From positions 186,001 through 250,000 of the forward strand of contig JASBVF010000056.1 of the NCBI GenBank assembly GCA_030147525.1: a stretch of DNA of 64,000 bases, written 5' to 3'. Shown one piece after another: positions 1 through 64,000 of the stretch (position 1 is its first letter; each line of letters starts with the position of its first letter). This DNA comes from Bacteroidota bacterium (GTDB lineage Bacteria; Bacteroidota; Bacteroidia; Chitinophagales; Saprospiraceae). Both the position numbers and the translations under genes were made by a program. The notes beneath the pieces are model-generated. The model made no database searches, was not told where the DNA came from, and saw only the letters and a list, made by a program, of their open reading frames with translations.

Positions 1-2
1 TC

Positions 3-263
3 GATGCGAAACCTTTCGATGGAAAGGAAAAACTGGTGCTCATTTTTACCGATGCCAACAACCAAAGCCTGACCCTCGAAGTCAATGCTTCGTCCGCCAA
101 ACCGGAGATCACCTTTGCCCCCCGCCAGCTTTCCAGGCTGGCACCCGGAAAGGTAAAAGTCTACCTCGTCCGCACGGGTAGCGTGGTAAAAAACGATGGG
201 CGCTACACTTTTAATTTTCAAACGGAATTCTACTCGCAAACGAAACAGGTGGAGTTGGAGTGA
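3..263 (+). CDS. C-terminal end of a hypothetical protein (5' truncated by window)
   Basis: The frame is open from base 3 to the TGA at 261-263, so the window enters an already started gene; the GTG at 36 is internal and not a convincing start. About 86 residues are visible. They look like a beta-rich, probably extracytoplasmic domain tail with alternating hydrophobic and polar residues (for example KVKVYLVRTGSVV), and I see no catalytic motif. It converges with the helicase gene 51 bp downstream. Family unknown; a secreted or lipoprotein-type beta domain is a guess. Confidence 0.6.
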   Translation, partial: DAKPFDGKEKLVLIFTDANNQSLTLEVNASSAKPEITFAPRQLSRLAPGKVKVYLVRTGSVVKNDGRYTFNFQTEFYSQTKQVELE

Positions 264-314
264 CCAGGTTTTACCGTCTGCATCAAAGCCGGAGAGCTTA
301 ACACAGAAAATTTG

Positions 315-2777
315 TCAGGCAAATTCGCTGCCGCTGTTCCGCAAATGTTCCAGCACCATTTTTATTTCACTGTAGGAATATTTCTCTCCAAAATTCGCCT
401 TTGCTGCCGAGCTGGACTGCGTCTGATTCGTCACAAAAAACTGACTGATTTCCTCCACCTTCTCCTTTTCCATTAATCTGAAAACATCCAGTTGTCCGAG
501 GCTGACGAAATGTGCCAGATGCCCTTCGATGGTTCCCCGGACGAAGCCCCGCTCTGCGGCTATTTCATCAATGGTTTTTCCTGCCTCAAACAGCTCGAAA
601 CTGAGAGCTTTGGTGTCTGGTTTTGAACTTTTCACAGGCTCGGCCTGCGTCATCAGATTGGTTGAAATATTATTTGCTTCGCAATATTTTTCAATGATCC
701 CGATGATGGCTGCGCCAAAGCGCCTGACCTTCACTTCACCAATGCCCCGTACTTTTTTCAAGGCTGCAGAATTCGCCGGAAGACTCTGTACCAGTTCAAT
801 CAGCGAACGGGTGGACAGCACTTCGAAACGCTCCAGGCCATTTTCATCGGCCACCTCATCCCGCCATCGAGAGAGCCGGGCGTAGAGTTCCGGGTGTGGC
901 AGATCTTTCGGCCCCCTGGAAAAGCCTGAAGATGATGGCTGACTACTCTGCGCAGCAGTAAAATCCAACTCTGCGTTCGTGGTTGTCTGCACGTAGGCCC
1001 GCGTGAAAAACCCATCTTTACACGCCGTAAAGCAGGCATTTTTGATAAAAATTTCCTTCTGAAGGTTCTCCAGCAACTCCGAGACTGTTTTTCGCACAGC
1101 TTTGTTGTCGGTCAGAATTTGAATGTTTTTTGCCTCCGGCAACAGGTCGTCATACAGGTGTTTGGAGAAATATACGCTGGCTTTTTTAAGCCGCCCCTGA
1201 AGCGGCTCAAACGCTTCCGGCATATCGGCCTGAGAAAAGTAATACGACAGCTGCGGCAGAAACTTTTCCGCCATTGAAAAAACATGTTCTTCAGCTTTGC
1301 CTGCCAGTGCTTTCAGTTGTGAAGCAGCACTACCTTGCAGGGAACCTTCATGTTCAAGAAATTGCCGGCTCAACTGACCAAGGGTTCGCTTCATCCCCGT
1401 AAAATCAAAGAGTTCCCGCAAAAGCGTCTGCTGATAAGCTTGCTTGGACTGTTTCAAATGTGCCTCGTCAGGGGCATTTTTTTCTGCCTCTTCGGTATAG
1501 TTTATGACCACCGAGTCAGTTTTTACGCTGGAGTGCGCAATCCTGGAACGGAGCACAATCCCGTCGAAACTCTTGCACCGGCTCAGTGCCACGTACACCT
1601 GCCCGTGAGCGAAAGCCGCTTGTGCGTCGATGATGGCCCGCTCGAAAGTGAGGCCCTGGCTTTTGTGGATGGTGATCGCCCAAGCCAGTTTCAGCGGATA
1701 CTGCGTGAAGGTGCCGGCGATTTCCTCGCTGACTTCTTTAGTCGTTTCGTTCAGCGTGTATTTTACGTTGTGCCAATCCACCGACGTGACGCTGATCTCC
1801 ACCCTGTCGTCAGGGCATTTTACATAAATCACCCCCTCTTCGATCCTGGTGATTTGACCGATTTTACCGTTATAGTAAAGCTTGGCAGCGGAAATATCGT
1901 TTTTCACAAACATCACCTGGGCGCCTTTTTTAAACTCCAGCACTTCGTCGGTCGGGTACGCATGGCCCGGAAAATCACCCTCGATTTTTGCCTTGAAAGT
2001 ATGGGCAGGTTCCGCAATGGATGCCAGTTTTTCAGCATTAATCTGCTGGGCGGAAGCGTTGTGAGCAGTCAAAGTAATGTACCCTTCATCATCAGCAGGC
2101 TGGAAGTCTTCCCGGTAACGGCTGTTGAGCATTTCCAGCACCAAAGCATCCATTCTGTTATCCCTCACCTTGTTCAGAAGACGGATGAATTGATCATCCG
2201 ACTGCCGGTAAATATGTTTGAGCTCGATGGTGACCGGGTCAGTTTTTTGCAAGGCAAGACTACCGAAAAAATAAGGCGTCTGGTAATACTGTCGCAGCAA
2301 ATCCCACTCCTCATTTTTTACAACAGGAGGCAGCTGATGCAGGTCGCCGATCATGAGCAATTGCACTCCGCCAAAGGGTTTGGATTGACGGCGGTAGCGC
2401 CGCAGCACCTCATCAATGCCATCGAGCAGGTCGGCTCGCACCATGCTGATTTCATCAATGACCAGCAGGTCAAGACTTCTGATGAGGTTGATTTTAATGC
2501 CGGAAAACTTCCGCTGACGGCTGTCCTCCCTTGTCACTCCCGGCACCTGAGGGCCAAAAGGCAATTGAAAAAAGGAGTGGATCGTCATGCCGCCGGCATT
2601 GATAGCTGCCACGCCGGTAGGCGCCACAACGACCATGCGTTTGAAGCCTTCCGATTTGATTCGGCGTAAAAAAGTGGTTTTACCGGTGCCGGCCTTGCCT
2701 GTCAGGAAGATGTTTTTGTCCGTGTTTCGAACGTAGTCAAAGGCGAGTTCAATCTGAGGATTAAGCGTGAATTCCAT
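315..2777 (-). CDS. PIF1/RecD-like ATP-dependent helicase with HRDC and helix-turn-helix tail
   Basis: This 820-residue protein has an N-terminal P-loop helicase core: Walker A GKAGTGKTT at residues 27-35, Walker B VIDEISMV near 107, and a RecD/PIF1-type motif TIHKSQGLTFERA followed by VALSRC near residues 370-400. An HRDC domain lies at roughly 615-690 (ELYARLSRWRDEVA through GIGEVKVRRFG). The C-terminal region at about 720-770 resembles the helicase-associated HTH_40 domain. This arrangement is common in Bacteroidota, where the proteins are annotated as HRDC/HTH-domain helicases. Inferred role: DNA unwinding in repair or replication. It is transcribed alone and diverges from the serine hydrolase lipoprotein. 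The long open frames on the opposite strand are shadows of this gene. Confidence 0.9.
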   Translation of the reverse strand: MEFTLNPQIELAFDYVRNTDKNIFLTGKAGTGKTTFLRRIKSEGFKRMVVVAPTGVAAINAGGMTIHSFFQLPFGPQVPGVTREDSRQRKFSGIKINLIRSLDLLVIDEISMVRADLLDGIDEVLRRYRRQSKPFGGVQLLMIGDLHQLPPVVKNEEWDLLRQYYQTPYFFGSLALQKTDPVTIELKHIYRQSDDQFIRLLNKVRDNRMDALVLEMLNSRYREDFQPADDEGYITLTAHNASAQQINAEKLASIAEPAHTFKAKIEGDFPGHAYPTDEVLEFKKGAQVMFVKNDISAAKLYYNGKIGQITRIEEGVIYVKCPDDRVEISVTSVDWHNVKYTLNETTKEVSEEIAGTFTQYPLKLAWAITIHKSQGLTFERAIIDAQAAFAHGQVYVALSRCKSFDGIVLRSRIAHSSVKTDSVVINYTEEAEKNAPDEAHLKQSKQAYQQTLLRELFDFTGMKRTLGQLSRQFLEHEGSLQGSAASQLKALAGKAEEHVFSMAEKFLPQLSYYFSQADMPEAFEPLQGRLKKASVYFSKHLYDDLLPEAKNIQILTDNKAVRKTVSELLENLQKEIFIKNACFTACKDGFFTRAYVQTTTNAELDFTAAQSSQPSSSGFSRGPKDLPHPELYARLSRWRDEVADENGLERFEVLSTRSLIELVQSLPANSAALKKVRGIGEVKVRRFGAAIIGIIEKYCEANNISTNLMTQAEPVKSSKPDTKALSFELFEAGKTIDEIAAERGFVRGTIEGHLAHFVSLGQLDVFRLMEKEKVEEISQFFVTNQTQSSSAAKANFGEKYSYSEIKMVLEHLRNSGSEFA

Positions 2778-3003
2778 ATGGTTTTCCCGTAGTTATGTTG
2801 AATCGTCAAATGTAAGAAACGCAAGAATCGTCCAAAAATAAATCCGGTAAAAAGTATGGTCCGTTCTTGTAATTTTTTCAGTGGCATAAGCAATGGTACA
2901 AAAAGACAGGTATTTTAAAACAACTCCTACCCTGCCAGCTGACTGTCACTCCCACTTTTGGTGAAATATGGCAACTCTTCCAATCTTTTTATCTTCGCCC
3001 CAC

Positions 3004-4227
3004 ATGAAAACTTTCTTTTTATTCTTCAGCTGCTTGACCGCATGTTCTATACTGCTTTTTTCCTGTAAAGAAGCACCCTCTTCCAACATGTCGTTTGGTG
3101 CGCCGGCGCCTGTCGTTCCTGAATTGCCGCCGCTCGACTCCGCACTTCAGGCTTTTCTCGACGATTACGACCAGTACTTCAGCAACGCCATGCTGGAAGC
3201 AGGGCCTCCGGGCGCAGCCGTGGCAGTCGTGAGAGATAGTCAGATTGTATTTCTCAAAGGATACGGGGTGCTGACGGCAGGGGGCAGCGACCTGGTCAAT
3301 TCGCACACCGTTTTCAGAATTGGCTCATTGTCAAAAGGTTTTGCGGGCGTGCTCACGGGCATTCTGGTGAAAAAAGGCCTGCTCGACTGGGATGACCCGG
3401 TTCACAAATATTACCCGGATTTTAATTTAAAAGATAAAAAACAGGCGCAGCGAACGAAAATCAAACACCTGCTCTCCCACACTACCGGACTGCCCTACCA
3501 TGCTTTCGACAACCTCATCGAGCAGGGTTTTGACCGGGAAACGATTTTAAAACAATATTTAAAAACAGCCAGGTTGTTTGGCAGGGAAGGCGAATTGTAC
3601 CGTTACCAGAATGCGGCTTTTTGTGTCATTGAACTCGTGATCGAGGCTGCCGCCGGCAAACCCTACGAGGAGCTGCTGGCTGAGTACATTTTCAACCCGG
3701 CCCACATGACCTCAGCCTCCTGCGACTTCGAATCCATGCAACAAAGGCAAAACAAAGCCCTGCCTCACCACCTCACTGAATCGGGCTGGGTCAGCGATAC
3801 GATTTCAAGAAATTATTATGGCTTCACGGCGGCAGGCGGAATCAATGCCAGCATCACAAGCATGGGCGAATGGCTCAAAATTCTCCTCGGGCAGCGCCCT
3901 GACATCGTGACCAACGAAACCCTCGACGAGGTATTTCGCCCTGTTATTTCCACCGGTTCGGAGCGGCGCATACTGCCGGGATGGCTGGACCGGGCCGCTG
4001 CTTCCTACGCCATGGGGTGGAGAATTCTCACCCCCGGTACCGACACGATCGTTTATCACGCCGGTTTTGTCAATAATTTTCACAGTGAAATTGCGCTGGA
4101 CCGCCGGGAAGGCATCGGTATTTGCGTACTTTTGAACGGAAACTCACCGATCAAAGGCAATGTCATCCAGCACTTTTTTCAACAATGGAAAAAACCGGAA
4201 ACGGATAGCCTGCCTCCGGTTCAGTAA
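3004..4227 (+). CDS. Serine hydrolase (class C beta-lactamase/D-Ala-D-Ala carboxypeptidase family) lipoprotein
   Basis: The ATG at 3004 is preferred over an in-frame ATG at 2968 because it opens directly on a lipoprotein signal peptide (MKTFFLFFSC then a hydrophobic run ending LLFSC), giving 407 residues. The class C/penicillin-binding signatures are present: SLSK (Ser-x-x-Lys) inside RIGSLSKGF, the YQN Tyr-x-Asn motif inside LYRYQNAAF, and HAG in place of KTG inside VYHAGFVNNF. The protein is therefore probably an active serine hydrolase anchored in the outer or inner membrane and facing the periplasm. The substrate cannot be deduced; peptidoglycan peptides or small esters are the usual possibilities. 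It diverges from the helicase gene. Confidence 0.85.
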   Translation: MKTFFLFFSCLTACSILLFSCKEAPSSNMSFGAPAPVVPELPPLDSALQAFLDDYDQYFSNAMLEAGPPGAAVAVVRDSQIVFLKGYGVLTAGGSDLVNSHTVFRIGSLSKGFAGVLTGILVKKGLLDWDDPVHKYYPDFNLKDKKQAQRTKIKHLLSHTTGLPYHAFDNLIEQGFDRETILKQYLKTARLFGREGELYRYQNAAFCVIELVIEAAAGKPYEELLAEYIFNPAHMTSASCDFESMQQRQNKALPHHLTESGWVSDTISRNYYGFTAAGGINASITSMGEWLKILLGQRPDIVTNETLDEVFRPVISTGSERRILPGWLDRAAASYAMGWRILTPGTDTIVYHAGFVNNFHSEIALDRREGIGICVLLNGNSPIKGNVIQHFFQQWKKPETDSLPPVQ

Positions 4228-4335
4228 AATTACCGGTGCCTGGCAGGCGGACATATTTTCAACCCCCTACCCTTCCGCCACCTCAAATTTGCAGGTTCAA
4301 AGCATGCATCTTACCTTGGCCAAAAATCTTTTTTT

Positions 4336-5010
4336 ATGAAAATTCAAACGGAAACGCTTCAGTTCCTGCAAGATCTTGCCGCCAACAACGACCGTGACTG
4401 GTTTCAGGAAAATAAACCCCGGTACGAGGCTGCTCAGTCGAACATGAAGAAATTCGTGAAAGCGGTGGAAAAGGAGCTATCGAAAACCGACCATCTGGAA
4501 GGCAGCAAACTCTTCCGGATTTACCGGGACGTGCGTTTTTCAAAAGACAAATCACCGTACAAAAATAACTTCGGCGCCGGGTTCACCCGTGCTACCAAAC
4601 TGCGCCGGGGAGGGTATTACCTGCACATCCAGCCGGGCGAAAGTTTTGCCGGCGGTGGGTTCTGGAATCCGAATTCGCCCGACCTGAAACGCATCCGTGA
4701 GGAGTTTGCCATGGACGACAAACCCATCCGGGCCATCGTCGCTGATCCGGTTTTTGTGAAATATTTCGGGGCGCTCAAAGGTGAGGAACTGAAAACCGCA
4801 CCTTCCGGCTTCGACCGCGAACACCCGGCCATCGACCTCATCCGCAAAAAGCAGTATGTGGTTATGCGGCCGTTCACCGATGCCGAAGTTACCAGTGAAA
4901 ACTTCCTGGAAGAAGTCCGGCTGACGTTCGAGGCTATGCGGCCGTTTTTCGATTTTATGAGCGAAGTGCTGACGACCAACCTGGACGGGGAGTCGATCGT
5001 CGATGCTTGA
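4336..5010 (+). CDS. DUF2461 family protein
   Basis: The protein has 224 residues, the usual length for this family. Recognisable family features are the N-terminal DRDWFQENKPRYE segment (residues 19-31), the RIYRDVRFSKDKSPYK block (about 63-78) and the GGYYLHIQPGES/GGGFWNP region (about 95-115). The family (also TIGR02453) has no established biochemical role. There is no signal peptide or membrane segment, so it is probably cytosolic. It is a single gene converging with the small MORN-type protein. A TACCTTGG sequence just upstream (about 4311) is one mismatch from the TAnnTTTG promoter box. Confidence 0.85.
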   Translation: MKIQTETLQFLQDLAANNDRDWFQENKPRYEAAQSNMKKFVKAVEKELSKTDHLEGSKLFRIYRDVRFSKDKSPYKNNFGAGFTRATKLRRGGYYLHIQPGESFAGGGFWNPNSPDLKRIREEFAMDDKPIRAIVADPVFVKYFGALKGEELKTAPSGFDREHPAIDLIRKKQYVVMRPFTDAEVTSENFLEEVRLTFEAMRPFFDFMSEVLTTNLDGESIVDA

Positions 5011-5039
5011 TTTTACTGGCCTGGAGCAGGTGAGCGAAC

Positions 5040-5576
5040 TCAACAGCCCTCGTCAAGCTTGCATTTTCCGATGCATTTTTTCACTTCAAAATCTATCCTG
5101 AAAAGCTGCAAACCGCCTACGCTGTCCCACTCTGCCTGAAGAGAGCCGTCGCAGTTGTAGCGGTATTGTTTTCCATCCAACTGCCCGTCTGCGTAATTCT
5201 CCAAAAAGAACACATTTCCACTGCGGTGGTAGGTCAGGCATTTGCCGTGCAGCAGCCCGTTTTTATAAAAAAACTCCCGCTCCTTTTTACCATCGTAATA
5301 CCAGCCGGTTTGCTTTTGAATTAAACCGTTGGAGATCACTACCTCCCGGCAGATTTCCGAAACGTCGTACTCGTCGTAAGTGGTACCGGAGAAAAGCCGG
5401 CCATCCATGCTGAACACCGGTACTCCATGCTGATCGACTGACCTCGTCAGCGCCTCTAAAGAGATTTTTTTAGTCTCCACAGCGATGGTTGAGGTCTGCA
5501 AAGCAACTTTTTTCGCTTGTGAAAAAACGGACAGGGCCAGCAACAAACTACCGAAAAGGATTGAAATTTTCTTCAT
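5040..5576 (-). CDS. Secreted MORN-repeat (YwqK-like) protein
   Basis: The 178-residue product begins with a signal peptide (MKKISILFGSLLLALSVFSQA). The C-terminal half carries MORN_2-type repeats, seen as GWYYDGKKEREFFYKNG, LLHGKCLTYHRSG and GQLDGKQYRYNCDGS, each with the Y-x-[DN/SG]-G pattern. Proteins of this class are often auto-annotated as YwqK-family antitoxins, but nothing nearby looks like a toxin and the signal peptide argues for an exported protein. A Cys-rich tail (CIGKCKLDEGC) could form disulfides. It lies 60 bp downstream of the membrane-anchored winged-helix regulator on the same strand and could be cotranscribed with it. Function unknown. Confidence 0.75.
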   Translation of the reverse strand: MKKISILFGSLLLALSVFSQAKKVALQTSTIAVETKKISLEALTRSVDQHGVPVFSMDGRLFSGTTYDEYDVSEICREVVISNGLIQKQTGWYYDGKKEREFFYKNGLLHGKCLTYHRSGNVFFLENYADGQLDGKQYRYNCDGSLQAEWDSVGGLQLFRIDFEVKKCIGKCKLDEGC

Positions 5577-5636
5577 CGCATTTTATTTTTCAGGAATGAT
5601 TGATTCTATTAATGACCGGATGAATGGCCCACTACG

Positions 5637-6554
5637 CTATTTTTCAGCCACCTCCATCCGGTATCCCACGCTGTGTACATTGACGATTTTTACGGAGGTA
5701 TCCATTTTTAAAATTTTGCGCAAACGGGACACAAACACATCCAGGCTCCGCCCGACAATGACGCCCTCGTCTCCCCAAACCTCTTCCAGCAATTGGCTCC
5801 GATCGAGCAATTGGTTAATGTTTTTACTAAAAATATGGAGCAGCTTGGCCTCCCGGAAGGTCAGCTCTTGACGATGACCATCGATGAGCACCACTTGATT
5901 CGTCACCTCGAAAGTTGTATTTCCAAATTGAAGAGAATCGCCGTTGTCAGCTACCACTTCGGCCTGCACGGCCCGGCGGCTGTTTTTAACAAAAAACCAA
6001 AGCGTAAAAATCAGATAGCCCAGCGACAACACCGTGCCTCCCATCAACAACCAGCGCAGCCCGTCGCCGGAAGCAGCCTGACCAGCCTGCCATTCCGGGA
6101 AAACGAGGCTGAGCAGATGGCAGCCTTCGCCTTGGTCCCTACCCTTGCAGGGAACGTCGTTTTCTTTCATAAAATCGGCCCTGGTGTAACCCAGCAACAG
6201 CACGTCTGCCGCTTCGCAACTTTTGATGGTCACGTTGTAATCATCCTCGATACCGTAAGCGTCCAGCGCCGCTTGCAGATACACAGGCAGGCTGTCGTAG
6301 TTAAAATGGTGCTCGATGCGCAGCTGAAACTCATTTTCAAAAACCTGCCGTACCGGCGGAATTGTACTGGCTGTGTCGCCGGCATGAGCCAGCAGGCGGT
6401 GGGCAGCCTGACGCATGGCCAGGTTGATTTTTTCTTTTTTTTGCTGAAGCCTGACGGTATCGGCCTCGGGCACCAGGGCCCACTGCAACGCCAGCAAGCC
6501 GGACAGCAAAACCAATGCAGGCAAAATCCTGATTTGAAGTACACTTCCTTTCAT
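5637..6554 (-). CDS. Membrane-anchored winged-helix (OmpR/ToxR-type) transcriptional regulator
   Basis: In this 305-residue protein, residues 8-27 form a first membrane segment, an extracytoplasmic region of about 135 residues follows with several Cys (CEAADV, CKGRDQGEGC), and a second membrane segment lies near 168-188. The C-terminal 100 residues are a Trans_reg_C winged helix: LTFREAKLLHIF, LLDRSQLLEEVWG, SLDVFVSRLRKIL and VNVHSVGYRMEV. There is no receiver domain or kinase. The topology resembles ToxR one-component sensors with the DNA-binding domain turned to the C-terminus, a form frequent in Bacteroidota. The ligand and targets are unknown; the adjacent permease cluster is a possible target by position only. 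Confidence 0.85.
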   Translation of the reverse strand: MKGSVLQIRILPALVLLSGLLALQWALVPEADTVRLQQKKEKINLAMRQAAHRLLAHAGDTASTIPPVRQVFENEFQLRIEHHFNYDSLPVYLQAALDAYGIEDDYNVTIKSCEAADVLLLGYTRADFMKENDVPCKGRDQGEGCHLLSLVFPEWQAGQAASGDGLRWLLMGGTVLSLGYLIFTLWFFVKNSRRAVQAEVVADNGDSLQFGNTTFEVTNQVVLIDGHRQELTFREAKLLHIFSKNINQLLDRSQLLEEVWGDEGVIVGRSLDVFVSRLRKILKMDTSVKIVNVHSVGYRMEVAEK

Positions 6555-6640
6555 GCCCCAAATCTAAAGGCTTTTGAGGCAGGAAAACAGCCTTTTACAT
6601 TTCGTTTACACTGTTTTACAGCATTTTATGATTGTGGTTG

Positions 6641-6670
6641 AGTGGGTTGAGGTGGGTTGAGGTGGGTTGA
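6641..6670. repeat. 10-bp tandem repeat, three copies
   Basis: Three consecutive copies of [A/G]GTGGGTTGA lie upstream of the winged-helix regulator start (which is on the minus strand) and directly before the 42-bp repeat array. The third copy and part of the second fall at the start of the repeat-encoding open frame. Confidence 0.9.
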
Positions 6671-6974
6671 TGATTTGAACCAGCACGTTTACACTTTTAA
6701 TAAAGGACTCCCCGGAACGACTTCGCATAATGACAAATTAATATTCGTTGCCTCCAAATTGAGTATGCATGGTGACGAATTATTATTTGTTAAGGACTTT
6801 TTGACTTCCCATGGTAACTTTTTAATATTCGTTGCCTCCGTAAAGACTTCACATGGTGACTTTCTGAAAAACCTTACAGATTTTGCGGTATTGCGAGGCG
6901 AGAAACACAGATACCTGTCAGGCTTTCACTCGCTGCGAAGTGTTTTTGCAGGCATCACATTGGCCAGTCGGTAG
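6657..6974 (+). CDS. Possible small repeat protein (105 codons, TTG start; coding status uncertain)
   Basis: An open frame of 105 codons contains four consecutive 14-residue repeats (residues 22-77) with consensus [T/S]-[S/M]-H-G-[D/N]-x-L-x-F-V-x-x-x-x. Only non-ATG starts exist before the array (TTG at 6657); the first ATG is inside repeat 2 (6765). The period is exactly 42 bp with no indels and no stop codon, which is compatible with coding but also with a plain minisatellite. The last 49 bp overlap the 3' end of the convergent permease gene. I recognise no family. If translated, the regular spacing would suit a short solenoid or amphipathic repeat. Confidence 0.3.
   Translation: MRWVDDLNQHVYTFNKGLPGTTSHNDKLIFVASKLSMHGDELLFVKDFLTSHGNFLIFVASVKTSHGDFLKNLTDFAVLRGEKHRYLSGFHSLRSVFAGITLASR
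6720..6887. repeat. 42-bp degenerate tandem repeat, four units
   Basis: Units are at 6720-6761, 6762-6803, 6804-6845 and 6846-6887. The shared core is ACTTCNCATGGTGAC followed by a T-rich stretch and TTCGTTGCCTCC in units 1 and 3. The marker TGAC/TAAC falls at 6731, 6773, 6815 and 6857, exactly 42 bp apart. The units are diverged but contain no insertions or deletions. Confidence 0.9.
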
Positions 6975-9292
6975 GATTGCCAGCCCATAGCGATGCCAGC
7001 CATCAGGAATACCAGGGCATTGGCAAGCAAATAAGGTAAAATTCCGAGTTCAATATTTCCCACAAAATCAGCTGCCTGAACAACTGCTACCTTAAAAATG
7101 CCAAAACAGATCGCCGTTGCTGATATGCCTGCGATGAGCAGTAAGGTGATGAAGTTGCGATTAGCCTGTAAAATGATCTGACGGGGAGAAGCGCCGAGCA
7201 CTTTGCGAATGCCCGATTCTTTGAGCCTGCTGGCATAATTTTGCGAAGCAAGACCAAAAAGCCCCATGCAGGCAATGAGCAGTGCCAGCGCAGCAATGTA
7301 GCCAAAGAGCTTTGAAACATTATTGAACTCCCGGAAGAAGTGATCGAATACCAGAGCCTGATGAAAAAAACTGAACGGCGTGCCGGAGTCCAGTTTTTGC
7401 CAGGCGTTTTTCATAAATGACTCCACCTGATCGCCTGTGCCTGATGCATAGCGAACGACCAGGTAGCTCAGGTTCTCCTCTCCGGTCAGGTAAAAAACTG
7501 CCGGTTTCATCACGCCGGTTGGGGCAAGCTTAAAATTGTCCACCACACCAATAATATCATACGTCTTTCCTTCCGAGCGGATTTGGCGGTCCTGATAGTC
7601 AGCCCAGTCATTGTCCAGCAGCATTTGTTCGTTCACAATGACGGAATTCCCATCCTCCGTTTTGCGCAGCGGATCAAAAAAACGACCTTGCGAGAGCTGT
7701 AATCCCATTGCCTCAAAATAACCCGCCCCTACATCGAACCGGGCCGCATCCTGCTCCTGATCGCCCACTAATATCTGGCTGCGCCAAACGGACTCCCCGA
7801 CGTGGTTGGAAGCACCGCCGATTTGCCGGATGTTTGGATTTCGGAGCGCCTCATTTTTCAGCAAATCAAACTGCCCGGCTTCATCAAGGCGCATGACTAA
7901 AGTGCCTTCCGGCTGATATCCCCAGGATTGTTTTTTCCAAACATCGCCCATGGACATAAACAAAACGCCGCCGATGACAGTAGCGAAAGCCAGTACAAAC
8001 TGAAGGCATAATAACACCCGTGTAAGCTTGCTTTTTTTTGAAAAAGACGACTTGCCCCGGAAGATGGAAATTGTCTGAAACGAACTGATGTACATAGCCG
8101 GATAAGCGCCCGATGCCACTGCCGTAACTGCCAGCAGGATGAAAAGAAAGGCCCAGATGGCGAGGTTGCCCGTTAGCGAAAGGGAGATTTTCATCACCAT
8201 GATGGAATTGAAAAAAGGCACCAATAACATCTGCGCAAATGCCAGCCCCAGCAATAGCGCAATGAAACAGAGCAGCAGGTTTTCACTCATGAACTGCATA
8301 ATCAATTGCCGCTTCCTGCCCCCGACGACCTTGCGCACCCCGATTTCTTTCAGGCGGTTAACAGCCTGCCCCAGCGCAATATTGATGTAGTTGAAACAGG
8401 AAAGCGCAAACATCAGCAGGGCCAGCCCCGCAAACACGACTGTTGCCATGGGGTGCGATGCTTCGGCAGGCCGGTTGATGACTTCGTATGCCTTCGGATC
8501 AGGGTTTTTCAGGTTGTCAAATACGAAAGATTTAATTTGCTTTTCAAGGTTGGCCGCATTGTGGAGTGCTACAAATTGAGACAGGTTGTTTTCCAGATCC
8601 TCAATCCTGGTTCCGGGTTTTATTTGCACGAACGTACCCCTCGTCATGGCCGCCCAGTCACTTGTTTCTTCCGTGCCAAGTGCAGCCAGGGTGTTGAAAC
8701 CCGCCAGCAGGTCAAAACGAAAACCCGTATTTTCCGGAAAAGGCGCCGCAACAGCTTTCACCGTGAATCCTTTTTTCTGGCTGCCATCAAAGCCGACGGT
8801 GATGGCTTTCCCCATGGGGTCCTCTCCGGGGAAGTATTTTTCAGCCAACTCGTGGCTCAGTATCACACCGTCCAGGTCGTTGAGTGCAGCGGCGCTACCT
8901 GCCTGCAAGGGAAAAGTGAACATTTCGAAATAGCCCGGATCAGCAAAGTAGAAAAGCTCATCGAAAACCTGATTGCCAAGATACGTTCTGACCCCCTTCA
9001 GCTCCACCCGCACGGAGCGTTCTATTTGTGGAAAATTTTCAGCCAGCGCCGGCCCCAGCGGCATGGGCGAATTACCAAAAACCTGCTTTTCTGCGCTGTT
9101 TTCGACATATTCCACCATGTAAATACGATCTGCATTCACATGGAAATTGTCCATGGTGTAGTAGTTTTTTAAAAACAAAAACACGGTGATGCAGCAGGCT
9201 ATGGCGATGCCCAGTCCAATGATATTGATGCCCGAAACGAGCTTATTGGAAAGCAGATTACGGTAGGCGAGCTTGAAATAATTCTGAAACAT
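6926..9292 (-). CDS. FtsX/MacB-type ABC transporter permease (paralogue 4 of 4)
   Basis: The 788-residue protein has the MacB_PCD/FtsX architecture. A first membrane helix lies near residues 20-42 (GINIIGLGIAIACCITVFLF), followed by a large periplasmic MacB-like domain. Three helices sit around 285-420 with the FtsX coupling motif LKEIGVRKVVGG. A second periplasmic domain follows, then a C-terminal three-helix block with LKESGIRKVLGA near residue 700. It is the last gene of a four-gene run, 87 bp after the preceding permease. No ATP-binding subunit is encoded in the window, so the partner ATPase must be elsewhere. Substrate unknown. Confidence 0.88.
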   Translation of the reverse strand: MFQNYFKLAYRNLLSNKLVSGINIIGLGIAIACCITVFLFLKNYYTMDNFHVNADRIYMVEYVENSAEKQVFGNSPMPLGPALAENFPQIERSVRVELKGVRTYLGNQVFDELFYFADPGYFEMFTFPLQAGSAAALNDLDGVILSHELAEKYFPGEDPMGKAITVGFDGSQKKGFTVKAVAAPFPENTGFRFDLLAGFNTLAALGTEETSDWAAMTRGTFVQIKPGTRIEDLENNLSQFVALHNAANLEKQIKSFVFDNLKNPDPKAYEVINRPAEASHPMATVVFAGLALLMFALSCFNYINIALGQAVNRLKEIGVRKVVGGRKRQLIMQFMSENLLLCFIALLLGLAFAQMLLVPFFNSIMVMKISLSLTGNLAIWAFLFILLAVTAVASGAYPAMYISSFQTISIFRGKSSFSKKSKLTRVLLCLQFVLAFATVIGGVLFMSMGDVWKKQSWGYQPEGTLVMRLDEAGQFDLLKNEALRNPNIRQIGGASNHVGESVWRSQILVGDQEQDAARFDVGAGYFEAMGLQLSQGRFFDPLRKTEDGNSVIVNEQMLLDNDWADYQDRQIRSEGKTYDIIGVVDNFKLAPTGVMKPAVFYLTGEENLSYLVVRYASGTGDQVESFMKNAWQKLDSGTPFSFFHQALVFDHFFREFNNVSKLFGYIAALALLIACMGLFGLASQNYASRLKESGIRKVLGASPRQIILQANRNFITLLLIAGISATAICFGIFKVAVVQAADFVGNIELGILPYLLANALVFLMAGIAMGWQSYRLANVMPAKTLRSE

Positions 9293-9379
9293 AATTTTTT
9301 GTTTTTTCTGCCGGCTATTTGCTGCGCAAAAAACACTCCGTGCCAGTCCGGCAATTAAAAAAAAGGGGCCACTAACGAA

Positions 9380-11815
9380 TTACTCGCTGCGCAATGATTT
9401 CACCGGGTTTGCCAGCGCTGCTTTGAGTCCCTGGTAACCGACCGTCAGAAAAGCGATAGCCAACGCTGCCAAACCTGCCGCTGCGAAAACCCACCAGCCC
9501 AAATCGATGCGATAGGCGAAATTGTCCAGCCATTTTTTCATAAAAAACCAGGTGAGCGGCGAGGCCAGGGCGAGGGCGATGACGACCAGTTTGAGAAAAT
9601 CTTTCGACAGCAGCCCCACGATGCCTGCCGTCGTGGCGCCGAGTACTTTCCGGACGCCGATTTCTTTGACCCTTTGCGCAGCAGCATGGGTGGCCAAACC
9701 AAACAGCCCCAGGCATGAAATCAGGATAGCCAACAGCCCGAACCCCCTGCAGGCGGCGGAAAGCCGTGCATCGCTTTCATAAAATCCGGCAATACTTTCA
9801 TCCAAAAACCTTCCGGTAAAAACCTGCTCCGGCAACACGTCGTTGTACACATTTTTGATCGAAGCCACCGTGCCGGCAAGGTCATTCGGGCGAATTTTCA
9901 CGCCGGCTTCCCAGTAAAATTCTTTCCGGGTACTCATCAGCAGCGGTTCGTAGTTCCGGTGCAGGGAATGGGTGTGAAAATCATTCACTACGCCACAGAT
10001 TTTCAACTCCTGGCTTCTGCCCAGTCGGATTTTTTGCCCCACTACTTCCTCCGGGCTGTTGATGCCCAGCTTGCGCAGCAAGGTCATGTTTACCACAGCA
10101 TCCCGCATGGTGTCGGAAGGGCTGAGCCACTTTCCGGCCAGCAGGCGGATGTCGTAAGTTTCCTGGTAATTCGGATCACAAAATTTCAAATTGATACCGT
10201 AGGGCTCGTCCTCCGGGCGGCTGCCGTAGCGGAAGTTACTGGTCCAGGTATTACCTGAAGAGGGTTGGTCACTGCTGAAACTGACCGATTCCACGCCCGG
10301 AATCTGCCGGAGCCGCTGCCTGAAACCCTCCTGCCGGGCCACCGACGTGCTATCCGCTCCGAAACTGAAGGTGTACACCAAATCTTTACTGAAACCCAAG
10401 TCCTTCGACTGGATGTAGTCGATTTGAAGGATGGTAATCATCGCTCCGATAATCAGCCCCTGCGCAATGACGAACTGAAGTACCACCAGCGATTTGCTGA
10501 GAGAGGCGCCTCCGAACGTGCGATTACTGACAGTATTTTTCAGCGCCCGCACCGGAGCATAACCGGCCAGCGTGAGGGACGGGTACAGGCCGGCCAGCAG
10601 CGTCACCACCACCGTCGTCAGTGCGAGGAATCCCCAAACCAATGGCGTAGAAAAAAACGGTTGAGAGTCCGGTACATCGGAAACGTATTTCAGCAAAGGC
10701 GAAGCAAAGGAAGCAAGATTGGCGCCCAGCAAAACTGCCGCCAATACGAGCAACCCCGTCTCGCTCATGAACTGCCCGACCAGCTGGCTCCGACGGCTGC
10801 CCAGCGTTTTTCTCACCCCGACTTCACGTGCACGCAGCGACGCCTGCGCAGTGGCAAGGTTGATAAAATTGAAACAGGCCATGATCAGAATCAACACGCC
10901 GATGGAGGATAAAACTTTGAGCCGGGTCCGTGAAATGCGGTGGGAGCCGGAATGGCCAAGATCTTCGTTGTAGTGCAGGTCGGAGAGGGGTTGCAGGAGG
11001 TGTTTTCTTTCAAAATTACTGTTGCTGTTTTTACGGTATTCCTCCTGCCCCACTTTCGCAAGCACGGCGTTGGCGGCATCCATCTGACCGGGGTCTTTCA
11101 TCAAAGCAAACACCTGGTTATTGGAGCTGCAACCGCCCCATTCTTCCTGGTAAAAAAACAACTCCGCATTGGCTTTCAGGGTGGGCCGGGAAATCAAAAA
11201 CGGCAGGGGAAAGTCGCAGTTGACCGGAAGATCTTCCACCACGCCTTTCACGATGACGGGCACCAGATTATCCAGCAACACGGTTTTTTCCATCGCAACC
11301 TCCCAGTTGTCAAAACATTTTTCCGCCCAGCTTTTGGTCAAAACAATTGTGTTGGGTTCCCCGAGGGCCGTGGCTGCATCGCCTGCAAGCCATTGAAAAT
11401 CAAAGATTTGAAAAAATTCCGTCTCTGTAAAAAACGCCGTCTCGGGCTGCGTCAATCCAAATTTTTTCAACGGAGCGCCGCCGCCGGGATTCGGGATGGT
11501 GATGTTCGGCCACACCTCTCGAATGCGTGCCATCGCCTCAAACTGACTCACCGAACTTTCCATCACATCCATGGCAGGCACCGGAATGCAGATGTTGTGG
11601 TTCACGCTTTCTTCCGCCGTCTTCTCGTCGGTGACTACCCGCACGATGCGGTCATAGTTTTCAAAGTTTTTATTAAAACTCAGTTCATAGGTCACCATCC
11701 GGAAAATGAGCAGTACGGCAGCGATGCCGGCCGTCAATCCAACCAGATTGATGAGGCTGTAGCGTTTGTTTTTACGCAGGGTGCGCAGGGCGATTTTCAG
11801 GTTATTTTGAAACAT
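9380..11815 (-). CDS. FtsX/MacB-type ABC transporter permease (paralogue 3 of 4)
   Basis: This 811-residue protein has the same plan as its neighbours: an N-terminal helix (YSLINLVGLTAGIAAVLLIF), a MacB_PCD periplasmic domain, a central FtsX helix block with LRAREVGVRKTLGSRR, a second extracytoplasmic domain, and a C-terminal helix block with VKEIGVRKVLGATT. It ends ANPVKSLRSE, nearly the same tail as paralogues 1 and 2 (ANPVxxLR[S/N]E), pointing to tandem duplication. It is read in the same direction as the others with a 98-bp gap upstream. Predicted role: half of an export or lipoprotein/antimicrobial-efflux type transporter whose ATPase is not in this window. Confidence 0.88.
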   Translation of the reverse strand: MFQNNLKIALRTLRKNKRYSLINLVGLTAGIAAVLLIFRMVTYELSFNKNFENYDRIVRVVTDEKTAEESVNHNICIPVPAMDVMESSVSQFEAMARIREVWPNITIPNPGGGAPLKKFGLTQPETAFFTETEFFQIFDFQWLAGDAATALGEPNTIVLTKSWAEKCFDNWEVAMEKTVLLDNLVPVIVKGVVEDLPVNCDFPLPFLISRPTLKANAELFFYQEEWGGCSSNNQVFALMKDPGQMDAANAVLAKVGQEEYRKNSNSNFERKHLLQPLSDLHYNEDLGHSGSHRISRTRLKVLSSIGVLILIMACFNFINLATAQASLRAREVGVRKTLGSRRSQLVGQFMSETGLLVLAAVLLGANLASFASPLLKYVSDVPDSQPFFSTPLVWGFLALTTVVVTLLAGLYPSLTLAGYAPVRALKNTVSNRTFGGASLSKSLVVLQFVIAQGLIIGAMITILQIDYIQSKDLGFSKDLVYTFSFGADSTSVARQEGFRQRLRQIPGVESVSFSSDQPSSGNTWTSNFRYGSRPEDEPYGINLKFCDPNYQETYDIRLLAGKWLSPSDTMRDAVVNMTLLRKLGINSPEEVVGQKIRLGRSQELKICGVVNDFHTHSLHRNYEPLLMSTRKEFYWEAGVKIRPNDLAGTVASIKNVYNDVLPEQVFTGRFLDESIAGFYESDARLSAACRGFGLLAILISCLGLFGLATHAAAQRVKEIGVRKVLGATTAGIVGLLSKDFLKLVVIALALASPLTWFFMKKWLDNFAYRIDLGWWVFAAAGLAALAIAFLTVGYQGLKAALANPVKSLRSE

Positions 11816-11913
11816 GGCTCAATGTTTTTTAAAATAAAGGCAGTGCCTTGACCACCGATTTAAGTTTTTGAAAAATAATATTTTAGGCAACCCTTCCGGG
11901 TTATCGGGCTTGC

Positions 11914-14349
11914 TCACTCATTTCGCAGCCGGTCCACCGGGTTTGCGAGTGCTGCACGCACGCTTTGAATTCCAACCGTGATAAATGCAACTGCCACGGC
12001 AGCAGATCCTGCGACAGCGAATACCCACCATTCAATTTTTGTGCGGAAGGCAAAATCCTGCAACCATTCGTCCATAAAGAACCAGGCCAGCGGGGCCGCT
12101 ATGGCCAGTGCTGTGAGAACCAGCCAGATGAAATCTTTCGACAGCATGACAACCACGCTTGTGACGCTCGCCCCCAGGATTTTCCGAATGGAGATTTCTT
12201 TGGAGCGACGGGTCACGCTGAAAAAAGCCAGCCCAAACAGCCCCAGACAGGAAATTAAAATGGCCAGACCGGAAGCGGTGTTGATGAGCTTGGCCGTTTG
12301 CATTTCCGACATGTACAGTTTCTCAATGGTTTCATCCAGAAAATGGTACCGAAATTCCGTCCCCGGAAATACCTCTTCCATCACAGCCCTGAATTTATCG
12401 ATGCTGGCGCTCAGGGGTTTGGCGGTGCTGATTTTGGCCGCTACCGTGTAAGCATTAGAGATATCCGACGTAAAAGCCAGCGGCGGTATTACATGATGAA
12501 AAGACTGGGTGTGAAAATCTTTGACTACACCGGCAATGGGCACATCCGTGTCGCCGTATTTCACCATTTGGCCGATTGCGTCGGACGGGGAGTTGTAGCC
12601 CATGTTTTTTGCAAAAGTTTCATTGATCAGAAACTCCTCCACTGAATCCGAAGGCAACAGGTTGCGGCCAGCCAGCAGTTCGATGCCGTAGAGTTGGAGG
12701 TAAGCGGTATCCACCATCCGCATGTGAACTTCAGCATCCACAGTTTCGCCATTTTTAGGATAGGATAAAATGGAGGCCTGGTAGCCAAAATTCATAGGCG
12801 GCTGGCTTTGAATGCTGGTGGATTTCACCTCTGGAATCTGGGCCAGCCTTTGCTGAAAGACCCGTTTTTTATCGTTGTCCGTTCCCCATTTTGTATAAAA
12901 ACAGATGATGGCGTCTTTTTCAAACCCCAGGTCTGCCTGCATCGTAAATTTCAGCTGCTGCCCAATGATGATGGCGCCAATGATGAACGCCTGTGCCAAC
13001 ACAAACTGAAACACAATCAGCCCTTTCCGCAGGCCAGCTGACTTTCCGCTCATTCCGCCTCCTGCCTGGTTTTTGATAGCAAAAGCAGGCTTAAAAGACG
13101 AAACTACAAAGGCCGGATAAAGCCCCGCCAAAAAAGTAACCACTACCACTGCCACCAACAAAAACAACCCGACACCCGGCGATAAAATATTGAGGCTCAA
13201 CTCCTTGGGTAAAAATTCTGAAAAATACCGCATCGCCAGCTCCGAAAGCGCAGCCGCTACAGGCAGGGCCAGCACGGTAATGAGCGCCGTTTCCACCAAA
13301 AACTGAAAAGTCAGTTGTTTCCTGGTAGCGCCGATCACTTTCCGAACACCCGTTTCTCTTGAGCGAAGCGTTGCCTGCACAGTGGTCAGGTTGATAAAAT
13401 TGATAGCGGCAATGATCAGCAACAGCGCAGCGATCAGCATCAACCCGTAGAGCGTAGGCTTGTGAGCCGGCGCCCCACCGTAATTAAACACGCCCAAACC
13501 CTGATTAAAATGCAGATCTGAAAGCGGCTGCAACCTGAATTCAGTGCGGCCCGTTCCCGGTTCTCTGTCTGCGTTCATGCGTTCGATCAGCGGATTCAAA
13601 TTGGCAGCCATCACAGCCGGTGTGACGCCTTCGGCAGCTTTGATGAAAAACTGATCGCCGCTGTTGACAAAGCCCCAGTCATCCTGACGGATGGTTTTTT
13701 TCAAGTGGCTTCCGGGTATTGAGGCAATAGAAATGAAATCCGTGAAGTGAAAGTCCGATCTGAAATCCGGATCTTTCAAAACACCTGAAACGGTGACGAG
13801 CAGGGAGTCATCGTAATAAATTTTGCGGCCAAGAACTTCGCCCGGAGCATCAGTCCCAAAATAAGTCCGTGCCTTGCTCTCCGTCAGCACCACCCGAAAC
13901 GGCTCCGACAATGCTGCGACAGGCGACCCTGCCAGCCACTCAAAATTTTGAATCAAATCGAAAAACGCCGGACCGGTAATGACAATATCTTCCTGCTTTT
14001 TAAACTTTTTCAAACCAGCACCACCGGCCGCCGGGACAGACACGTTGGCGCTGATGGTGTGAAGTTGAGACTGAACCTCGGCGCCCTGCAAAGCACTGGC
14101 AGCCAGGAGTGGCATGGCAGGCGGCACACCTCCGTTTTTCCCCGAAAACACGCCGTTGAACTGCGTGTAAACCCGGAAAATCCGGTCGCCGTCCACGATA
14201 TTTTTGTTGAAACCCAGCTCATATTTCACCAATAAAAAAACCACCAGACAACCGGCAATTCCAATGGACAGCCCCGTGATGTTGATGCCGGTCTGTAGCT
14301 TGTGTTTCAAAATGTTGCGCCAGGCAATGAGGATGTTGTTTTTCAACAT
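11914..14349 (-). CDS. FtsX/MacB-type ABC transporter permease (paralogue 2 of 4)
   Basis: The frame is open further upstream (to 14553), but the extra 68 residues overlap the end of paralogue 1 and do not resemble a protein of this family. The ATG at 14349, giving MLKNNILIAWRNILKHK and 811 residues, matches the starts of the sister genes. It has the usual helix-MacB domain-FtsX-domain-FtsX order; coupling helices carry SRETGVRKVIGATR and SKEISIRKILGAS. Tail ANPVDRLRNE. The 50-bp gap to paralogue 1 suggests cotranscription. Confidence 0.87.
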   Translation of the reverse strand: MLKNNILIAWRNILKHKLQTGINITGLSIGIAGCLVVFLLVKYELGFNKNIVDGDRIFRVYTQFNGVFSGKNGGVPPAMPLLAASALQGAEVQSQLHTISANVSVPAAGGAGLKKFKKQEDIVITGPAFFDLIQNFEWLAGSPVAALSEPFRVVLTESKARTYFGTDAPGEVLGRKIYYDDSLLVTVSGVLKDPDFRSDFHFTDFISIASIPGSHLKKTIRQDDWGFVNSGDQFFIKAAEGVTPAVMAANLNPLIERMNADREPGTGRTEFRLQPLSDLHFNQGLGVFNYGGAPAHKPTLYGLMLIAALLLIIAAINFINLTTVQATLRSRETGVRKVIGATRKQLTFQFLVETALITVLALPVAAALSELAMRYFSEFLPKELSLNILSPGVGLFLLVAVVVVTFLAGLYPAFVVSSFKPAFAIKNQAGGGMSGKSAGLRKGLIVFQFVLAQAFIIGAIIIGQQLKFTMQADLGFEKDAIICFYTKWGTDNDKKRVFQQRLAQIPEVKSTSIQSQPPMNFGYQASILSYPKNGETVDAEVHMRMVDTAYLQLYGIELLAGRNLLPSDSVEEFLINETFAKNMGYNSPSDAIGQMVKYGDTDVPIAGVVKDFHTQSFHHVIPPLAFTSDISNAYTVAAKISTAKPLSASIDKFRAVMEEVFPGTEFRYHFLDETIEKLYMSEMQTAKLINTASGLAILISCLGLFGLAFFSVTRRSKEISIRKILGASVTSVVVMLSKDFIWLVLTALAIAAPLAWFFMDEWLQDFAFRTKIEWWVFAVAGSAAVAVAFITVGIQSVRAALANPVDRLRNE

Positions 14350-14399
14350 GGTTTTTGAATATGAATGATGAATAAAATCAGGTGATTCCGCCTGCTTTT

Positions 14400-16847
14400 C
14401 TACTCGCTTCGCAGACTTTTCACAGGGTTTGCCAGCGCTGCTTTGACACTTTGAAAACTCATGGTCATAAAAGCGACGAGTACCGCTGCGGCTCCGGCAA
14501 TGGCAAAATGCCACCAGGCCAGTTCGATGCGGTAGGCAAAATCCTCCATCCACCGGCCCATGACGTACCAGGCCACCGGCGTGGCGATGACGAGCGAGAT
14601 GATGACAAGCGACAAAAATTCTTTCGACAACAACCCGACGATACCTGCCACTGATGCGCCCAGCACTTTACGAATGCCGATCTCTTTCGCACGCTGCTGC
14701 ACCGAAAGGCTGATCAAACCAAACAACCCGAAACAGGAAAGAAAAATGGCGACGCCGGCGAAGTTGCCTCCCAATTTGGCGAGCTGCGCTTCCTGCTGGT
14801 AGTTGCTGTCGAGGCGGTCGTCGAGGAAGTGATATTCGAAGGCTTTTTCAGGAAAAAATGTAAGCCAGGTTTTTTCTAAAAATTGCAGGGTAGCCGCCGT
14901 CTCGTTTCCTCTCAGCCGGATAGCGAAAGTGTTGAACATACCCACGGAAACCTCCATGACGAGCGGCTCCATCGCCCTTTGCAGGCCGGAGGTATGAAAA
15001 TTTTTCACGACACCGACCACCTTACCTTCCTTTCCGCCCCGGCTGATCATTTTTCCGATGGCATTTTCGGGGGTATCCCAATTGAGGGCTTTCACGGTCA
15101 TTTCGTTGACGATAAAGCCATTGATGTGGTCGGTGCCGAACTCCTTCCCGAAGTCACGCCCGGCGACAAACTGCAGGTCGAAAGTTTCAGCAAAATCATA
15201 ATCCACTGACAGGCAGGGCAAAAACACATTTTCTTCAAGGGAAATTTCGGAAGTCGTGATCGGATGGCGAACTGAACCAAGCCCTGGAAGGACGTTGGTC
15301 AGCGTGACAGCTTCAATGTCCTTATTTTGAAGCAGGCGATCTTCGAAAGCATTCATTTTGCTGCGCAAAGTAGAATCCCCCGGTGCAAAGCTGGTATTCA
15401 TGTTCGGACTGAAAAGCGGTATGGCCACGACCTGTTCATGGTTAAATCCCAGAGGTTGACTTTTCCAGAAATTCAGCTGTTTGAGAATGATAAACGTACC
15501 GCTGATGAGCGCAATACCCACCGAAAACTGGGTAATGATGAGCGCTTTGCGCAGCCACTGCGTACTATTCGTCCTGCCAGCAATTTTTGACTGAAAAATC
15601 TCCGCCGGCCTGAACCGGCTGGCAAAAAATGCAGGATAACTTCCCGCCAGCACTCCTGCCAGCAGACAGATGAGCAGAAAGAGTGCTGTAAGATGCATAT
15701 CTTTTAAAAGACTGAAAGTCAGCTCTTTGTCCATCAAGCCGCCGAGATACGGCAGCAGCCAGTCCACCAGCATCAGCGAAAAAATGAGGGCAATAAAACT
15801 CAGCATCAACGTTTCACCCATGAACTGCCCGATGAGATTGCCACGGCCGGCGCCCAGCACTTTCCGAACGCCGACTTCTTTCATCCGGCTCAGGTAGGTG
15901 GCCGTGGAGAGGTTGATAAAATTGATGCAGGCAATCAGCAAAATCAAAAATCCGATGATGGCAAACAAACGAAGATAAGCCGGACTTGCAACCGGCTCCG
16001 ACTCATCATCCGCTGTTGACTGGAGGTGAATATCGGGAACCGGGAAGAGTTTAAAAGCCTGTTTTTTCACAAACTCTTTCATGGCGAAGCGATCGAGGAA
16101 AGCGGGAAACGCCTCGTCGACAGCCTTCGGATCGGCATTTTCTTTGAGTAAAACGTAAGTGTGGGAATGCGAAGCAATCCAGTTGGTTGAAAGCACACGG
16201 CGCACATCTTCCCTGGCGTGCGGGGGCTCCACATCCACCATATTTTGGTATGACGCCAACATTTCAAAATGAATATGTGCATTGTCGGGAAACGCCCGGA
16301 TGACACCTGTAACTGTAAACGGCCCTTCGTTGGCAAGCAGCACCTGACGACCTATGGCTTCATTTTCACCGAACAAACGCTCCGCCGTTTCATCGGTCAA
16401 TACCAGGGAAAAGGGACGGTGTAAGGCCGTGGCCGGGTCGCCTTTTAAAAACTCAAAGCCGAAAACCTCCTGCACCGTACTGTCGGCAAACATGGCCCGC
16501 TCAATTTCGAACTGCTTGTCGGTGTTCACTTCACGAAGGCTGATGCTGCGGGGGTACAATCTTGCAACCTGTTCAATTTGGGGAAAATTTTCCTTTAAAC
16601 GTGGCCCAATCGGCGCAGGCACCCGTACGAGTTCCAATTTACTGCCGGTAAAATCGGCGTGATAGTTCAGGCGGTAAAGCCGGTCGCCGTTTGGATGAAA
16701 TTCATCATAGTGCCGTTCATGGTTGACGAAAATGAGGAGCAGGAAGCAGCAGGCCATGCCTACGGTCATGCCAGCGAGGTTGATGAAAGTGTAACTCCGT
16801 TGCTTCCAGAGATTGCGAAAGGCGATTTTCAGATAATTTTGGAACAT
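14400..16847 (-). CDS. FtsX/MacB-type ABC transporter permease (paralogue 1 of 4, operon start)
   Basis: This 815-residue protein starts MFQNYLKIAFRNLWKQR, the same opening as two sister genes. Coupling helices show RMKEVGVRKVLGAGR and AKEIGIRKVLGAS, and the C-terminus ends ANPVKSLRSE. As the first gene of the four-permease run it probably carries the promoter. Two imperfect 21-bp direct repeats at 16940-16981, about 95 bp upstream of the start codon, are candidate regulatory sites. The permeases differ strongly in their periplasmic domains, so different binding specificities or heteromeric complexes are possible. Confidence 0.88.
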   Translation of the reverse strand: MFQNYLKIAFRNLWKQRSYTFINLAGMTVGMACCFLLLIFVNHERHYDEFHPNGDRLYRLNYHADFTGSKLELVRVPAPIGPRLKENFPQIEQVARLYPRSISLREVNTDKQFEIERAMFADSTVQEVFGFEFLKGDPATALHRPFSLVLTDETAERLFGENEAIGRQVLLANEGPFTVTGVIRAFPDNAHIHFEMLASYQNMVDVEPPHAREDVRRVLSTNWIASHSHTYVLLKENADPKAVDEAFPAFLDRFAMKEFVKKQAFKLFPVPDIHLQSTADDESEPVASPAYLRLFAIIGFLILLIACINFINLSTATYLSRMKEVGVRKVLGAGRGNLIGQFMGETLMLSFIALIFSLMLVDWLLPYLGGLMDKELTFSLLKDMHLTALFLLICLLAGVLAGSYPAFFASRFRPAEIFQSKIAGRTNSTQWLRKALIITQFSVGIALISGTFIILKQLNFWKSQPLGFNHEQVVAIPLFSPNMNTSFAPGDSTLRSKMNAFEDRLLQNKDIEAVTLTNVLPGLGSVRHPITTSEISLEENVFLPCLSVDYDFAETFDLQFVAGRDFGKEFGTDHINGFIVNEMTVKALNWDTPENAIGKMISRGGKEGKVVGVVKNFHTSGLQRAMEPLVMEVSVGMFNTFAIRLRGNETAATLQFLEKTWLTFFPEKAFEYHFLDDRLDSNYQQEAQLAKLGGNFAGVAIFLSCFGLFGLISLSVQQRAKEIGIRKVLGASVAGIVGLLSKEFLSLVIISLVIATPVAWYVMGRWMEDFAYRIELAWWHFAIAGAAAVLVAFMTMSFQSVKAALANPVKSLRSE

Positions 16848-16939
16848 ACGTCAGGTATTTCCCACGACTGTTCAATGGGTGTGCCAGAGTATCTACCAGA
16901 CTGTTAATCAGTTTTTTATGAAAAAATAAAACTTACCGT

Positions 16940-16981
16940 GGTGTGCGAAAACGAATGGCAGGTGTACGAAAACGAACGGCA
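16940..16981. repeat. Two 21-bp imperfect direct repeats upstream of the permease run
   Basis: Copies at 16940-16960 and 16961-16981 share GGTGT[G/A]CGAAAACGAA[T/C]GGCA, 19 of 21 bases identical. They lie between the 3' end of the MFS gene and the start of permease 1, both on the minus strand. Directly repeated sites with a CGAAAACGAA core could be a regulator-binding site; this is inference from position only. Confidence 0.6.
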
Positions 16982-16982
16982 G

Positions 16983-18146
16983 TTATCGCATTCTGCCGGT
17001 CTGCCAGGCCCAAACCAACGCAAAAAAGGCCACCAGTGCAAAAGCAATGGACAGGCTGAATATTTTAGCTAAAAAACCGATCACCGCCGGACCGCCCAGA
17101 AAGCTGACCATGGCAAATGTATTCATCGTTGCCAGGCCTGCGCCTTTTGCCATGCCCGGCACTTTGGCCGCCGCAGCATACAAAATCGGGCTCCCCAGCG
17201 ACACCCCGGCGCCCGCCATGGCAAAACCGATGAGCGCAGTGACCGTTCCCGGAATCAAAACAGCCAGCATCAACCCCGATGCCGCAATAAAACCGCCAGT
17301 TCTGAGCACCGTGCCGCTTCGGTATTTTGCCAGTAACGCATCGCCCAGGAAGCGCCCCCCGGCCATAAAAAAAGCGTAAATTGCAAAGCCCCAGCCGACC
17401 ATCACCTCGGGTGCAATCACGACCTCCCGCATGTACACCGCTGACCAGTCGGCCATGGCGCCCTCCGTTAAATTGACGCAGGAACTGATGATAATCAAAA
17501 CCCAGAGCGCCTGGTTGGGCAGCATAAAACCAGCGGGTTTTTCAGTGGCGGTTTTTGGTTCCGGTTCATCCTCAGGCACTTCTGACAGTGGATGGCGCAG
17601 CAACACCACCACCGTAAGCTCCACTATGGCAAGCAAGCCAAAATAAACCGGCGGCGCCACTCCCCATGCCGTAAGCAGACCAGCCATGATGGAGCCGATC
17701 GTCATGCCAGCGCTCCACAGGCCATGGCAGGTTGACATGATGCGAAGCCCGCTGTGCTGCTCCAGTTGGGAAGCGCAGGTGTTCATCGCTACGTTGGTGC
17801 AGGCAAAGGCGGCCCCGACCAGAAAAAGGAAAAAAGCGGAGAGCCACACGTTGGGCATGCCAAATGGCAGAATGAAAAACAGGCCCGTGAGCAAGAGCGC
17901 CACCAAGGTCGTTTTCACCGGACCGAAACGGTTGATGATGGGGACGGAGAGCAGGTTGGTCAGCATCACACCGGCAGGGAGAGAAAGCAGCAACAGGCCA
18001 AGCTGGGCCTCGTCAAGGTTGAATTTTGTTTTAATAAAAGGAATCAGTGCAGCCCAGGAACCCAGCAGGAGTCCGGAGGCAGCGAAGATGATGCCGTTCG
18101 CCCGGGCTGCCCGGTGGCGTGAAAATACGGAAAGGTGGCTGATCAT
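16983..18146 (-). CDS. Major facilitator superfamily transporter (YbjJ-like)
   Basis: The 387-residue integral membrane protein has about 12 hydrophobic segments and no signal peptide cleavage site. The N-terminus (RHRAARANGIIFAASGLLLG, SWAALIPFIKTKFNLDEAQLG) and the LSVPIINRFGPVKT loop resemble the YbjJ/FucP-like branch of the MFS. It begins 3 bp after the end of the cytidylyltransferase gene, so the two are almost certainly cotranscribed. Substrate not deducible. Confidence 0.85.
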   Translation of the reverse strand: MISHLSVFSRHRAARANGIIFAASGLLLGSWAALIPFIKTKFNLDEAQLGLLLLSLPAGVMLTNLLSVPIINRFGPVKTTLVALLLTGLFFILPFGMPNVWLSAFFLFLVGAAFACTNVAMNTCASQLEQHSGLRIMSTCHGLWSAGMTIGSIMAGLLTAWGVAPPVYFGLLAIVELTVVVLLRHPLSEVPEDEPEPKTATEKPAGFMLPNQALWVLIIISSCVNLTEGAMADWSAVYMREVVIAPEVMVGWGFAIYAFFMAGGRFLGDALLAKYRSGTVLRTGGFIAASGLMLAVLIPGTVTALIGFAMAGAGVSLGSPILYAAAAKVPGMAKGAGLATMNTFAMVSFLGGPAVIGFLAKIFSLSIAFALVAFFALVWAWQTGRMR

Positions 18147-18149
18147 AGG

Positions 18150-18824
18150 TCAGACTGACTGGTTTTGACGGGCTTTGTATAAAAATTCTGCGATTTCAAA
18201 TTCAATCTCCACATCAATATCCTGTGCCTCTGCCTTTGAAATTTCGAGCATGTAGGGCCGGTCTCCGATGCGGTTGTGCTTGCGCTCGAGGATGGCTTTT
18301 GAAAAAATGTACATGCAGGAATTCTCCTCGTAGATGGGTGGCAAATCCTGCGTCCGAAGCAGAATGTTCGGGTTGTGGTTCACGGCACGGGCAAGTTCGT
18401 CCCAAAGGCGGGTTTGCAGCCTGGTGACGGTGAACAGCGAATCGTAAACAGGATAATTTTTCAAAAAAAACGACACGCCTTTTTCGATGGATTCAGCGGT
18501 GAGCAGTGGATTCGTGCTGTGTGTTTGCAGGAAAAAATCAGCTTCGAGCTGATTGATGGTGTTGAGCAGCACGTCGTTCATCGGGATATCGCCGGCCCGC
18601 AGATGTTCCGGGCGTTCCAGCAAGGTTACGGCCGGGAAGTACCTGGCGGCGTCTTCCAAAATGACCGGGCTATCCGTATCAATCACAACTTCGGTGATGG
18701 AAGGGCAGGCCAACAGGCTTTCCACGACATGATGGTAGAGTGGTTTTCCGCCAAAGTCACGGTAGTTTTTTCCTTTAACCCGTTCGCTGCTGTGGCGCAT
18801 GGGTACGATGGCTGCAATTTTCAT
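18150..18824 (-). CDS. Acylneuraminate-type cytidylyltransferase family protein
   Basis: The 224-residue protein has an N-terminal nucleotide-binding signature VPMRHSSERVKGKNYRDFGGKPL (residues 7-29, printed here as the family's P-loop-like region). This corresponds to the R-x-x-S-[K/E]-x-x-x-K-N motif of CMP-sialic acid and CMP-Kdo synthetases. Further family features are VVIDTDSP (about 46-53) and QTHSTNPLLTAESI (about 100-113). The expected reaction is CTP plus a sugar acid giving a CMP-sugar. No NeuB/NeuC or Kdo synthesis genes are adjacent; its only operon partner is the MFS transporter, so the physiological sugar is unclear. Confidence 0.8.
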   Translation of the reverse strand: MKIAAIVPMRHSSERVKGKNYRDFGGKPLYHHVVESLLACPSITEVVIDTDSPVILEDAARYFPAVTLLERPEHLRAGDIPMNDVLLNTINQLEADFFLQTHSTNPLLTAESIEKGVSFFLKNYPVYDSLFTVTRLQTRLWDELARAVNHNPNILLRTQDLPPIYEENSCMYIFSKAILERKHNRIGDRPYMLEISKAEAQDIDVEIEFEIAEFLYKARQNQSV

Positions 18825-18883
18825 TTTTAAAATATTGGTGAGCGCCGGTCAGGCCATCTGCCCTGGCCCGTTGGCTTTTTCAA

Positions 18884-18927
18884 TAAAAAAAATAGCTCCG
18901 GCGGAAGACATTCCATGCGGAGCTATT
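18884..18927 (-). terminator. Rho-independent terminator of secG
   Basis: The 10-bp arms AATAGCTCCG (18891-18900) and CGGAGCTATT (18918-18927) form a perfect stem. Read on the minus strand it is followed by a run of T (the A-run at 18885-18892). It sits 19 bp after the secG stop codon. Confidence 0.9.
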
Positions 18928-18945
18928 TTCAGAAGCTTCAAAAAA

Positions 18946-19209
18946 TTACTGAGACTGGAGCGGCACGTTTTCAATACCGGAACCACTGCCAACCATGAAG
19001 GTAGTAAGGATGCAAAGTACAAACAATGCAATCGCTAAACCCCAGGTAATTTTTTCAATCAAATCGGCTGATTTCGCCACGCCAAACATTTGGTTGGCCT
19101 GGGCGCCTCCGAAGGTAGAATCAACGCCGCCACCTTTCGGGTTCTGAATCAACACTGCAGCAATCAGGAAAAAAGCAACTGCTGCAATCAGGATAGTCAT
19201 TAAAACCAT
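18946..19209 (-). CDS. secG: Preprotein translocase subunit SecG
   Basis: This 87-residue protein has two membrane helices (about residues 2-21 and 53-73). Between them is the SecG loop with NPKGGG and STFGGAQANQMFGVAKSAD, a highly conserved family feature. SecG supports SecYE/SecA-driven export across the inner membrane. It is a single gene followed by a strong terminator and preceded by an inverted repeat at 19244-19290 that separates it from the acidic TPR-like gene. Confidence 0.95.
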   Translation of the reverse strand: MVLMTILIAAVAFFLIAAVLIQNPKGGGVDSTFGGAQANQMFGVAKSADLIEKITWGLAIALFVLCILTTFMVGSGSGIENVPLQSQ

Positions 19210-19243
19210 TTCTATTTTTTTAACGGTGAACTGTGAACGATGA

Positions 19244-19290
19244 GCTGTTAACTGTGTCTGATTTTCTTACGAATGTCCACAGTTAACAGC
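19244..19290. repeat. Intergenic inverted repeat (13-bp perfect arms)
   Basis: GCTGTTAACTGTG (19244-19256) is the exact complement of CACAGTTAACAGC (19278-19290), with a 21-bp loop. The surroundings (GTGAACTGTGAACGATGAGC) have the same phrase-like sub-repetition as the other long inverted repeats in the window. It lies between secG and the upstream gene, both on the minus strand, and may act as terminator or processing site. Confidence 0.85.
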
Positions 19291-19297
19291 CGGGATT

Positions 19298-20473
19298 TTA
19301 CAATTTGTCTTTGAGGTTCTGAATTTTGGCCGCAAAGAAACTGCTTTTTTCGGGATTTTGCAAAAGCAGACGCTCGTACATTGCAATTGCTTTTTCGTAG
19401 TGTTCCTGTTTTTCGAGTACGAGTGCCAGTGTTTCGCTTGCAATTTCAGCATCTTCCTTTACGCTTTGCGCTGCAATGTGTTGCGCTTCTTCCTCCGGAT
19501 AATCATCTTCGAAATCATCTTCCGGCTCTTCGTAATCCATTTTTTTGTGGACGACTACCTTTTTCAGGTTGCCGGACAGCAGCCCGGCTTTGGCGGGTTT
19601 TGAATCCTTTCGCCAGCTGCGGAATGCCGCTTTGGGCAGTGGTGCGGGCGCCGGATCGTCGTTTTGCTCCGGGGCAGCGGGCGTTTCAGTTGCCGTTGCA
19701 GGCGGTGTTTCATCCGGCACTTCCGCTTCTTCATCCGGGGTGGCCTGTGCAGGTTCTTCCGGCATTTCCGCAGCAGGAATGTTTTCCAATGTGTCAAGAT
19801 CGGGTGTTTCCTCGGAAGAATCCTCATCCGTGCTGTCAGCCTGATCGAGCAGTTCTTCAAAGGATGCGGGCACCTCATCAGGTTCATCGGCAGCGTGGGA
19901 AGTGTCGAGCTTGTCCTCTTTGCGCTCGCCGCTATCTTCTGTCAGCTGAAGCTCCGGCAGCGGGGTGTTGCCTGTTTCTTCGCCCGGTTCGTCCAGCAAT
20001 TCTTCCAGAAAATCAAGGTCTTCGTCGTCCTCGAATTTATTGCCGGATGAGTCCTCACTTTTTTCAGCAGGAAAGTGCTCGAACATCAATCCGTCATCGA
20101 CCAATTTCATTTCTTTGAGGCCAGCCTCATCAACTGCGTCAAGCGACTGATTTTCAATCATTTCCTCCAGGGCCGACAGGTCTTTCAGTTCGAGGAACTC
20201 TTCATTGAGTTCATAATTTTCCTTAATTTCCTTCAGTCGGCTGTTTTGTTTGACCAGTTTCCAGAGCTTCTTCCGGTCGGGAGCGTACATGGCGGCCAGG
20301 GTCAGGTTCCTGTCGTAATCTTTGTTTTGATCAAACAGGCTTTTGACCATCAGCAGGTAGCGCAGGTTGGGTGAAAAAGGGTATTGCAGCACCAGGCTTT
20401 TCAGCTCCTGGTAACTGATCTGGTGCAATTTTGAAGGATTTTTCAGGTATTCATGAAAGTTCTCTGAATTCAT
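19298..20473 (-). CDS. Acidic TPR-like hypothetical protein
   Basis: The ATG at 20473 (MNSENFHEYLKNPSKL) is chosen over an upstream non-ATG start, giving 391 residues. Residues 1-105 are helical with a TPR-like pattern (LKSLVLQYPFSPNLRYLLMVKSL). Residues about 130-300 are a very acidic, Pro/Glu-rich low-complexity linker. A final helical segment near 350-391 (EKQEHYEKAIAMYERLLLQNP) is one clear TPR unit. There is no signal peptide. Such proteins are widespread in Bacteroidota without known role; the linker suggests a flexible scaffold. Confidence 0.7.
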   Translation of the reverse strand: MNSENFHEYLKNPSKLHQISYQELKSLVLQYPFSPNLRYLLMVKSLFDQNKDYDRNLTLAAMYAPDRKKLWKLVKQNSRLKEIKENYELNEEFLELKDLSALEEMIENQSLDAVDEAGLKEMKLVDDGLMFEHFPAEKSEDSSGNKFEDDEDLDFLEELLDEPGEETGNTPLPELQLTEDSGERKEDKLDTSHAADEPDEVPASFEELLDQADSTDEDSSEETPDLDTLENIPAAEMPEEPAQATPDEEAEVPDETPPATATETPAAPEQNDDPAPAPLPKAAFRSWRKDSKPAKAGLLSGNLKKVVVHKKMDYEEPEDDFEDDYPEEEAQHIAAQSVKEDAEIASETLALVLEKQEHYEKAIAMYERLLLQNPEKSSFFAAKIQNLKDKL

Positions 20474-20635
20474 TGCTCTGGGCTGTTGAATAGTAAAATG
20501 AACGGGTAAAGTTTGCAAATCTAATGTTTTTAAAACTGATTTTCAATCACTTACCCTATCGGCTTTTTATGTGCTGCGGTCTGTTTTTACTGAGATAAAA
20601 CCCCTGATTTCAATACCTTTCACCAAAAGCCAAAC

Positions 20636-21211
20636 CTACTTTTTCAAAAAATCAATCAGCAGCCGCATGGCTTTGCCCCGGTGGCTGATGTCATTTTTCG
20701 TCTTGCTATCCATCTCTGCAAAAGTAACGCCGTAACCTTCGGGTTGGAAAATTGGATCGTAGCCGAAACCCCCGCTACCCGATTTTTCCTTTCGGATTTC
20801 GCCTTCGGCAATGCCTTCGAACGTGTATTCCCGCCCGTCCAGAATTAAAGCAGCTACCGTTCGGAACCTTGCTTTGCGGTTTTGCTCGTTTTCAAGTTTT
20901 TGTAAAACAAGCGCCATGTTGGCCTCCGGATCTTTCTCCTCGCCGGCATACCTGGCGGAAAATACACCCGGTTCGCCGTTCAGGGCATCAATTTCCAGGC
21001 CGGTATCTTCGCTGAAGCAGTTGACGCCAAAGTTTTCGTAAACGTAGCGGGCCTTTTGCAGGGCGTTGCCTTCGATCGTGGGACTGGTCTCCGGCAAATC
21101 TTCCGGGCAGCCGATATCCCGAAGGCCTTTTACTTCGAAAGCACCATTCAAGACTTCGTGTACTTCTTTGATCTTGTTTGGATTGCCTGTGGCAAAAATG
21201 AGTTCTTTCAT
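20636..21211 (-). CDS. rdgB: RdgB/HAM1 family non-canonical purine NTP pyrophosphatase
   Basis: In this 191-residue protein the substrate-binding motif ATGNPNKIKEV opens the sequence (residues 7-17). The catalytic SEDTGLEIDALNGEPGVFSARYAG region follows near 67-90, with FGYDPIF and SHRGKAM near 147-181. The family hydrolyses (d)ITP and XTP to monophosphates, keeping deaminated purines out of nucleic acids. Cytosolic. It lies 44 bp downstream of the small hypothetical gene at 21256-21705 on the same strand, so the two may be cotranscribed. Confidence 0.95.
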   Translation of the reverse strand: MKELIFATGNPNKIKEVHEVLNGAFEVKGLRDIGCPEDLPETSPTIEGNALQKARYVYENFGVNCFSEDTGLEIDALNGEPGVFSARYAGEEKDPEANMALVLQKLENEQNRKARFRTVAALILDGREYTFEGIAEGEIRKEKSGSGGFGYDPIFQPEGYGVTFAEMDSKTKNDISHRGKAMRLLIDFLKK

Positions 21212-21255
21212 GAATGTCTGATTGGTCGTTTACCGGCAGTGAGCCGGGTAAGATT

Positions 21256-21705
21256 TTATTTAAATATAGTTTTCAGCGCTTCCCAGAGCGGGCGTTTCAG
21301 CGGCGGATTTTCCTGAATCTTTTGAAGATTGTCAGCAAAAAGAAAAGTTTTGTCGGCAATGTTTACCGGCTGGTAAAGCTGCGCCTGCAGATTGAGCCCG
21401 GCCTGCGCCGGCGGGATACCAAATAAAATCGCATGGCTGAAGCCGGCTGCCCGATCCAGACCTTTAAACCAAAAAGGCTCTGCAGACGTTACCCAAATGC
21501 TCAGCGCATCTTCCCGAAGATCATAACCTACTGCCTGAAGGATCTTCTCCAGAAAAACCGACAACTCCGGGACCTCTTCGCCGGCCATTGCAACCAGCAA
21601 ACCCTTTTTATTCAGCCCTTTACCGGATGAAATTTCAACTTTATCGACGGGATATATTTTGAAATCAAAGATTCCGCTTTGACTAACTTCAGCACCTGAG
21701 ATCAT
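21256..21705 (-). CDS. Small hypothetical protein, faintly HolD (pol III psi)-like
   Basis: The 149-residue protein has no signal peptide or membrane segment. I recognise no firm family. The order of features, a mixed alpha/beta core, an SHAILFG strand and a C-terminal LQKIQENPPLKRPLWEAL segment, recalls the C-terminus of the DNA polymerase III psi subunit (LTDLRANPTARAALWQQI in E. coli). That similarity is weak and from memory. It is upstream of rdgB on the same strand and diverges from ilvE. Confidence 0.6.
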   Translation of the reverse strand: MISGAEVSQSGIFDFKIYPVDKVEISSGKGLNKKGLLVAMAGEEVPELSVFLEKILQAVGYDLREDALSIWVTSAEPFWFKGLDRAAGFSHAILFGIPPAQAGLNLQAQLYQPVNIADKTFLFADNLQKIQENPPLKRPLWEALKTIFK

Positions 21706-21783
21706 TTTTGAAATATAATTTTGATTTTGATTTTTTTCACCGCTCCCAAAAGAATTTTAATAAAAAAAAACGCCCTAATTCAA

Positions 21784-21791
21784 TAACTTTG
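21784..21791 (+). promoter_or_regulatory. Bacteroidota -7 box of ilvE
   Basis: TAACTTTG matches TAnnTTTG exactly and lies 24 bp before the ilvE ATG. No good -33 TTG was seen at the usual distance. Confidence 0.5.
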
Positions 21792-21814
21792 TGCAAAATT
21801 AAACGAAAAAGAAT

Positions 21815-22891
21815 ATGGATATAAGAATCACCAAATCAAATTCGTCCCGTCTTAACGACGTGGATTTCGAAAACCTGCCTTTTGGGAAACTTTTCTCCGA
21901 TCACATGTTCGTGGCAGACTACTACGATGGCAAATGGCACAACCCTCGTATTGAGCCATTTCATAACTTCTCCCTGCACCCGGCCACGATGGCACTCCAC
22001 TACGGACAAGCAATTTTTGAAGGTATGAAAGCCTCCAAAAGTAAAGATGGAACACCCATGTTATTCCGTCCGGAGATGCATGCCCAGCGAATGAACCGCT
22101 CCGCACACCGGATTTGCATGCCTTCCATTCCGGAAGATTTATTTGTCGAAGCAGTTACAAAACTTGTTCAGATTGACCAGGGCTGGATTCCGCCCATCGA
22201 GGGCAGCGCCCTGTACATTCGCCCAACCTTGATCGCTACCGATGAATTTATCGGTGTAAAACCATCACAATCTTATAAATTTTTCATTATCACCGGCCCC
22301 GTCGGCCCCTATTACCCCAAACCCGTCCGCTTGCTCGCCGAAACGAAATATGTACGTGCGGTGATCGGCGGAACCGGTGAAGCCAAGGCTGCCGGCAACT
22401 ACGGCGGAGCCCTGCTACCCGCCAAACTGGCCCAGGAAAAAGGCTACGACCAGGTGCTTTGGCTCGACGCCAAAGAGTTCAAATACATTCAGGAATGCGG
22501 TACGATGAACATTTTCTTCGTCATCGACGGCAAGGTCATCACACCGCCGCTGTACGGCACCATCCTGAACGGCATCACCCGCCTCAGCACCATCGAATTG
22601 CTGAAGGATGAGGGTTACGAAGTGGAAGAATATCCGCTGACCATTGACGAAGTTGTGGAAGCCTATAAAAAAGGCACCCTTCAGGAAGCTTTCGGCACCG
22701 GTACTGCCGCCGTAGTTTCCCATATAGAAGCAATTTCTTACAAAGATATGGTCATCGAATTCCCGAATCCGGGTAAAGGCAAAGTCGGCGAATTCGTGAA
22801 ACACACGATCGACCAGCTCCGCTCCGGCAGCATTGCCGACACCCGTGGCTGGACGGTGAAAGTACCAGTGGAAGAGACGATGGAGGTGTAA
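21815..22891 (+). CDS. ilvE: Branched-chain amino acid aminotransferase
   Basis: The 358 residues are a full-length fold-type IV PLP enzyme of the BCAT II type. Diagnostic segments are HYGQAIFEGMKA (about 63-74), RPEMHAQRMNRSA (about 88-100), and VIGGTGEAKAAGNYGGALL (about 189-207) containing the Schiff-base Lys in EAKAAGNY. ECGTMNIFFV and FGTGTAAVV are also present. It catalyses reversible transamination of Leu, Ile and Val with 2-oxoglutarate. Single gene with a TAACTTTG promoter box upstream and a strong bidirectional terminator downstream. Confidence 0.95.
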   Translation: MDIRITKSNSSRLNDVDFENLPFGKLFSDHMFVADYYDGKWHNPRIEPFHNFSLHPATMALHYGQAIFEGMKASKSKDGTPMLFRPEMHAQRMNRSAHRICMPSIPEDLFVEAVTKLVQIDQGWIPPIEGSALYIRPTLIATDEFIGVKPSQSYKFFIITGPVGPYYPKPVRLLAETKYVRAVIGGTGEAKAAGNYGGALLPAKLAQEKGYDQVLWLDAKEFKYIQECGTMNIFFVIDGKVITPPLYGTILNGITRLSTIELLKDEGYEVEEYPLTIDEVVEAYKKGTLQEAFGTGTAAVVSHIEAISYKDMVIEFPNPGKGKVGEFVKHTIDQLRSGSIADTRGWTVKVPVEETMEV

Positions 22892-22911
22892 GGAACACAG
22901 ATCATTTTGAT

Positions 22912-22947
22912 AAAAAAGCCGGGTCATTCAATTGATCCGGCTTTTTT
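22912..22947. terminator. Bidirectional terminator between ilvE and the XRE gene
   Basis: The arms AAAAAAGCCGG and CCGGCTTTTTT plus inner TCA/TGA pairs form a nearly perfect hairpin (22912-22947) with A and T runs on both sides. It can terminate ilvE on the plus strand and the convergent XRE gene on the minus strand. Confidence 0.9.
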
Positions 22948-22970
22948 ATTGGAAAAAAAACTGGGCAGGG

Positions 22971-23216
22971 TCAGGTATCCTCTTTCCAGTCAAAATCAAA
23001 AAGCGCTTTCGGATGAACCCCCAACGCTTCAGCTATTTGGAAAAGCTGACTGATGCTCGTGTTGATGACTCCCCTTTCAATCCTGCTTATCTGGCTCAAC
23101 TCCAAACCCGAGGCCATGGCGAGTTGCTCTTGCGTGAGTTCCCTTGATTGCCTGATTTCCCGGAGTTTTTCACCAAATAATTTGATGCCCGTATCGTGCC
23201 GTGTGTATTTCTTCAT
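22971..23216 (-). CDS. XRE-family helix-turn-helix regulator
   Basis: The 81-residue protein is a single HTH_3 domain: IRQSRELTQEQLAMASGLELSQISRIERG (about residues 18-46) followed by NTSISQLFQIAEALGVHPKALF. No sensor domain is attached. It diverges from the PfkB-type kinase gene. The shared intergenic region contains an 8-bp-arm palindrome at 23237-23256 that overlaps the kinase promoter box and is a candidate operator. Confidence 0.9.
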   Translation of the reverse strand: MKKYTRHDTGIKLFGEKLREIRQSRELTQEQLAMASGLELSQISRIERGVINTSISQLFQIAEALGVHPKALFDFDWKEDT

Positions 23217-23236
23217 GGGGTAATGTTACGAGAATC

Positions 23237-23260
23237 TGTACTTTTTCTAAAGTACATTTG
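23237..23260 (+). promoter_or_regulatory. Candidate operator overlapping the PfkB-gene promoter box
   Basis: TGTACTTT-TTCT-AAAGTACA (23237-23256) is a perfect 8+4+8 palindrome. Its right edge overlaps TACATTTG (23253-23260), an exact TAnnTTTG -7 box reading towards the kinase gene. The palindrome begins 20 bp upstream of the XRE regulator's start codon on the other strand. Inference: autoregulation and control of the divergent gene by the XRE protein. Confidence 0.55.
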
Positions 23261-23383
23261 CCCTGTTTCTCAGCAGCTGCTATCTTTCCAAGCCTTATCT
23301 CGAAGACATAGCTTGCGTAAAAATGAAATCAAAATCAGAAAATCAAATAAGCCACGTCAAATCTAACAGGCTTGGCCTTTTTT

Positions 23384-24229
23384 ATGAAAAATCAACCTCC
23401 TGACTTCCTCGTCATCGGCCACATCTGCCATGACAAAATCCCAGGCGGCTACCTTCCCGGTGGCGCTCCCACCTACGCCGGACTGTTCGCTGCCCGGCAG
23501 GGTTTCCACTCGGCGACGCTCTCCAGCTTCGGGCCGGATTTTTTGTTCGCTTCGCAATTCGCTGACCTCACGCTCGAAACGGTGCCCTCGCCCTTTACCA
23601 CGGTTTTTGAAAATATTTACCACGACAGCGAGCGCATCCAGTTTTTACACCAAAAAGCAACTGACCTGACACCGTCACACCTGCCGCAGCACTGGCAGCA
23701 AGCCAAAACCGTCCTGCTTGACCCGATCTGTGACGAGGTGAGCTTCGATTTTCTGGATGCTTTCGATGAAAAAACCATGGTCTGCGTCTGTCCGCAGGGT
23801 TGGATGCGGCAGTGGGACGAAGCGCACCGTGTTTCACCCAAACCCATCGAAAACTGGGGATTCCTGGCCAAAGCAGATATTATCTCAATGAGCGAAAACG
23901 ACGTGGCCTGCGACTGGGATTTGATCGAAAAAATCGCCGGAATAGCCAACCTCCTGCTCGTCACGCAAGGCTCCAACGGCGCAACCGTCTTTTATGAAAA
24001 CCGCCGGAAACACTTCCCCTCCTACCCTGCCACCGAGGTGGATCCCACGGGCGCCGGGGATATCTTCGCAGCGGCGTTTACCCTGCATTTTTCAAAGGGA
24101 AAAAATGTGGCGCTGGCAGTCGCATACGCCCATGCGGCGGCATCGTTGAGTGTGGAAGGCAAAGGAATAGCCGCTATTCCGGACAAAAAAGCAGTGGAAG
24201 AGCGGTACCGGAGTTATTTGGAAATGTAG
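23384..24229 (+). CDS. PfkB-family carbohydrate kinase
   Basis: The ATG at 23384 (MKNQPPDFLVIGHICHDKI) is preferred over a TTG 12 bp upstream; this gives 281 residues. The ribokinase-type fold is indicated by GGAPTYAGLFAARQG near the N-terminus and the C-terminal signature EVDPTGAGDIFAAAF, whose Asp is the expected catalytic base with the GAGD anion hole. The substrate is not evident; this lineage also covers sugar, nucleoside and inositol kinases. The stop codon lies inside the left arm of a 41-bp inverted repeat. Confidence 0.85.
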   Translation: MKNQPPDFLVIGHICHDKIPGGYLPGGAPTYAGLFAARQGFHSATLSSFGPDFLFASQFADLTLETVPSPFTTVFENIYHDSERIQFLHQKATDLTPSHLPQHWQQAKTVLLDPICDEVSFDFLDAFDEKTMVCVCPQGWMRQWDEAHRVSPKPIENWGFLAKADIISMSENDVACDWDLIEKIAGIANLLLVTQGSNGATVFYENRRKHFPSYPATEVDPTGAGDIFAAAFTLHFSKGKNVALAVAYAHAAASLSVEGKGIAAIPDKKAVEERYRSYLEM

Positions 24230-24318
24230 AATGCAGAATTTTTAATGTAGAATGTAGAAGGCAGGCAGAGTCGCTAAGCCTTCTACATTCTACATTAAAA
24301 ATTCTGCATTCTACATTT
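24222..24318. repeat. Perfect 41-bp inverted repeat containing both flanking stop codons
   Basis: Arms 24222-24262 and 24278-24318 are exact reverse complements separated by 15 bp. Each arm is built from near-repeats of AATGTAGAA/AATGCAGAA. The TAG of the upstream kinase gene (24227-24229) and the TAG (CTA at 24311-24313) of the convergent small gene are both inside the arms at mirror positions. Likely a bidirectional terminator derived from a mobile or duplicated hairpin unit. Confidence 0.9.
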
Positions 24319-24601
24319 TAAGAAAATGCCGCACCAGATTTTCCCACTCCTCACCCAGCGAAACCGAAGGCATGGTTTTCCCCGCCTGCCGATACCAGTA
24401 GCCGGCATTCCATTGGTCGCCTTCTTTGCGGTGTAGGTAAGCGTGAATCCAGGAGCCGTCACGAGTGTGAACGTCCTGGGCGATGTCGTGAGCGGCGTCC
24501 CAGTCGCCTTTACCGTCGTGCCAGAGGGCACGAAGCAGAGTTCCGGCATTTTCGGGCGGAGTGGAATTGGAGAGTGTATGGCGGAATTCTTCGAAAGTCA
24601 T
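24311..24601 (-). CDS. Conserved small hypothetical protein (WHDGKGDWDAAH type)
   Basis: The ATG at 24601 (MTFEEFRHTLSNSTPPEN) gives 96 residues; an upstream in-frame start would add a 40-residue stretch that overlaps the divergent GT2 promoter region. The core LLRALWHDGKGDWDAAHDIA and WIHAYLHRKEGD followed by AGYWYRQAGK is a pattern I associate with a small conserved family of unknown role found in several phyla. The His/Trp/Asp-rich sequence has no recognisable catalytic motif. Cytosolic. Confidence 0.75.
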   Translation of the reverse strand: MTFEEFRHTLSNSTPPENAGTLLRALWHDGKGDWDAAHDIAQDVHTRDGSWIHAYLHRKEGDQWNAGYWYRQAGKTMPSVSLGEEWENLVRHFLKM

Positions 24602-24724
24602 TTTACCAGCGTTTTTTAAAGGTTGAAAATAGCCAAAAACCAAAACTATCCGTACAAACTGTCGAACACTCAACATCTTCCCGGTGTTTGTAGCTGTATT
24701 TTTGCCGGTAAATAAACGCAATAC

Positions 24725-26212
24725 ATGTCATTCCTGATCAATCTGATCTTTTCAGTATACACATTGGCCCTGATCGTCATCACGATTTACTGCCTGATGC
24801 AGCTGCATCTTTTATATAAATACAAGCGATTTCACCGGCAAAACGAATCACAGCGTGCTTCTCAGGAGCCGGTTCTACATGCTCAATTTCCTTTCGTTAC
24901 GATCCAGCTTCCTATTTTCAACGAAATGTATGTCGTGGAAAGGCTCGTTGACAACATTATGGCATTGGATTACCCGAAGGACCGCTTCGAAGTCCACATC
25001 CTCGACGACAGCACGGACGAAACGGTAGAGATTACCAGAAAGAAAGTAGAAGACTACAAGACCCGGGGTTTCAACATCGTTCAGGTCAGGCGCACAAACC
25101 GGAAAGGCTACAAAGCCGGGGCACTCAAAGACGGGATGCCGTTGGTCAAGGGTGAATTTATCGCCATTTTCGACGCTGATTTTTTACCCAAACCTGATTT
25201 TTTGAAAAAAACGCTGGCCCATTTTGAAAATGAAAACGTCGGCGTGGTACAAACCCGCTGGGAGCACCTCAACGAGTCCTACTCGCTGCTAACCCGCTTG
25301 CAGGCGCTCCAGCTCAACGTACATTTCAGCGTAGAGCAACAGGGCCGCCGGGCCGGCAACTACCTGCTCCAGTTCAACGGCACGGCCGGCGTGTGGCGTC
25401 GCCAAACCATCGAAGACGCCGGCGGCTGGGAAGCCGACACCCTCACCGAAGACCTCGACCTCAGCATTCGGGCGCAGTTGCGTGGCTGGAAAATCGTGTA
25501 CCTCGAAGACGTAGGCTCACCCGCTGAACTGCCCGCCGAAATGAACGGCCTGAAATCGCAGCAATTCCGTTGGATGAAAGGTGGCGCCGAAACCGCCCGT
25601 AAAATGCTGCCGGCCATCTGGCGCTCACACCTGAGCCCCGGCCAGAAAATTCATGCCACGCTTCAATTGTTCGGCAGCACGGTGTTCGTGTTTGTGTTCC
25701 TGATGGGCGTATTCAGCGTGCCGGTGCTGTACCTCATCGGCGAGTGGAAGCTGGGCACCGATCTGATGAACTGGGCTTTCGTGGGCTTCCTCGCCTTTTT
25801 GGCAGTGCAATACGTCGCCAACGTAGAAGCCCCGTCGAGGGATGGAGGTTATCTTCGCCGACTGCTGAAGTTCGTGTTTCTGTTTCCGTTATTTCTGGCG
25901 CTGAGTATGGGACTCTCGCTGCACAACACGGTCGCTGTGACGCAAGGCTGGCTGGGCAAACGAACAGCTTTCATCCGCACGCCGAAATTCAACATTCAAA
26001 GCCTGCGTGATACGTTTCAGCGCCGCAACTACCTCGCTTCCAAAATTTCATGGACGACCTTCATGGAAGGCGCCCTGATGATTTATTTTCTCGGTGCTGC
26101 CTGGCTGGGCTGGCAAATGCACACTTTTTCTTTCCTGCTGCTGCACGTACTGCTTGCTCTTGGGTACGGGACGATCTTTTTCTATACGCTCAGGCATTTG
26201 AGGTTCCGGTAA
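24725..26212 (+). CDS. Membrane glycosyltransferase family 2 (cellulose-synthase-like)
   Basis: The 495-residue protein has an N-terminal membrane helix (residues 4-25). A GT2 domain follows: VTIQLPIFNE (about 58), HILDDSTDET (about 96), FDADFLPKPD (metal-binding DAD, about 150), TEDLDLS (TED base, about 240) and QQFRWMKGG (Q-x-x-R-W, about 278). At least four further helices lie in the C-terminal 200 residues. This is the processive, membrane-embedded GT2 plan of cellulose/glucomannan synthases and related ceramide glucosyltransferases. No PilZ domain or synthase accessory genes are adjacent. Product unknown. Confidence 0.85.
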   Translation: MSFLINLIFSVYTLALIVITIYCLMQLHLLYKYKRFHRQNESQRASQEPVLHAQFPFVTIQLPIFNEMYVVERLVDNIMALDYPKDRFEVHILDDSTDETVEITRKKVEDYKTRGFNIVQVRRTNRKGYKAGALKDGMPLVKGEFIAIFDADFLPKPDFLKKTLAHFENENVGVVQTRWEHLNESYSLLTRLQALQLNVHFSVEQQGRRAGNYLLQFNGTAGVWRRQTIEDAGGWEADTLTEDLDLSIRAQLRGWKIVYLEDVGSPAELPAEMNGLKSQQFRWMKGGAETARKMLPAIWRSHLSPGQKIHATLQLFGSTVFVFVFLMGVFSVPVLYLIGEWKLGTDLMNWAFVGFLAFLAVQYVANVEAPSRDGGYLRRLLKFVFLFPLFLALSMGLSLHNTVAVTQGWLGKRTAFIRTPKFNIQSLRDTFQRRNYLASKISWTTFMEGALMIYFLGAAWLGWQMHTFSFLLLHVLLALGYGTIFFYTLRHLRFR

Positions 26213-26243
26213 AAAACCGGAACTCATTCTACCTTCAACCCGT

Positions 26244-26251
26244 TACCTTTG
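26244..26251 (+). promoter_or_regulatory. -7 promoter box of rsgA
   Basis: TACCTTTG is an exact TAnnTTTG match 38 bp upstream of the proposed rsgA start. The -33 element is not obvious. Confidence 0.5.
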
Positions 26252-26289
26252 CCGTTCAGGAATTATCCATAACCGCTAATTTTCAACAT

Positions 26290-27234
26290 TTGGAAAAAGG
26301 AATTGTCATGAAATCTACCGGCAGCTGGTACCAGGTACGGCTGGAATCCGGTGAAATTTTGGAGTGTCGCATCGTCGGTAAACTGCGGCTTGGCGGAATT
26401 AAAACCACCAACCCCATTGCCGTAGGCGACGAAGTAAACATCGAAAAAGAGGAAGAAGGCAAAGGCCTCATCAAAGGCGTCCTTCCCCGGCGCAACATTG
26501 TCGTTCGCCAATCACCCCGCCGGAAGCACGACCTGCATCTGATTTCCGCCAACGTGGACCAGGCTGTGGTCATCGTCACCATCATCGAACCGAATCTGAA
26601 GCCCGGCTTTATCGACCGATTCCTGCTGATGACCGAACCTTACAACATTCCCACCCGCATCATCGTCAACAAAGCTGACCTCTACGACGAGGATACCCGT
26701 GAGGTATTCGGGGGGCTGAAAATAATGTACGAGGAAATCGGCTACGAGGTCATGCTCGTTTCGGCTACCTCCGGTGAAGGTTTGGAGGATTTAAAAAACC
26801 ATTTGAAAGGTAAAACCACCCTGATCAGCGGTCAGTCTGGCGTCGGAAAATCCACCCTCGTCAACGCCATTCAGCCGCAGCTCGAACTGCGCACCGGCGA
26901 CCTCTCCGACCACTCCGGCAAAGGCCAGCACACGACGACCTTCGCTGAAATGTTCGAGCTGGATTTTGGCGGGTTTATCATCGACACACCCGGCATCAAA
27001 ATGCTGGCTTTCAACAACCTGGAGCTGCTGGATGTGGCCCACAACTTCAGGGAGTTTTTTGAAAAATCACCGGAATGTAAATTTGGTGGCCAGTGCCTCC
27101 ATCGCACCGAACCCAAATGCGCCGTAAAAGCAGCCGTAGAGGCGGGCGAAATCAGTGAAATGCGCTACATGAACTACCTGACCATACTGGATGAAATCGA
27201 AAACCAGAATTACTGGGAAATCCACGAGATGTAA
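26290..27234 (+). CDS. rsgA: Ribosome small-subunit-dependent GTPase A
   Basis: I propose the TTG at 26290, giving (M)EKGIVMKSTGSWYQVR: family members begin with a G-x-V-x-K-STGSWY strand, which an ATG start at 26308 would cut. Length is then 314 residues. Visible domains are the N-terminal OB fold, a circularly permuted GTPase with IIVNKADLYD (G4), GQSGVGKSTLVN (G1), GQHTTTF (switch) and DTPGIK (G3), then a zinc finger (ECKFGGQCLH followed by C). The protein acts late in 30S subunit maturation. The frame is open upstream to about 26050 but that overlaps the GT2 gene. Confidence 0.93.
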   Translation: MEKGIVMKSTGSWYQVRLESGEILECRIVGKLRLGGIKTTNPIAVGDEVNIEKEEEGKGLIKGVLPRRNIVVRQSPRRKHDLHLISANVDQAVVIVTIIEPNLKPGFIDRFLLMTEPYNIPTRIIVNKADLYDEDTREVFGGLKIMYEEIGYEVMLVSATSGEGLEDLKNHLKGKTTLISGQSGVGKSTLVNAIQPQLELRTGDLSDHSGKGQHTTTFAEMFELDFGGFIIDTPGIKMLAFNNLELLDVAHNFREFFEKSPECKFGGQCLHRTEPKCAVKAAVEAGEISEMRYMNYLTILDEIENQNYWEIHEM

Positions 27235-27251
27235 AACCGGCCGGGGTTGAG

Positions 27252-27259
27252 TACTTTTG
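27252..27259 (+). promoter_or_regulatory. -7 promoter box of the pseudouridine synthase gene
   Basis: TACTTTTG matches TAnnTTTG exactly, 44 bp before the ATG at 27303. Confidence 0.45.
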
Positions 27260-27302
27260 CAGCTAAAACCACAGTACCGGTTACAGACGAAAAAAAATTA
27301 CC

Positions 27303-28508
27303 ATGGAAAAAGATCAGCCAAAGAAAAAAAATACCGCCAGACCCAAACGAAATCCTGCCAAGGACGACGGCGGCGAATCCAGCACAAGCAACAAGCCAAA
27401 GGCTGATTTTTCAAAAAAATCAACCGGTAGCAAAGACGCACCCCGCAGGGAAGGAAGACAGGATCGTGAAAAACGAACGGACAGCAGGGATGCCGCCGGT
27501 TTTTCGAAAAAATCTTCTTCGGGAAGAGATAAGCCCAGGAGGGACGATTCAAAAAAATCCGAAAAGAAATTCAGCCGAAGCGACGAACCCCGTTTTTCAA
27601 AAAAAACAGCCCCCTCAAAAGGCGGGCCTCGCAAAGCAGCAAAACCCGGCAGTAAAAAAGAGCCATTCTGGGCGCCTTTCGCCAAAAAAGAACCCGTCAG
27701 AAAAGAGGAACCGGACACACGCCCGATGCGGGAACCCCGCCCCCGGCCAAAACCCGCTCCAAGAACACAGTCTGCTCCTTCTCCGGCCAAACTTGAGGAA
27801 CCAATGCGGCTCAACAAATTCATTGCGCATTGCGGAATTTGTGCACGGCGGCAGGCAGCAGAGTATGTAAAACAAGGCTTCGTCACCGTCAACGGTGAAG
27901 TGGAACCGAATCCGGGCTACCTTGTTCAACCGGAGGATAAAGTCACTTTCAAAGGAGAACCAGTCAGCATCGAAGAGCGCAAGGTTTACATTTTGATGAA
28001 CAAACCCAAAAACGTCATCACCACCGCCAACGATGAAAAAGGCCGCAAAACCGTACTTGAAATCGTGGGTAAAAAAGTCAGCGAACGCATTTTCCCCGTG
28101 GGCCGCCTCGACCGCATGACTACCGGTCTGCTGTTGCTCACCAACGACGGCGATCTGGCTAAAAAACTGTCCCACCCAAAGCACAAAGTCCAGAAATTTT
28201 ACATCGCTACGCTCGACAAGCCCATCAACAAGATAGACATGGAGCGCATTCAAAAAGGCCTGACCCTGGAAGACGGCCTTGCAATCGTCGATGGCATCGA
28301 TTACGTAGACGGTAAAAAGGACGAGGTGGGCATCGAATTGCACATCGGTAAAAACCGCATCATCCGCCGGATTTTCGAGCACCTGGGTTACGAAGTAATC
28401 AAACTCGACCGGACCTACTACGCAGGTTTGACCAAAAAAGATATCGGACGGGGGCACTTCCGGCATTTGACCGAAAAAGAAGTCGTCATGCTGAAGCACT
28501 TTAAGTAA
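27303..28508 (+). CDS. RluB/RsuA-type 23S/16S rRNA pseudouridine synthase with long basic N-terminal tail
   Basis: The 401-residue protein has a first stretch of about 160 residues that is a low-complexity Lys/Arg/Ser/Pro tail with repeated FSKKSS/KPRRDDSKK motifs. An S4 RNA-binding domain follows at about 165-225 (MRLNKFIAHCGICARRQAAEYV). The catalytic domain contains GRLDRMTTGLLLLTNDG near residue 265 (catalytic Asp in RLD) and the KNRIIRRIFEHLGYEV block. It isomerises uridine in rRNA; whether the target is 23S (RluB/RluE) or 16S (RsuA) cannot be settled here. The tail probably binds RNA non-specifically. A terminator follows. Confidence 0.88.
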   Translation: MEKDQPKKKNTARPKRNPAKDDGGESSTSNKPKADFSKKSTGSKDAPRREGRQDREKRTDSRDAAGFSKKSSSGRDKPRRDDSKKSEKKFSRSDEPRFSKKTAPSKGGPRKAAKPGSKKEPFWAPFAKKEPVRKEEPDTRPMREPRPRPKPAPRTQSAPSPAKLEEPMRLNKFIAHCGICARRQAAEYVKQGFVTVNGEVEPNPGYLVQPEDKVTFKGEPVSIEERKVYILMNKPKNVITTANDEKGRKTVLEIVGKKVSERIFPVGRLDRMTTGLLLLTNDGDLAKKLSHPKHKVQKFYIATLDKPINKIDMERIQKGLTLEDGLAIVDGIDYVDGKKDEVGIELHIGKNRIIRRIFEHLGYEVIKLDRTYYAGLTKKDIGRGHFRHLTEKEVVMLKHFK

Positions 28509-28563
28509 ACGCACCAGTCCTGTCTATTCGCCGTTTTTGGCGTGAGCGGATTTTTTAAAAAAG

Positions 28564-28611
28564 AAGGCCTGACATTTAATTTGCCGTGAGGCAGGCTATG
28601 TGTCAGGCCTT
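28564..28611 (+). terminator. Probable terminator of the pseudouridine synthase gene
   Basis: AAGGCCTGACA (28564-28574) pairs exactly with TGTCAGGCCTT (28601-28611), followed by TTCTTATTT. The loop is 26 nt and the T run is short, so efficiency is uncertain. Confidence 0.7.
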
Positions 28612-28639
28612 TTCTTATTTTTCGAAAAAATTTGCGCCA

Positions 28640-30397
28640 ATGAAACTTCCTTCCCTCCCCTACCTCGCCCAAACGTTCTCGTCTGTTCTTCGCCGTTTCC
28701 CTTTGGTTATGTTGTCCGCCACTGCCGGTGTGCTGGCTGTGATGATGCTGATTGAAGGTATGTTCGAAGACTACGACACCAACATTGCAAAAATTCTGAT
28801 GACTGCCGGACTTGGTATACCCTTGTTACTTTGCGCTGCCATTGCTACTGAAAAGTGGCAACTGGAGGGAGCAAGTAAATGGCTGCCATCACTTGGCGCT
28901 CTGGCCTTGCTTACGGTGTACTATTTCACGCTTGAACTGGGAGAAAACGACCCCGGCGCCACGACGATGATCCGTTTTGCAGGACTGAACCTGACGGCTC
29001 ATTTGCTCGTAGCTTATCTACCTTACCTGGACAAAACGCCGGTTGAGGATTTCTGGGAATACAACAAACGGCTATTTGGCAATTTCGCTGTCGGAGCATT
29101 CTACAGCCTGGTGATTTACGCAGGTTTGAGCATTGCCATCCTTGCGGTGGATAATCTTTTCAACATAGACATCGACGACAACATCTACGGTCACTTGTTT
29201 GCCTTAATAGCCGGCATTTTCAATACAAGCTACTTCCTCGCCAACTTCCCCCCGCAGTTCGAAGGTTTAACGGATGAAAACAGCACCTACACCGCCGCGT
29301 TTAAAAACCTGTCGAAGTTTATCCTCATTCCGATCGTTGGCATTTATTTTTTGATTCTTTACGCTTACTCGGTGAAAATACTGGCGACCTGGGAACTGCC
29401 GCAGGGCTGGGTTTCCTCGCTGGTACTGGGTTTTTCGGTAGCGGGTATTTTTACCTATTTGCTGAATTATCTTTTGGTGAAATTCGACGACAGCAACATC
29501 GTGGGCGGCTACCGGTGCTGGTTTTTCTATGTGCTGCTGCCGATGGTGGCACTGCTTTTTGCTGGTATCGGGCGCAGGCTGAACGATTATGGCGTTACGG
29601 AAGCACGCTACGTGGTGGCCACGGCAGGAGTTTGGCTACTGTTGATGAGCTTGTATTTTATTTTTTCAAAAAAAGACAACATCAAGTTCATCCCCGCCAG
29701 CCTTTCGATTTTTGCGTTGCTGACGGTGCTGGGGCCGTTCAACGCTTTCAAGGTTTCGGAGCGAAGCCAGGTTGGGCGGCTGGAGGCGGTATTGATGAAA
29801 AACAATATGCTGGAGAATGGAAAAGCTGTGCCGGCCAAAGATTCGCTGTCCGCCGAAGATGCGGAGGACATTCGCTCCATTTTGAGCTATTTGAGAGAGT
29901 TTGAGCACTTTTCTCCGGTTGCAGGATGGTTTGGGCTTGAGGAAGATGCGAAAAGCCCGGATTGGGCGCAGCTGAATAAAATCATGACCGAACTCAAAGT
30001 TGACAGAGCCTCCACGACGCAACCTTTTTGTAATGCCTTTTTCCCGAATCAAAAGGGTTTTGGATTGGCAGGGTTCGACACGCTGTACCTCCGTGTAGCG
30101 CTCTCCTCCAATCTGGAAAACAACCAAGGTTTCAAAATTTCTGAATCTCAGCAGGTTATTGAATGGAGAGAAGACGGTGATCTGAAGGACAGTTTCGATT
30201 GTCAGGCGTACCTTAGTTTTCTTGCGGAGAAATACGATTGCGGCGGAGGTCCGTTCGCACAGGCTGACGCAACGGTGGAAATTGCAGGCGAGCGTTATAC
30301 TGCAAAATTAATTTCGGAAAGTATATCGTTTGAAAAGGGAGAAAACCTTCATTTGAAGGATTGGAATGGAGCTATTCTCCTGAGAAAAAGAGAATAA
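28640..30397 (+). CDS. DUF4153 domain membrane protein
   Basis: The ATG at 28640 (MKLPSLPYLAQTFSSVLRRFP) is chosen because the residues upstream would come from the preceding terminator hairpin; length 585. The first 380 residues contain roughly ten hydrophobic helices (for example LVMLSATAGVLAVMML, GLGIPLLLCAAIA), matching DUF4153. The last 200 residues are soluble (EDAEDIRSILSYLREFEHF onwards) and probably cytoplasmic or periplasmic. Role unknown. It appears monocistronic. Confidence 0.8.
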   Translation: MKLPSLPYLAQTFSSVLRRFPLVMLSATAGVLAVMMLIEGMFEDYDTNIAKILMTAGLGIPLLLCAAIATEKWQLEGASKWLPSLGALALLTVYYFTLELGENDPGATTMIRFAGLNLTAHLLVAYLPYLDKTPVEDFWEYNKRLFGNFAVGAFYSLVIYAGLSIAILAVDNLFNIDIDDNIYGHLFALIAGIFNTSYFLANFPPQFEGLTDENSTYTAAFKNLSKFILIPIVGIYFLILYAYSVKILATWELPQGWVSSLVLGFSVAGIFTYLLNYLLVKFDDSNIVGGYRCWFFYVLLPMVALLFAGIGRRLNDYGVTEARYVVATAGVWLLLMSLYFIFSKKDNIKFIPASLSIFALLTVLGPFNAFKVSERSQVGRLEAVLMKNNMLENGKAVPAKDSLSAEDAEDIRSILSYLREFEHFSPVAGWFGLEEDAKSPDWAQLNKIMTELKVDRASTTQPFCNAFFPNQKGFGLAGFDTLYLRVALSSNLENNQGFKISESQQVIEWREDGDLKDSFDCQAYLSFLAEKYDCGGGPFAQADATVEIAGERYTAKLISESISFEKGENLHLKDWNGAILLRKRE

Positions 30398-30459
30398 GTA
30401 TATTGTGTTGCGAACGGAGAACTGCCGCAACACAAATCAGCAAGGAAAATCAAACAGAA

Positions 30460-30639
30460 TCAGCAGTAACCAACATCGCTGTAATCGTCCCAGAAAAGGT
30501 CACGTGGCTTGGCAACGGACTGTTCACGGGCCTCAGCAGGCGCTTCGATTTTGTCTGTTTTTGCATTTACTTTTTTTACTTTGTCTTTGGATTTCTCCTC
30601 CCGATCCTTGTGGCGGATCATTTCGAATAATTTTTTCAT
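30460..30639 (-). CDS. Small highly charged protein of 59 residues
   Basis: An ATG at 30639 opens a 59-codon frame ending TGA at 30460-30462. The product starts MKKLFEMIRHKDREEK, continues as a Lys/Glu-rich stretch with many charged residues, and ends in an aromatic/acidic tail RDLFWDDYSDVGYC. It fills an otherwise empty 550-bp gap between the DUF4153 gene and mgsA. The upstream region (30640-30760) is A+T-rich and holds an 8-bp-arm palindrome at 30725-30748. No family recognised; the clean ATG, biased composition and convergent position favour a real gene, but this is not proven. Confidence 0.5.
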   Translation of the reverse strand: MKKLFEMIRHKDREEKSKDKVKKVNAKTDKIEAPAEAREQSVAKPRDLFWDDYSDVGYC

Positions 30640-30951
30640 GGGTAAAATGAATGGTCTTTTGGCAGCTCAATCAGAGGTGATTTCAATCATTGAATTGCCG
30701 GTGAATAAAATTTACAAACCCAACACGAACATTGCACAGTATGTTCGTAAAAAGAGCAGGTATTTTCACAATATTTCATAAAAAAAATATCGTACCAAAT
30801 ACGTAATGCCGCAGGGTCTTTTTTCTTTGCAATTTACAATTTATCGTTTTAAGGTTTCAATCCCCGTTATTTGGTATTTTACATGCTCATTTTGAGCGAA
30901 TTACGGATGGAAGGAACTAAAAAATATCACCTGAATACAGAATTTCTTATC
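30640..30951. other. A+T-rich intergenic region with a palindromic site
   Basis: This 312-bp gap separates two divergent starts (small charged protein and mgsA). ACGAACAT-TGCACAGT-ATGTTCGT (30725-30748) is a perfect 8-bp-arm palindrome and may be an operator. Several TA-rich runs could be promoters. I see no RNA gene or other coding frame in it. Confidence 0.5.
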
Positions 30952-31326
30952 ATGAAAATTGCCCTCATCGCTCACGACGGAAAAAAACCTGAAATGGTCG
31001 CTTTTGTCCTGAACAACAAACCCATGCTGAAGAACGCTGCCATTTTTGCCACCGGCACGACCGGCAGCCACATCGAAAAAGCAGGAATTGACGTAGAACT
31101 TTTGTTATCCGGACCAAAAGGAGGCGACGCTCAAATTGCAACGCTGGTGGCAGAAGGTAAGATCGACCTGGTCATCTTCTTCCGGGATCCCCTCGACAAA
31201 CACCCGCACGAACCGGACGTTCAGATGCTCATGCGTATTTGTGATGTTCACAACATTCCGCTGGCAACAAACCCGGCCGCTGCGAAGCTGCTCCTGGCTG
31301 GTTTGGCTTCGCTGAAAGAGGAGTAG
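30952..31326 (+). CDS. mgsA: Methylglyoxal synthase
   Basis: Start ATG 30952 (MKIALIAHDGKKPEMVAF) aligns with the Bacillus enzyme; 124 residues. The active-site elements are present: ATGTTGSHI (phosphate-binding, about 36-44), SGPKGGDAQI (about 55-64) and FFRDPLDKHPHEPDV (about 78-92) with the catalytic Asp in RDPL. It converts dihydroxyacetone phosphate to methylglyoxal and phosphate, a bypass used under phosphate limitation. Slightly shorter at the C-terminus than typical (about 137). It converges with the GT2 gene, with a 13-bp gap. Confidence 0.93.
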   Translation: MKIALIAHDGKKPEMVAFVLNNKPMLKNAAIFATGTTGSHIEKAGIDVELLLSGPKGGDAQIATLVAEGKIDLVIFFRDPLDKHPHEPDVQMLMRICDVHNIPLATNPAAAKLLLAGLASLKEE

Positions 31327-31339
31327 AACGCAAGATTTT

Positions 31340-32572
31340 TCAGGATTGACGGTCAATTTTCCGGTAAGCTTCGAGAAGGCTTCGGGCATTAGTGCCACAT
31401 TCACGTTTTTGTTGAGCCAGCAACCAGGCTGCGGCTTCCGTGACTTCCACATCAGGGTAAAATTCGTCACGTGCAAAGTGAACGTATTTCATCATCAAAA
31501 ACGCATCGAACCAGCGCCAGAAGCGCTTCCCGAACGTAGTCCGGTTCGACGTATGCACCTGAATTTCAGCGAGTTTTTCTTCGAAATTTTGAATTCGTAA
31601 AAAATCAGCCACACTTTCCGGTAGTTGTGCAGTCAGCTCATTTACATTTTTCACTTTGTAAAAATCCAAACTGAAAAATGTTTTCAAATCTTCGAAACTT
31701 CGTGGGTTGTAGGTCAGGTAGCCTTTGCCTGATTTCAGCAAATCGTTGACGGCCTTGCCCGTACCGAAGGGCACCCGGTGCGATGGGCGTGGCGAAGGGA
31801 TGACCTTCGTCCCGGTTATTTCACCGAAACCGCCCAGCGGGATGAATTTGTGGAGGAAGTAAAAATCTTCGCCCGCCTGCCGCCGGTTCATTCCGCCCTG
31901 CTGCTGGTAGGCGTCGCAGCGCACGGCCATGCTGCTGCCGATGGTCTGCCAGGCATGTGGGTAACCCGCCCAGCGTTGGGCATGGACGTAGTAACGCAGG
32001 TGTAGTTCGTACATCGTGATCGCCTCGTAGATTTCATCGCCGAAATCAGGTCCGGAAAGCGGGTGCTCGAAATAAATTCCGGCCGCCTGTGCATTCGGTT
32101 TTTCAAAAAAATACTGCTCCAGCGCTTGCAGGTAATTACGTTCGCAGCGGCTGTCGGCATCGAAGCAGGCGATGATGCCTCGTGGATTGAACGCCCGCTC
32201 GAAGCGGTAGCAGGCTTCGTCCATCCCGATCTTGCGGGCGAGACCGACGCCGGCGTGTTTCACCGGCAATTCTTCCAGTAAAATGTGGAAACGCAGGTGC
32301 GGCTGACCGTTTTCCTGCGCCCAGCGGAGAGCCTGCTCGTAAGTTGCCTGGTTTTTTTGCTTTATCGCCGCCGGCGCATTCTCCGCATGGTTGACGACGA
32401 CGATGACTTCGGTGTCGCACTTCGGGCGGTCGCATTTTTTCAGTGCCATCAGGCTCAGCAGCAGAAAATCTTCGTCGTGGCAGGGGATGACGACCACGAT
32501 GCCCAGCAACGGCGATGGCCGCTTGTGGATGAGCGGGGGGAAAAGACCACGTTGCTGAAGGTAGGGAGTCAT
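31340..32572 (-). CDS. Glycosyltransferase family 2 protein
   Basis: The 410-residue protein has GT2 motifs IVVVIPCHDED (about 26-36), VIVVVNHAEN (about 56-65) and ACFDADSRCERNYL (about 133-146, DAD metal-binding). A downstream region QTIGSSMAVRCDAYQQQGGMNRRQAGEDFYFLHK holds the ED of the catalytic base. There are no membrane helices, so it is probably a soluble or peripherally bound enzyme. Donor and acceptor unknown. Not in an operon: it converges with mgsA and has its own 135-bp upstream spacer. Confidence 0.8.
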   Translation of the reverse strand: MTPYLQQRGLFPPLIHKRPSPLLGIVVVIPCHDEDFLLLSLMALKKCDRPKCDTEVIVVVNHAENAPAAIKQKNQATYEQALRWAQENGQPHLRFHILLEELPVKHAGVGLARKIGMDEACYRFERAFNPRGIIACFDADSRCERNYLQALEQYFFEKPNAQAAGIYFEHPLSGPDFGDEIYEAITMYELHLRYYVHAQRWAGYPHAWQTIGSSMAVRCDAYQQQGGMNRRQAGEDFYFLHKFIPLGGFGEITGTKVIPSPRPSHRVPFGTGKAVNDLLKSGKGYLTYNPRSFEDLKTFFSLDFYKVKNVNELTAQLPESVADFLRIQNFEEKLAEIQVHTSNRTTFGKRFWRWFDAFLMMKYVHFARDEFYPDVEVTEAAAWLLAQQKRECGTNARSLLEAYRKIDRQS

Positions 32573-32706
32573 GCAGTAATTTTGGGGCGAAGGTAAGTTT
32601 TCAAATTTTTACAAACATCAACGGGCTGAATTCGTGCATGAAATTCCCGGGACCGGAAAGACAAAATGATTGCTGGTAAGAAAGTTAGAGCCAAGCATGC
32701 ATCAAA

Positions 32707-33201
32707 TTATTTCAAAAACACCCCAAACTCCTCCACTTCCCGAATCTGAACATCGATGTTTTCAAGCAGGGTAGTAGCAAGCGAAAGTCCGAAATAATCC
32801 ACTTTCACCGGGAAAGACTTGTGGGTCCTGTCCACCATCACGGCAACTTCAATTTTTTTAGGCAGGGTATCCAGTAGGGGTTTACAGGCATAGAAAATGG
32901 TCCGGCCCGTGTTGGCGACATCATCGGCAACGATAATTACTTTGCCTTGCAGGGAAGTTAACGGCAGGTCAATTTTCACCTCGGAAGCCAGCGGATTGGC
33001 AGGATTGATATGCAGACCAGTGAGGGTTATTTTTTGCCGGGTAATGGAGCTTAGCTGGCCATGCAGCAAACGGGCGAAGGTCATCCCGTTGTTGTTGATA
33101 CCCGCCAGAATGATTTCCGGTTCTTCGAAATTATTTTCGAGAATCTCATAGGCGAGCCGCCTGATTTTCTGCCTGATCTGCCGGTCCGTGAGGATTTTCA
33201 T
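32707..33201 (-). CDS. PyrR-like phosphoribosyltransferase
   Basis: The 164-residue protein has the PRPP-binding signature VIIVADDVANTGRTIFYA at about residues 85-102. The order of strands (RRLAYEILENN at the start, ILAGINNNGMTFA near 32) resembles PyrR, the bifunctional uracil phosphoribosyltransferase/pyr attenuator. RNA-binding residues cannot be judged. No pyr genes are nearby. An adenine/hypoxanthine-type PRTase is less likely given the PyrR-like N-terminus. It diverges from the coiled-coil membrane protein gene. Confidence 0.75.
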   Translation of the reverse strand: MKILTDRQIRQKIRRLAYEILENNFEEPEIILAGINNNGMTFARLLHGQLSSITRQKITLTGLHINPANPLASEVKIDLPLTSLQGKVIIVADDVANTGRTIFYACKPLLDTLPKKIEVAVMVDRTHKSFPVKVDYFGLSLATTLLENIDVQIREVEEFGVFLK

Positions 33202-33310
33202 GAATAAAAAAGGATGGTTAGCAATTACAAAATGACGGGGTGAAATTATGGATTAAGTTGCTATCTTGGGCTAAACTTCCCACTATTCCATTGAAAAACT
33301 GGCTTTCATT

Positions 33311-34150
33311 ATGAAAATACGCAAAAACTGGCTCGGCCAGCCGCACATCGAGCACGAGCGCATTACCTCCACACTCGTCGCTTACGAACAAGAACTGACC
33401 GCCAACCGGGCTCTTCAGAAAAACGAGGAATTGCTGAAAAGCATACACATTCTGCTGAAGAAAGCAGGGGAGGCTGCCAACCAATACATCTACGATCAGG
33501 CCTGGAAACTTTTTCATTCTGCTAAACGGCTGGAAATCATGTCGTTCTCGCTCGAAAAGCTGCGCACCGAAATGGTCAAACTCAACAAGGAAGCCGTAAA
33601 GGCAACTCCCTGGAGGAAGGAAAGTATTCTGCAACTGACTTCCGTCAAACAGGAAGATTTCACGGAGGCCAACATCGAACAGATCCGGGAAAAAATCGCT
33701 GAGGCAATGTTCCTGCTGCACGACCACTACGATAACGTGTACCTGCGTATCAACCGCCGGAAACGGCAGATAGCCCTGGTCTCAGTTTTGCTTGGTGCTG
33801 CCATCGGCGGATATCTGCTCCTCAACTGGGGGAATACGAAAATTTATACCATCGCCATCATTGGCGTCATCGGGTCGCTGTTCAGTACGGCTGTCACGCT
33901 GACCACAAGCTCTGTCAATGAAAAAACGCCCGACCAGGTACTTGGCGCATGGATTACCTTTCTTCGGCCCTTCATAGGCGCAGCTTCGGCACTGATTGCG
34001 AACATCCTGCTGGAATCCGGCATCATTTCCCTGCTCGGCGGCGGCGATCAGGTGATCAACGTGATAGCATTTGTCGCAGGTTTTAGTGAGCGATACATCA
34101 TCAATGCACTTGAAAATATCGTAAAACCTGAAGCCAAAAAGGATAGTTAA
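33311..34150 (+). CDS. Hypothetical membrane protein with helical N-terminal domain
   Basis: In this 279-residue protein, residues 1-150 are mostly charged helix (for example KLRTEMVKLNKEAVKA) and likely form a coiled bundle in the cytoplasm. The rest holds three or four membrane helices (IALVSVLLGAAIGGYLLL, TIAIIGVIGSLFSTAVTL, ASALIANILLESGIISLL, VINVIAFVAGFSERYI). The GFSERYIINALE ending is reminiscent of small conserved membrane proteins in other phyla, but I cannot name a family. Monocistronic. Confidence 0.65.
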   Translation: MKIRKNWLGQPHIEHERITSTLVAYEQELTANRALQKNEELLKSIHILLKKAGEAANQYIYDQAWKLFHSAKRLEIMSFSLEKLRTEMVKLNKEAVKATPWRKESILQLTSVKQEDFTEANIEQIREKIAEAMFLLHDHYDNVYLRINRRKRQIALVSVLLGAAIGGYLLLNWGNTKIYTIAIIGVIGSLFSTAVTLTTSSVNEKTPDQVLGAWITFLRPFIGAASALIANILLESGIISLLGGGDQVINVIAFVAGFSERYIINALENIVKPEAKKDS

Positions 34151-34216
34151 TTAACCAGCAGAAAACAGTGATCAGGTTTTCATCGGGATTTTAAAAACTT
34201 AGTCCCGATTTAACAA

Positions 34217-34687
34217 TCAAGCTCCCGGGACCCTGGTAGTTGCAAACAGACGCCGAATGCTGTACCGGCCGCTGCCGTTTACCCAAATCATCAGCAAACC
34301 ACCAATGATTGCAAGGTTTTTCATAAAAAGTACCCCTTGCATCCGCCGGTAAATTTCTTCCCCTTCAATTTGAATCTGGGGGCAGGAAATTTTCACCATG
34401 CATTCAAACGGCACGTTCCAGAAGTCATGAACGATGAAAGTGACCGGAACCCAGTAAAGTAACAGCAGGAACGCACCGAGGCTGGCCCTGTAACCCAGCA
34501 GCACCATCAAGCCGCCCAGCAGCAAAACAAAAATGGCCCCGTACAACAACATATCCTGGTTCCAGGTAAGGCCATAAAAACCCATCTTTAACTGGGTTTC
34601 CTTGAAAAAGAAAATCGAATCATAAGCCTCGTACAGAAAAATAAATGCGAGGAAAATACGCCCGAGAAGATCTACAATATTTTTCAT
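34217..34687 (-). CDS. DoxX-family membrane protein
   Basis: The 156-residue protein has four hydrophobic helices, opening with LGRIFLAFIFLYEAYDSIFFF (residues 9-29). LLLGGLMVLLGYRASLGAFLLLLYWVPVTFIVHDFW follows in the centre (about residues 56-91), and LAIIGGLLMIWVNG lies near the C-terminus. This is the DoxX/SURF4-like pattern. Members are small inner-membrane proteins, some linked to quinone or redox functions; no specific role is evident here. It converges with the preceding membrane protein and diverges from the GH113-like gene. Confidence 0.8.
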   Translation of the reverse strand: MKNIVDLLGRIFLAFIFLYEAYDSIFFFKETQLKMGFYGLTWNQDMLLYGAIFVLLLGGLMVLLGYRASLGAFLLLLYWVPVTFIVHDFWNVPFECMVKISCPQIQIEGEEIYRRMQGVLFMKNLAIIGGLLMIWVNGSGRYSIRRLFATTRVPGA

Positions 34688-34839
34688 CTTGTTATTTCAT
34701 TTTACCCAAACCAACCTGCCAAGTGTCTGAACTTTTACAGGCGGGTTTGCCGCCTCTAAATCAAAACTTCAAAAGTACTTCCTTTCCTGAAATTGATACC
34801 ATCAGGCATCGAATGCTTTTGAAATGAAAAACATAAACC

Positions 34840-36669
34840 GTGTACCAAAAAAATTCTGTTCACTTAGTGGCAGCCCTTACGCTGCTGATTTCTGCCTGTC
34901 ATTCACCCGACACCGAACACGCTTCCGCTGAGGCTTCCATGCAATTTTTTACTGGTAAAAAAACGGAACTGAAATCGCTTCCCGAATTGCCGGAATTGAA
35001 CGACACGATAGCGCAAACATCTCATTTTCAATTTATTGCACATGGAGAAATAGATCCGGAAGCGGCAAAAAAACTTATCGAATGTGCTGAAACCTCCGTC
35101 AGGAACATCCTGCAGTTTACAGGCTGTAAAGATGAAATATCGCCCGTACCCCATCACCTTTACCAGTCCTCCGAACAAAAAGGGTTGCTGCTTCAAAACA
35201 CCTCTCATTCGCACGTTGATTTTGAAAAAAACGAGGTGCATACCGTTTTGAATGACTGTTATGAAAATAATTTCATCGGAAAAGAAAATGCGTGCCTGCT
35301 TCGCAAAATACTTGGAAAGCCAGCCACCGGTGCACTGGAGCATGGCCTGGCCATTTATTTCACTCATCAATGGCAGAAAAAAGGCTTCGAATATTGGGCT
35401 GCCAAACTGGCCATCAGCAGAAATCTTTTGCCGTTGGCCGAACTGTTAGATCCGGAAAAATGGGATGACGGTGCCTCTCTTCAATCAGGATGTCTTTCCG
35501 CTGCATTCGTTGAGTTTTTGATTAAAAAACAGGGGCAAAAAACCTTCCTGAGACGTTACGCTTCGTGGCAACCAACACCGCTTGAAATCGAAGTACTGGA
35601 ACCGGAATGGCAGCAGTTCATGACAGAGAAATCTCATTTTTTTGCTCACATTTTCGAGCAGGAGCGCATGCAGCAGGTTGCTACCCTACCCTACCTCAAA
35701 GGCTTCAATTTTGCCCACGAAGGGTACCGTATTTACAATGGCTACGGCTCCCGAATGGCTGACCAGGCACTGGAACAAATGAAAGATTTAGGCTCCAACG
35801 CAGCGGCCATCGTACCGTATTCTTTCATCAGAAACCCGAACAAGCCTGCCCCGCTTCCCATCGTCCAGCGAGCAGGCTCAGAAACTGACGAGTCTGTCAT
35901 TCATTCAGCAAAAACCGCAAAAAAACTGGGAATGACCGTGGTCCTCAAACCTCAAATCTGGTTGGGCCGAGGCCATTGGACCGGAGATATCGATATGCAA
36001 AACGAGGAGGATTGGCAGCTATTTTTTCAGCACTATAGCCGGTGGATTATCCATTACGCCATGCTTGCTGAAATCTATAATTGGGAGGCGCTATGCATCG
36101 GCACAGAAATGGTGCAGACAACCCTGAAACGGGAAGACGACTGGCGACAACTTATTCAAAGAATTCGGGGCATCTACAGCGGGCAACTTACTTACGCTGC
36201 CAATTGGGGCGATGAGTTTGAAAAAACAGGTCTCTGGGAAGACCTCGACTTCATCGGACTGAACTGCTACTACCCGCTTTCCTCCAAAGACAAGCCCGGC
36301 GACCGTGAACTCCGCAAAGGTTTTGAAAATACGCTAAGTAAGGTAGAAAAGGTGGTACGCCGCTACCGCAAACCGCTGGTTTTCACAGAAATAGGATTTG
36401 CCAGCGTAGAGGCACCCTGGATCAAACCCCACGAAGACTGGGGCGAGGTGAAATCGGACTTTAACGGGCAGCGCAGATGTTACCAGATTATTTTGGAAGG
36501 AATTGCCGGAAAACCGTGGTGTGCAGGTATTTTGTTGTGGAAATTTCCTTCCCATCTCGAAGAACGGCGGCGTAACGACACGGATTTTTCGCCTTACGGC
36601 AAACCAGCTGAGCAAATTGTACGACAATGGTTTTCAAGTAAAAAATTGACGGAGGGCACAAATCACTGA
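34840..36669 (+). CDS. Lipoprotein with GH113-like TIM barrel fused to a degenerate peptidase-MA-like domain
   Basis: Only a GTG at 34840 can start this frame (stop TAA at 34834); it opens immediately on a lipoprotein signal peptide (VAALTLLISAC), so the start is credible. Length 609. Residues about 30-270 resemble a gluzincin/peptidase-MA domain in which the zinc motif is lost (ALEHGLAIYF at 165-174, no HExxH). Residues about 290-605 form a GH113-type barrel: KGFNFAHEGYR, VVLKPQIWLGRGHW, GTEMV with Glu423 as probable acid/base and FTEIGF with Glu517 as probable nucleophile. Likely surface or periplasmic beta-mannanase-like hydrolase; the N-terminal half may bind glycan or protein. Confidence 0.75.
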   Translation: MYQKNSVHLVAALTLLISACHSPDTEHASAEASMQFFTGKKTELKSLPELPELNDTIAQTSHFQFIAHGEIDPEAAKKLIECAETSVRNILQFTGCKDEISPVPHHLYQSSEQKGLLLQNTSHSHVDFEKNEVHTVLNDCYENNFIGKENACLLRKILGKPATGALEHGLAIYFTHQWQKKGFEYWAAKLAISRNLLPLAELLDPEKWDDGASLQSGCLSAAFVEFLIKKQGQKTFLRRYASWQPTPLEIEVLEPEWQQFMTEKSHFFAHIFEQERMQQVATLPYLKGFNFAHEGYRIYNGYGSRMADQALEQMKDLGSNAAAIVPYSFIRNPNKPAPLPIVQRAGSETDESVIHSAKTAKKLGMTVVLKPQIWLGRGHWTGDIDMQNEEDWQLFFQHYSRWIIHYAMLAEIYNWEALCIGTEMVQTTLKREDDWRQLIQRIRGIYSGQLTYAANWGDEFEKTGLWEDLDFIGLNCYYPLSSKDKPGDRELRKGFENTLSKVEKVVRRYRKPLVFTEIGFASVEAPWIKPHEDWGEVKSDFNGQRRCYQIILEGIAGKPWCAGILLWKFPSHLEERRRNDTDFSPYGKPAEQIVRQWFSSKKLTEGTNH

Positions 36670-36675
36670 AAAAGC

Positions 36676-36683
36676 TATTTTTG
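36676..36683 (+). promoter_or_regulatory. -7 promoter box of dcd
   Basis: TATTTTTG fits TAnnTTTG and lies 21 bp before the dcd ATG, a short leader like others in the window. Confidence 0.45.
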
Positions 36684-36704
36684 CGCCTCAATCAAAAAAC
36701 AGCC

Positions 36705-37241
36705 ATGATTCTTTCCGATAAAAAAATCCTTGAAGCCATCGAAAACGGCGAAATCGTCATCGAGCCATACCGCCGGGAGTGCCTGGGCACCAACTCTTAC
36801 GACGTCCACCTCGGCAAATGGCTGGCCACCTACAAGGACGAAATCCTCGACGCCCGCAAACACAACCAAATCCAGTATTTTGAAATTCCGGACGAAGGGT
36901 TCATCCTGCGCCCCGGCACCCTCTACCTCGGCGTGACGGAAGAATACACGGAAACCCACGGTACCGTACCTTTTCTCGAAGGCAAGAGCAGCGTGGGAAG
37001 GTTGGGAATCGACATTCATGCTACAGCAGGTAAGGGCGACGTTGGTTTTTGTAATACCTGGACGCTCGAAATTTCCTGCACCCAGCCTGTGAGGGTGTAT
37101 GCCGGCATGCCGGTAGGGCAGCTGATTTATTTTTCCGTGGACGGTGACATTGAGCGTTTTTACAATAAAAAGAAAGACGCCAAATACAATGTCCGAACCG
37201 AAAAACCGGTGGAAAGCATGATGTGGAAAAATAAGTTTTAA
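36705..37241 (+). CDS. dcd: dCTP deaminase
   Basis: The ATG at 36705 (MILSDKKILEAIENGEIVIEP) gives 178 residues, typical for Dcd. Conserved elements are LGTNSYDVHLG (about 28-38), LRPGTLYLGVTEEY (about 67-80), LEGKSSVGRLGIDIHATAG (about 95-113, subunit-interface active site) and GQLIYF (about 146). The homotrimeric enzyme deaminates dCTP to dUTP as a source of dTTP; the bifunctional dUTP-forming/hydrolysing variant cannot be excluded. Confidence 0.93.
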   Translation: MILSDKKILEAIENGEIVIEPYRRECLGTNSYDVHLGKWLATYKDEILDARKHNQIQYFEIPDEGFILRPGTLYLGVTEEYTETHGTVPFLEGKSSVGRLGIDIHATAGKGDVGFCNTWTLEISCTQPVRVYAGMPVGQLIYFSVDGDIERFYNKKKDAKYNVRTEKPVESMMWKNKF

Positions 37242-37259
37242 CGAGCTGACCCGCCGGTT

Positions 37260-38285
37260 TTAGACGGCTTTGTCGACCGGCTCAGGCAGTTTGGTTTCAT
37301 CATTGGTTGTGACGCCCCGCTTTTTCTCTTCTTTTCTCTTGTGAAACCAGGAGTACAAAACTCCCCCTCCCAGCAGAACAACAATCACTACCAACGACAC
37401 CCAAACCGGAGGATCCAGGTGCAGTGGGTGTAAAACGAGCATTTTGAGACCGACAAAAGCCAAAATGGCCGCAAGGCTGTACTTTACGTATGCGAACCGG
37501 TCGAGAATGGACGCCAGCACAAAGTAGAGCGAACGAAGGCCGAGAATTGCAAAAATATTAGAGGTGAAAACGATGAAGGGATCGGTCGTGATGGCAAAAA
37601 TCGCCGGGATACTATCGAAAGCAAACATGATGTCTGTCGTCTCGACAACGATCAAGGCAACAAACAGCGGTGTCATGGCTACTATTTTACCGCCCTTTCT
37701 GACAAAAAACTGCTCGCCTTTTATGGACTTTGTAACAGGCAGAAACTTGCGCAGCTGAAGCACCACGGGATTTTCATCCGGATGAATATCATCAGAGTTT
37801 GATTGCAACATTTTGTAAGCCGTCCAGAGCAAAATGGCGCCAAATAAATAAATAATAAATTCGAACTGCTCCACCAGGTAGGCACCTGCTGCAATCATGA
37901 TGCCCCGAAAAAAAAGCGCACCTAAAATACCCCAAAACAAAACCCGGTGCTGATACTTCTGAGGAATCTGGAAGTAGCTGAAAATCACTGCAATAACAAA
38001 AATGTTATCCATGCTAAGCGACTCTTCGATCACATAGCCCGTGAGGTAAGTCAATGCAGCCTCCATTCCTCCGGTGACCCGCCCATGCCTGATGCCGAGG
38101 TCAAACCAGTGATTTTCGTAAGCGAAATAAATGAAGACGCTGAAAAGCAGCGACAGGCTCACCCACAGTGTAGTCCATCGCAGGGCTTCTTTAGTGGTAA
38201 TTTTATGAGCTTCCTTGTTAAAAACGCCGAGATCAAGGGCGAGGAAGGTGAAGATCATGACCAAAAATCCTATCCAAACAATCAT
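37260..38285 (-). CDS. TerC/Alx-family membrane protein
   Basis: The ATG at 38285 (MIVWIGFLVMIFTFLALDLG) is preferred to an upstream start that adds 27 polar residues; 341 residues. Nine or so helices; the family's metal-site acidic residues are visible in FLALDLGVF, SLSMDNIFVIAVIFSYF and ETTDIMFAFDSIPAIFAIT. Members are linked to metal ion (Mn2+) export or tellurite resistance. The C-terminal tail is charged. The long gene-free region upstream, with hairpins oriented on the same strand, could form its leader. Confidence 0.88.
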   Translation of the reverse strand: MIVWIGFLVMIFTFLALDLGVFNKEAHKITTKEALRWTTLWVSLSLLFSVFIYFAYENHWFDLGIRHGRVTGGMEAALTYLTGYVIEESLSMDNIFVIAVIFSYFQIPQKYQHRVLFWGILGALFFRGIMIAAGAYLVEQFEFIIYLFGAILLWTAYKMLQSNSDDIHPDENPVVLQLRKFLPVTKSIKGEQFFVRKGGKIVAMTPLFVALIVVETTDIMFAFDSIPAIFAITTDPFIVFTSNIFAILGLRSLYFVLASILDRFAYVKYSLAAILAFVGLKMLVLHPLHLDPPVWVSLVVIVVLLGGGVLYSWFHKRKEEKKRGVTTNDETKLPEPVDKAV

Positions 38286-38467
38286 ATTTTTCTCATTTTC
38301 TTTATCGAACAGAACTGACTGAGTGGTGTTCAGCAGCCTTCCGAAATTGCGGCGCAAAGTAAACAAAACTGGCAGGATAATGACTGAGCCAATCTCAGGG
38401 GGTCACGTAATTTTTAGACCAAATGAAATGGGATTGCCCACTTGATGGTGATAATTCACTACAAGGC

Positions 38468-38503
38468 AAAAAAAAACCCCCCTCCAAAACGTTCGGAGAG
38501 AGG
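38468..38503 (-). terminator. Rho-independent-type hairpin upstream of terC
   Basis: Read on the minus strand, CCTCTCTCC (38495-38503) pairs with GGAGGGGGG (38477-38485) over nine bp including two G-U pairs, with a 9-nt loop, followed directly by a run of nine T. It is 183 bp before the terC start codon, so it may end a small RNA or act as an attenuator for terC. Confidence 0.7.
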
Positions 38504-38726
38504 CTATCCCAAAAACCGATTACCTCTTTAGGTCAAGTGGGGTGACATTGGTAATACTATACATGCTGTGAAACTAAATTTCACAATACTAAAATCACGT
38601 AATAAAAGCCAAATAAAAAAAGGCCATTACCACATGAATAGTAACATTCGAAAAATGAGTGTACTTGAGTTACATCACCGAACGGTGAATTAAGTCCTTT
38701 GTGAAAATAAGTGTGGGAAGAAAAGC

Positions 38727-38851
38727 GAAAAAAAAAGGACGAGAAGCCTGGAAAATTGGTTTACGAATAAAATCGTACTATAAATCGGTTGTTGGAATAG
38801 GTTACTGAAATCGGCGATGTAATTGATTAGATGTCCATCCGGCTTCTCATC
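38727..38851 (-). ncRNA. Candidate small structured RNA closed by an 11-bp stem and poly-U
   Basis: On the minus strand GATGAGAAGCC (from 38851 down to 38841) pairs with GGCTTCTCGTC (38748 down to 38738) with one G-U pair, and is followed by CC and ten T. The about 92-nt interior contains an internal hairpin TACGA-TTTTAT-TCGTA. A short transcript with a closing stem and U-tail is the general shape of 6S-like or other small RNAs, but I cannot assign it to a family, and a terminator with a large loop is an alternative. Confidence 0.35.
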
Positions 38852-39044
38852 ACGCTTTTGTGTTGAGTAACTTTACTTTCATGTTCAAAGGATATTAATT
38901 CTGTTCTTTCTACTTAAAAATCAGGCCAAAAATAGCCGGTAAAAAGAATTCACCAAAGTATTTATCAAAAAAATAATCATTTATTTTTTCCACAATAAAA
39001 CATCAACTCGTTTTTACGACAAATCGCAGTAGGTACTCCCTAAA

Positions 39045-39086
39045 ACGCAGAACCCCTCCCCGGATAACCGGGAAGAGGTCTTGCGT
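39045..39086. other. Long 19-bp hairpin with ATAA/TTAT tetraloop
   Basis: Arms 39045-39063 and 39068-39086 pair over 19 positions with one A-C mismatch and a few G-U pairs when read on the minus strand, which also gives a short T run (TTTT) after the stem. Its C-rich/G-rich arms (CCCCTCCCCGG, CCGGGAAGAGG) resemble the hairpin at 38468-38503. Terminator, attenuator or structured-RNA part. Confidence 0.6.
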
Positions 39087-39548
39087 GTTCTCAAGGGATT
39101 ACAAATTGCGTCTTTAAAATCATCAGCAGATCTGCCGAATCCAATTATTTATTTCAGCGGTTTCAGAAAAACGGGGTTATCAAATAGGCAACCAATCACC
39201 TGCATTAGAACACTACCTCATTTAACTTGATTCCTGAGTGAACAGGGAGGAAGTCAGCATGGCGAAAGTATGTCGTAAATAACTACGTGGCAAACAAGCT
39301 GTGTTTTGCCTGAAATTATTTACCCAAATATTTAAAACAACTAAATCGGAGGTTGGGAATGTAGTGGTGAAACTGGTTTGAAACTAAAAACTTTGAATCA
39401 GTGTGTGTGGGTAAGGATGAGCAGCGGGAAATAACTAACTGGAAATTTAAAGTTTCACCTTTTTGAAAAATACTGGGTTCAATGAACAACTTCTAAAAGC
39501 GGTCGCAAGGTATGTAAAAAAGATTTATTTTTCAATGAAGGGAGGCCC

Positions 39549-39583
39549 CAGTTTTAAAAAGATCAAAAAAAACTGTTTTTTTT
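39549..39583 (+). terminator. Weak A+T-rich hairpin followed by eight T
   Basis: CAGTTTT (39549-39555) pairs with AAAACTG (39569-39575), followed by T8 at 39576-39583. It is plus-strand oriented and upstream of the cysteine operon promoter, so it may insulate the operon. Confidence 0.4.
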
Positions 39584-39689
39584 CTTTAGAACCTTGCCAA
39601 ATCCTTGCAATGATTAGTAAAACACCAGAGAAATAAACGATGAAAATGCGCACCGAGATCAAAAAAATGAAGCCTGTTTGAATATCAAA

Positions 39690-39721
39690 TTGGCAACAAA
39701 GTATTTGTTTTTATAAATTTG
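39690..39721 (+). promoter_or_regulatory. Promoter of the cysteine operon
   Basis: A -33 TTG (39690-39692) and an exact -7 TAAATTTG (39714-39721) are separated by 21 bp, matching the Bacteroidota TTTG/TAnnTTTG promoter. Transcription would begin near 39727, giving a leader of about 70 nt before the leader-peptide start. Confidence 0.6.
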
Positions 39722-39752
39722 ACATTCAATCATGGCATAAGTTTTGAACTTT

Positions 39753-39770
39753 TGACAATCCGAATTGTCA
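39753..39770 (+). promoter_or_regulatory. Palindrome in the cysteine operon leader
   Basis: TGACAAT-CCGA-ATTGTCA is a perfect 7-bp-arm palindrome. It lies about 26 bp downstream of the inferred transcription start and 26 bp before the leader-peptide ATG. It could be a DNA operator or a small RNA hairpin protecting the leader. Confidence 0.45.
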
Positions 39771-39795
39771 TTCAAACAGATTTCACAAAAGAAAA

Positions 39796-39876
39796 ATGAC
39801 CATACAAATTCATATCGCTGCATGTTGTTGTTGCTGTACCATTCCCTTGCGGAAAGGCGGCGGCGTATTGCATTGA
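39796..39876 (+). CDS. Polycysteine leader peptide (26 residues) of the cysteine operon
   Basis: ATG 39796 to TGA 39874-39876 encodes MTIQIHIAA, then five consecutive Cys (codons 39823-39837: TGT TGT TGT TGC TGT), then TIPLRKGGGVLH. It ends 27 bp before a strong intrinsic terminator hairpin and 89 bp before the cysteine synthase gene. Leader peptides with runs of the end-product amino acid are the sensors in classical attenuation (trp, his, leu). Here ribosome stalling at the Cys run under cysteine shortage would favour the antiterminator formed by 39850-39858 and 39910-39918. A chance run of five Cys codons exactly here is very unlikely. Confidence 0.85.
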   Translation: MTIQIHIAACCCCCTIPLRKGGGVLH

Positions 39877-39918
39877 TATGAATGCAAATACTTGATTGTC
39901 AGCAAAAAAGCCTTTCCG
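39850..39918 (+). promoter_or_regulatory. Antiterminator of the cysteine attenuator
   Basis: CGGAAAGGC (39850-39858), just after the Cys codons, is the exact complement of GCCTTTCCG (39910-39918), the 5' arm of the terminator. The two pairings exclude each other. A nested hairpin (GTATTGCAT 39865-39873 with ATGCAAATAC 39882-39891, one bulge), which contains most of the leader's last codons, sits inside the antiterminator loop. A ribosome reaching the stop codon would melt it, and one stalled at Cys would not. Confidence 0.75.
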
Positions 39919-39940
39919 TTTCGGGAAGGCTTTTTTGTTT
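39904..39940 (+). terminator. Intrinsic terminator of the cysteine attenuator
   Basis: The arms 39904-39918 (AAAAAAGCCTTTCCG) and 39922-39936 (CGGGAAGGCTTTTTT) form 15 bp with one G-U pair and a TTT loop, followed by GTTTTT. It lies between the leader peptide and the first structural gene, 26 bp before its ATG. Confidence 0.93.
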
Positions 39941-39965
39941 TTCACCACCTTGAAAATGTAATCTT

Positions 39966-40907
39966 ATGACTGCGACCTTGCAAATTCAAAGGCTCACTGC
40001 AGAGGAAAAAATCTGGCGGACGGGCAGATTAATCGGGCAAACACCCCTGCACGAAATCAGAAATGTTTTCAAGAAACCAGGCGTCCGGATTTTTGCCAAA
40101 CTTGAATGGCAGCAGCTGGGCGGAAGTGTAAAATCACGGCCTGCTTTTAACATCATAAAAAAAGCCTGGCAGGAAGGAAAACTGGGCAATGGCCAGCATC
40201 TGTTGGATGCGACCTCCGGCAACACCGGCATTGCTTACGCCTCCATTTGCGCAGCACTAAACATCCCGGTCACTTTGTGTTTGCCTGAAAACGCTTCTGA
40301 AGAACGCAAGAGAATTTTGAGGTCGCTCGGCGTGAACATCGTTTTCACCTCTCGTTTCGAAGGTACGGATGGCGCCCAAACTGAAGCTAAAAAAATATAC
40401 CGGGAAAATCCGGGGCATTTCTTTTATGCCGACCAATACGCCAATGTCAACAACTGGAAAGCTCACTACGAGACTACTGCTCCTGAAATATGGCGGCAAA
40501 CCAACGGAAAAATTACCCACTTCGTTGCCGGGCTCGGCACCACCGGCACTTTCACCGGCACCGGCAGAGGGCTTCGGAATTTCAACGCCGCTATCGAGCT
40601 GATAGCCTTACAACCCGACAATCCCATGCATGGCCTGGAAGGCTGGAAACATCTTGAAACCGCTATTGTACCGAAAATCTACGACCAATCAGTGGCTGAC
40701 CATTTCCTGGAAATCGGAACGATCGAAGCATACGAAATGGTAAGGTCCGTAGCGCATCTGGAGGGCATATTGATCAGCCCTTCCGCTGCCGCCAATCTAC
40801 TTGGAGCAATCAAAGTAGCAGAACAGGTTGATAGCGGCGTCATCGTCACAACTTTTGCTGACAACGCCGACAAATATTCAGAGGCGATGGAACATATTTT
40901 TAATTAA
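39966..40907 (+). CDS. cysM: Cysteine synthase, CysM-like (protein-thiocarboxylate-dependent candidate)
   Basis: The 313-residue fold-type II PLP enzyme has the Schiff-base Lys56 in LGGSVKSRPA, the phosphate/substrate loop TSGNTGI (83-89), and the PLP-phosphate loop GLGTTGTFTGTGR (about 187-199). IGQTPLHEI at residues 23-31 is typical of cysteine synthases. Neighbouring genes encode a CysO-like carrier, its activating enzyme and a JAMM protease, the set that serves CysM in Mycobacterium, so the sulfur donor is probably a protein thiocarboxylate and the acceptor possibly O-phosphoserine (inference). It is the first structural gene after the attenuator. Confidence 0.85.
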   Translation: MTATLQIQRLTAEEKIWRTGRLIGQTPLHEIRNVFKKPGVRIFAKLEWQQLGGSVKSRPAFNIIKKAWQEGKLGNGQHLLDATSGNTGIAYASICAALNIPVTLCLPENASEERKRILRSLGVNIVFTSRFEGTDGAQTEAKKIYRENPGHFFYADQYANVNNWKAHYETTAPEIWRQTNGKITHFVAGLGTTGTFTGTGRGLRNFNAAIELIALQPDNPMHGLEGWKHLETAIVPKIYDQSVADHFLEIGTIEAYEMVRSVAHLEGILISPSAAANLLGAIKVAEQVDSGVIVTTFADNADKYSEAMEHIFN

Positions 40908-40921
40908 AAAATACGCAGGTC

Positions 40922-41371
40922 ATGGATTATTTTCAAATAACATTGGATCAAGCCGCCGTTGAAGTTATCAACAGACATGGCGCAGAGGCTTTTCCTTACG
41001 AATGTTGCGGATTTCTTTACGGGCATGAATCTGAAGGCAGGCTCATTACGCTGGCGGTTCCGGCTGTCAACAGCAAGTCTGGCGACCAGCGAAGACGCTT
41101 TGAAATTTCACCCCTGGATTACCTGCGGGCGGAGGAGTTTGCTTTAAAAAATAACACCCAACTGCTCGGCATCTACCACTCACACCCTAATCATCCGGCA
41201 ATTGCTTCAGAACATGACCTTGCTGTAGCGATGCCCTATTTTTCCTACGTCATCGTTTCCGTCAGGGAGGGTGTACCGGTTGATTTGAAAAGTTGGAAAC
41301 TGAAAGAAAATACCAGAGAATTTCAGGAAGAGGAGGTTTTTGTTTTACAAACAACAGAAGCTTCAACCTGA
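40922..41371 (+). CDS. JAMM/M67 metalloprotease (Mec-like)
   Basis: In this 149-residue protein the JAMM zinc motif is complete: Glu27 in FPYECCGFLYG, then HSHP with His86 and His88, Ser96 and Asp99 (HSHPNHPAIASEHD). In Mycobacterium the homologue Mec releases cysteine from the CysO-cysteine adduct after CysM has joined them. In other bacteria related JAMM proteins trim residues that follow the Gly-Gly of sulfur carriers. Both roles are conceivable here because the carrier ends Gly-Gly-Ile. Begins 14 bp after cysM. Confidence 0.88.
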   Translation: MDYFQITLDQAAVEVINRHGAEAFPYECCGFLYGHESEGRLITLAVPAVNSKSGDQRRRFEISPLDYLRAEEFALKNNTQLLGIYHSHPNHPAIASEHDLAVAMPYFSYVIVSVREGVPVDLKSWKLKENTREFQEEEVFVLQTTEAST

Positions 41372-41430
41372 AACTGTCTGAATGAATTGAATTTTCATTT
41401 AAATAAAATCACCATTTAAAAACTTGCATC

Positions 41431-41706
41431 ATGGCTAAAATTATCATCCCAACTCCTTTGCGTAAATTTACCGGAAACGCCGGTGTATTCGAGACCTCCG
41501 GCACCACCGTCCGGGAAGCCATCCAACAGTTGACTGAGACTCACGGCGGCCTCTCACGGCACCTGCTCGACGACAACCATAAAATCCGTTCTTTCATCCG
41601 GGTCTACCTGGGGGAAAATGACATCAACTCATTACAAAAAGACGAAACCGCTGTCGAAAGCGATTCTGTCATCAGCATTGTGCCGGCTATTGCGGGCGGC
41701 ATTTGA
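41431..41706 (+). CDS. MoaD/ThiS-family sulfur carrier protein (CysO-like)
   Basis: The 91-residue ubiquitin-fold protein starts MAKIIIPTPLRKFTGN and has the family's central HKIRSFIRVYLGENDI and C-terminal SDSVISIVPAIAGGI. The mycobacterial carrier ends DGDSVTILPAVAGG, which this matches closely, except that an Ile follows the Gly-Gly here. Thiocarboxylation needs a free terminal Gly, so either the JAMM protease removes Ile or the protein works differently. It lies 59 bp after the protease gene and 47 bp before the activating enzyme. Confidence 0.88.
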   Translation: MAKIIIPTPLRKFTGNAGVFETSGTTVREAIQQLTETHGGLSRHLLDDNHKIRSFIRVYLGENDINSLQKDETAVESDSVISIVPAIAGGI

Positions 41707-41753
41707 CGAACAGACCCGAAAAGCGTTTTAAAAAATTTAATCAATCCTAAATC

Positions 41754-42893
41754 ATGAGTCAGAATATTCAACTCAGCGGCCCCGAAATGGCCCGCTACGC
41801 CCGACACATCGCCATCCCCGAGTTTGGGTTGGAGGGTCAAAAAAAACTGAAAGCCGGCAAAGTGCTCGTCATCGGTTCCGGCGGCTTGGGCAGCCCGGTG
41901 CTGCTCTACCTCGCTGCGGCTGGTGTTGGCACCATCGGAATTGTCGATTTTGACACAGTCGATGAGAGCAACCTCCAGCGCCAGATTCTTTTCAACGTGA
42001 ATGACGTGGGCACATCAAAAGCAGAAACGGCAAAAGAACGGCTACTGGCACTCAATCCACACCTTAATATTACAGTGTACAAAACACGATTCACTCGTGA
42101 GAATGCGCTTGACCTGATTAAAGACTACGATGTAGTCGCAGATGGGACTGATAATTTCCCGACCCGCTACCTCGTCAATGACGCCTGCGTGCTGGCCGGA
42201 AAAGTGAACGTTTACGCTTCCATTTTCCAGTTCGAAGGGCAGGTTTCCGTTTTCAACTACCTGAACGCCGACGGTACCAGAGGCCCGAACTACCGGGACA
42301 TGTTCCCCGAACCACCGCCTCCAGGTCTTGTTCCGAATTGCGCCGAAGGCGGAGTACTCGGCGTGCTGCCGGGCATCATCGGCTCCATGCAGGCGAGCGA
42401 AGTGATCAAAGTTTTGACTGGCGTCGGCGAACCGCTGGCTGGCAGGCTCTTCCTTTTCGATGCGGCAAGTTTCACTACCCGCATTTTAAAAGTTTCAAAA
42501 AATCCGGACACGAAAATCACGGAACTCATCAACTACGAGCAGTTCTGCGGCATCGAACCGGCATCGGACAAACCGGTCAAGGAAATCACCGTGCAGGAAC
42601 TGAACGAACTGATGATCGAAGGTGCTGATTTCCAACTCATTGACGTTCGGGAGCCGCACGAGTACGGCATCGCCAACCTCGACGGCGAACTGATTCCGCT
42701 CGGCACGATCTCTTCGGCGGCCCACCGCATTTCAAAGGAAAAACAAGTGATCGTTCACTGCCGCAGCGGCGTGCGCAGCGCCAAAGCCATTCGGGAACTG
42801 GAAAGTCTTTTCGGTTTTGAAAATCTGTACAACCTGAAAGGCGGCATCCTTGCTTGGTCGAAAGAAATTGACGCAGGCGTACCGCAGTATTAG
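41754..42893 (+). CDS. MoeZ-like E1 adenylyltransferase-rhodanese fusion
   Basis: The 379-residue protein has an N-terminal ThiF/MoeB domain: GSGGLGSPVLLYLAAAG (ATP site, about 39-55), DFDTVDESNLQRQ (about 64-76) and DGTDNFPTRYLVND. NYRDMFPEPPPPG followed by VPNCAEGGVLG is close to mycobacterial MoeZ and lacks the CxxC zinc pairs of MoeB. The C-terminal rhodanese domain (about 285-379) has active-site Cys336 in VHCRSGVRS. In Mycobacterium this enzyme adenylates and sulfurates CysO. As last gene of the operon it should charge the carrier encoded just upstream. A bidirectional inverted repeat follows. Confidence 0.92.
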   Translation: MSQNIQLSGPEMARYARHIAIPEFGLEGQKKLKAGKVLVIGSGGLGSPVLLYLAAAGVGTIGIVDFDTVDESNLQRQILFNVNDVGTSKAETAKERLLALNPHLNITVYKTRFTRENALDLIKDYDVVADGTDNFPTRYLVNDACVLAGKVNVYASIFQFEGQVSVFNYLNADGTRGPNYRDMFPEPPPPGLVPNCAEGGVLGVLPGIIGSMQASEVIKVLTGVGEPLAGRLFLFDAASFTTRILKVSKNPDTKITELINYEQFCGIEPASDKPVKEITVQELNELMIEGADFQLIDVREPHEYGIANLDGELIPLGTISSAAHRISKEKQVIVHCRSGVRSAKAIRELESLFGFENLYNLKGGILAWSKEIDAGVPQY

Positions 42894-42906
42894 AGCGTGA
42901 GAGGGT

Positions 42907-42982
42907 GAGAGGAATGAGAGATTGAGAAGAGCAAGAAGGCTTGACCTCCTTCTCAATCTCTCATTCCTCTCAATCTCTCATT
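42907..42982. repeat. 23-bp inverted repeat plus a short direct repeat between convergent genes
   Basis: The arms 42907-42929 and 42949-42971 are exact complements with a 19-bp loop. The sequence CTCAATCTCTCATT occurs at 42952-42965 and again at 42969-42982. Purine-only and pyrimidine-only phrases (GAGAGGAATGAGAGATTGAG) give it the same style as the other long inverted repeats. It lies between the MoeZ-like gene and the convergent TPR gene and probably terminates both. Confidence 0.9.
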
Positions 42983-44888
42983 TCTTCAAAGACGGGTCCA
43001 GCCGGTAGGCCTTTTCCAGATACGGCCGCCCCTTCTCCTCCTGCCCGGCGTCACGGTAAGCGGAGCCGAGGTAAAAATTGATCGTGGCGTCTTCCGGCCA
43101 GTACTGCTCGGCCTGCGAGAACCATCGGATCGCTTCCTGAAAATTTTTCTGCATGGCGTTCACAGCGCCGAGGTTGCGCAGCGCATCCTTCATCCGGGGA
43201 TCGTACTGCACGGCTTTTTCGTACACTTCCTTCGCCTTTTCAAGGTTGCCCTGCTCGAAGAAAATGATGCCCATGTTGCTGTACACCAGCGGGAAGTTGG
43301 GTTTGTATTTCAGGGCGAGATTGTAATTCTCCATCGCCTTCTCGTAGTTCTTGGCCCGGTAGTAGATCAGGCCCAACTGGCTGTAAGCATCGTGGTATTC
43401 CGGGTAGATGCTGATGGCTTTTTCGAAGCGCTGCTGAGCGAGGTCGTAGTAAGCTTTTTGAGCGGCGGGGTCCGTGGCCTTCAGGCCTTTTTGCACGACT
43501 TCAAGGCCGGAGTGGAAGTTCAGTTTGGCAGCATTTGGCGAAGTCTGAATGTCAGCTTCGTAAAGCGTGTAACTGTCCTTCCAGTCGGCGTTGCGGTCGA
43601 TAGTTTTAAAACTGTAAAATGCGAGGATAACGCCCGCCACCGCCCAGAGGGTTTTATTTTGAAACAAACCACCCGGCACGGCCACTGTCGCTTTTTCATT
43701 TTCTTTAAAAATTTTCATCAAACCCAACGCCAGTGCAAGGGCAAATCCCGGCGAGGCGGAGTACAGCAAACGGTCGCCGTAAGAAGTGCCGATGGTCACG
43801 AGCAGGTTTGTGAAAATGGAAAAATTGATCAGAAAAAACAGGATGGCAAATGCCCACAAGTCCTTCTTTTTCAAACGAATAAGTGCAAAAATACCCATGC
43901 CAACCCAAGCCGCCACCGACGCCAGCACCTGCCAGTCGCCCCAGCCCGTGAGCGGGATTTGATTGTAGCCAAAATCACTGCTCAACTCGTACGGAAAGAT
44001 CAGCGTCCACAGGTATTTACCCAACATCAAAAACGCACTGGCCACGAACGTACCCGTATCCTTCGCTCCCACCAGAAAATTATCCAGTACCGATACGTCG
44101 CCCGGATTCACCAAATCGCCGATCACCAGTTTGCGAACAATAATGAAAAAAATCGCCGGCAAGACGTACAGTCCAGCCGTGGCAGCGATTTTCGGGAGTT
44201 TGCTTTTTGAAAAAAAATACATCGCCAGCGGCACGATCGCCACGAACGTCACGGCATTTTCTTTTGAAAAAAGCGCTACCGTGTATGCCAGCAATGCCAG
44301 CAGCAGGGCGCTCATTTTACCGCTTTCCAGGTGTTTCCAAAGCAAATTCAGCGAAACCAGGCACAGCAAAAACATCACGATTTCGTCCCGGCTTTTAATG
44401 TTGGCGACCACCTCCACATGCACCGGGTGCGCCACAAAAAACAGCGTAGTCAGCAGCGGCAGCAGCAGGTTGTAGTTTTGCATCCAACGGGCCAGCGTTA
44501 AAAAAAGTACGGCACCGCTGAGGCCGTAGAGTAAAATGTTAACGAGGTGGCCCAGCCAGGGCTGATCGGGCGCCAGTTGCCATTCGATGGCGAACATCGT
44601 CATCGGGATGGGCCGGTAGAGTTCGCCGGGGCTGTTCCAATAGCCGTAGCGGGAGTGATGCGACCACAGATCGGGAATGCCTTCGAAACCCCGCATGGTG
44701 ATGAAATTTTCCTTGATCACGGAGAAATCGTCCAGCACATAGTCGTGCCCAAGCGTATTGAGGTAGAGGACGATGCCGAAAGCGGCGATGGCAATGGCGA
44801 GCCAACGCAGGCTATCGGATTGCCTCCCGGCAGTGGAAGGTTTGCGGGAAATAGATTTTTGCTGCTGTTTCGTTTTTTTTGATGCCAT
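42978..44888 (-). CDS. TMTC-like polytopic membrane protein with C-terminal TPR domain
   Basis: The 636-residue protein starts with a basic cytoplasmic stretch (residues 1-25, KKTKQQQKSISRK), followed by about ten membrane helices to residue 430. The loop LGHDYVLDDFSVIKENFIT resembles the first luminal loop of GT-C/DUF1736 glycosyltransferases. Residues about 450-636 contain five TPR units (for example AYSQLGLIYYRAKNYEKAMENYNLAL, VYSNMGIIFFEQGNLEKAKEVYEKAV). The combination matches TMTC-type proteins, in eukaryotes O-mannosyltransferases; in bacteria the substrate is unknown. Confidence 0.8.
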   Translation of the reverse strand: MASKKTKQQQKSISRKPSTAGRQSDSLRWLAIAIAAFGIVLYLNTLGHDYVLDDFSVIKENFITMRGFEGIPDLWSHHSRYGYWNSPGELYRPIPMTMFAIEWQLAPDQPWLGHLVNILLYGLSGAVLFLTLARWMQNYNLLLPLLTTLFFVAHPVHVEVVANIKSRDEIVMFLLCLVSLNLLWKHLESGKMSALLLALLAYTVALFSKENAVTFVAIVPLAMYFFSKSKLPKIAATAGLYVLPAIFFIIVRKLVIGDLVNPGDVSVLDNFLVGAKDTGTFVASAFLMLGKYLWTLIFPYELSSDFGYNQIPLTGWGDWQVLASVAAWVGMGIFALIRLKKKDLWAFAILFFLINFSIFTNLLVTIGTSYGDRLLYSASPGFALALALGLMKIFKENEKATVAVPGGLFQNKTLWAVAGVILAFYSFKTIDRNADWKDSYTLYEADIQTSPNAAKLNFHSGLEVVQKGLKATDPAAQKAYYDLAQQRFEKAISIYPEYHDAYSQLGLIYYRAKNYEKAMENYNLALKYKPNFPLVYSNMGIIFFEQGNLEKAKEVYEKAVQYDPRMKDALRNLGAVNAMQKNFQEAIRWFSQAEQYWPEDATINFYLGSAYRDAGQEEKGRPYLEKAYRLDPSLKK

Positions 44889-44945
44889 GCTGTTTGCTCC
44901 TGATTAATTTTTAAACATGGCAAATGTATAAAACTGACCGGTGTT

Positions 44946-45998
44946 TTACGGCAAATCCGCCCGCTTCGTCCCCTCCACCTCCAGCACCAAATCCGCTCCA
45001 TAGGCCTTGGCCGGAGTCTGGAATCCCGTTTTAAAATTCCCTTCCAGCACTTTTTTGGTAATGATCAAACTGGAAAGCGCCGTGAGCGTGTAGCCTTCCG
45101 GTGTCTCGAGGGTGGCCTGACGGGTATCTCCGGCGGCGTTTTTCACTTCACCCCAGAGGTGGGAGCGGCCGTTTTTTCGTTGCTCGTCCGATGGGCCGGC
45201 GGGGCGGGCATTGATGCGTTTGCGAACAAAATTTTTCACCAGACTGGTGCGCAGCAGCCAGTTGATGTAGCGCATGCGTTTCACTTTTTTATGCGAAGAC
45301 GGCGGCACGCCCGTGTAAACTTCGATGTTCGGAATGCCCGTCGAATGGTAGGCTGTGGAAACGTCACCCCAGGGAATGGTCATGGCGAACAGTTGCTTTT
45401 CGCCAGCCGGAAAACGCAAAGTTTTGTGGCCGAGCGGCACTTTCACGATTTTACCGTCCTTGCGCACGGCGCCGCCTTCGCCCAGGTTTTCGGCCATCGT
45501 CATTGCCGTTCCGTGAGAGACGCCGGCGCCGATACCGGCAAAAGCCAGTTTCAAATGCGTGGCATCCGGCAGTTGATTTTTCAGGTGAAACGCCAGGCAA
45601 TCGGTGGGCACTACGTCGAAACCGGCGCCGGGCAGGAGCATGATTCCAGCGGCTTCCGCCTTTTTGCCAAATCGGCTGGCCATTTCAAAAACAGTGATTT
45701 CGCCGGTGATGTCGAGGTAGTGCGTGCCCGTTCGTATGCAGGCCTCCATCATCGGGCGGGCGGTGTGGACGAACGGTCCGGCGTCGTGCAGCACCACGGG
45801 TACCTCCCGCAGGGCAGCGTCCAGTTTATCCGTTTCCGAAAGGTCGAATACCCGGTAGGGGAAGCCATATTTTTCAGCGACGGCCTTGAGTTTGGCCTCG
45901 TTTCGCCCGGCGAGAATGGGCGTGAGGTTGAATTGTTTGCAGTACCGGGCAGTGAGTTCACCGGTATAGCCGTAGGCGCCGTAGAGGAGGAATTGCAT
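44946..45998 (-). CDS. Saccharopine dehydrogenase-like NAD(P)-binding oxidoreductase
   Basis: The 350-residue protein starts with a Rossmann motif GAYGYTGELTARYC (residues 7-20), then AGRNEAKLKAVAEKYGF. HYLDITGEITVFE and LLPGAGFDVVPTDCLAFHLK are characteristic of the Sacchrp_dh_NADP family that includes trans-acting enoyl reductases and many uncharacterised proteins. No lysine-biosynthesis context is present. Substrate unknown. Directly upstream is a low-complexity TTGATTG/TTGGATG stretch at 46014-46041. Confidence 0.8.
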   Translation of the reverse strand: MQFLLYGAYGYTGELTARYCKQFNLTPILAGRNEAKLKAVAEKYGFPYRVFDLSETDKLDAALREVPVVLHDAGPFVHTARPMMEACIRTGTHYLDITGEITVFEMASRFGKKAEAAGIMLLPGAGFDVVPTDCLAFHLKNQLPDATHLKLAFAGIGAGVSHGTAMTMAENLGEGGAVRKDGKIVKVPLGHKTLRFPAGEKQLFAMTIPWGDVSTAYHSTGIPNIEVYTGVPPSSHKKVKRMRYINWLLRTSLVKNFVRKRINARPAGPSDEQRKNGRSHLWGEVKNAAGDTRQATLETPEGYTLTALSSLIITKKVLEGNFKTGFQTPAKAYGADLVLEVEGTKRADLP

Positions 45999-46013
45999 GG
46001 GTGTTGGATGGTT

Positions 46014-46041
46014 TGATTGCTTGATTGTTGGATGATTGCCG
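46014..46041. repeat. Low-complexity phrase repeat (TTGATTG/TTGGATG)
   Basis: Short overlapping repeats of TTGGATG, TTTGATTG and CTTGATTG occur just upstream of the oxidoreductase start. The same style of sequence recurs in the luxE-like and hemF genes and in the long inverted repeats. Confidence 0.6.
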
Positions 46042-46220
46042 GGAATCGATTTGCAATTTTAATAAAACAATCCGGGAAAACTGCCCACACTGGTAGTAGC
46101 GGCAAGTATATTAGAGATTACTCCCGCCATTTGCAGCACATAAAAAACAAAAACCGATGATTTTGATTATCATGCATGACCGGATTAAATCCTCTTAACT
46201 TATCTTAAAAATTGAAACAG

Positions 46221-47162
46221 ATGAAGTACAACAATTACATAAAACATTCACCCAAAGTATCTGAAATCGGCCTGGGCGCCTGGCAACTGGGAGTCAACAC
46301 CGGCTGGAGTAGTGTTTCCGAAAAAGAGGCAATTGAGATGGTCTGGCAGGCACTGGAAATGGGGGTCAACTTTATTGATACTGCCCCAAACTACGGCCAC
46401 GGAACCAGCGAAGCGAGACTCGGAAAGGCATTGAAAGACATCGACAGAAGTAAAATTGTCATCAATACCAAGTTTGGCCATACCGACACCGGTACCACCA
46501 ACTACAGTGCCGGTTACATCCGGGAATCTCTGGAAGGCAGTTTAAAGCGGCTGCAGGTCGATTACATTGATTCCATCATTTTTCACAATCCTCCCTTCGA
46601 ATACCTGGACGGCAATAAAAATGACCATTACGAAATCCTCGAACGGTTAATGGAAGAAGGGAAAATTCTTGCTTACGGCGCATCCCTGGATACCGCCAAA
46701 GAGATGAAACTTTTCATGGACACCACCAACGGAGAAGTTATCGAGGCTTTTTTCAATATTCTTCATCAGGATGCAGCCGCCGCCTTTGATTTAGCCTTGG
46801 AAAAGGGGTTAGCCATCATCGCAAAAGTACCGCTCGATTCAGGCTGGCTAACAGGAAAATACCATGCTGAAAGCACTTTCGATGACATCAGGAGCCGTTG
46901 GTCAAGGGAAGATATCCGAACAAGGGCGTCCCTGGTTAAAAAAGTAAAAGACATCCTCAGCGCAGAGGCCAACCTGTCTCAAGCGGCGATTGCATTTTGC
47001 CTGGCTTACGATACAGTTTCCACTGTTATTCCCGGCAACACGACAATTGAACAGCTAAAAAGCAATTTGCAAAGTACTGCCAATCCGGTTTCAAAAAAGC
47101 TGGTCGAAGAATTGGAGGAATTTTATCAGAAGGAGGTCAAACAACTCAATCTTCCCTGGTAA
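46221..47162 (+). CDS. Aldo/keto reductase
   Basis: The ATG at 46221 (MKYNNYIKHSPKVSEIGLG) gives 313 residues; a TTG three codons upstream is less likely. The catalytic tetrad is recognisable: Asp and Tyr in NFIDTAPNYGHG, Lys in VINTKFGH, His in IIFHNPPFEY. The TIM-barrel closes with the NADPH-binding VIPGNTTIEQLKSNL. It reduces a carbonyl substrate that cannot be inferred. It diverges from the oxidoreductase gene and converges with the luxE-like gene. Confidence 0.9.
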   Translation: MKYNNYIKHSPKVSEIGLGAWQLGVNTGWSSVSEKEAIEMVWQALEMGVNFIDTAPNYGHGTSEARLGKALKDIDRSKIVINTKFGHTDTGTTNYSAGYIRESLEGSLKRLQVDYIDSIIFHNPPFEYLDGNKNDHYEILERLMEEGKILAYGASLDTAKEMKLFMDTTNGEVIEAFFNILHQDAAAAFDLALEKGLAIIAKVPLDSGWLTGKYHAESTFDDIRSRWSREDIRTRASLVKKVKDILSAEANLSQAAIAFCLAYDTVSTVIPGNTTIEQLKSNLQSTANPVSKKLVEELEEFYQKEVKQLNLPW

Positions 47163-47181
47163 GGCGCCGCTGGTTTCAGCC

Positions 47182-48210
47182 TCACCCCACCATCAAATTG
47201 CACCCCCGGATATCGCTGTTGTCCATCCGCCCCAGCACTTCAAACGAGCCGTCCTCCCCTACCCTGCCGAGGTCGTCGGTGGCGATGAAGCTGCACGTGT
47301 CGAAGTTAGCAAGATCGATGATGTTGAGTACGCCGGTTTTGCCGGGGCGCTGTGGTGTGAGCGGGTCGGTGATTTCACGGGTAAAAACCCGCATGGTGGA
47401 GGCCGGGTGAAATTTCCCTTCGCCTTTGGAGTAAGCCTGTGAAAAAAGCTCGGTCATGCCGTATTCAGAGTGAATCGCTTCCACGCCGAAGGCTGGCTGC
47501 AGGATGCCATGTAACTCGGCACGGGTCAGTTCCCTGCGGCGGCCTTTCATGCCTCCGGTCTCCATAACGGTAAGGAGAGGATTGGAGGATTGGAGGATGG
47601 AAGGATTGGAGGTGAGCCATTCGGACAGGTCGAGCAGGGCAAAGCTGACCCCGAGGAGAAGGGTTTTGAGGTTTTGAGGTTTTGAGGTTTGAAGTTTTTT
47701 TAAAATTTCAACCAGTTCGTCCGTGTTTTTCAAAAAAAATCCGCTCTGCGGATGGCGGGAAAGTTGGATGAAATGCTCCGCCATGCAAACCAGCGACGAA
47801 CCTGAGCGTTCAAGATAGGACGGCAAAAGTGCCAGCACGCAAAAATCCGCCGGATCGCCGTAAAACTGCCAGAAGCCCTTGACAGTATTTTTTTTATAAA
47901 AATTCAAATCCCGGACGTAGTGCCGGCTGGTGGTTTCGCCGGTGGTGCCGCTGCTGGTGAAAACTGTTTCCTCCTGCCAGCTACCCGTTTTCACCGAATA
48001 GTTTTTAAAAAAATGGATGGGCAGGAAGGGTATCGCAGCGGCGGACTTAACTTTTTGAACGTCAACATTTAACAAAGAAAGATAGCGGCCGTACAATTCA
48101 TTGTACGCCGCCTGAAACCGGAAAACCTCCAATGCCAGCGCATCGAAGTTTTCTCCCGAAAAATCCCGGACCTTTTGAAAAATAAGTTCTCTTTGTTGTT
48201 CGTATGACAT
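47182..48210 (-). CDS. LuxE-like acyl-protein synthetase family protein
   Basis: In this 342-residue protein the adenylate-forming signature FTSSGTTGETTSRHYV lies near residues 84-99, and VMETGGMKGRRRELTRAEL and HSEYGMTELFSQAY complete the AMP-binding pattern. The family is an ANL-fold enzyme related to phenylacetate-CoA ligase and the LuxE fatty-acyl-protein synthetase. Residues about 170-212 (KKLQTSKPQNLKT and LTSNPSILQSSNPLL) are encoded by tandem low-complexity repeats (47579-47612 and 47663-47694) and look like insertions. No lux genes are present, so the acyl substrate is unknown. Confidence 0.8.
   Translation of the reverse strand: MSYEQQRELIFQKVRDFSGENFDALALEVFRFQAAYNELYGRYLSLLNVDVQKVKSAAAIPFLPIHFFKNYSVKTGSWQEETVFTSSGTTGETTSRHYVRDLNFYKKNTVKGFWQFYGDPADFCVLALLPSYLERSGSSLVCMAEHFIQLSRHPQSGFFLKNTDELVEILKKLQTSKPQNLKTLLLGVSFALLDLSEWLTSNPSILQSSNPLLTVMETGGMKGRRRELTRAELHGILQPAFGVEAIHSEYGMTELFSQAYSKGEGKFHPASTMRVFTREITDPLTPQRPGKTGVLNIIDLANFDTCSFIATDDLGRVGEDGSFEVLGRMDNSDIRGCNLMVG
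47579..47694. repeat. Two tandem low-complexity repeats inside a coding sequence
   Basis: 47579-47612 is built of GGATTGGA/GGATGGAA units. 47663-47694 contains four 8-bp units GTTTTGAG, GTTTTGAG, GTTTTGAG, GTTTGAAG. Both preserve the reading frame of the luxE-like gene although eight is not a multiple of three. Confidence 0.85.
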
Positions 48211-48270
48211 GCAGGTTACTTGACGTTACGGATTGGAACCGCTAATTTTCCGATTGAAAATCTAATACTA

Positions 48271-48783
48271 ATGAAAATTTCAACCATATTTCGCTTCTCG
48301 CTGCTGCTTGCCCCGCTCGCTGCATTTTCCATGCTTTACTCCTGCGCTACTCCGCCCGATTATCCCATCGAGCCTTTTATTGAGTACGTCGGCATTTCGA
48401 AGGACACCATGCGCCGGGGCGCCATGCAGGAAGATACGACTTTCGTCACCTTCAGTTTCACCGATGGCGACGGCGATATCGGCAACAAAGATACCATCGA
48501 TCTCTTCGTCACCGACCTCCGCACCGGCGTCACCGAAAGCCAGTTCCGGGTGCCGGAAGTCCCCAAATTAGGCGCTTCCAACGGTATCAAAGGGGAGATC
48601 ACCTTCCGGCTTTTCACCACCTGCTGCATTTTTCCACCCAACCTCGGCCTCGACCCCTGCAACGGTACCTCGCCCCAGTTCCGGTACGACAAAGTCGTGT
48701 ATGAATTTTATCTGCGGGACCGGGCCGGGCACGAAAGCAATAAAGTAAAGACAGACACGGTGTACATCCGGTGTTTTAACTAA
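48271..48783 (+). CDS. Hypothetical lipoprotein
   Basis: The ATG at 48271 (MKISTIFRFSLLLAPL) opens on a signal peptide ending SMLYSC, a lipobox, giving 170 residues. The mature part (for example TFVTFSFTDGDGDIGNKDTIDLFVTDLRTG) is beta-rich and has a Ca-binding-like DGDGDIGNKD segment, then a Cys pair in FTTCCIFPP. It resembles the many small lipoproteins of Bacteroidota with an Ig-like fold. Function unknown. The last 4 bp overlap the end of the convergent hemF. Confidence 0.75.
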   Translation: MKISTIFRFSLLLAPLAAFSMLYSCATPPDYPIEPFIEYVGISKDTMRRGAMQEDTTFVTFSFTDGDGDIGNKDTIDLFVTDLRTGVTESQFRVPEVPKLGASNGIKGEITFRLFTTCCIFPPNLGLDPCNGTSPQFRYDKVVYEFYLRDRAGHESNKVKTDTVYIRCFN

Positions 48784-49694
48784 ACCCAGTCTACACCTTT
48801 CCGCAGCCAACTCAAAGTCTGCCCTTCACGGCTTCCCGGTTCGGGTTTATGGTTGTAAAACCACTGTGCCAGCGGCGGCATGCTCATCAAAATCGACTCC
48901 GTGCGACCGTCCGTGTCGAGGCCGAATTTCGTGCCTTTGTCCCACAGCAGATTGAACTCCACGTATCTGCCCCGCCGTATCGCCTGCCATTTTTTTTCGG
49001 CTTCGCCAAAAGCTAAGTCCTTGTTTTTCAAGGCTAAATGAACGTATGTCGGGGCGAACGTTTCACCCACATCTTTCACAAAGTCAAAAGCTTTTTCCTG
49101 CGAAATTCCCCGTTTTTCATTCAAATGATCGAAAAAAATGCCGCCGATGCCTCTCGTCTCGTTGCGGTGTTTCAGGAAAAAATAATCGTCTGCCCAGCGT
49201 TTGAACTCCGGGTAAAATGCCGGATCGTGCCGGTCGCAAACGTCCTTCATTTTTTGATGAAAAAACCGGGCATCCTCTTCCACGACGTAGTGCGGCGTAA
49301 GGTCGATGCCGCCGCCGAACCACCAGACGGGTGTTTGTGAGTTTGAGGGTTTGTTTGTTTGTGTTTCGAAATAGCGCACATTCATGTGAATGATGGGCAC
49401 CATCGGGCTGGCCGGGTGCAAGACGATGGAAACGCCGGTGGCGAAAAAATCCGATTCCGGCAGTTTGAGTGCTTCCGCAATTTTTTCCGGCAACCGCCCA
49501 TGCACGGCGCTGAAGTTCACCCCGCCTTTTTCAATGACCTGCCCTTCGATCACCCGGCTGCGGCCACCGCCGCCTCCGTCCCTTTGCCAGGCGTCTTCCT
49601 GAAATTTTCCTTTGCCGTCCATCTCTTCCAAAGCTTGGCAGATACGGTCCTGCAAACCCTGAAACCAGGTGGCGATTGTTTCTTTTTGAATCAT
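48780..49694 (-). CDS. hemF: Oxygen-dependent coproporphyrinogen III oxidase
   Basis: Of 304 residues, conserved HemF segments include FFATGVSIVLHPASPMVPIIHMNVRYF (about 85-110), PVWWFGGGIDLTPHYV (about 122-137), FKRWADDYFFLKHRNETRGIGG (about 165-186) and RYVEFNLLWDKGTKFGL (about 245-261). It oxidatively decarboxylates coproporphyrinogen III to protoporphyrinogen IX in haem synthesis and needs O2, pointing to an aerobe. A low-complexity run at about 49331-49367 encodes the loop ETQTNKPSNSQTP between HMNVRYF and VWWFGG, longer in style than usual. Cotranscription with the ArsC-like gene is plausible (16-bp gap). Confidence 0.96.
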   Translation of the reverse strand: MIQKETIATWFQGLQDRICQALEEMDGKGKFQEDAWQRDGGGGGRSRVIEGQVIEKGGVNFSAVHGRLPEKIAEALKLPESDFFATGVSIVLHPASPMVPIIHMNVRYFETQTNKPSNSQTPVWWFGGGIDLTPHYVVEEDARFFHQKMKDVCDRHDPAFYPEFKRWADDYFFLKHRNETRGIGGIFFDHLNEKRGISQEKAFDFVKDVGETFAPTYVHLALKNKDLAFGEAEKKWQAIRRGRYVEFNLLWDKGTKFGLDTDGRTESILMSMPPLAQWFYNHKPEPGSREGQTLSWLRKGVDWV

Positions 49695-49710
49695 TTTAAA
49701 AAATTAATAA

Positions 49711-50064
49711 TCAGCCGTTTAGCGCTTCTTTTGCTGCCTCGACTTCCTTCTTTGCATTCCCCACAAACACCTGCTCGCCGATAACGATCACCGGCCGCTT
49801 CAGAAAAGTATACTCCTCTAAAATATACTTCCGGTAGTCCGCTTCCGTCAGCGTTTTTTCATGCAAACCCCAGGCACGGTATTTCATGGAGCGGCGGCTG
49901 AAAAGAGCCTCGTAGCTGCCCGCTTTTTCCTTCAGCCAGTCCAAATCCTTAGCTGAAATATTCGTTTCCTTGATGTTTTGATGTTCGAAATCTTCCAGCC
50001 CGCCCAGCTCATTGATGATGCGTTGGCAGGTGCTGCAAGAATTTAAGTACCAGATCTTTCTCAT
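49711..50064 (-). CDS. ArsC/Spx-family thioredoxin-fold protein
   Basis: The 117-residue protein starts MRKIWYLNSCSTCQRI with a Cys-Ser-Thr-Cys pair at residues 10-13. LIKRP-type segment LKRPVIVIGEQVFVGN near 88-103 supports the ArsC/YffB/Spx group. A true arsenate reductase or a thiol-dependent regulator are both possible; no ars genes are adjacent. Upstream of hemF on the same strand. Confidence 0.8.
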   Translation of the reverse strand: MRKIWYLNSCSTCQRIINELGGLEDFEHQNIKETNISAKDLDWLKEKAGSYEALFSRRSMKYRAWGLHEKTLTEADYRKYILEEYTFLKRPVIVIGEQVFVGNAKKEVEAAKEALNG

Positions 50065-50110
50065 AATTTCGAATTTTGAGCCGCAAAACTAAGGGAATGA
50101 TGAGTGATCA

Positions 50111-50208
50111 ACGATGAATGATGAACTTTGAGCCGTCAAAACCATCATTTTTTGTTTGAAGTGTCCATGCACCCCATTCATCGTTCATCATTTATCATTC
50201 ATCATTAA
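50111..50208. repeat. ATGAATGATGA-type inverted repeat in a divergent intergenic region
   Basis: AACGATGAATG (50111-50121) pairs exactly with CATTCATCGTT (50178-50188). Around them, imperfect copies of ATGATGA and ATTCATCATT continue up to the phosphorylase ATG at 50209. Same style as the other long inverted repeats, here between divergent genes. Confidence 0.75.
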
Positions 50209-51075
50209 ATGAAAATACCCGCATCCGAACTCGTTCTCAGCCCCTCCGGCGCCATCTACCATCTGAACCTTCACCCCGAACAGATCGCAGACACCGTTTT
50301 CCTCGTCGGCGACCCTGAACGGGTGCCCAGGGTGTCAAAGTTTTTTGACAAAATCGAGCACCAGGTGCAAAAACGGGAGTTCGTCACCCACACCGGTTGG
50401 TTGGGTGAAAAACGATTTTCCGTCCTCTCCACCGGTATCGGCACTGACAACATCGATATCGTGCTGAACGAACTGGATGCGCTCGTGAATATCGACCTCC
50501 AAACCCGCACGGTGAAAGAAAGTTTAACTTCGCTGAATCTCATCCGCCTCGGCACTTCCGGCAGTTTATCGGCGAATATTCCCGTGGGGGCGCTGGTCAC
50601 ATCGGTCATTGGCATTGGGTTGGATAACCTCATGCACTACTATGGCAATCCTGCCAACGAACGAGAGCAGCGCCTCCGGCAATCACTAACAACCTTCGCC
50701 GCCGGGCTGGGTGTTGAAATTTCACCCTCCATTGCCGAAGGAAACGAAGAGCTCGTCAGCCTCGCCGGCAAAGGCATGCACCGTGGCATCACGCTCACCT
50801 GCCCCGGATTTTACGGGCCACAGGGCCGCACGCTCAGGCTGGGCAGCATTTTGAAAAAATCTTTTTTTGAAAACATCGGCCGCTTCGAGTTCGATGGGCT
50901 GCATGTGACCAATTTTGAAATGGAAACCGCCGCCATTTTCGGCTTAGCGAAAATGCTTGGCCACCGGGCCGCCTCCTGCAATGCCATCCTGGCCAACCGC
51001 ATCACGGGCGAGTTTTCAAAAGACCACCATGCACTGGAAGAAAAACTGATCCGGCAGGTACTGGGAGAAATGTAG
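50209..51075 (+). CDS. Nucleoside phosphorylase (uridine phosphorylase-like)
   Basis: The 288-residue protein has PNP_UDP family motifs: LVGDPERVPRVSKFFD (about 31-46), STGIGTDNIDIVLNEL (about 74-89), RLGTSGSLSANIPVGALV (about 113-130) and the nucleoside-contacting NFEMETAAIFGLAKMLGH (about 235-252). It phosphorolyses nucleosides to base and ribose 1-phosphate. Uridine versus purine specificity is not settled; the overall length favours the uridine phosphorylase branch. Monocistronic. Confidence 0.85.
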   Translation: MKIPASELVLSPSGAIYHLNLHPEQIADTVFLVGDPERVPRVSKFFDKIEHQVQKREFVTHTGWLGEKRFSVLSTGIGTDNIDIVLNELDALVNIDLQTRTVKESLTSLNLIRLGTSGSLSANIPVGALVTSVIGIGLDNLMHYYGNPANEREQRLRQSLTTFAAGLGVEISPSIAEGNEELVSLAGKGMHRGITLTCPGFYGPQGRTLRLGSILKKSFFENIGRFEFDGLHVTNFEMETAAIFGLAKMLGHRAASCNAILANRITGEFSKDHHALEEKLIRQVLGEM

Positions 51076-51144
51076 CACCTGGCGCCGGCTTTAGCCACCG
51101 GATGGAACAAGTTTTTTGTCAATACAAAAATGAAGGCATCGTTG

Positions 51145-51152
51145 TACCTTTG
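51145..51152 (+). promoter_or_regulatory. -7 promoter box of the aminotransferase gene
   Basis: TACCTTTG is an exact TAnnTTTG match 50 bp upstream of the ATG at 51203. Confidence 0.5.
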
Positions 51153-51202
51153 CCCTGCCCTTTCCGTAGAAGATTTCACTCATTAATTTAAAAACTACCA
51201 CC

Positions 51203-52411
51203 ATGTCAGATGTACTCGTGCAGCCACTTTCCCGGCTGGTTATGGAAATGAACGAAAGTGCTACCATCAAGATGTCGCAGATGGGCCGTGACCTCAAGGC
51301 CAAAGGCTTCGACGTCATCAACCTCAGCCTCGGCGAACCCGATTTCGATACGCCGGAGCACATCAAGGACGCAGCAAAAAAAGCCCTCGACGATGGCTAC
51401 ACAAAATATACGCCCGTGCCCGGCTTGCCTGAATTACGGGAGGCTGTGGTTCGCAAATTCAAGCGGGACAACGGCCTCGATTTCGCTGTCAATCAAATCG
51501 TTGTATCGAACGGCGCCAAGCAGACCATCGCAAACCTCTGCCTTGCCATGCTCAACGAAGGCGACGAAGTGATCCTGTTTGCCCCGTACTGGGTTTCCTA
51601 TTTTGAAATTGTAAAAATGGCCGGTGGCGTACCCGTTGAGGTTTATGCCGGCGTCGAGCAGGATTTCAAAGTGACCCCGGCACAGGTGGCAGCCGCCATC
51701 ACCGACCGCACGAAAGCTGTGATCTTCTCCTCGCCCTGCAACCCGACCGGCTCGGTGTACAGCATGGCCGAACTGGAAGCCATCGCCGAAGTTATCGCCC
51801 CGCACGAGCAGATCGTGGTCGTTTCCGATGAAATTTACGAGTACATCAATTTCACCGGTAACCACGCCAGCATCGGCGCCGTGCCCAGCCTGAAAGACCG
51901 CACCGCCACGGTGAACGGCTTCGCCAAAGGCTACGCCATGACCGGCTGGCGCCTCGGCTACATGGGTGCTCCGAAATACCTGGCCGATGCCTGCGGTAAA
52001 ATCCAGGGACAATTCACTTCCGGCGCCAACGCTTTCAGCCAGAAAGCCGCCGCCCTCGCCCTCGACGCTGACCTGACGCCGACCTGGAAGATGCGGGATG
52101 AGTTCCAGCGCCGCCGGGACATCGTGATCGAGCTGCTGGAAAAAATCCCCGGCTTCAAAGTCAATAGGCCTGAGGGCGCATTTTACAGCTTCCCTGATGT
52201 CAGTTATTATTTCGGTAAAACGGATGGCAACATGGTCATCAAGACCGCCGACGATTTCTGTGAATTTTTGCTGCTGAATGCCCACGTGGCAACGGTTGGC
52301 GGCGATTCGTTCGGTGCGCCGAATTGCTTCCGGATTTCCTACGCTGCTTCGGAAAAGGACATCCGCACAGCGATCGGGCGCATTGCGGAGGCAGTGAAAA
52401 AATTGCGCTAA
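51203..52411 (+). CDS. Class I PLP-dependent aminotransferase (aspartate aminotransferase-like)
   Basis: In this 402-residue protein, INLSLGEPDFDTPEHI (about 33-48), YTPVPGLPELREAV, FSSPCNPTGSVYS (about 172-184) and SDEIYEYINF are the class I aminotransferase I-gamma features. The Schiff-base Lys lies in VNGFAKGYAMTGWRLGY (about 234-250). The C-terminal FRISYAAS carries the substrate-carboxylate Arg. Most similar to bacterial AspAT of the Thermus type. It transfers the amino group between aspartate and 2-oxoglutarate; prephenate activity cannot be excluded. A perfect 27-bp inverted repeat follows. Confidence 0.92.
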   Translation: MSDVLVQPLSRLVMEMNESATIKMSQMGRDLKAKGFDVINLSLGEPDFDTPEHIKDAAKKALDDGYTKYTPVPGLPELREAVVRKFKRDNGLDFAVNQIVVSNGAKQTIANLCLAMLNEGDEVILFAPYWVSYFEIVKMAGGVPVEVYAGVEQDFKVTPAQVAAAITDRTKAVIFSSPCNPTGSVYSMAELEAIAEVIAPHEQIVVVSDEIYEYINFTGNHASIGAVPSLKDRTATVNGFAKGYAMTGWRLGYMGAPKYLADACGKIQGQFTSGANAFSQKAAALALDADLTPTWKMRDEFQRRRDIVIELLEKIPGFKVNRPEGAFYSFPDVSYYFGKTDGNMVIKTADDFCEFLLLNAHVATVGGDSFGAPNCFRISYAASEKDIRTAIGRIAEAVKKLR

Positions 52412-52437
52412 GATTTCCTTTTGGCGGCGGGATGGTT

Positions 52438-52497
52438 ACACTGATTTTTATGATCGTTATGATCTTAGCTGATCATAACGATCATAAAAATCAGTGT
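52438..52497. repeat. Perfect 27-bp inverted repeat between convergent genes
   Basis: Arms 52438-52464 and 52471-52497 are exact reverse complements with loop TTAGCT. Each arm contains a sub-palindrome (ATGATCGTTATGATC). It lies 26 bp after the aminotransferase stop and 10 bp before the end of the convergent oxidoreductase gene. Likely a bidirectional terminator; no T run follows, so the hairpin itself may be the signal. Confidence 0.92.
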
Positions 52498-52507
52498 GGC
52501 TATCAAG

Positions 52508-53452
52508 TCAAACCGCTTTCCCGATAGCTAAGCCAGACAAAAACGCTCCTTCCACATTTCCCATCCCGAATCCATCTCCTCCAAATAGCATCGGGAATTC
52601 AGTTTCAGCTTTAAAAAATGGCTCCGGAAAACGCTGGTAAGGCAAGCTGTACCGCCAGCGATGCACCTGAAAATCAAGCACTTCCGCATCGCCTAACTGC
52701 GGTTTGGCGAGCTCCAGCAATTTCGCACCGGCAGCCTGCAGGTCGCCGTCGAGGTGGGCCTGACTGAAGGCGGGCGAGGCATGTATCGTCAGGGTTGGTT
52801 CGGGTGAAATTCCTTTTTGAAAATTATCCGCCATCCAGGCGATTTCATGGTTCTCAAATGCCAGACTGCCGGGCGCAGGCAGCGCACTTGCCCGATCGAG
52901 GCGGGCGAGGACGGCCAGGCAGGGATAGTACTCGATTTGCCGCAAGGCAGCCAAAGATTCCGGCAGATCGAGGCCGCTGTTTTTCAACAAATCCAATGCC
53001 TGCGGAGCGGGAATGGCGATGACGAGTGCTTTGCCTGAGAACTGATCGCCGCTTTCTGTGTAAGCTATCCAGCCGTTATTTTGCTCAAGTCGAACGACTC
53101 GCTGGCTGGTTTTTACGGTTAAATTTTTAGCTAAAAACTTGGGCAGTGAGTTCATGCCATTGGCTCCGACCCAGCGGGAATGGTCGTCATCGAGATGGGC
53201 AGGTGTCCAGTTTTTTACGGCGCCCGCTGCTTCCGCTTTTTTTATAAAATTTTGAAAATCAGCGGTTTTTGTTGAAAAATACTGCGCTCCGTGATCGCAG
53301 CGTGCCTCGCCCATCCGGCGGGTGGACATGCGGCCTCCGGGGCCTCTGCCCTTGTCGAGTACGATTGCGCTTTTGCCTTTTTCGGTTAAAATTGTGGCAG
53401 CGGTAAGCCCTGCAAGGCCGCTGCCGATGATGAGTACATCAGGATTGGTCAT
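52508..53452 (-). CDS. FAD-dependent amine oxidase-like oxidoreductase (renalase-type)
   Basis: In the 314-residue protein a dinucleotide-binding GSGLAGLTAATIL (residues 10-22) is followed by DKGRGPGGRMSTRRMG (about 33-48), the GRxxTRR signature of the renalase/amine-oxidase-like flavoproteins. The C-terminus MLFGGDGFGMGNVEGAFLSG contacts FAD. Substrate unknown. It shares a promoter side with the DUF4174 gene, which ends only one base away from its start, so they are one transcription unit. Confidence 0.85.
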   Translation of the reverse strand: MTNPDVLIIGSGLAGLTAATILTEKGKSAIVLDKGRGPGGRMSTRRMGEARCDHGAQYFSTKTADFQNFIKKAEAAGAVKNWTPAHLDDDHSRWVGANGMNSLPKFLAKNLTVKTSQRVVRLEQNNGWIAYTESGDQFSGKALVIAIPAPQALDLLKNSGLDLPESLAALRQIEYYPCLAVLARLDRASALPAPGSLAFENHEIAWMADNFQKGISPEPTLTIHASPAFSQAHLDGDLQAAGAKLLELAKPQLGDAEVLDFQVHRWRYSLPYQRFPEPFFKAETEFPMLFGGDGFGMGNVEGAFLSGLAIGKAV

Positions 53453-53453
53453 T

Positions 53454-53840
53454 TTAGTTACTTTTACTTCGGGTCCTCATTTCCGCCTGCCGCATGGGCA
53501 TGGCGTCGATGAGTTCAAACAATTCCGTGGTCGTAACAGGTTTGTCCGAACGAAGTTTTTCAGTTCCGTCTTTTCCAATCAAAATCAGGCTAAATTCGTG
53601 GCGGGGAGCGCCGTGATGCTCGTACATGCGGCGAAAGGTTTTGGGATCGGTAAAAACAGCAATCCAAAGGTCACGCTCTTCGACACCGAGAGAATCGGCT
53701 TGCAACATTTCCCGCTGCATTTTCAGGTTCAGGTCGGTGCTATCGCCTGCAAACAAGAGCAGCCTGCGCACACTCTGAGCCTCCGTGGCAGGCAGACAGA
53801 CAGCAAACACAAAAAGAACGAGTGGCAGTAAGTATTTCAT
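53454..53840 (-). CDS. DUF4174 secreted protein
   Basis: The ATG at 53840 (MKYLLPLVLFVFAVCLPATEAQ) gives 128 residues with a cleavable signal peptide. The mature part RRLLLFAGDSTDLNLKMQREML and FSLILIGKDGTEKLRSDKP is the thioredoxin-like DUF4174 pattern without CxxC. Function unknown. Upstream of, and probably cotranscribed with, the FAD oxidoreductase gene. Confidence 0.82.
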   Translation of the reverse strand: MKYLLPLVLFVFAVCLPATEAQSVRRLLLFAGDSTDLNLKMQREMLQADSLGVEERDLWIAVFTDPKTFRRMYEHHGAPRHEFSLILIGKDGTEKLRSDKPVTTTELFELIDAMPMRQAEMRTRSKSN

Positions 53841-53933
53841 AATCAAACTTTTGCAAAAAACCTTCGGAGCCCGACAGCTTGAACCGGGGCACGAAGCTAC
53901 CTAACTTTTTTTCAAAACCCTTGTTTCAACAGC

Positions 53934-55373
53934 ATGAAAATCCTCGTCACTGGCGCAAATGGCTACATCGGCCAACGATTGATTCCCGTCCTCCTCGAAC
54001 AGGGACACGAACTGTTTTGTTGCGTGCGCAACCGCAAACGTTTCGAAGCGGAACACACCCACGAACGCATCGGCATCATTGAAATCGACTTCCTCGAAAC
54101 CACTGACAATCAAGCCTTTCCGACGGATATCGACGTGGCGTTTTACCTTATCCACTCGATGAGCAGCAAGGGCGATTTTGCGGAAAAAGAAGCACGTGCT
54201 GCCGAAAATTTTATCCGGTTTTTACAAAAAACGAACTGCCGCCAGACGATCTACCTCAGCGGTATCGTCAACGAAGATGAACTTTCCGACCACCTGAGCA
54301 GCCGTTTCAACGTGGAAAAAATCCTGCGTTCGGGTAAAATTCCATGCACAGTGCTGCGGGCGGGCATCATCGTCGGCTCCGGCAGCGCTTCGTTCGAGAT
54401 CATCCGGGATTTGGTGGAAAAACTGCCGGTGATGGTTGCCCCGAAGTGGCTCAACACGCTCTGCCAGCCCATCGCCATCCGCAACGTGATCCAGTTCCTG
54501 GCGGGCGTGATGTTGCGGGAGGAGACCTTTGGCAAGGACTTCGACATCGGCGGGCCGGAGGTGCTGAGCTACCGGAAAATGTTGCTGGAGTTCGCAGCCG
54601 TCCGCAAGCTGCGACGCTACATTTTTACCGTGCCGGTTATGACGCCCAAACTCTCGTCCTACTGGCTGTATTTCATCACTTCTACCTCCTACCCTCTCGC
54701 CATCAACCTGGTGGACAGCATGAAAGTGAACGTCATTTGCCGCCCGAATTCGCTGGATAAAGATCTGGGGATCAAACTTTTAATCTACCGGGAAGCGGTA
54801 GAACTGGCCTTCCGGCGCATCGAGCAGAACGTGGTCATCAGCAGTTGGAAGGACGCCTTCAGCTCTTTCGATACCAATCCCCGGCTGATGGAATTTGTGG
54901 AGGTGCCGAAATACGGCTGTTTCAAAGACTTCAAAAAACGGGACGTTACCGGCAGGGTCGATGACGTGCTTGACCGCATCTGGAGCATTGGCGGAACTAC
55001 CGGCTGGTACTACGGCAATTTCCTCTGGAAAATCAGGGGCTACCTCGACAAGGCCATTGGTGGCGTGGGCCTGCGCCGGGGCCGTACCAATCCCGATAAA
55101 ATTTTCGCCGGCGACTCCCTCGACTTTTGGCGGGTGCTGGTGGCGGACCGGAAAAACCGCCGCCTCCTACTGTTTGCAGAAATGAAACTGCCCGGCGAGG
55201 CATGGTTGGAGTTTAAAATTATTGAAAAAAACGGGCGCTGGGAACTCCACCAAACGGCCACCTTCCGGCCCTGGGGCGTTTGGGGACGGGTGTACTGGTT
55301 CGGGGTGCTGCCCTTTCATTTTTTCGTTTTCAACGGCATGATCGACAACCTGACCAACCTCGATAAATCCTGA
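53934..55373 (+). CDS. NAD(P)-binding SDR-like protein with C-terminal DUF2867
   Basis: In this 479-residue protein, residues 1-270 are an atypical SDR/NmrA-like Rossmann domain with TGANGYIGQRLIPVLLEQG (6-24), FYLIHSMSSKGDF and QTIYLSGIV. A DUF2867 domain follows at about 330-479 (DVTGRVDDVLDRIW, WYYGNFLWKIRGYLDKAIGG, LDFWRVL). This is the YbjT-like fusion. Its biochemical role is not established. Followed by the TRIC-channel gene after 21 bp. Confidence 0.85.
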   Translation: MKILVTGANGYIGQRLIPVLLEQGHELFCCVRNRKRFEAEHTHERIGIIEIDFLETTDNQAFPTDIDVAFYLIHSMSSKGDFAEKEARAAENFIRFLQKTNCRQTIYLSGIVNEDELSDHLSSRFNVEKILRSGKIPCTVLRAGIIVGSGSASFEIIRDLVEKLPVMVAPKWLNTLCQPIAIRNVIQFLAGVMLREETFGKDFDIGGPEVLSYRKMLLEFAAVRKLRRYIFTVPVMTPKLSSYWLYFITSTSYPLAINLVDSMKVNVICRPNSLDKDLGIKLLIYREAVELAFRRIEQNVVISSWKDAFSSFDTNPRLMEFVEVPKYGCFKDFKKRDVTGRVDDVLDRIWSIGGTTGWYYGNFLWKIRGYLDKAIGGVGLRRGRTNPDKIFAGDSLDFWRVLVADRKNRRLLLFAEMKLPGEAWLEFKIIEKNGRWELHQTATFRPWGVWGRVYWFGVLPFHFFVFNGMIDNLTNLDKS

Positions 55374-55379
55374 TCGTAT

Positions 55380-55387
55380 TACCTTTG
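55380..55387 (+). promoter_or_regulatory. -7 promoter box of the TRIC gene
   Basis: TACCTTTG (exact TAnnTTTG) ends 7 bp before the ATG at 55395, so a transcript from it would be nearly leaderless. The gene may instead be read through from the SDR gene. Confidence 0.4.
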
Positions 55388-55394
55388 CGTTCCT

Positions 55395-55997
55395 ATGGAT
55401 TTTATCTACGCCATCGACCTGGCCGGTACGTTCGTCTTCGCCATCAGCGGAACGCTCACGGCTGCCGAAAAGAAATTCGACCTCTTCGGCGCAGCCATCA
55501 TCGCCCTCATCACGGCGGTGGGCGGCGGCACCATCCGTGACCTGCTCATCGGCAGTCAACCGGTGGGCTGGATGCAAAACCAACACTACCTCATCCTCAT
55601 CGGACTGGCCATTCCATTCAGTTTTTTTCTGAAAAATTATATCCTGAAACTGCGGCGGACCATGTTTCTGTTCGACGCCATCGGCATCGGGCTTTTTACC
55701 ATTCTCGGGTTGCAAAAAACGCTGGCGTTCGGTCTTTCGCCTGTCATCGCCGTGATGATGGGCGTGGTGTCAGCGGTCTTCGGCGGGGTGCTGCGGGATA
55801 TTTTGTGCAATGAAATACCGCTCATTTTCCGGCAGGAAATTTACGCCACGGCCTGCCTGGCGGGCGCCGTGCTGTTTTTGTTTTTGAAAAATATGGGTCT
55901 TGACAACGACCTGAACATGCTGCTGACGATCCTGCTCATCATCACCATCCGGATTTTGGCGGTGAAACGGCAGTGGCGGATGCCCGTCATGCGGTGA
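55395..55997 (+). CDS. TRIC (trimeric intracellular cation) channel family protein
   Basis: The 200-residue protein has seven hydrophobic segments arranged as two homologous three-helix halves, each with a glycine-rich bend followed by Arg-Asp: GGGTIRDLLIG (about 46-56) and GGVLRDILCNE (about 132-142). This is the UPF0126/TRIC pattern, a K+-permeable channel in characterised bacterial members. Directly downstream of the SDR gene; converges with the following small membrane protein, 3-bp gap. Confidence 0.9.
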   Translation: MDFIYAIDLAGTFVFAISGTLTAAEKKFDLFGAAIIALITAVGGGTIRDLLIGSQPVGWMQNQHYLILIGLAIPFSFFLKNYILKLRRTMFLFDAIGIGLFTILGLQKTLAFGLSPVIAVMMGVVSAVFGGVLRDILCNEIPLIFRQEIYATACLAGAVLFLFLKNMGLDNDLNMLLTILLIITIRILAVKRQWRMPVMR

Positions 55998-56000
55998 GCC

Positions 56001-56528
56001 TCATTCAGGGGCGTAGACGGGATGCCCCAGTTTTTCCTCTAAAAAATTGTGCAGCGTCTCCATTTGGTTATGCCCCAGCCGCTGCCCGAAATACGAAACC
56101 AGATAGATACTGAAGAGCACCACTCCAAAAACCAAAGCCCACCAGAGCCAGCCTCCGGACATGCCCAGCGACAGGTAAGACAACCCCGTAATCAGCGCAG
56201 CGGCCGTTGCGAACCCCACCAACGAATAGAAAAAAACGAACATCGTCCAAACCGCCGGCGCCGGTCCGTACAGTCCCCGGATGAGGCTGCCGCCACTTTC
56301 GAGTTTTTCCACGGAAACGGTGAGTTGCGGCGACCAGTAGTGCCGCTCAGGTTCAGGAATGGTAAGCGTGGCAAAACCAACGCCGGCGTGGCCGTCGCAG
56401 GTGGCGTCTGTTGCCTTCAGGCCTTGTCTTATTTTTGAAATAACCTCCTCCGGCGTCAGTGCTGATTCGACCCGGAAGCGGGGGCGGATGCGGTAGGGAG
56501 GGAGGTGGGATTCGGTGGTGGTTGTCAT
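56001..56528 (-). CDS. Hypothetical protein with two membrane helices
   Basis: The ATG at 56528 (MTTTTESHLPPYRIRPRF) gives 175 residues; upstream in-frame codons would run into the alaS terminator region. The N-terminal 90 residues are soluble (EEVISKIRQGLKA, HYWSPQLTVSVEK). Two helices follow near 95-120 (VWTMFVFFYSLVGFATAAALITG) and 128-150 (WLWWALVFGVVLFSIYLVSYF). No family recognised. The gene follows the alaS terminator on the same strand. Confidence 0.65.
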   Translation of the reverse strand: MTTTTESHLPPYRIRPRFRVESALTPEEVISKIRQGLKATDATCDGHAGVGFATLTIPEPERHYWSPQLTVSVEKLESGGSLIRGLYGPAPAVWTMFVFFYSLVGFATAAALITGLSYLSLGMSGGWLWWALVFGVVLFSIYLVSYFGQRLGHNQMETLHNFLEEKLGHPVYAPE

Positions 56529-56586
56529 GAATTTCAGTATTTGGGGCAAAAAATACGGAAAGAGCTGAAGTCTCAGCTTTTTAGGC

Positions 56587-56619
56587 AAAAAAAAAGCTGA
56601 CAGATCACCTCTGTCAGCT
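56587..56619 (-). terminator. Rho-independent terminator of alaS
   Basis: AGCTGACAGA (56595-56604) and TCTGTCAGCT (56610-56619) form a perfect 10-bp stem with a 5-nt loop. On the minus strand it is followed by eight T (A-run 56587-56594). It lies 22 bp after the alaS stop. Confidence 0.92.
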
Positions 56620-56641
56620 CCTATTTTTTGAAAATAATTGG

Positions 56642-59266
56642 TTAAACCAATTCCTTCGCCTTCGCAATCGCCCGGTCCAGCCCGCTCGCATCCTTGCCGC
56701 CGGCAGAGGCAAAAAACGGCTGACCGCCGCCGCCACCCTGGATTTCTTTGGCCAGTTCCCGCACCATGTTCCCGGCGTGCAGGCTTTTACCATTTTCCGT
56801 CAATTCCTTGCTGATGGCGACCATGAGTTGAGGCTTGCCGTCTATCTCGGCGCCAAGCACGATGCAGGCGTTACCGAGTTCATTTTCCAACTGGAAAGCC
56901 AGCGTTTTCACAGCGTTGGAGTCTTGCAGAGGCAATTTGGCGGCTAAGAAATTCACGCCGTTCACCTGCTGCACCTGGCCTATGAGCTGGCCCTTCAGTG
57001 CCTGGGCCTGCTCCGCAACGAGTTGCTCGACCTGTTTTTTCAAACCCCGCAACTCCTCCTGGAGCGCAGCCACAGCCTTCACCGGGTCCTGCGCACCTTT
57101 CAGCAACTGGCGGATTTCCTCGAGTTCGTTCATCTGGCCGAGGAAGAAATTCTCCGCATGTTCTGCCGTCACCGCCTCGATACGGCGAATGCCCGCAGCC
57201 ACGGCGCTTTCGCTTACTATTTTGAATAGGCCGATCTCGCCGGTGGCCTGCACGTGCGTGCCGCCGCAAAGCTCCCGGCTGAAGTTTTTATCGAATGTGA
57301 TCACCCGGACGTTCTCGCCGTATTTTTCACCGAAAAGCATCATGGCGCCCATGGCTTTGGCCTCATCGATCGGCATGTTTCGATCTTCCTCCAGGCGGAT
57401 GTTCTGGCGGATCCGTTCGTTGACCATCACTTCAATCTGGCGGATTTCTTCGTCCGTAACTTTTTGAAAATGAGAGAAATCGAATCGCAGGCGCTGGTCG
57501 TCCACGTCCTGGCCCTTCTGCAAAGCATGATTTCCTAAAATTTTATGCAAAGCAGCATGCATCAGGTGCGTAGCCGAGTGATTGCTTGAAGTAGCTTGCC
57601 GCTTCGAAGCATCGACTTTGGCTGTTACGCTGGCTGACAAGTCCTCCGGCAGTTTTTCGAGAATGTGAACGATGAGGTCGTTTTCTTTCTGTGTATCAAC
57701 CACCTTGACAACCTCGCCGCCGAAGTCAAACGTGCCAGTGTCGCCGTGTTGCCCGCCGCTTTCGGCATAAAACGGCGTCCGGTTCAGCACAACCTGGAAC
57801 TGACTGCCTTTTTTGGTTTTCACCGTGCGGTGGCGCAAGACTTTGGCGTCCTCCACTTCCAGCTGGTCGTAGCCGACGAACTCCACGTTTTCACCCTTGC
57901 GAAGCAAAATCCAGTCGCCGGTTTCCTTGGCTGCGGCTGCACGGGCACGGTCTTTCTGGGCCTGCATGGCTTTGTTGAAACCGGCTTCGTCCACTTTCCA
58001 GCCACGTTCTTCGGCCATCAAACGGGTAAGATCGATGGGAAAACCAAAGGTGTCGTACAACTCGAAGGCATCTTCGCCTGCAATTACGCCATTGGTCACC
58101 TGCAATTCGGCGAATCGGCTCAGCCCTACTTCGAGGGTATTCAAAAATGCTTTTTCCTCGCCTTGGATGATTTTGGCGACCTGCTCCTGCTGTGCTTTCA
58201 GTTCCGGAAAAACTTCGCCAAAAGCATCCGAAAGCAAGCTGACGAGACGGTAGAGGAAAGGTTGTTTGATATTTAAAAATGAGTAATAGTAACGCACAGC
58301 CCGCCGCAAAATCCGGCGGATAACGTAGCCTGCGCCACTGTTACCGGGCAACTGTCCGTCAGCAATTGTAAAACTAACCGCCCGGATGTGATCAGCCACC
58401 ACCCGCATGGCGATGTCTGTCATGGCATTGGGTGCGTAACTGCCGGTATATTTTACACCACTCTCGTTTTCAACGAATCGAATGATGGGGGTAAAAACAT
58501 CCGTATCGTAGGTGGCAGTTTTACCCTGGATAACCATGGCGAGACGTTCGAAACCCATGCCGGTATCGACGTGCTTTTCAGGAAGTTCCTCAAGCGAGTT
58601 GTCAGCCTTGCGGTTGAACTGGATGAAGACGTTGTTCCAGATTTCGACTACCCTGGGATCGTCTTTATTGACCAGCGTTGCGCCGTCCACTTTGGCTCGT
58701 TCTTCGTCGGAACGGAGATCCATGTGAATTTCAGAGCAGGGGCCGCAGGGGCCGGTATCGCCCATTTCCCAGAAATTATCTTTTTTATTGCCGTTCAGGA
58801 TATGGCCGTCAGGCAGGTGCCGCCGCCAGAAATTCCGGGCCTCGTCGTCAGGTTCAAGACCTTCCTCCGGGCTGCCTTCGAAGACGGTGGCGTAGAGGCG
58901 ATCCTTGGGCAATCCGTAAACCGTGGTCAGCAATTCCCAGGACCACTCAATGGCTTCTTTTTTGAAGTAGTCACCGAAGGACCAGTTGCCCAGCATTTCA
59001 AACATCGTGTGATGGTAACCGTCGCGGCCAACCTCTTCCAGGTCGTTGTGTTTACCACTCACCCGAAGGCATTTCTGGGTATCGGCGATGCGCCGAACTT
59101 CGGGCGTTTGGGTACCGAGGAAGTAGTCTTTGAACTGGTTCATGCCCGCGTTGGTGAACATAAGCGTCGGGTCGTCCTTGTTCACTATGGGAGCGGAAGG
59201 CACAATTTTATGCTTCTTTGAAATGAAGAAGTCGAGGAATGTTTTGCGGATTTGCTTAGCAGTCAT
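56642..59266 (-). CDS. alaS: Alanyl-tRNA synthetase
   Basis: The 874 residues are full length. The class II catalytic core starts RKTFLDFFISKKHKIVPSAP, with FTNAGMNQFKDYFLG and EMGDTGPCGPCSEI. The editing domain has the zinc motif SNHSATHLMHAAL (HxxxH) and CGGTHV near residue 665. The C-terminal DHHA1-like domain ends with IQGGGGGQPFFASAGGKD. Cytosolic; attaches alanine to tRNA-Ala and edits Gly/Ser. Monocistronic with its own terminator. Confidence 0.98.
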   Translation of the reverse strand: MTAKQIRKTFLDFFISKKHKIVPSAPIVNKDDPTLMFTNAGMNQFKDYFLGTQTPEVRRIADTQKCLRVSGKHNDLEEVGRDGYHHTMFEMLGNWSFGDYFKKEAIEWSWELLTTVYGLPKDRLYATVFEGSPEEGLEPDDEARNFWRRHLPDGHILNGNKKDNFWEMGDTGPCGPCSEIHMDLRSDEERAKVDGATLVNKDDPRVVEIWNNVFIQFNRKADNSLEELPEKHVDTGMGFERLAMVIQGKTATYDTDVFTPIIRFVENESGVKYTGSYAPNAMTDIAMRVVADHIRAVSFTIADGQLPGNSGAGYVIRRILRRAVRYYYSFLNIKQPFLYRLVSLLSDAFGEVFPELKAQQEQVAKIIQGEEKAFLNTLEVGLSRFAELQVTNGVIAGEDAFELYDTFGFPIDLTRLMAEERGWKVDEAGFNKAMQAQKDRARAAAAKETGDWILLRKGENVEFVGYDQLEVEDAKVLRHRTVKTKKGSQFQVVLNRTPFYAESGGQHGDTGTFDFGGEVVKVVDTQKENDLIVHILEKLPEDLSASVTAKVDASKRQATSSNHSATHLMHAALHKILGNHALQKGQDVDDQRLRFDFSHFQKVTDEEIRQIEVMVNERIRQNIRLEEDRNMPIDEAKAMGAMMLFGEKYGENVRVITFDKNFSRELCGGTHVQATGEIGLFKIVSESAVAAGIRRIEAVTAEHAENFFLGQMNELEEIRQLLKGAQDPVKAVAALQEELRGLKKQVEQLVAEQAQALKGQLIGQVQQVNGVNFLAAKLPLQDSNAVKTLAFQLENELGNACIVLGAEIDGKPQLMVAISKELTENGKSLHAGNMVRELAKEIQGGGGGQPFFASAGGKDASGLDRAIAKAKELV

Positions 59267-59475
59267 TCATTAATTTTTTAGCTATAATTTCGTTGTAATC
59301 AACTTGTAATTTCGGCGAAGGTCACGCCTTCAAAGCGCTTCTACTCAAAATTATATCAATTATTTTTTAACTTATTAAAAATTAACTTTTTCGTAAAATG
59401 TAGATAAACAGAGCATTTTAGAAAAAATCATTTTCTGAAAATATGTCCATTTTGTAAAAGTTTTCCACAAACGGG

Positions 59476-59504
59476 TTGACTTTCACAGAAATTTTCCATA
59501 TTTG
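59476..59504 (+). promoter_or_regulatory. Probable promoter of the M23 peptidase transcript
   Basis: TTG (59476-59478) is 18 bp from CATATTTG (59497-59504), one mismatch from TAnnTTTG. A transcript from here would have a 280-nt leader before the peptidase gene, which includes the hairpin and tiny open frame at 59508-59582. Confidence 0.45.
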
Positions 59505-59519
59505 CCCTTGCCTTGAAAA

Positions 59520-59582
59520 ATGAACACGTGGAGAAAGAGCCACTTTTGGCTACGCAAGGCAAACAAACTTAGAGAAGAATAA
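59520..59582 (+). CDS. Possible 20-residue leader peptide
   Basis: ATG 59520 to TAA 59582 encodes MNTWRKSHFWLRKANKLREE, a strongly basic peptide with two Trp. It starts about 10 bp after the inferred transcription start and overlaps the CAAGGCAA hairpin arm. Coding status is unproven; conservation in relatives would be needed to support it. Confidence 0.25.
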   Translation: MNTWRKSHFWLRKANKLREE

Positions 59583-59788
59583 ACTACTGATACTGATTTA
59601 GAAATTTTTTGTTCTTTTTAAGTTCCATGAAAACCGGAACACTCAATCAAAGCTTAATCCAAATTGAAATGATTTGGATATTCTTCAGGGAGGGAACCCT
59701 GACTTTGTAATTTTCTTCGACTTCAATTCCTAAAGGTCGTCTCCGAAAAGGCTGCAAAGTTAGGTTATTGGTTAACAACAGAACACGT

Positions 59789-60772
59789 ATGAGACGAGAA
59801 AAATTCTTCTACAACAAACAGACGCTCCAGTACGAAAAAATCAAACTTTCAGTCAAGGAAAAATTAACCAGAGTATTTGGTTTTGCTTCCGCAATTTTCG
59901 TATCCAGCCTGATTCTTACCACGCTTGGATGGAAATTTTTCCCATCACCACAGGAAGAAATCTACCAGCAGGAAATTGAACAATTGAAAAATCAGCTGAG
60001 CCTGGCCAGCAGTGATTTCAATTGGCTTTCCAAAGAGCTCAACAACCTACAGGAACGAGACAAATGGATTCACCGGGTAGTACTTGAAATGGATCCAATT
60101 GACGAAAACATCTGGGAAGGTGGTGTCGGTGGCTCCGAGCGTTACGCCGAACTGCAAAATTATGCCCGTTCGGGCGATCTGATGGCTCAAGTTCGCCAAA
60201 GAGTGGACAAAATCAAGCGCCAGATGTACTTCCAGTCAAAGTCGTTTGATGATATCGAGCAGATGGCAAAAAACAAGGAAAAAATGCTTTCTTCCATTCC
60301 ATCGATCAAGCCTGTTCGTTCAGACAAACTCAACCGTGGCGTTGAATTACTTTCCGGCTTTGGTTACCGCCTTCATCCAATTCACAAAATCGTAAAAATG
60401 CACGCCGGCATCGATTTTTCTGCGCCGCAGGGTACGCCCATTCAGGCCACCGGTGACGGTGTGGTTGTCGAAGTTGACAACAAGAAAAGCGGTTATGGTC
60501 TGCACGTTGTGATCGATCACGGCTTTGGATATCAAACTTTGTACGGTCACATGTCAAGTGCAGAGGTTAAGGTTGGACAAAAGGTTAAGAAAGGACACCA
60601 AATCGGAAAAGTTGGCAGCACTGGTACATCGACTGCCCCACACTGCCATTACGAAGTACATTACAAGGGAAAGCCGGTCAACCCCATCGATTACGTACTT
60701 GATGGCCTTACGCCTAAACAATATCAGGAACTCGTACGTCTTTCAGAGCTGGATAACCAATCTTTCGATTAA
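59789..60772 (+). CDS. M23-family metallopeptidase
   Basis: The ATG at 59789 (MRREKFFYNKQTLQYEKIK) gives 327 residues. A membrane helix lies near residues 30-53, then a coiled-coil stretch (EIYQQEIEQLKNQLSLASSD), then the LytM/M23 domain: HAGIDFSAPQGTPIQATGDG (His and Asp ligands, about 206-225) and HVVIDHGFGYQTLYGHMS. PHCHYEVHYKG (HxH) follows near 286. Probably a peptidoglycan endopeptidase or an EnvC-like activator acting on the periplasmic side. Followed by the CapA-family gene after 74 bp. Confidence 0.9.
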   Translation: MRREKFFYNKQTLQYEKIKLSVKEKLTRVFGFASAIFVSSLILTTLGWKFFPSPQEEIYQQEIEQLKNQLSLASSDFNWLSKELNNLQERDKWIHRVVLEMDPIDENIWEGGVGGSERYAELQNYARSGDLMAQVRQRVDKIKRQMYFQSKSFDDIEQMAKNKEKMLSSIPSIKPVRSDKLNRGVELLSGFGYRLHPIHKIVKMHAGIDFSAPQGTPIQATGDGVVVEVDNKKSGYGLHVVIDHGFGYQTLYGHMSSAEVKVGQKVKKGHQIGKVGSTGTSTAPHCHYEVHYKGKPVNPIDYVLDGLTPKQYQELVRLSELDNQSFD

Positions 60773-60846
60773 ACTTGATTTTACCTTCATTCATCATACA
60801 AGCAAAACTAAAAACCAGTCAATTTTTCTCGTTTTTACTAAATATT

Positions 60847-61917
60847 ATGTTTTCAAAAAATATTTCAAAAGGCTTCCACACTGGGAGTCTTTTTTTTGTA
60901 CTGCTGCTTTCTACGCAGCTCAATCTGTTCGCTCAATCAGAACCTGTTATCAGTATCATCGGCGTAGGTGATATGATGCTGGGTACGAATTATCCTTCAA
61001 AATCTTACCTGCCTGCCAACGGCGGCAAAGATCTCCTCAGCGATGTAAAGGATATTTTAAAAAATGCAGACGTGACCTTTGGCAACCTTGAAGGAACCAT
61101 GTTTGATGGCGAAGGCACTGCAAAAACGTGCCGTGACATGAGCAAATGTTATGTTTTCCGCTCGCCTGCCAGCTATGTTGATCACTTCACGGACGCCGGG
61201 TTCGACGTTCTTAGCCTTGCCAACAATCACTCCGGCGACTTCGGACCGGCCGGCCGTTCAGGCACGAAAGCTGTCCTGAAAAAAGCTGGTCTGGCTTATG
61301 CAGGCCTGGCAGGAACCGATGAGAGCGTAATTTTCGAGCGCAACGGCTGCAAATTCGGATTCTGCGCATTCGCCCCCAACTCGGGGACGTGCGACATCCG
61401 CAACATTGCGAAGGCAAAAGAAATCGTCGCCTCACTTGAAAAACAATGTGACATCGTCATTGTCTCCTTCCACGGCGGAGCCGAAGGTATTGACAATCAG
61501 CATGTTCCAAAGCGAACTGAAACCTACCTCGGTGAAAACAGGGGTAACGTACATGCTTTCGCCCACGCCGTCATTGACGCCGGTGCTGATGTGGTTTTCG
61601 GTCATGGGCCCCACGTTACACGCTCGATGGAGCTTTACAAAGACCGCTTCATTGCCTACAGCCTTGGGAATTTCTGCACGTACGGCCGTTTCAGCTTAAG
61701 CGGCGCTGCGGGTATCGCACCCATTGTGAAGGTATTTACTGATAAAAACGGGGTTTTTATCCGTGGTGAAATCACACCGATTTATCAGCAAAAAACACAC
61801 GGACCAAAAATAGACCCGCAAAAACAGGCAATTTCAAAAATCCGGGAACTAACGAAAAAGGACTTCCCGGATGCAGTGATAGAAATTTCCCCCGACGGAA
61901 AAATTTCAAAAAAATAA
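60847..61917 (+). CDS. CapA-family (PGA_cap) metallophosphatase-like exported protein
   Basis: The ATG at 60847 (MFSKNISKGFHTGSLFFVLL) gives 356 residues with a signal peptide ending LFAQ. The mature part begins SIIGVGDMMLGTNYPSK, has FGNLEGTMFD, DVLSLANNHSGDFG (about 106-119) and VSFHGGAEG, then VFGHGPHVTRSMELYKDRF. All are CapA/PgsA metallophosphatase signatures (Asp, Asn, His ligands). In Bacillus, CapA takes part in poly-gamma-glutamate export; no capBC genes are nearby, so the role here is open. Probably cotranscribed with the M23 peptidase. Confidence 0.88.
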   Translation: MFSKNISKGFHTGSLFFVLLLSTQLNLFAQSEPVISIIGVGDMMLGTNYPSKSYLPANGGKDLLSDVKDILKNADVTFGNLEGTMFDGEGTAKTCRDMSKCYVFRSPASYVDHFTDAGFDVLSLANNHSGDFGPAGRSGTKAVLKKAGLAYAGLAGTDESVIFERNGCKFGFCAFAPNSGTCDIRNIAKAKEIVASLEKQCDIVIVSFHGGAEGIDNQHVPKRTETYLGENRGNVHAFAHAVIDAGADVVFGHGPHVTRSMELYKDRFIAYSLGNFCTYGRFSLSGAAGIAPIVKVFTDKNGVFIRGEITPIYQQKTHGPKIDPQKQAISKIRELTKKDFPDAVIEISPDGKISKK

Positions 61918-61965
61918 CCGCTTCGGCTCGGCCTCGACTACAGGGGAATAACATTTCGGTCAATT

Positions 61966-62883
61966 CTACCAGGATGGTACGAGTCCTCTGAGCCCCATGT
62001 CGACGACCCTTTCGTTCCTGGATGGGTCGTCGGCATACACATCCCACTGGCCATTTCCATTGGTGTCTTCCCATTCGAAGCTGTTGTTTACTGAAAACGA
62101 CAGCACGACTTCCACACTTCCGGTTTCATTGCCGGTAATGACCAACGGTTCCGTGAATTTTCCCGTCACCACACAGGAACCGGGCGGCACGGGGCTGGTT
62201 TGAAATAGAGGATTCACCACCGTCGTCGCACCGGCAGGCGCTTCACCGGAAAAAACGGAATTGTAAGCATCGTAAGGCGCTGAAAAACCGGTTTCAAAGG
62301 CCCAAAATCCCTGCTTTTTTGCTGCGTTGACAGCTAAGGTTTTCGACTTTGGAATGACCTGGGTCAGGTAAGTATTGAAACCTACGAACGAAGCAATAGT
62401 GCCGGTCTGGTCGTCCAAATTGCCAATCAATGGAACATTTTTCAAATTAAATTTCATGTCATAATTCTGGTAAGTGACACTCACTCGCACCCACTCGTAA
62501 GTACCGGGCGGCACATCTTTCAGGTTAATTTTTGTAAAAACCTCGTTCTCGCCAGCCACCAGCGCTTTGTCAAAATCTACCGCCAGGCTGCCTCCGGCAT
62601 CCGTTTCAGCACCTTTATAAAGAATAACTCCGTTGCCCAATTGGGTCAAAGCATGGGGAGCAAGCTCAATGTAGTGGACGCTCATGGCATGAAAACCGGG
62701 CGTTTGAGTTGCATGGCCCTGTGGAATCGTGGCTGGCTGACCGATATTATTCAGGCGGGGCTGGTTTTTATCAAAACGAAAAGAGAACATCAGTTGGTTT
62801 TCGGCGCCGGGCGGCATATTTTCACCTTTTTTACAGGCAAAAAATGAAGAGAGGAGGAGCGCAAAGATCAAGTTGAATTTCAT
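61966..62883 (-). CDS. Hypothetical lipoprotein
   Basis: The 305-residue protein starts MKFNLIFALLLSSFFACKKG, a lipoprotein signal peptide. The rest is beta-rich (for example LMFSFRFDKNQPRLNNIG, GTYEWVRVSVTYQNYDMKFNL). Near the end, FEWEDTNGNGQWDVYADDPSRNERVVDMG contains the D-x-N-x-D-like repeat DTNGNGQWD of calcium-binding loops. Domain family not identified. Converges with the CapA-family gene and diverges from the DUF885 gene. Confidence 0.75.
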   Translation of the reverse strand: MKFNLIFALLLSSFFACKKGENMPPGAENQLMFSFRFDKNQPRLNNIGQPATIPQGHATQTPGFHAMSVHYIELAPHALTQLGNGVILYKGAETDAGGSLAVDFDKALVAGENEVFTKINLKDVPPGTYEWVRVSVTYQNYDMKFNLKNVPLIGNLDDQTGTIASFVGFNTYLTQVIPKSKTLAVNAAKKQGFWAFETGFSAPYDAYNSVFSGEAPAGATTVVNPLFQTSPVPPGSCVVTGKFTEPLVITGNETGSVEVVLSFSVNNSFEWEDTNGNGQWDVYADDPSRNERVVDMGLRGLVPSW

Positions 62884-62945
62884 TTTTTAGATTTTTGATG
62901 AAACGTAGCGTCAGCTAAATTTTTCCACTTAAACGAAACAAAATC

Positions 62946-64000
62946 ATGAAACCCTACTTTCCCTGGCTCATTTTTATTGGTTGTTGTTTGTTTTTTTCAT
63001 CAAATGCACAGCAAGACCCGGCAAGTCAGTTGCGTAGTTTAATCGACGAAGACCGGCAGTTTCAAAAAAAAGAATTTTCAACTCCCGGCCGGGATTTTCC
63101 CGCCATCACTCCGGCTGACGAAATAAGACGGGCAGAATTTTACAGACAGGAACTGGCCCAACTGAAAAATATTGACCCTGTCCAGCTTTCCAGGCAGGAC
63201 AAAATCAGCTACGAACTGCTGAAATACGTACTCGAAGACCGCATCGCCGAGGTGGAATTCGAGGCTTACCTCGTGCCATTGAATGCAGAGGGAGGTTGGT
63301 ATACCGATTTCGTTTTATCAATTGATCGCCAGCGTTTTAACACAAAAGAAGATGTCGAAAAATACATTCGAAAACTGAACGGGTTCAAACACTGGGCTAC
63401 ACAAAACATCCAGTTAATGGAGACCGGCCTGGCAAAAGGCCGCACGGCGCCTTACGACATCCTGAAAGGCCGTGAGAACATTGTCGATCATCTGATTGTG
63501 AAACAGGCTGAGGATAGTCCATTTTACAAACCATTTGAAAATATGCCCGCCTCCATCCCGGCAACTGAACAGGAGGCTTTGCGAAAAGAAGGCCGTTCTG
63601 CCATTCTGAACAGCGTGGTTCCCGCCTACCGGGATTTTCGGGATTTTTGGAAAAACAAGTACATCCCCGGCGCAGTGAAGTCGCCGGGTATTGCCGTTCA
63701 GCCCAATGGCCGTGCTTACTACGAGCAGCGGGTGCGTTATTTCACCACCCTGCCCATGACTGCGGATGAGGTTTTTGAAATTGGCCAGCAGGAAGTGGCA
63801 CGCATTCGTACGGAGATGGAAGCGATCATTCGGGAAGTTGGATTCGAAGGCAGTTTTGCCGATTTTCTGCAATTTTTGCGCACCGACTCGCAGTTTTATC
63901 CAAAAACACCGAGGGAATTGCTTCAGGCAGCCAGCTATTTTTCAAAAAAAATCGATGGAAAACTGCCGGAGTATTTCGGGAAACTACCCCGGAATTCCTA
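62946..64000 (+). CDS. DUF885-family protein, 3' end cut by the window
   Basis: ATG 62946 (MKPYFPWLIFIGCCLFFSSNAQ) opens a frame that stays open to the last base (351 complete codons). A signal peptide ends SNAQ. The visible region (RQELAQLKNIDPVQLSRQDKISYELLKYVLEDRI, YTDFVLSIDRQRFNTKEDVEKYI) is the N-terminal half of DUF885. The probable metal-binding and catalytic C-terminal half lies beyond the window. Members are exported, peptidase-like proteins (M32-related fold is suspected). Activity cannot be judged from this part. Confidence 0.82.
   Translation, partial: MKPYFPWLIFIGCCLFFSSNAQQDPASQLRSLIDEDRQFQKKEFSTPGRDFPAITPADEIRRAEFYRQELAQLKNIDPVQLSRQDKISYELLKYVLEDRIAEVEFEAYLVPLNAEGGWYTDFVLSIDRQRFNTKEDVEKYIRKLNGFKHWATQNIQLMETGLAKGRTAPYDILKGRENIVDHLIVKQAEDSPFYKPFENMPASIPATEQEALRKEGRSAILNSVVPAYRDFRDFWKNKYIPGAVKSPGIAVQPNGRAYYEQRVRYFTTLPMTADEVFEIGQQEVARIRTEMEAIIREVGFEGSFADFLQFLRTDSQFYPKTPRELLQAASYFSKKIDGKLPEYFGKLPRNS

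Follow-up and report, generated by a model that had tools for sequence, protein, structure and literature searches.

A run of cysteine codons in a short open reading frame (ORF) just upstream of genes for cysteine synthesis raises the question of whether the cell uses translation of that ORF to sense its own supply of charged tRNA-Cys. To answer it, we analyzed such a locus within a 64,000-nucleotide stretch of Bacteroidota DNA (referred to below as the window) along with the corresponding loci of related genomes.

The leader ORF and the operon behind it

On the forward strand of the window, an ORF of 26 codons plus a stop extends from an ATG at 39796-39798 to a TGA at 39874-39876 and encodes the peptide MTIQIHIAACCCCCTIPLRKGGGVLH. 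This ORF was read from the sequence and is kept in relatives, and five consecutive Cys codons, TGT TGT TGT TGC TGT, occupy positions 39823-39837. An intrinsic terminator follows on the same strand (39910-39936), with the sequence GCCTTTCCG-TTT-CGGGAAGGC at 39910-39930 (arms at 39910-39918 and 39922-39930) and a TTTTTT tract at 39931-39936, and the ATG of cysM lies 29 nt past this T-tract, at 39966. Both the five-Cys-codon leader peptide and the terminator between it and cysM are thus present as the first-pass annotation had claimed. Within the leader ORF, CGGAAAGGC at 39850-39858 on the same strand (hereafter region 2, the antiterminator strand) is complementary to the terminator 5' arm at 39910-39918. 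In the minimum-energy fold, 39808-39835 pairs with 39856-39883 on the forward strand to form a predicted protector hairpin (1:2, 39808-39883), in which the Cys codons would be paired and region 2 enclosed.

Four genes follow on the forward strand. The first encodes a CysM-like PALP cysteine synthase (39966-40907; PF00291), with E. coli CysM and M. tuberculosis CysM among its solved relatives and a TIGR01138 score of 296 bits, below the cut-off of 394. It is followed by a Mec-like JAB/JAMM protease (40922-41371; PF14464; solved relative 2kcq), a CysO-like ThiS-fold carrier with the C-terminus AGGI (41431-41706; PF02597; solved relatives 4n6e_B and 3dwg_C), and a MoeZ-like ThiF-rhodanese protein (41754-42893; PF00899 and PF00581) whose top NCBIfam scores are to MoeB and MoeZ, both below cut-off. 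Entry 3dwg, which we take to be the M. tuberculosis CysO-CysM complex, also contains a cysteine synthase B chain. Mycobacterial MoeZ has been described as transferring sulfur to CysO (PMC3227635). Given these gene families, the solved relatives and the mycobacterial MoeZ-CysO sulfur transfer, the operon most likely makes cysteine via a carrier-protein route, with a CysM-like enzyme that scores below the NCBIfam cysM cut-off. The earlier claim that the next genes make cysteine is supported by the domain assignments of this cysM-mec-cysO-moeZ-like row.

The CysO-like carriers of the window (41431-41706) and of loci L076-L155 mostly end in PAIAGG plus one to a few residues, giving AGGI in the window and GGC, even GGCCC, elsewhere. 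Because the carriers extend beyond GG, the Mec-like protease may need to trim them prior to use. A strong inverted repeat was also observed at 42897-42981, between the moeZ-like gene and a convergent neighboring gene; it draws many below-cut-off matches to microRNA models in Rfam, and is probably a two-way terminator.

Conservation of the Cys run and of the region upstream

The Cys-codon run by itself is weak evidence and near chance, as four consecutive TGY codons occur 111 times in the 7.08-Mb genome compared to 93 for the reversed pattern, and five occur 17 times compared to 10. Its conservation is not. A one-genome-per-species collection was searched with the window CysM as query, and the best 80 of 111 CysM relatives were inspected for a module, defined as a run of at least three Cys codons within a short ORF (60 codons or fewer) with a terminator behind it. 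Such a module is present at 66 of these 80 loci, 63 having it upstream on the cysM strand and 3, all Fodinibius, on the opposite strand. Two modules in series are found at 19 of the 63 loci, at a spacing of at most 200 nt except in L140. The 14 loci without a module comprise two with too little DNA, one with a run but no start, four with a Cys frame of five to six codons but no passing terminator, and seven with none. Leaders were found in Flexithrix dorotheae (L093), Agaribacillus aureus (L117), Reichenbachiella agariperforans (L118), Puia dinghuensis (L130) and Fodinibius roseus (L123), the last from the phylum Balneolota; there is no leader at the CysM locus of Reichenbachiella versicolor (L119). 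In a second set of 15 related-genome stretches, drawn partly from the same genomes and so counted apart, 13 carry the leader, and one stretch (L075) starts inside cysM. The run, whose absence from relatives the first-pass annotation had named as speaking against its reading, is accordingly conserved in both sets.

Several of these loci depart from the common layout. Fodinibius halophilus and an uncultured Aliifodinibius (L143 and L128) have a Cys frame before cysM with no terminator detected, and in L123, L124 and L133 a CCC leader with a terminator is found on the opposite strand; in L123, the row of putative genes on that strand, read by eye, consists of rhodanese, sulfite reductase, methyltransferase and PAPS reductase. 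The leader of L145 heads a sulfite reductase row that continues into cysM.

As a control, runs of every residue were counted in ATG-started ORFs of at most 60 codons followed by a terminator within the 600 nt upstream of cysM. Runs of at least four were found for Cys at 50 of 79 loci, for Leu at 14 and for Val at 3, with no other residue represented, while the other strand had Gln at 3. At a threshold of at least three, the counts were Cys 55, Leu 20, Val 4, Gly 3, Ala 3, two each for Arg, Pro and Ile, and one each for Ser and His. The Leu, Val and Gln runs can arise from the other frames of (TGY)n or from its complement. Stretches located 2.5, 3.5 and 4.5 kb downstream served as controls and contained runs of at least four in 0 of 67, 0 of 65 and 0 of 57 cases, and runs of three codons amounted to one Ala and one Tyr, both in a single stretch.

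The 63 loci (from the best 80 of 111) together hold 82 leaders. Their Cys runs are three to seven codons long, mix TGT with TGC in 68 of the 82, and are interrupted in 10 with the frame kept; outside the run, the peptides vary widely.

We also examined the promoter region. The first-pass annotation had placed a TAnnTTTG promoter upstream of the leader, and TAAATTTG is indeed present on the forward strand at 39714-39721 (82 nt ahead of the leader ATG). It is not conserved, however: no TAnnTT(T/C)G occurs near that place in 10 close relatives, although three of them carry the motif at a different position (-28 in L078 and L079, -59 in L096). Another box is conserved, namely TGGCATAAGTTTTGAAC at 39733-39749 of the forward strand (TGGCAY-N5-TTGAAC). 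TGGCAY-N5-TTGA is found in 8 of the 10 close relatives and TTGAAY-N15-TTGW in the window and 9 of the 10, and among the 63 loci from the best 80 of 111 CysM relatives, the box occurs at 9 compared to 0.45 expected from shuffles. This box would fit either a sigma-54 promoter, which its -24/-12-like elements resemble, or an operator overlying a housekeeping -33 box. A gene for rpoN was found in 25 of 25 genomes, and the box motif is mildly enriched genome-wide (14 occurrences compared to 5 for the reversed pattern); in L078 and L079, the same TTGAAC has a TAnnTTTG downstream of it, spaced as in a housekeeping promoter. The window also contains an inverted repeat, GACAAT-ccga-ATTGTC (39754-39769), which is located between this conserved box and the start of the leader ORF and is possibly an operator.

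Pairing between the leader and the terminator

The ORF, its Cys codons, the terminator, the complementarity between region 2 and the terminator arm, and the gene context can all be read directly from the DNA, and they very probably constitute a ribosome-mediated transcription attenuator of the trp/his type, located upstream of the cysM operon and sensing charged tRNA-Cys. Leader translation, stalling, the switch to read-through and the response to cysteine would then proceed as follows. When Cys-tRNA is ample, the leader ribosome would pass through the Cys codons, region 2 would be covered or held in the protector pairing (1:2) with the Cys-codon side, the terminator (3:4) would form, and transcription would end before cysM. 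When Cys-tRNA is scarce, the ribosome would stall on the Cys run and disrupt the protector, and region 2, now free, would pair with the terminator 5' arm (2:3), allowing cysM-mec-cysO-moeZ to be transcribed.

For all 82 leaders, the best duplex between the Cys-run-to-terminator stretch and the terminator 5' arm was computed. With their own arms, the mean was -14.6 kcal/mol compared to -10.3 (sd 0.25) with permuted arms, and none of 10000 permutations was as low. The same held for the 45 leaders lacking CCTTTCC (-13.9 vs -9.2, sd 0.35, none as low); these permutation tests treat leaders regardless of their relatedness. The own arm was the very best of the 82 for only 14 leaders and among the best five for 37, because many arms resemble each other, but 81 of the 82 beat the foreign-arm mean, and 66 ranked among the best 10 of 200 shuffles. 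Clear single failures were L113 (rank 131 of 200), the second leader of L138 (66) and L135 (61). For 123 ordinary terminators at the same loci, the median z was 0.05, compared to -3.07 for the leaders, and 16 of the 123 fell within the best 5 of 100, compared to 65 of the 82 leaders. The antiterminator pairing is therefore kept across leaders while the sequence changes. Among the 11 close relatives alone (A1), covariation was not significant, with 104 of 500 shuffles reaching the score and 5 of the 9 pairs being invariant.

The protector pairing is predicted in 74 of the 82 leaders. Pairing of region 2 to the Cys-codon side had a predicted value of 0.47, compared to 0.31 in shuffles, and was higher than in shuffles for 63 of the 82. 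Measured from the last Cys codon, the median distance to region 2 is 13 nt (quartiles 10-16); the end of the leader stop codon lies 30 nt past the run, again as a median. We also folded the window leader with a ribosome masking the RNA as far as 39835, 39839 or 39847. With the RNA ending at 39921, the antiterminator fold was predicted in all three cases, while with the full terminator present, it was the best fold only with masking to 39835, the terminator being best for the other two. As the terminator is the best fold at two of the three ribosome positions, folding order (i.e., kinetics) must decide, as it does in classical attenuators.

These data also bear on other readings of the locus. 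The Cys ORF might control ribosome access to cysM and not termination, as in the translation attenuation attributed to polycysteine ORFs in M. smegmatis (work cited in PMC13236596), and the four loci that have a Cys frame but no passing terminator could operate in this way. Nevertheless, the terminator that stands between leader and operon at 66 of the 80 loci, and the complementarity of region 2 to its arm, make this improbable for the module as a whole. We give still less credence to the idea that the cysteine-rich peptide is itself the product, binding metal or sensing redox state, with the attenuator pairing secondary. Cysteine-rich chains can bind metals, and a peroxiredoxin is among the targets described below, but the peptides diverge outside a run that itself ranges from 3 to 7 residues, and it is the RNA pairing that is kept.

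Even less probable is a poly-Leu leader, in which the run would be read one frame on, (TGY)n being equivalent to (YTG)n. In the Leu frame, 19 of the 82 leaders have a short ORF that begins with ATG (60 codons or fewer), and 7 have one in the Val/Ala frame, compared to a short ATG-started ORF in the Cys frame in 80 of the 82, a figure partly favored by the choice of leaders by their Cys frame; moreover, the 10 interrupted runs stay in the Cys frame, and the genes downstream are those of cysteine synthesis or sulfite reduction. Finally, a chance TGY repeat before an ordinary terminator, for which TGY runs nearly as frequent as their reversed control would speak, is refuted by the conservation, the downstream controls, the pairing tests and the further modules of the same genome, and has virtually no probability left.

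Further leaders and comparison with known systems

To look for other modules in the genome of the window, we read every one of the 17 five-codon hits and a subset of 30 from the 111 four-codon hits, giving 47 loci, some overlapping. A Cys run in a short ATG-started ORF with a strong terminator was found in four modules: that of the window, one on contig C46 and two on contig C16. A further candidate (L208) had a very weak terminator (score 13) and was taken as chance. A covariance model (R1) built from 25 leaders, including that of the window but excluding the other three, was then applied to the genome, with 150 of 3237 first-look candidates scored. It recovered the window module on C54 (1.2e-21), C46 (1.3e-21) and both modules on C16 (1.0e-8 and 8.1e-7), with a shadow match on the opposite strand of C46 ranking between the C46 and C16 matches; the lower matches that were read (L257-L260, L264, L266, L268 and L271) contained no Cys-run leader.

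The two C16 modules lie in series before a sulfite reductase operon (PF01077) whose further genes, putative and assigned by reading without scores, are a uroporphyrinogen methyltransferase, a CysG-like protein and an APS/PAPS reductase. Among six sulfite reductase loci from this genome and its relatives, all have a Cys run, five with a terminator, and four have two modules. Across the phylum, sulfite reductase was matched in 67 of 148 genomes and 30 of those loci were read: a three-Cys run is present with a terminator in two (L169 and L186) and without one in three (L174, L175 and L177), and the other 25 have no Cys run in the 1.5 kb covered before the matched domain. This argues, if weakly, against a phylum-wide rule for sulfite reductase leaders.

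The C46 module lies upstream of a peroxiredoxin gene. The six closest peroxiredoxin genes, this one included (83-100% identity), all have a leader of CCC or longer, with a passing terminator in five; there is no leader at any of eight genes at 65-78% identity, and none with a terminator at eight further loci (L236-L243). A peroxiredoxin-like gene also lies between the Cys leader and cysM in L105, L115, L127 and L149, and a shortened copy in L082. Its occurrence at both positions, inside cysM loci and behind its own leader on C46, suggests a link between peroxide defense and cysteine supply.

Fourteen peroxiredoxin and sulfite reductase leaders, three from the genome of the window and eleven from relatives, were subjected to the same pairing test, with Cys frames L156 and L224 excluded for want of a terminator above the cut-off. 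As a set, they scored -14.6 compared to -11.4, with 0 of 20000 permutations as low, although single leaders are weak, and both modules of L157 were no better than shuffles (60 and 77). In addition, a His-run leader with a terminator, encoding MNFINNHIHHHHFSSPQSGEQLWF, was found in the same genome on contig C9 (52200-52312; L270), followed by putative hisG and hisD genes assigned by reading. Because the genome also has this leader, attenuation is probably in general use there.

Judged from these sequence comparisons, we regard the Cys-run attenuator in Bacteroidota as real, widespread and of a known mechanism type. On balance, we lean modestly toward a Cys-tRNA attenuator regulon in a Bacteroidota-Balneolota group that covers CysO-route cysteine synthesis, sulfite/sulfate reduction and peroxiredoxin, often with two attenuators in series; both terminators on one mRNA would have to be passed, giving a steeper response to Cys-tRNA shortage than one gives. 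If so, these bacteria would sense cysteine directly, with no dedicated regulator protein involved; cysteine synthesis, sulfite reduction and peroxiredoxin would provide a ready read-out, and the CysO-dependent route, best known from Mycobacterium, would be tied to tRNA-Cys charging. Pairs of same-signal attenuators in series would also lend themselves naturally to testing how a response is shaped by stacking switches. Since a comparison of window positions 38300-43100 with Rfam 15 gave no match at the gathering score (Thr_leader reached 24.1 bits vs 55), the 82 leaders could serve as the seed of a new RNA family.

The first-pass annotation had pointed to Cys leaders in mycobacteria as the precedent; these exist, but a Cys attenuator with a terminator had already been proposed outside them, for the uORFC-8-2 motif before cysS in Rhodobacterales (PMC8632094). 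That motif, which has two Cys codons, a terminator and proposed Cys-tRNA attenuation, resembles the present module in its short Cys-codon ORF, its stem holding the codons and its intrinsic terminator. As described there, however, it is limited to two Cys codons, to cysS and to Rhodobacterales (PMC8632094), whereas the leaders described here have runs of 3-7 (10 in L158), precede genes for cysteine synthesis, sulfite reduction or peroxiredoxin, and are often two in series; with five codons and cysM, the window leader lies outside the uORFC-8-2 definition. Cys-run leaders have likewise been predicted before cysteine genes in Actinobacteria, namely Mycobacterium, Propionibacterium acnes and Bifidobacterium longum, with no conserved terminators reported (PMC1262725), in contrast with the terminator and antiterminator found here. 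The terminator also sets the window leader apart from the mycobacterial leaderless ORFs, defined by translation control and no terminator, and for M. smegmatis, work cited in PMC13236596 is reported to show translation attenuation, compared to the transcription attenuation proposed here.

Within the phylum, clues to leader peptides at amino-acid operons have been described for Flavobacterium psychrophilum, suggesting the same mechanism, with no cysteine leader named in the passages considered (PMC9723704), and short ORFs in long 5' regions have been described for B. thetaiotaomicron, again with no cysteine leaders named in the passages considered (PMC7366714). Consistent with the earlier statement that no cysteine attenuator was known from Bacteroidota, none was found among the matches listed in open-licence full text. 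For modules in series, the Salmonella mgtCBR mRNA is reported to carry two leader-ORF attenuators responding to ATP and proline (PMC3641672), unlike the present pairs, in which both runs are Cys.

The module itself combines a product-codon run in a short ORF, a terminator before the first gene and a competing antiterminator strand, along with a predicted protector pairing between the Cys-codon side and region 2. The trp, his and leu attenuators are laid out in the same way, with regulatory codons, a protector, an antiterminator and a terminator; the present module differs from them in amino acid, phylum and targets. At the level of sequence features, it thus falls within the classical definition of an attenuator, of which the doubling in series is a possible variant.
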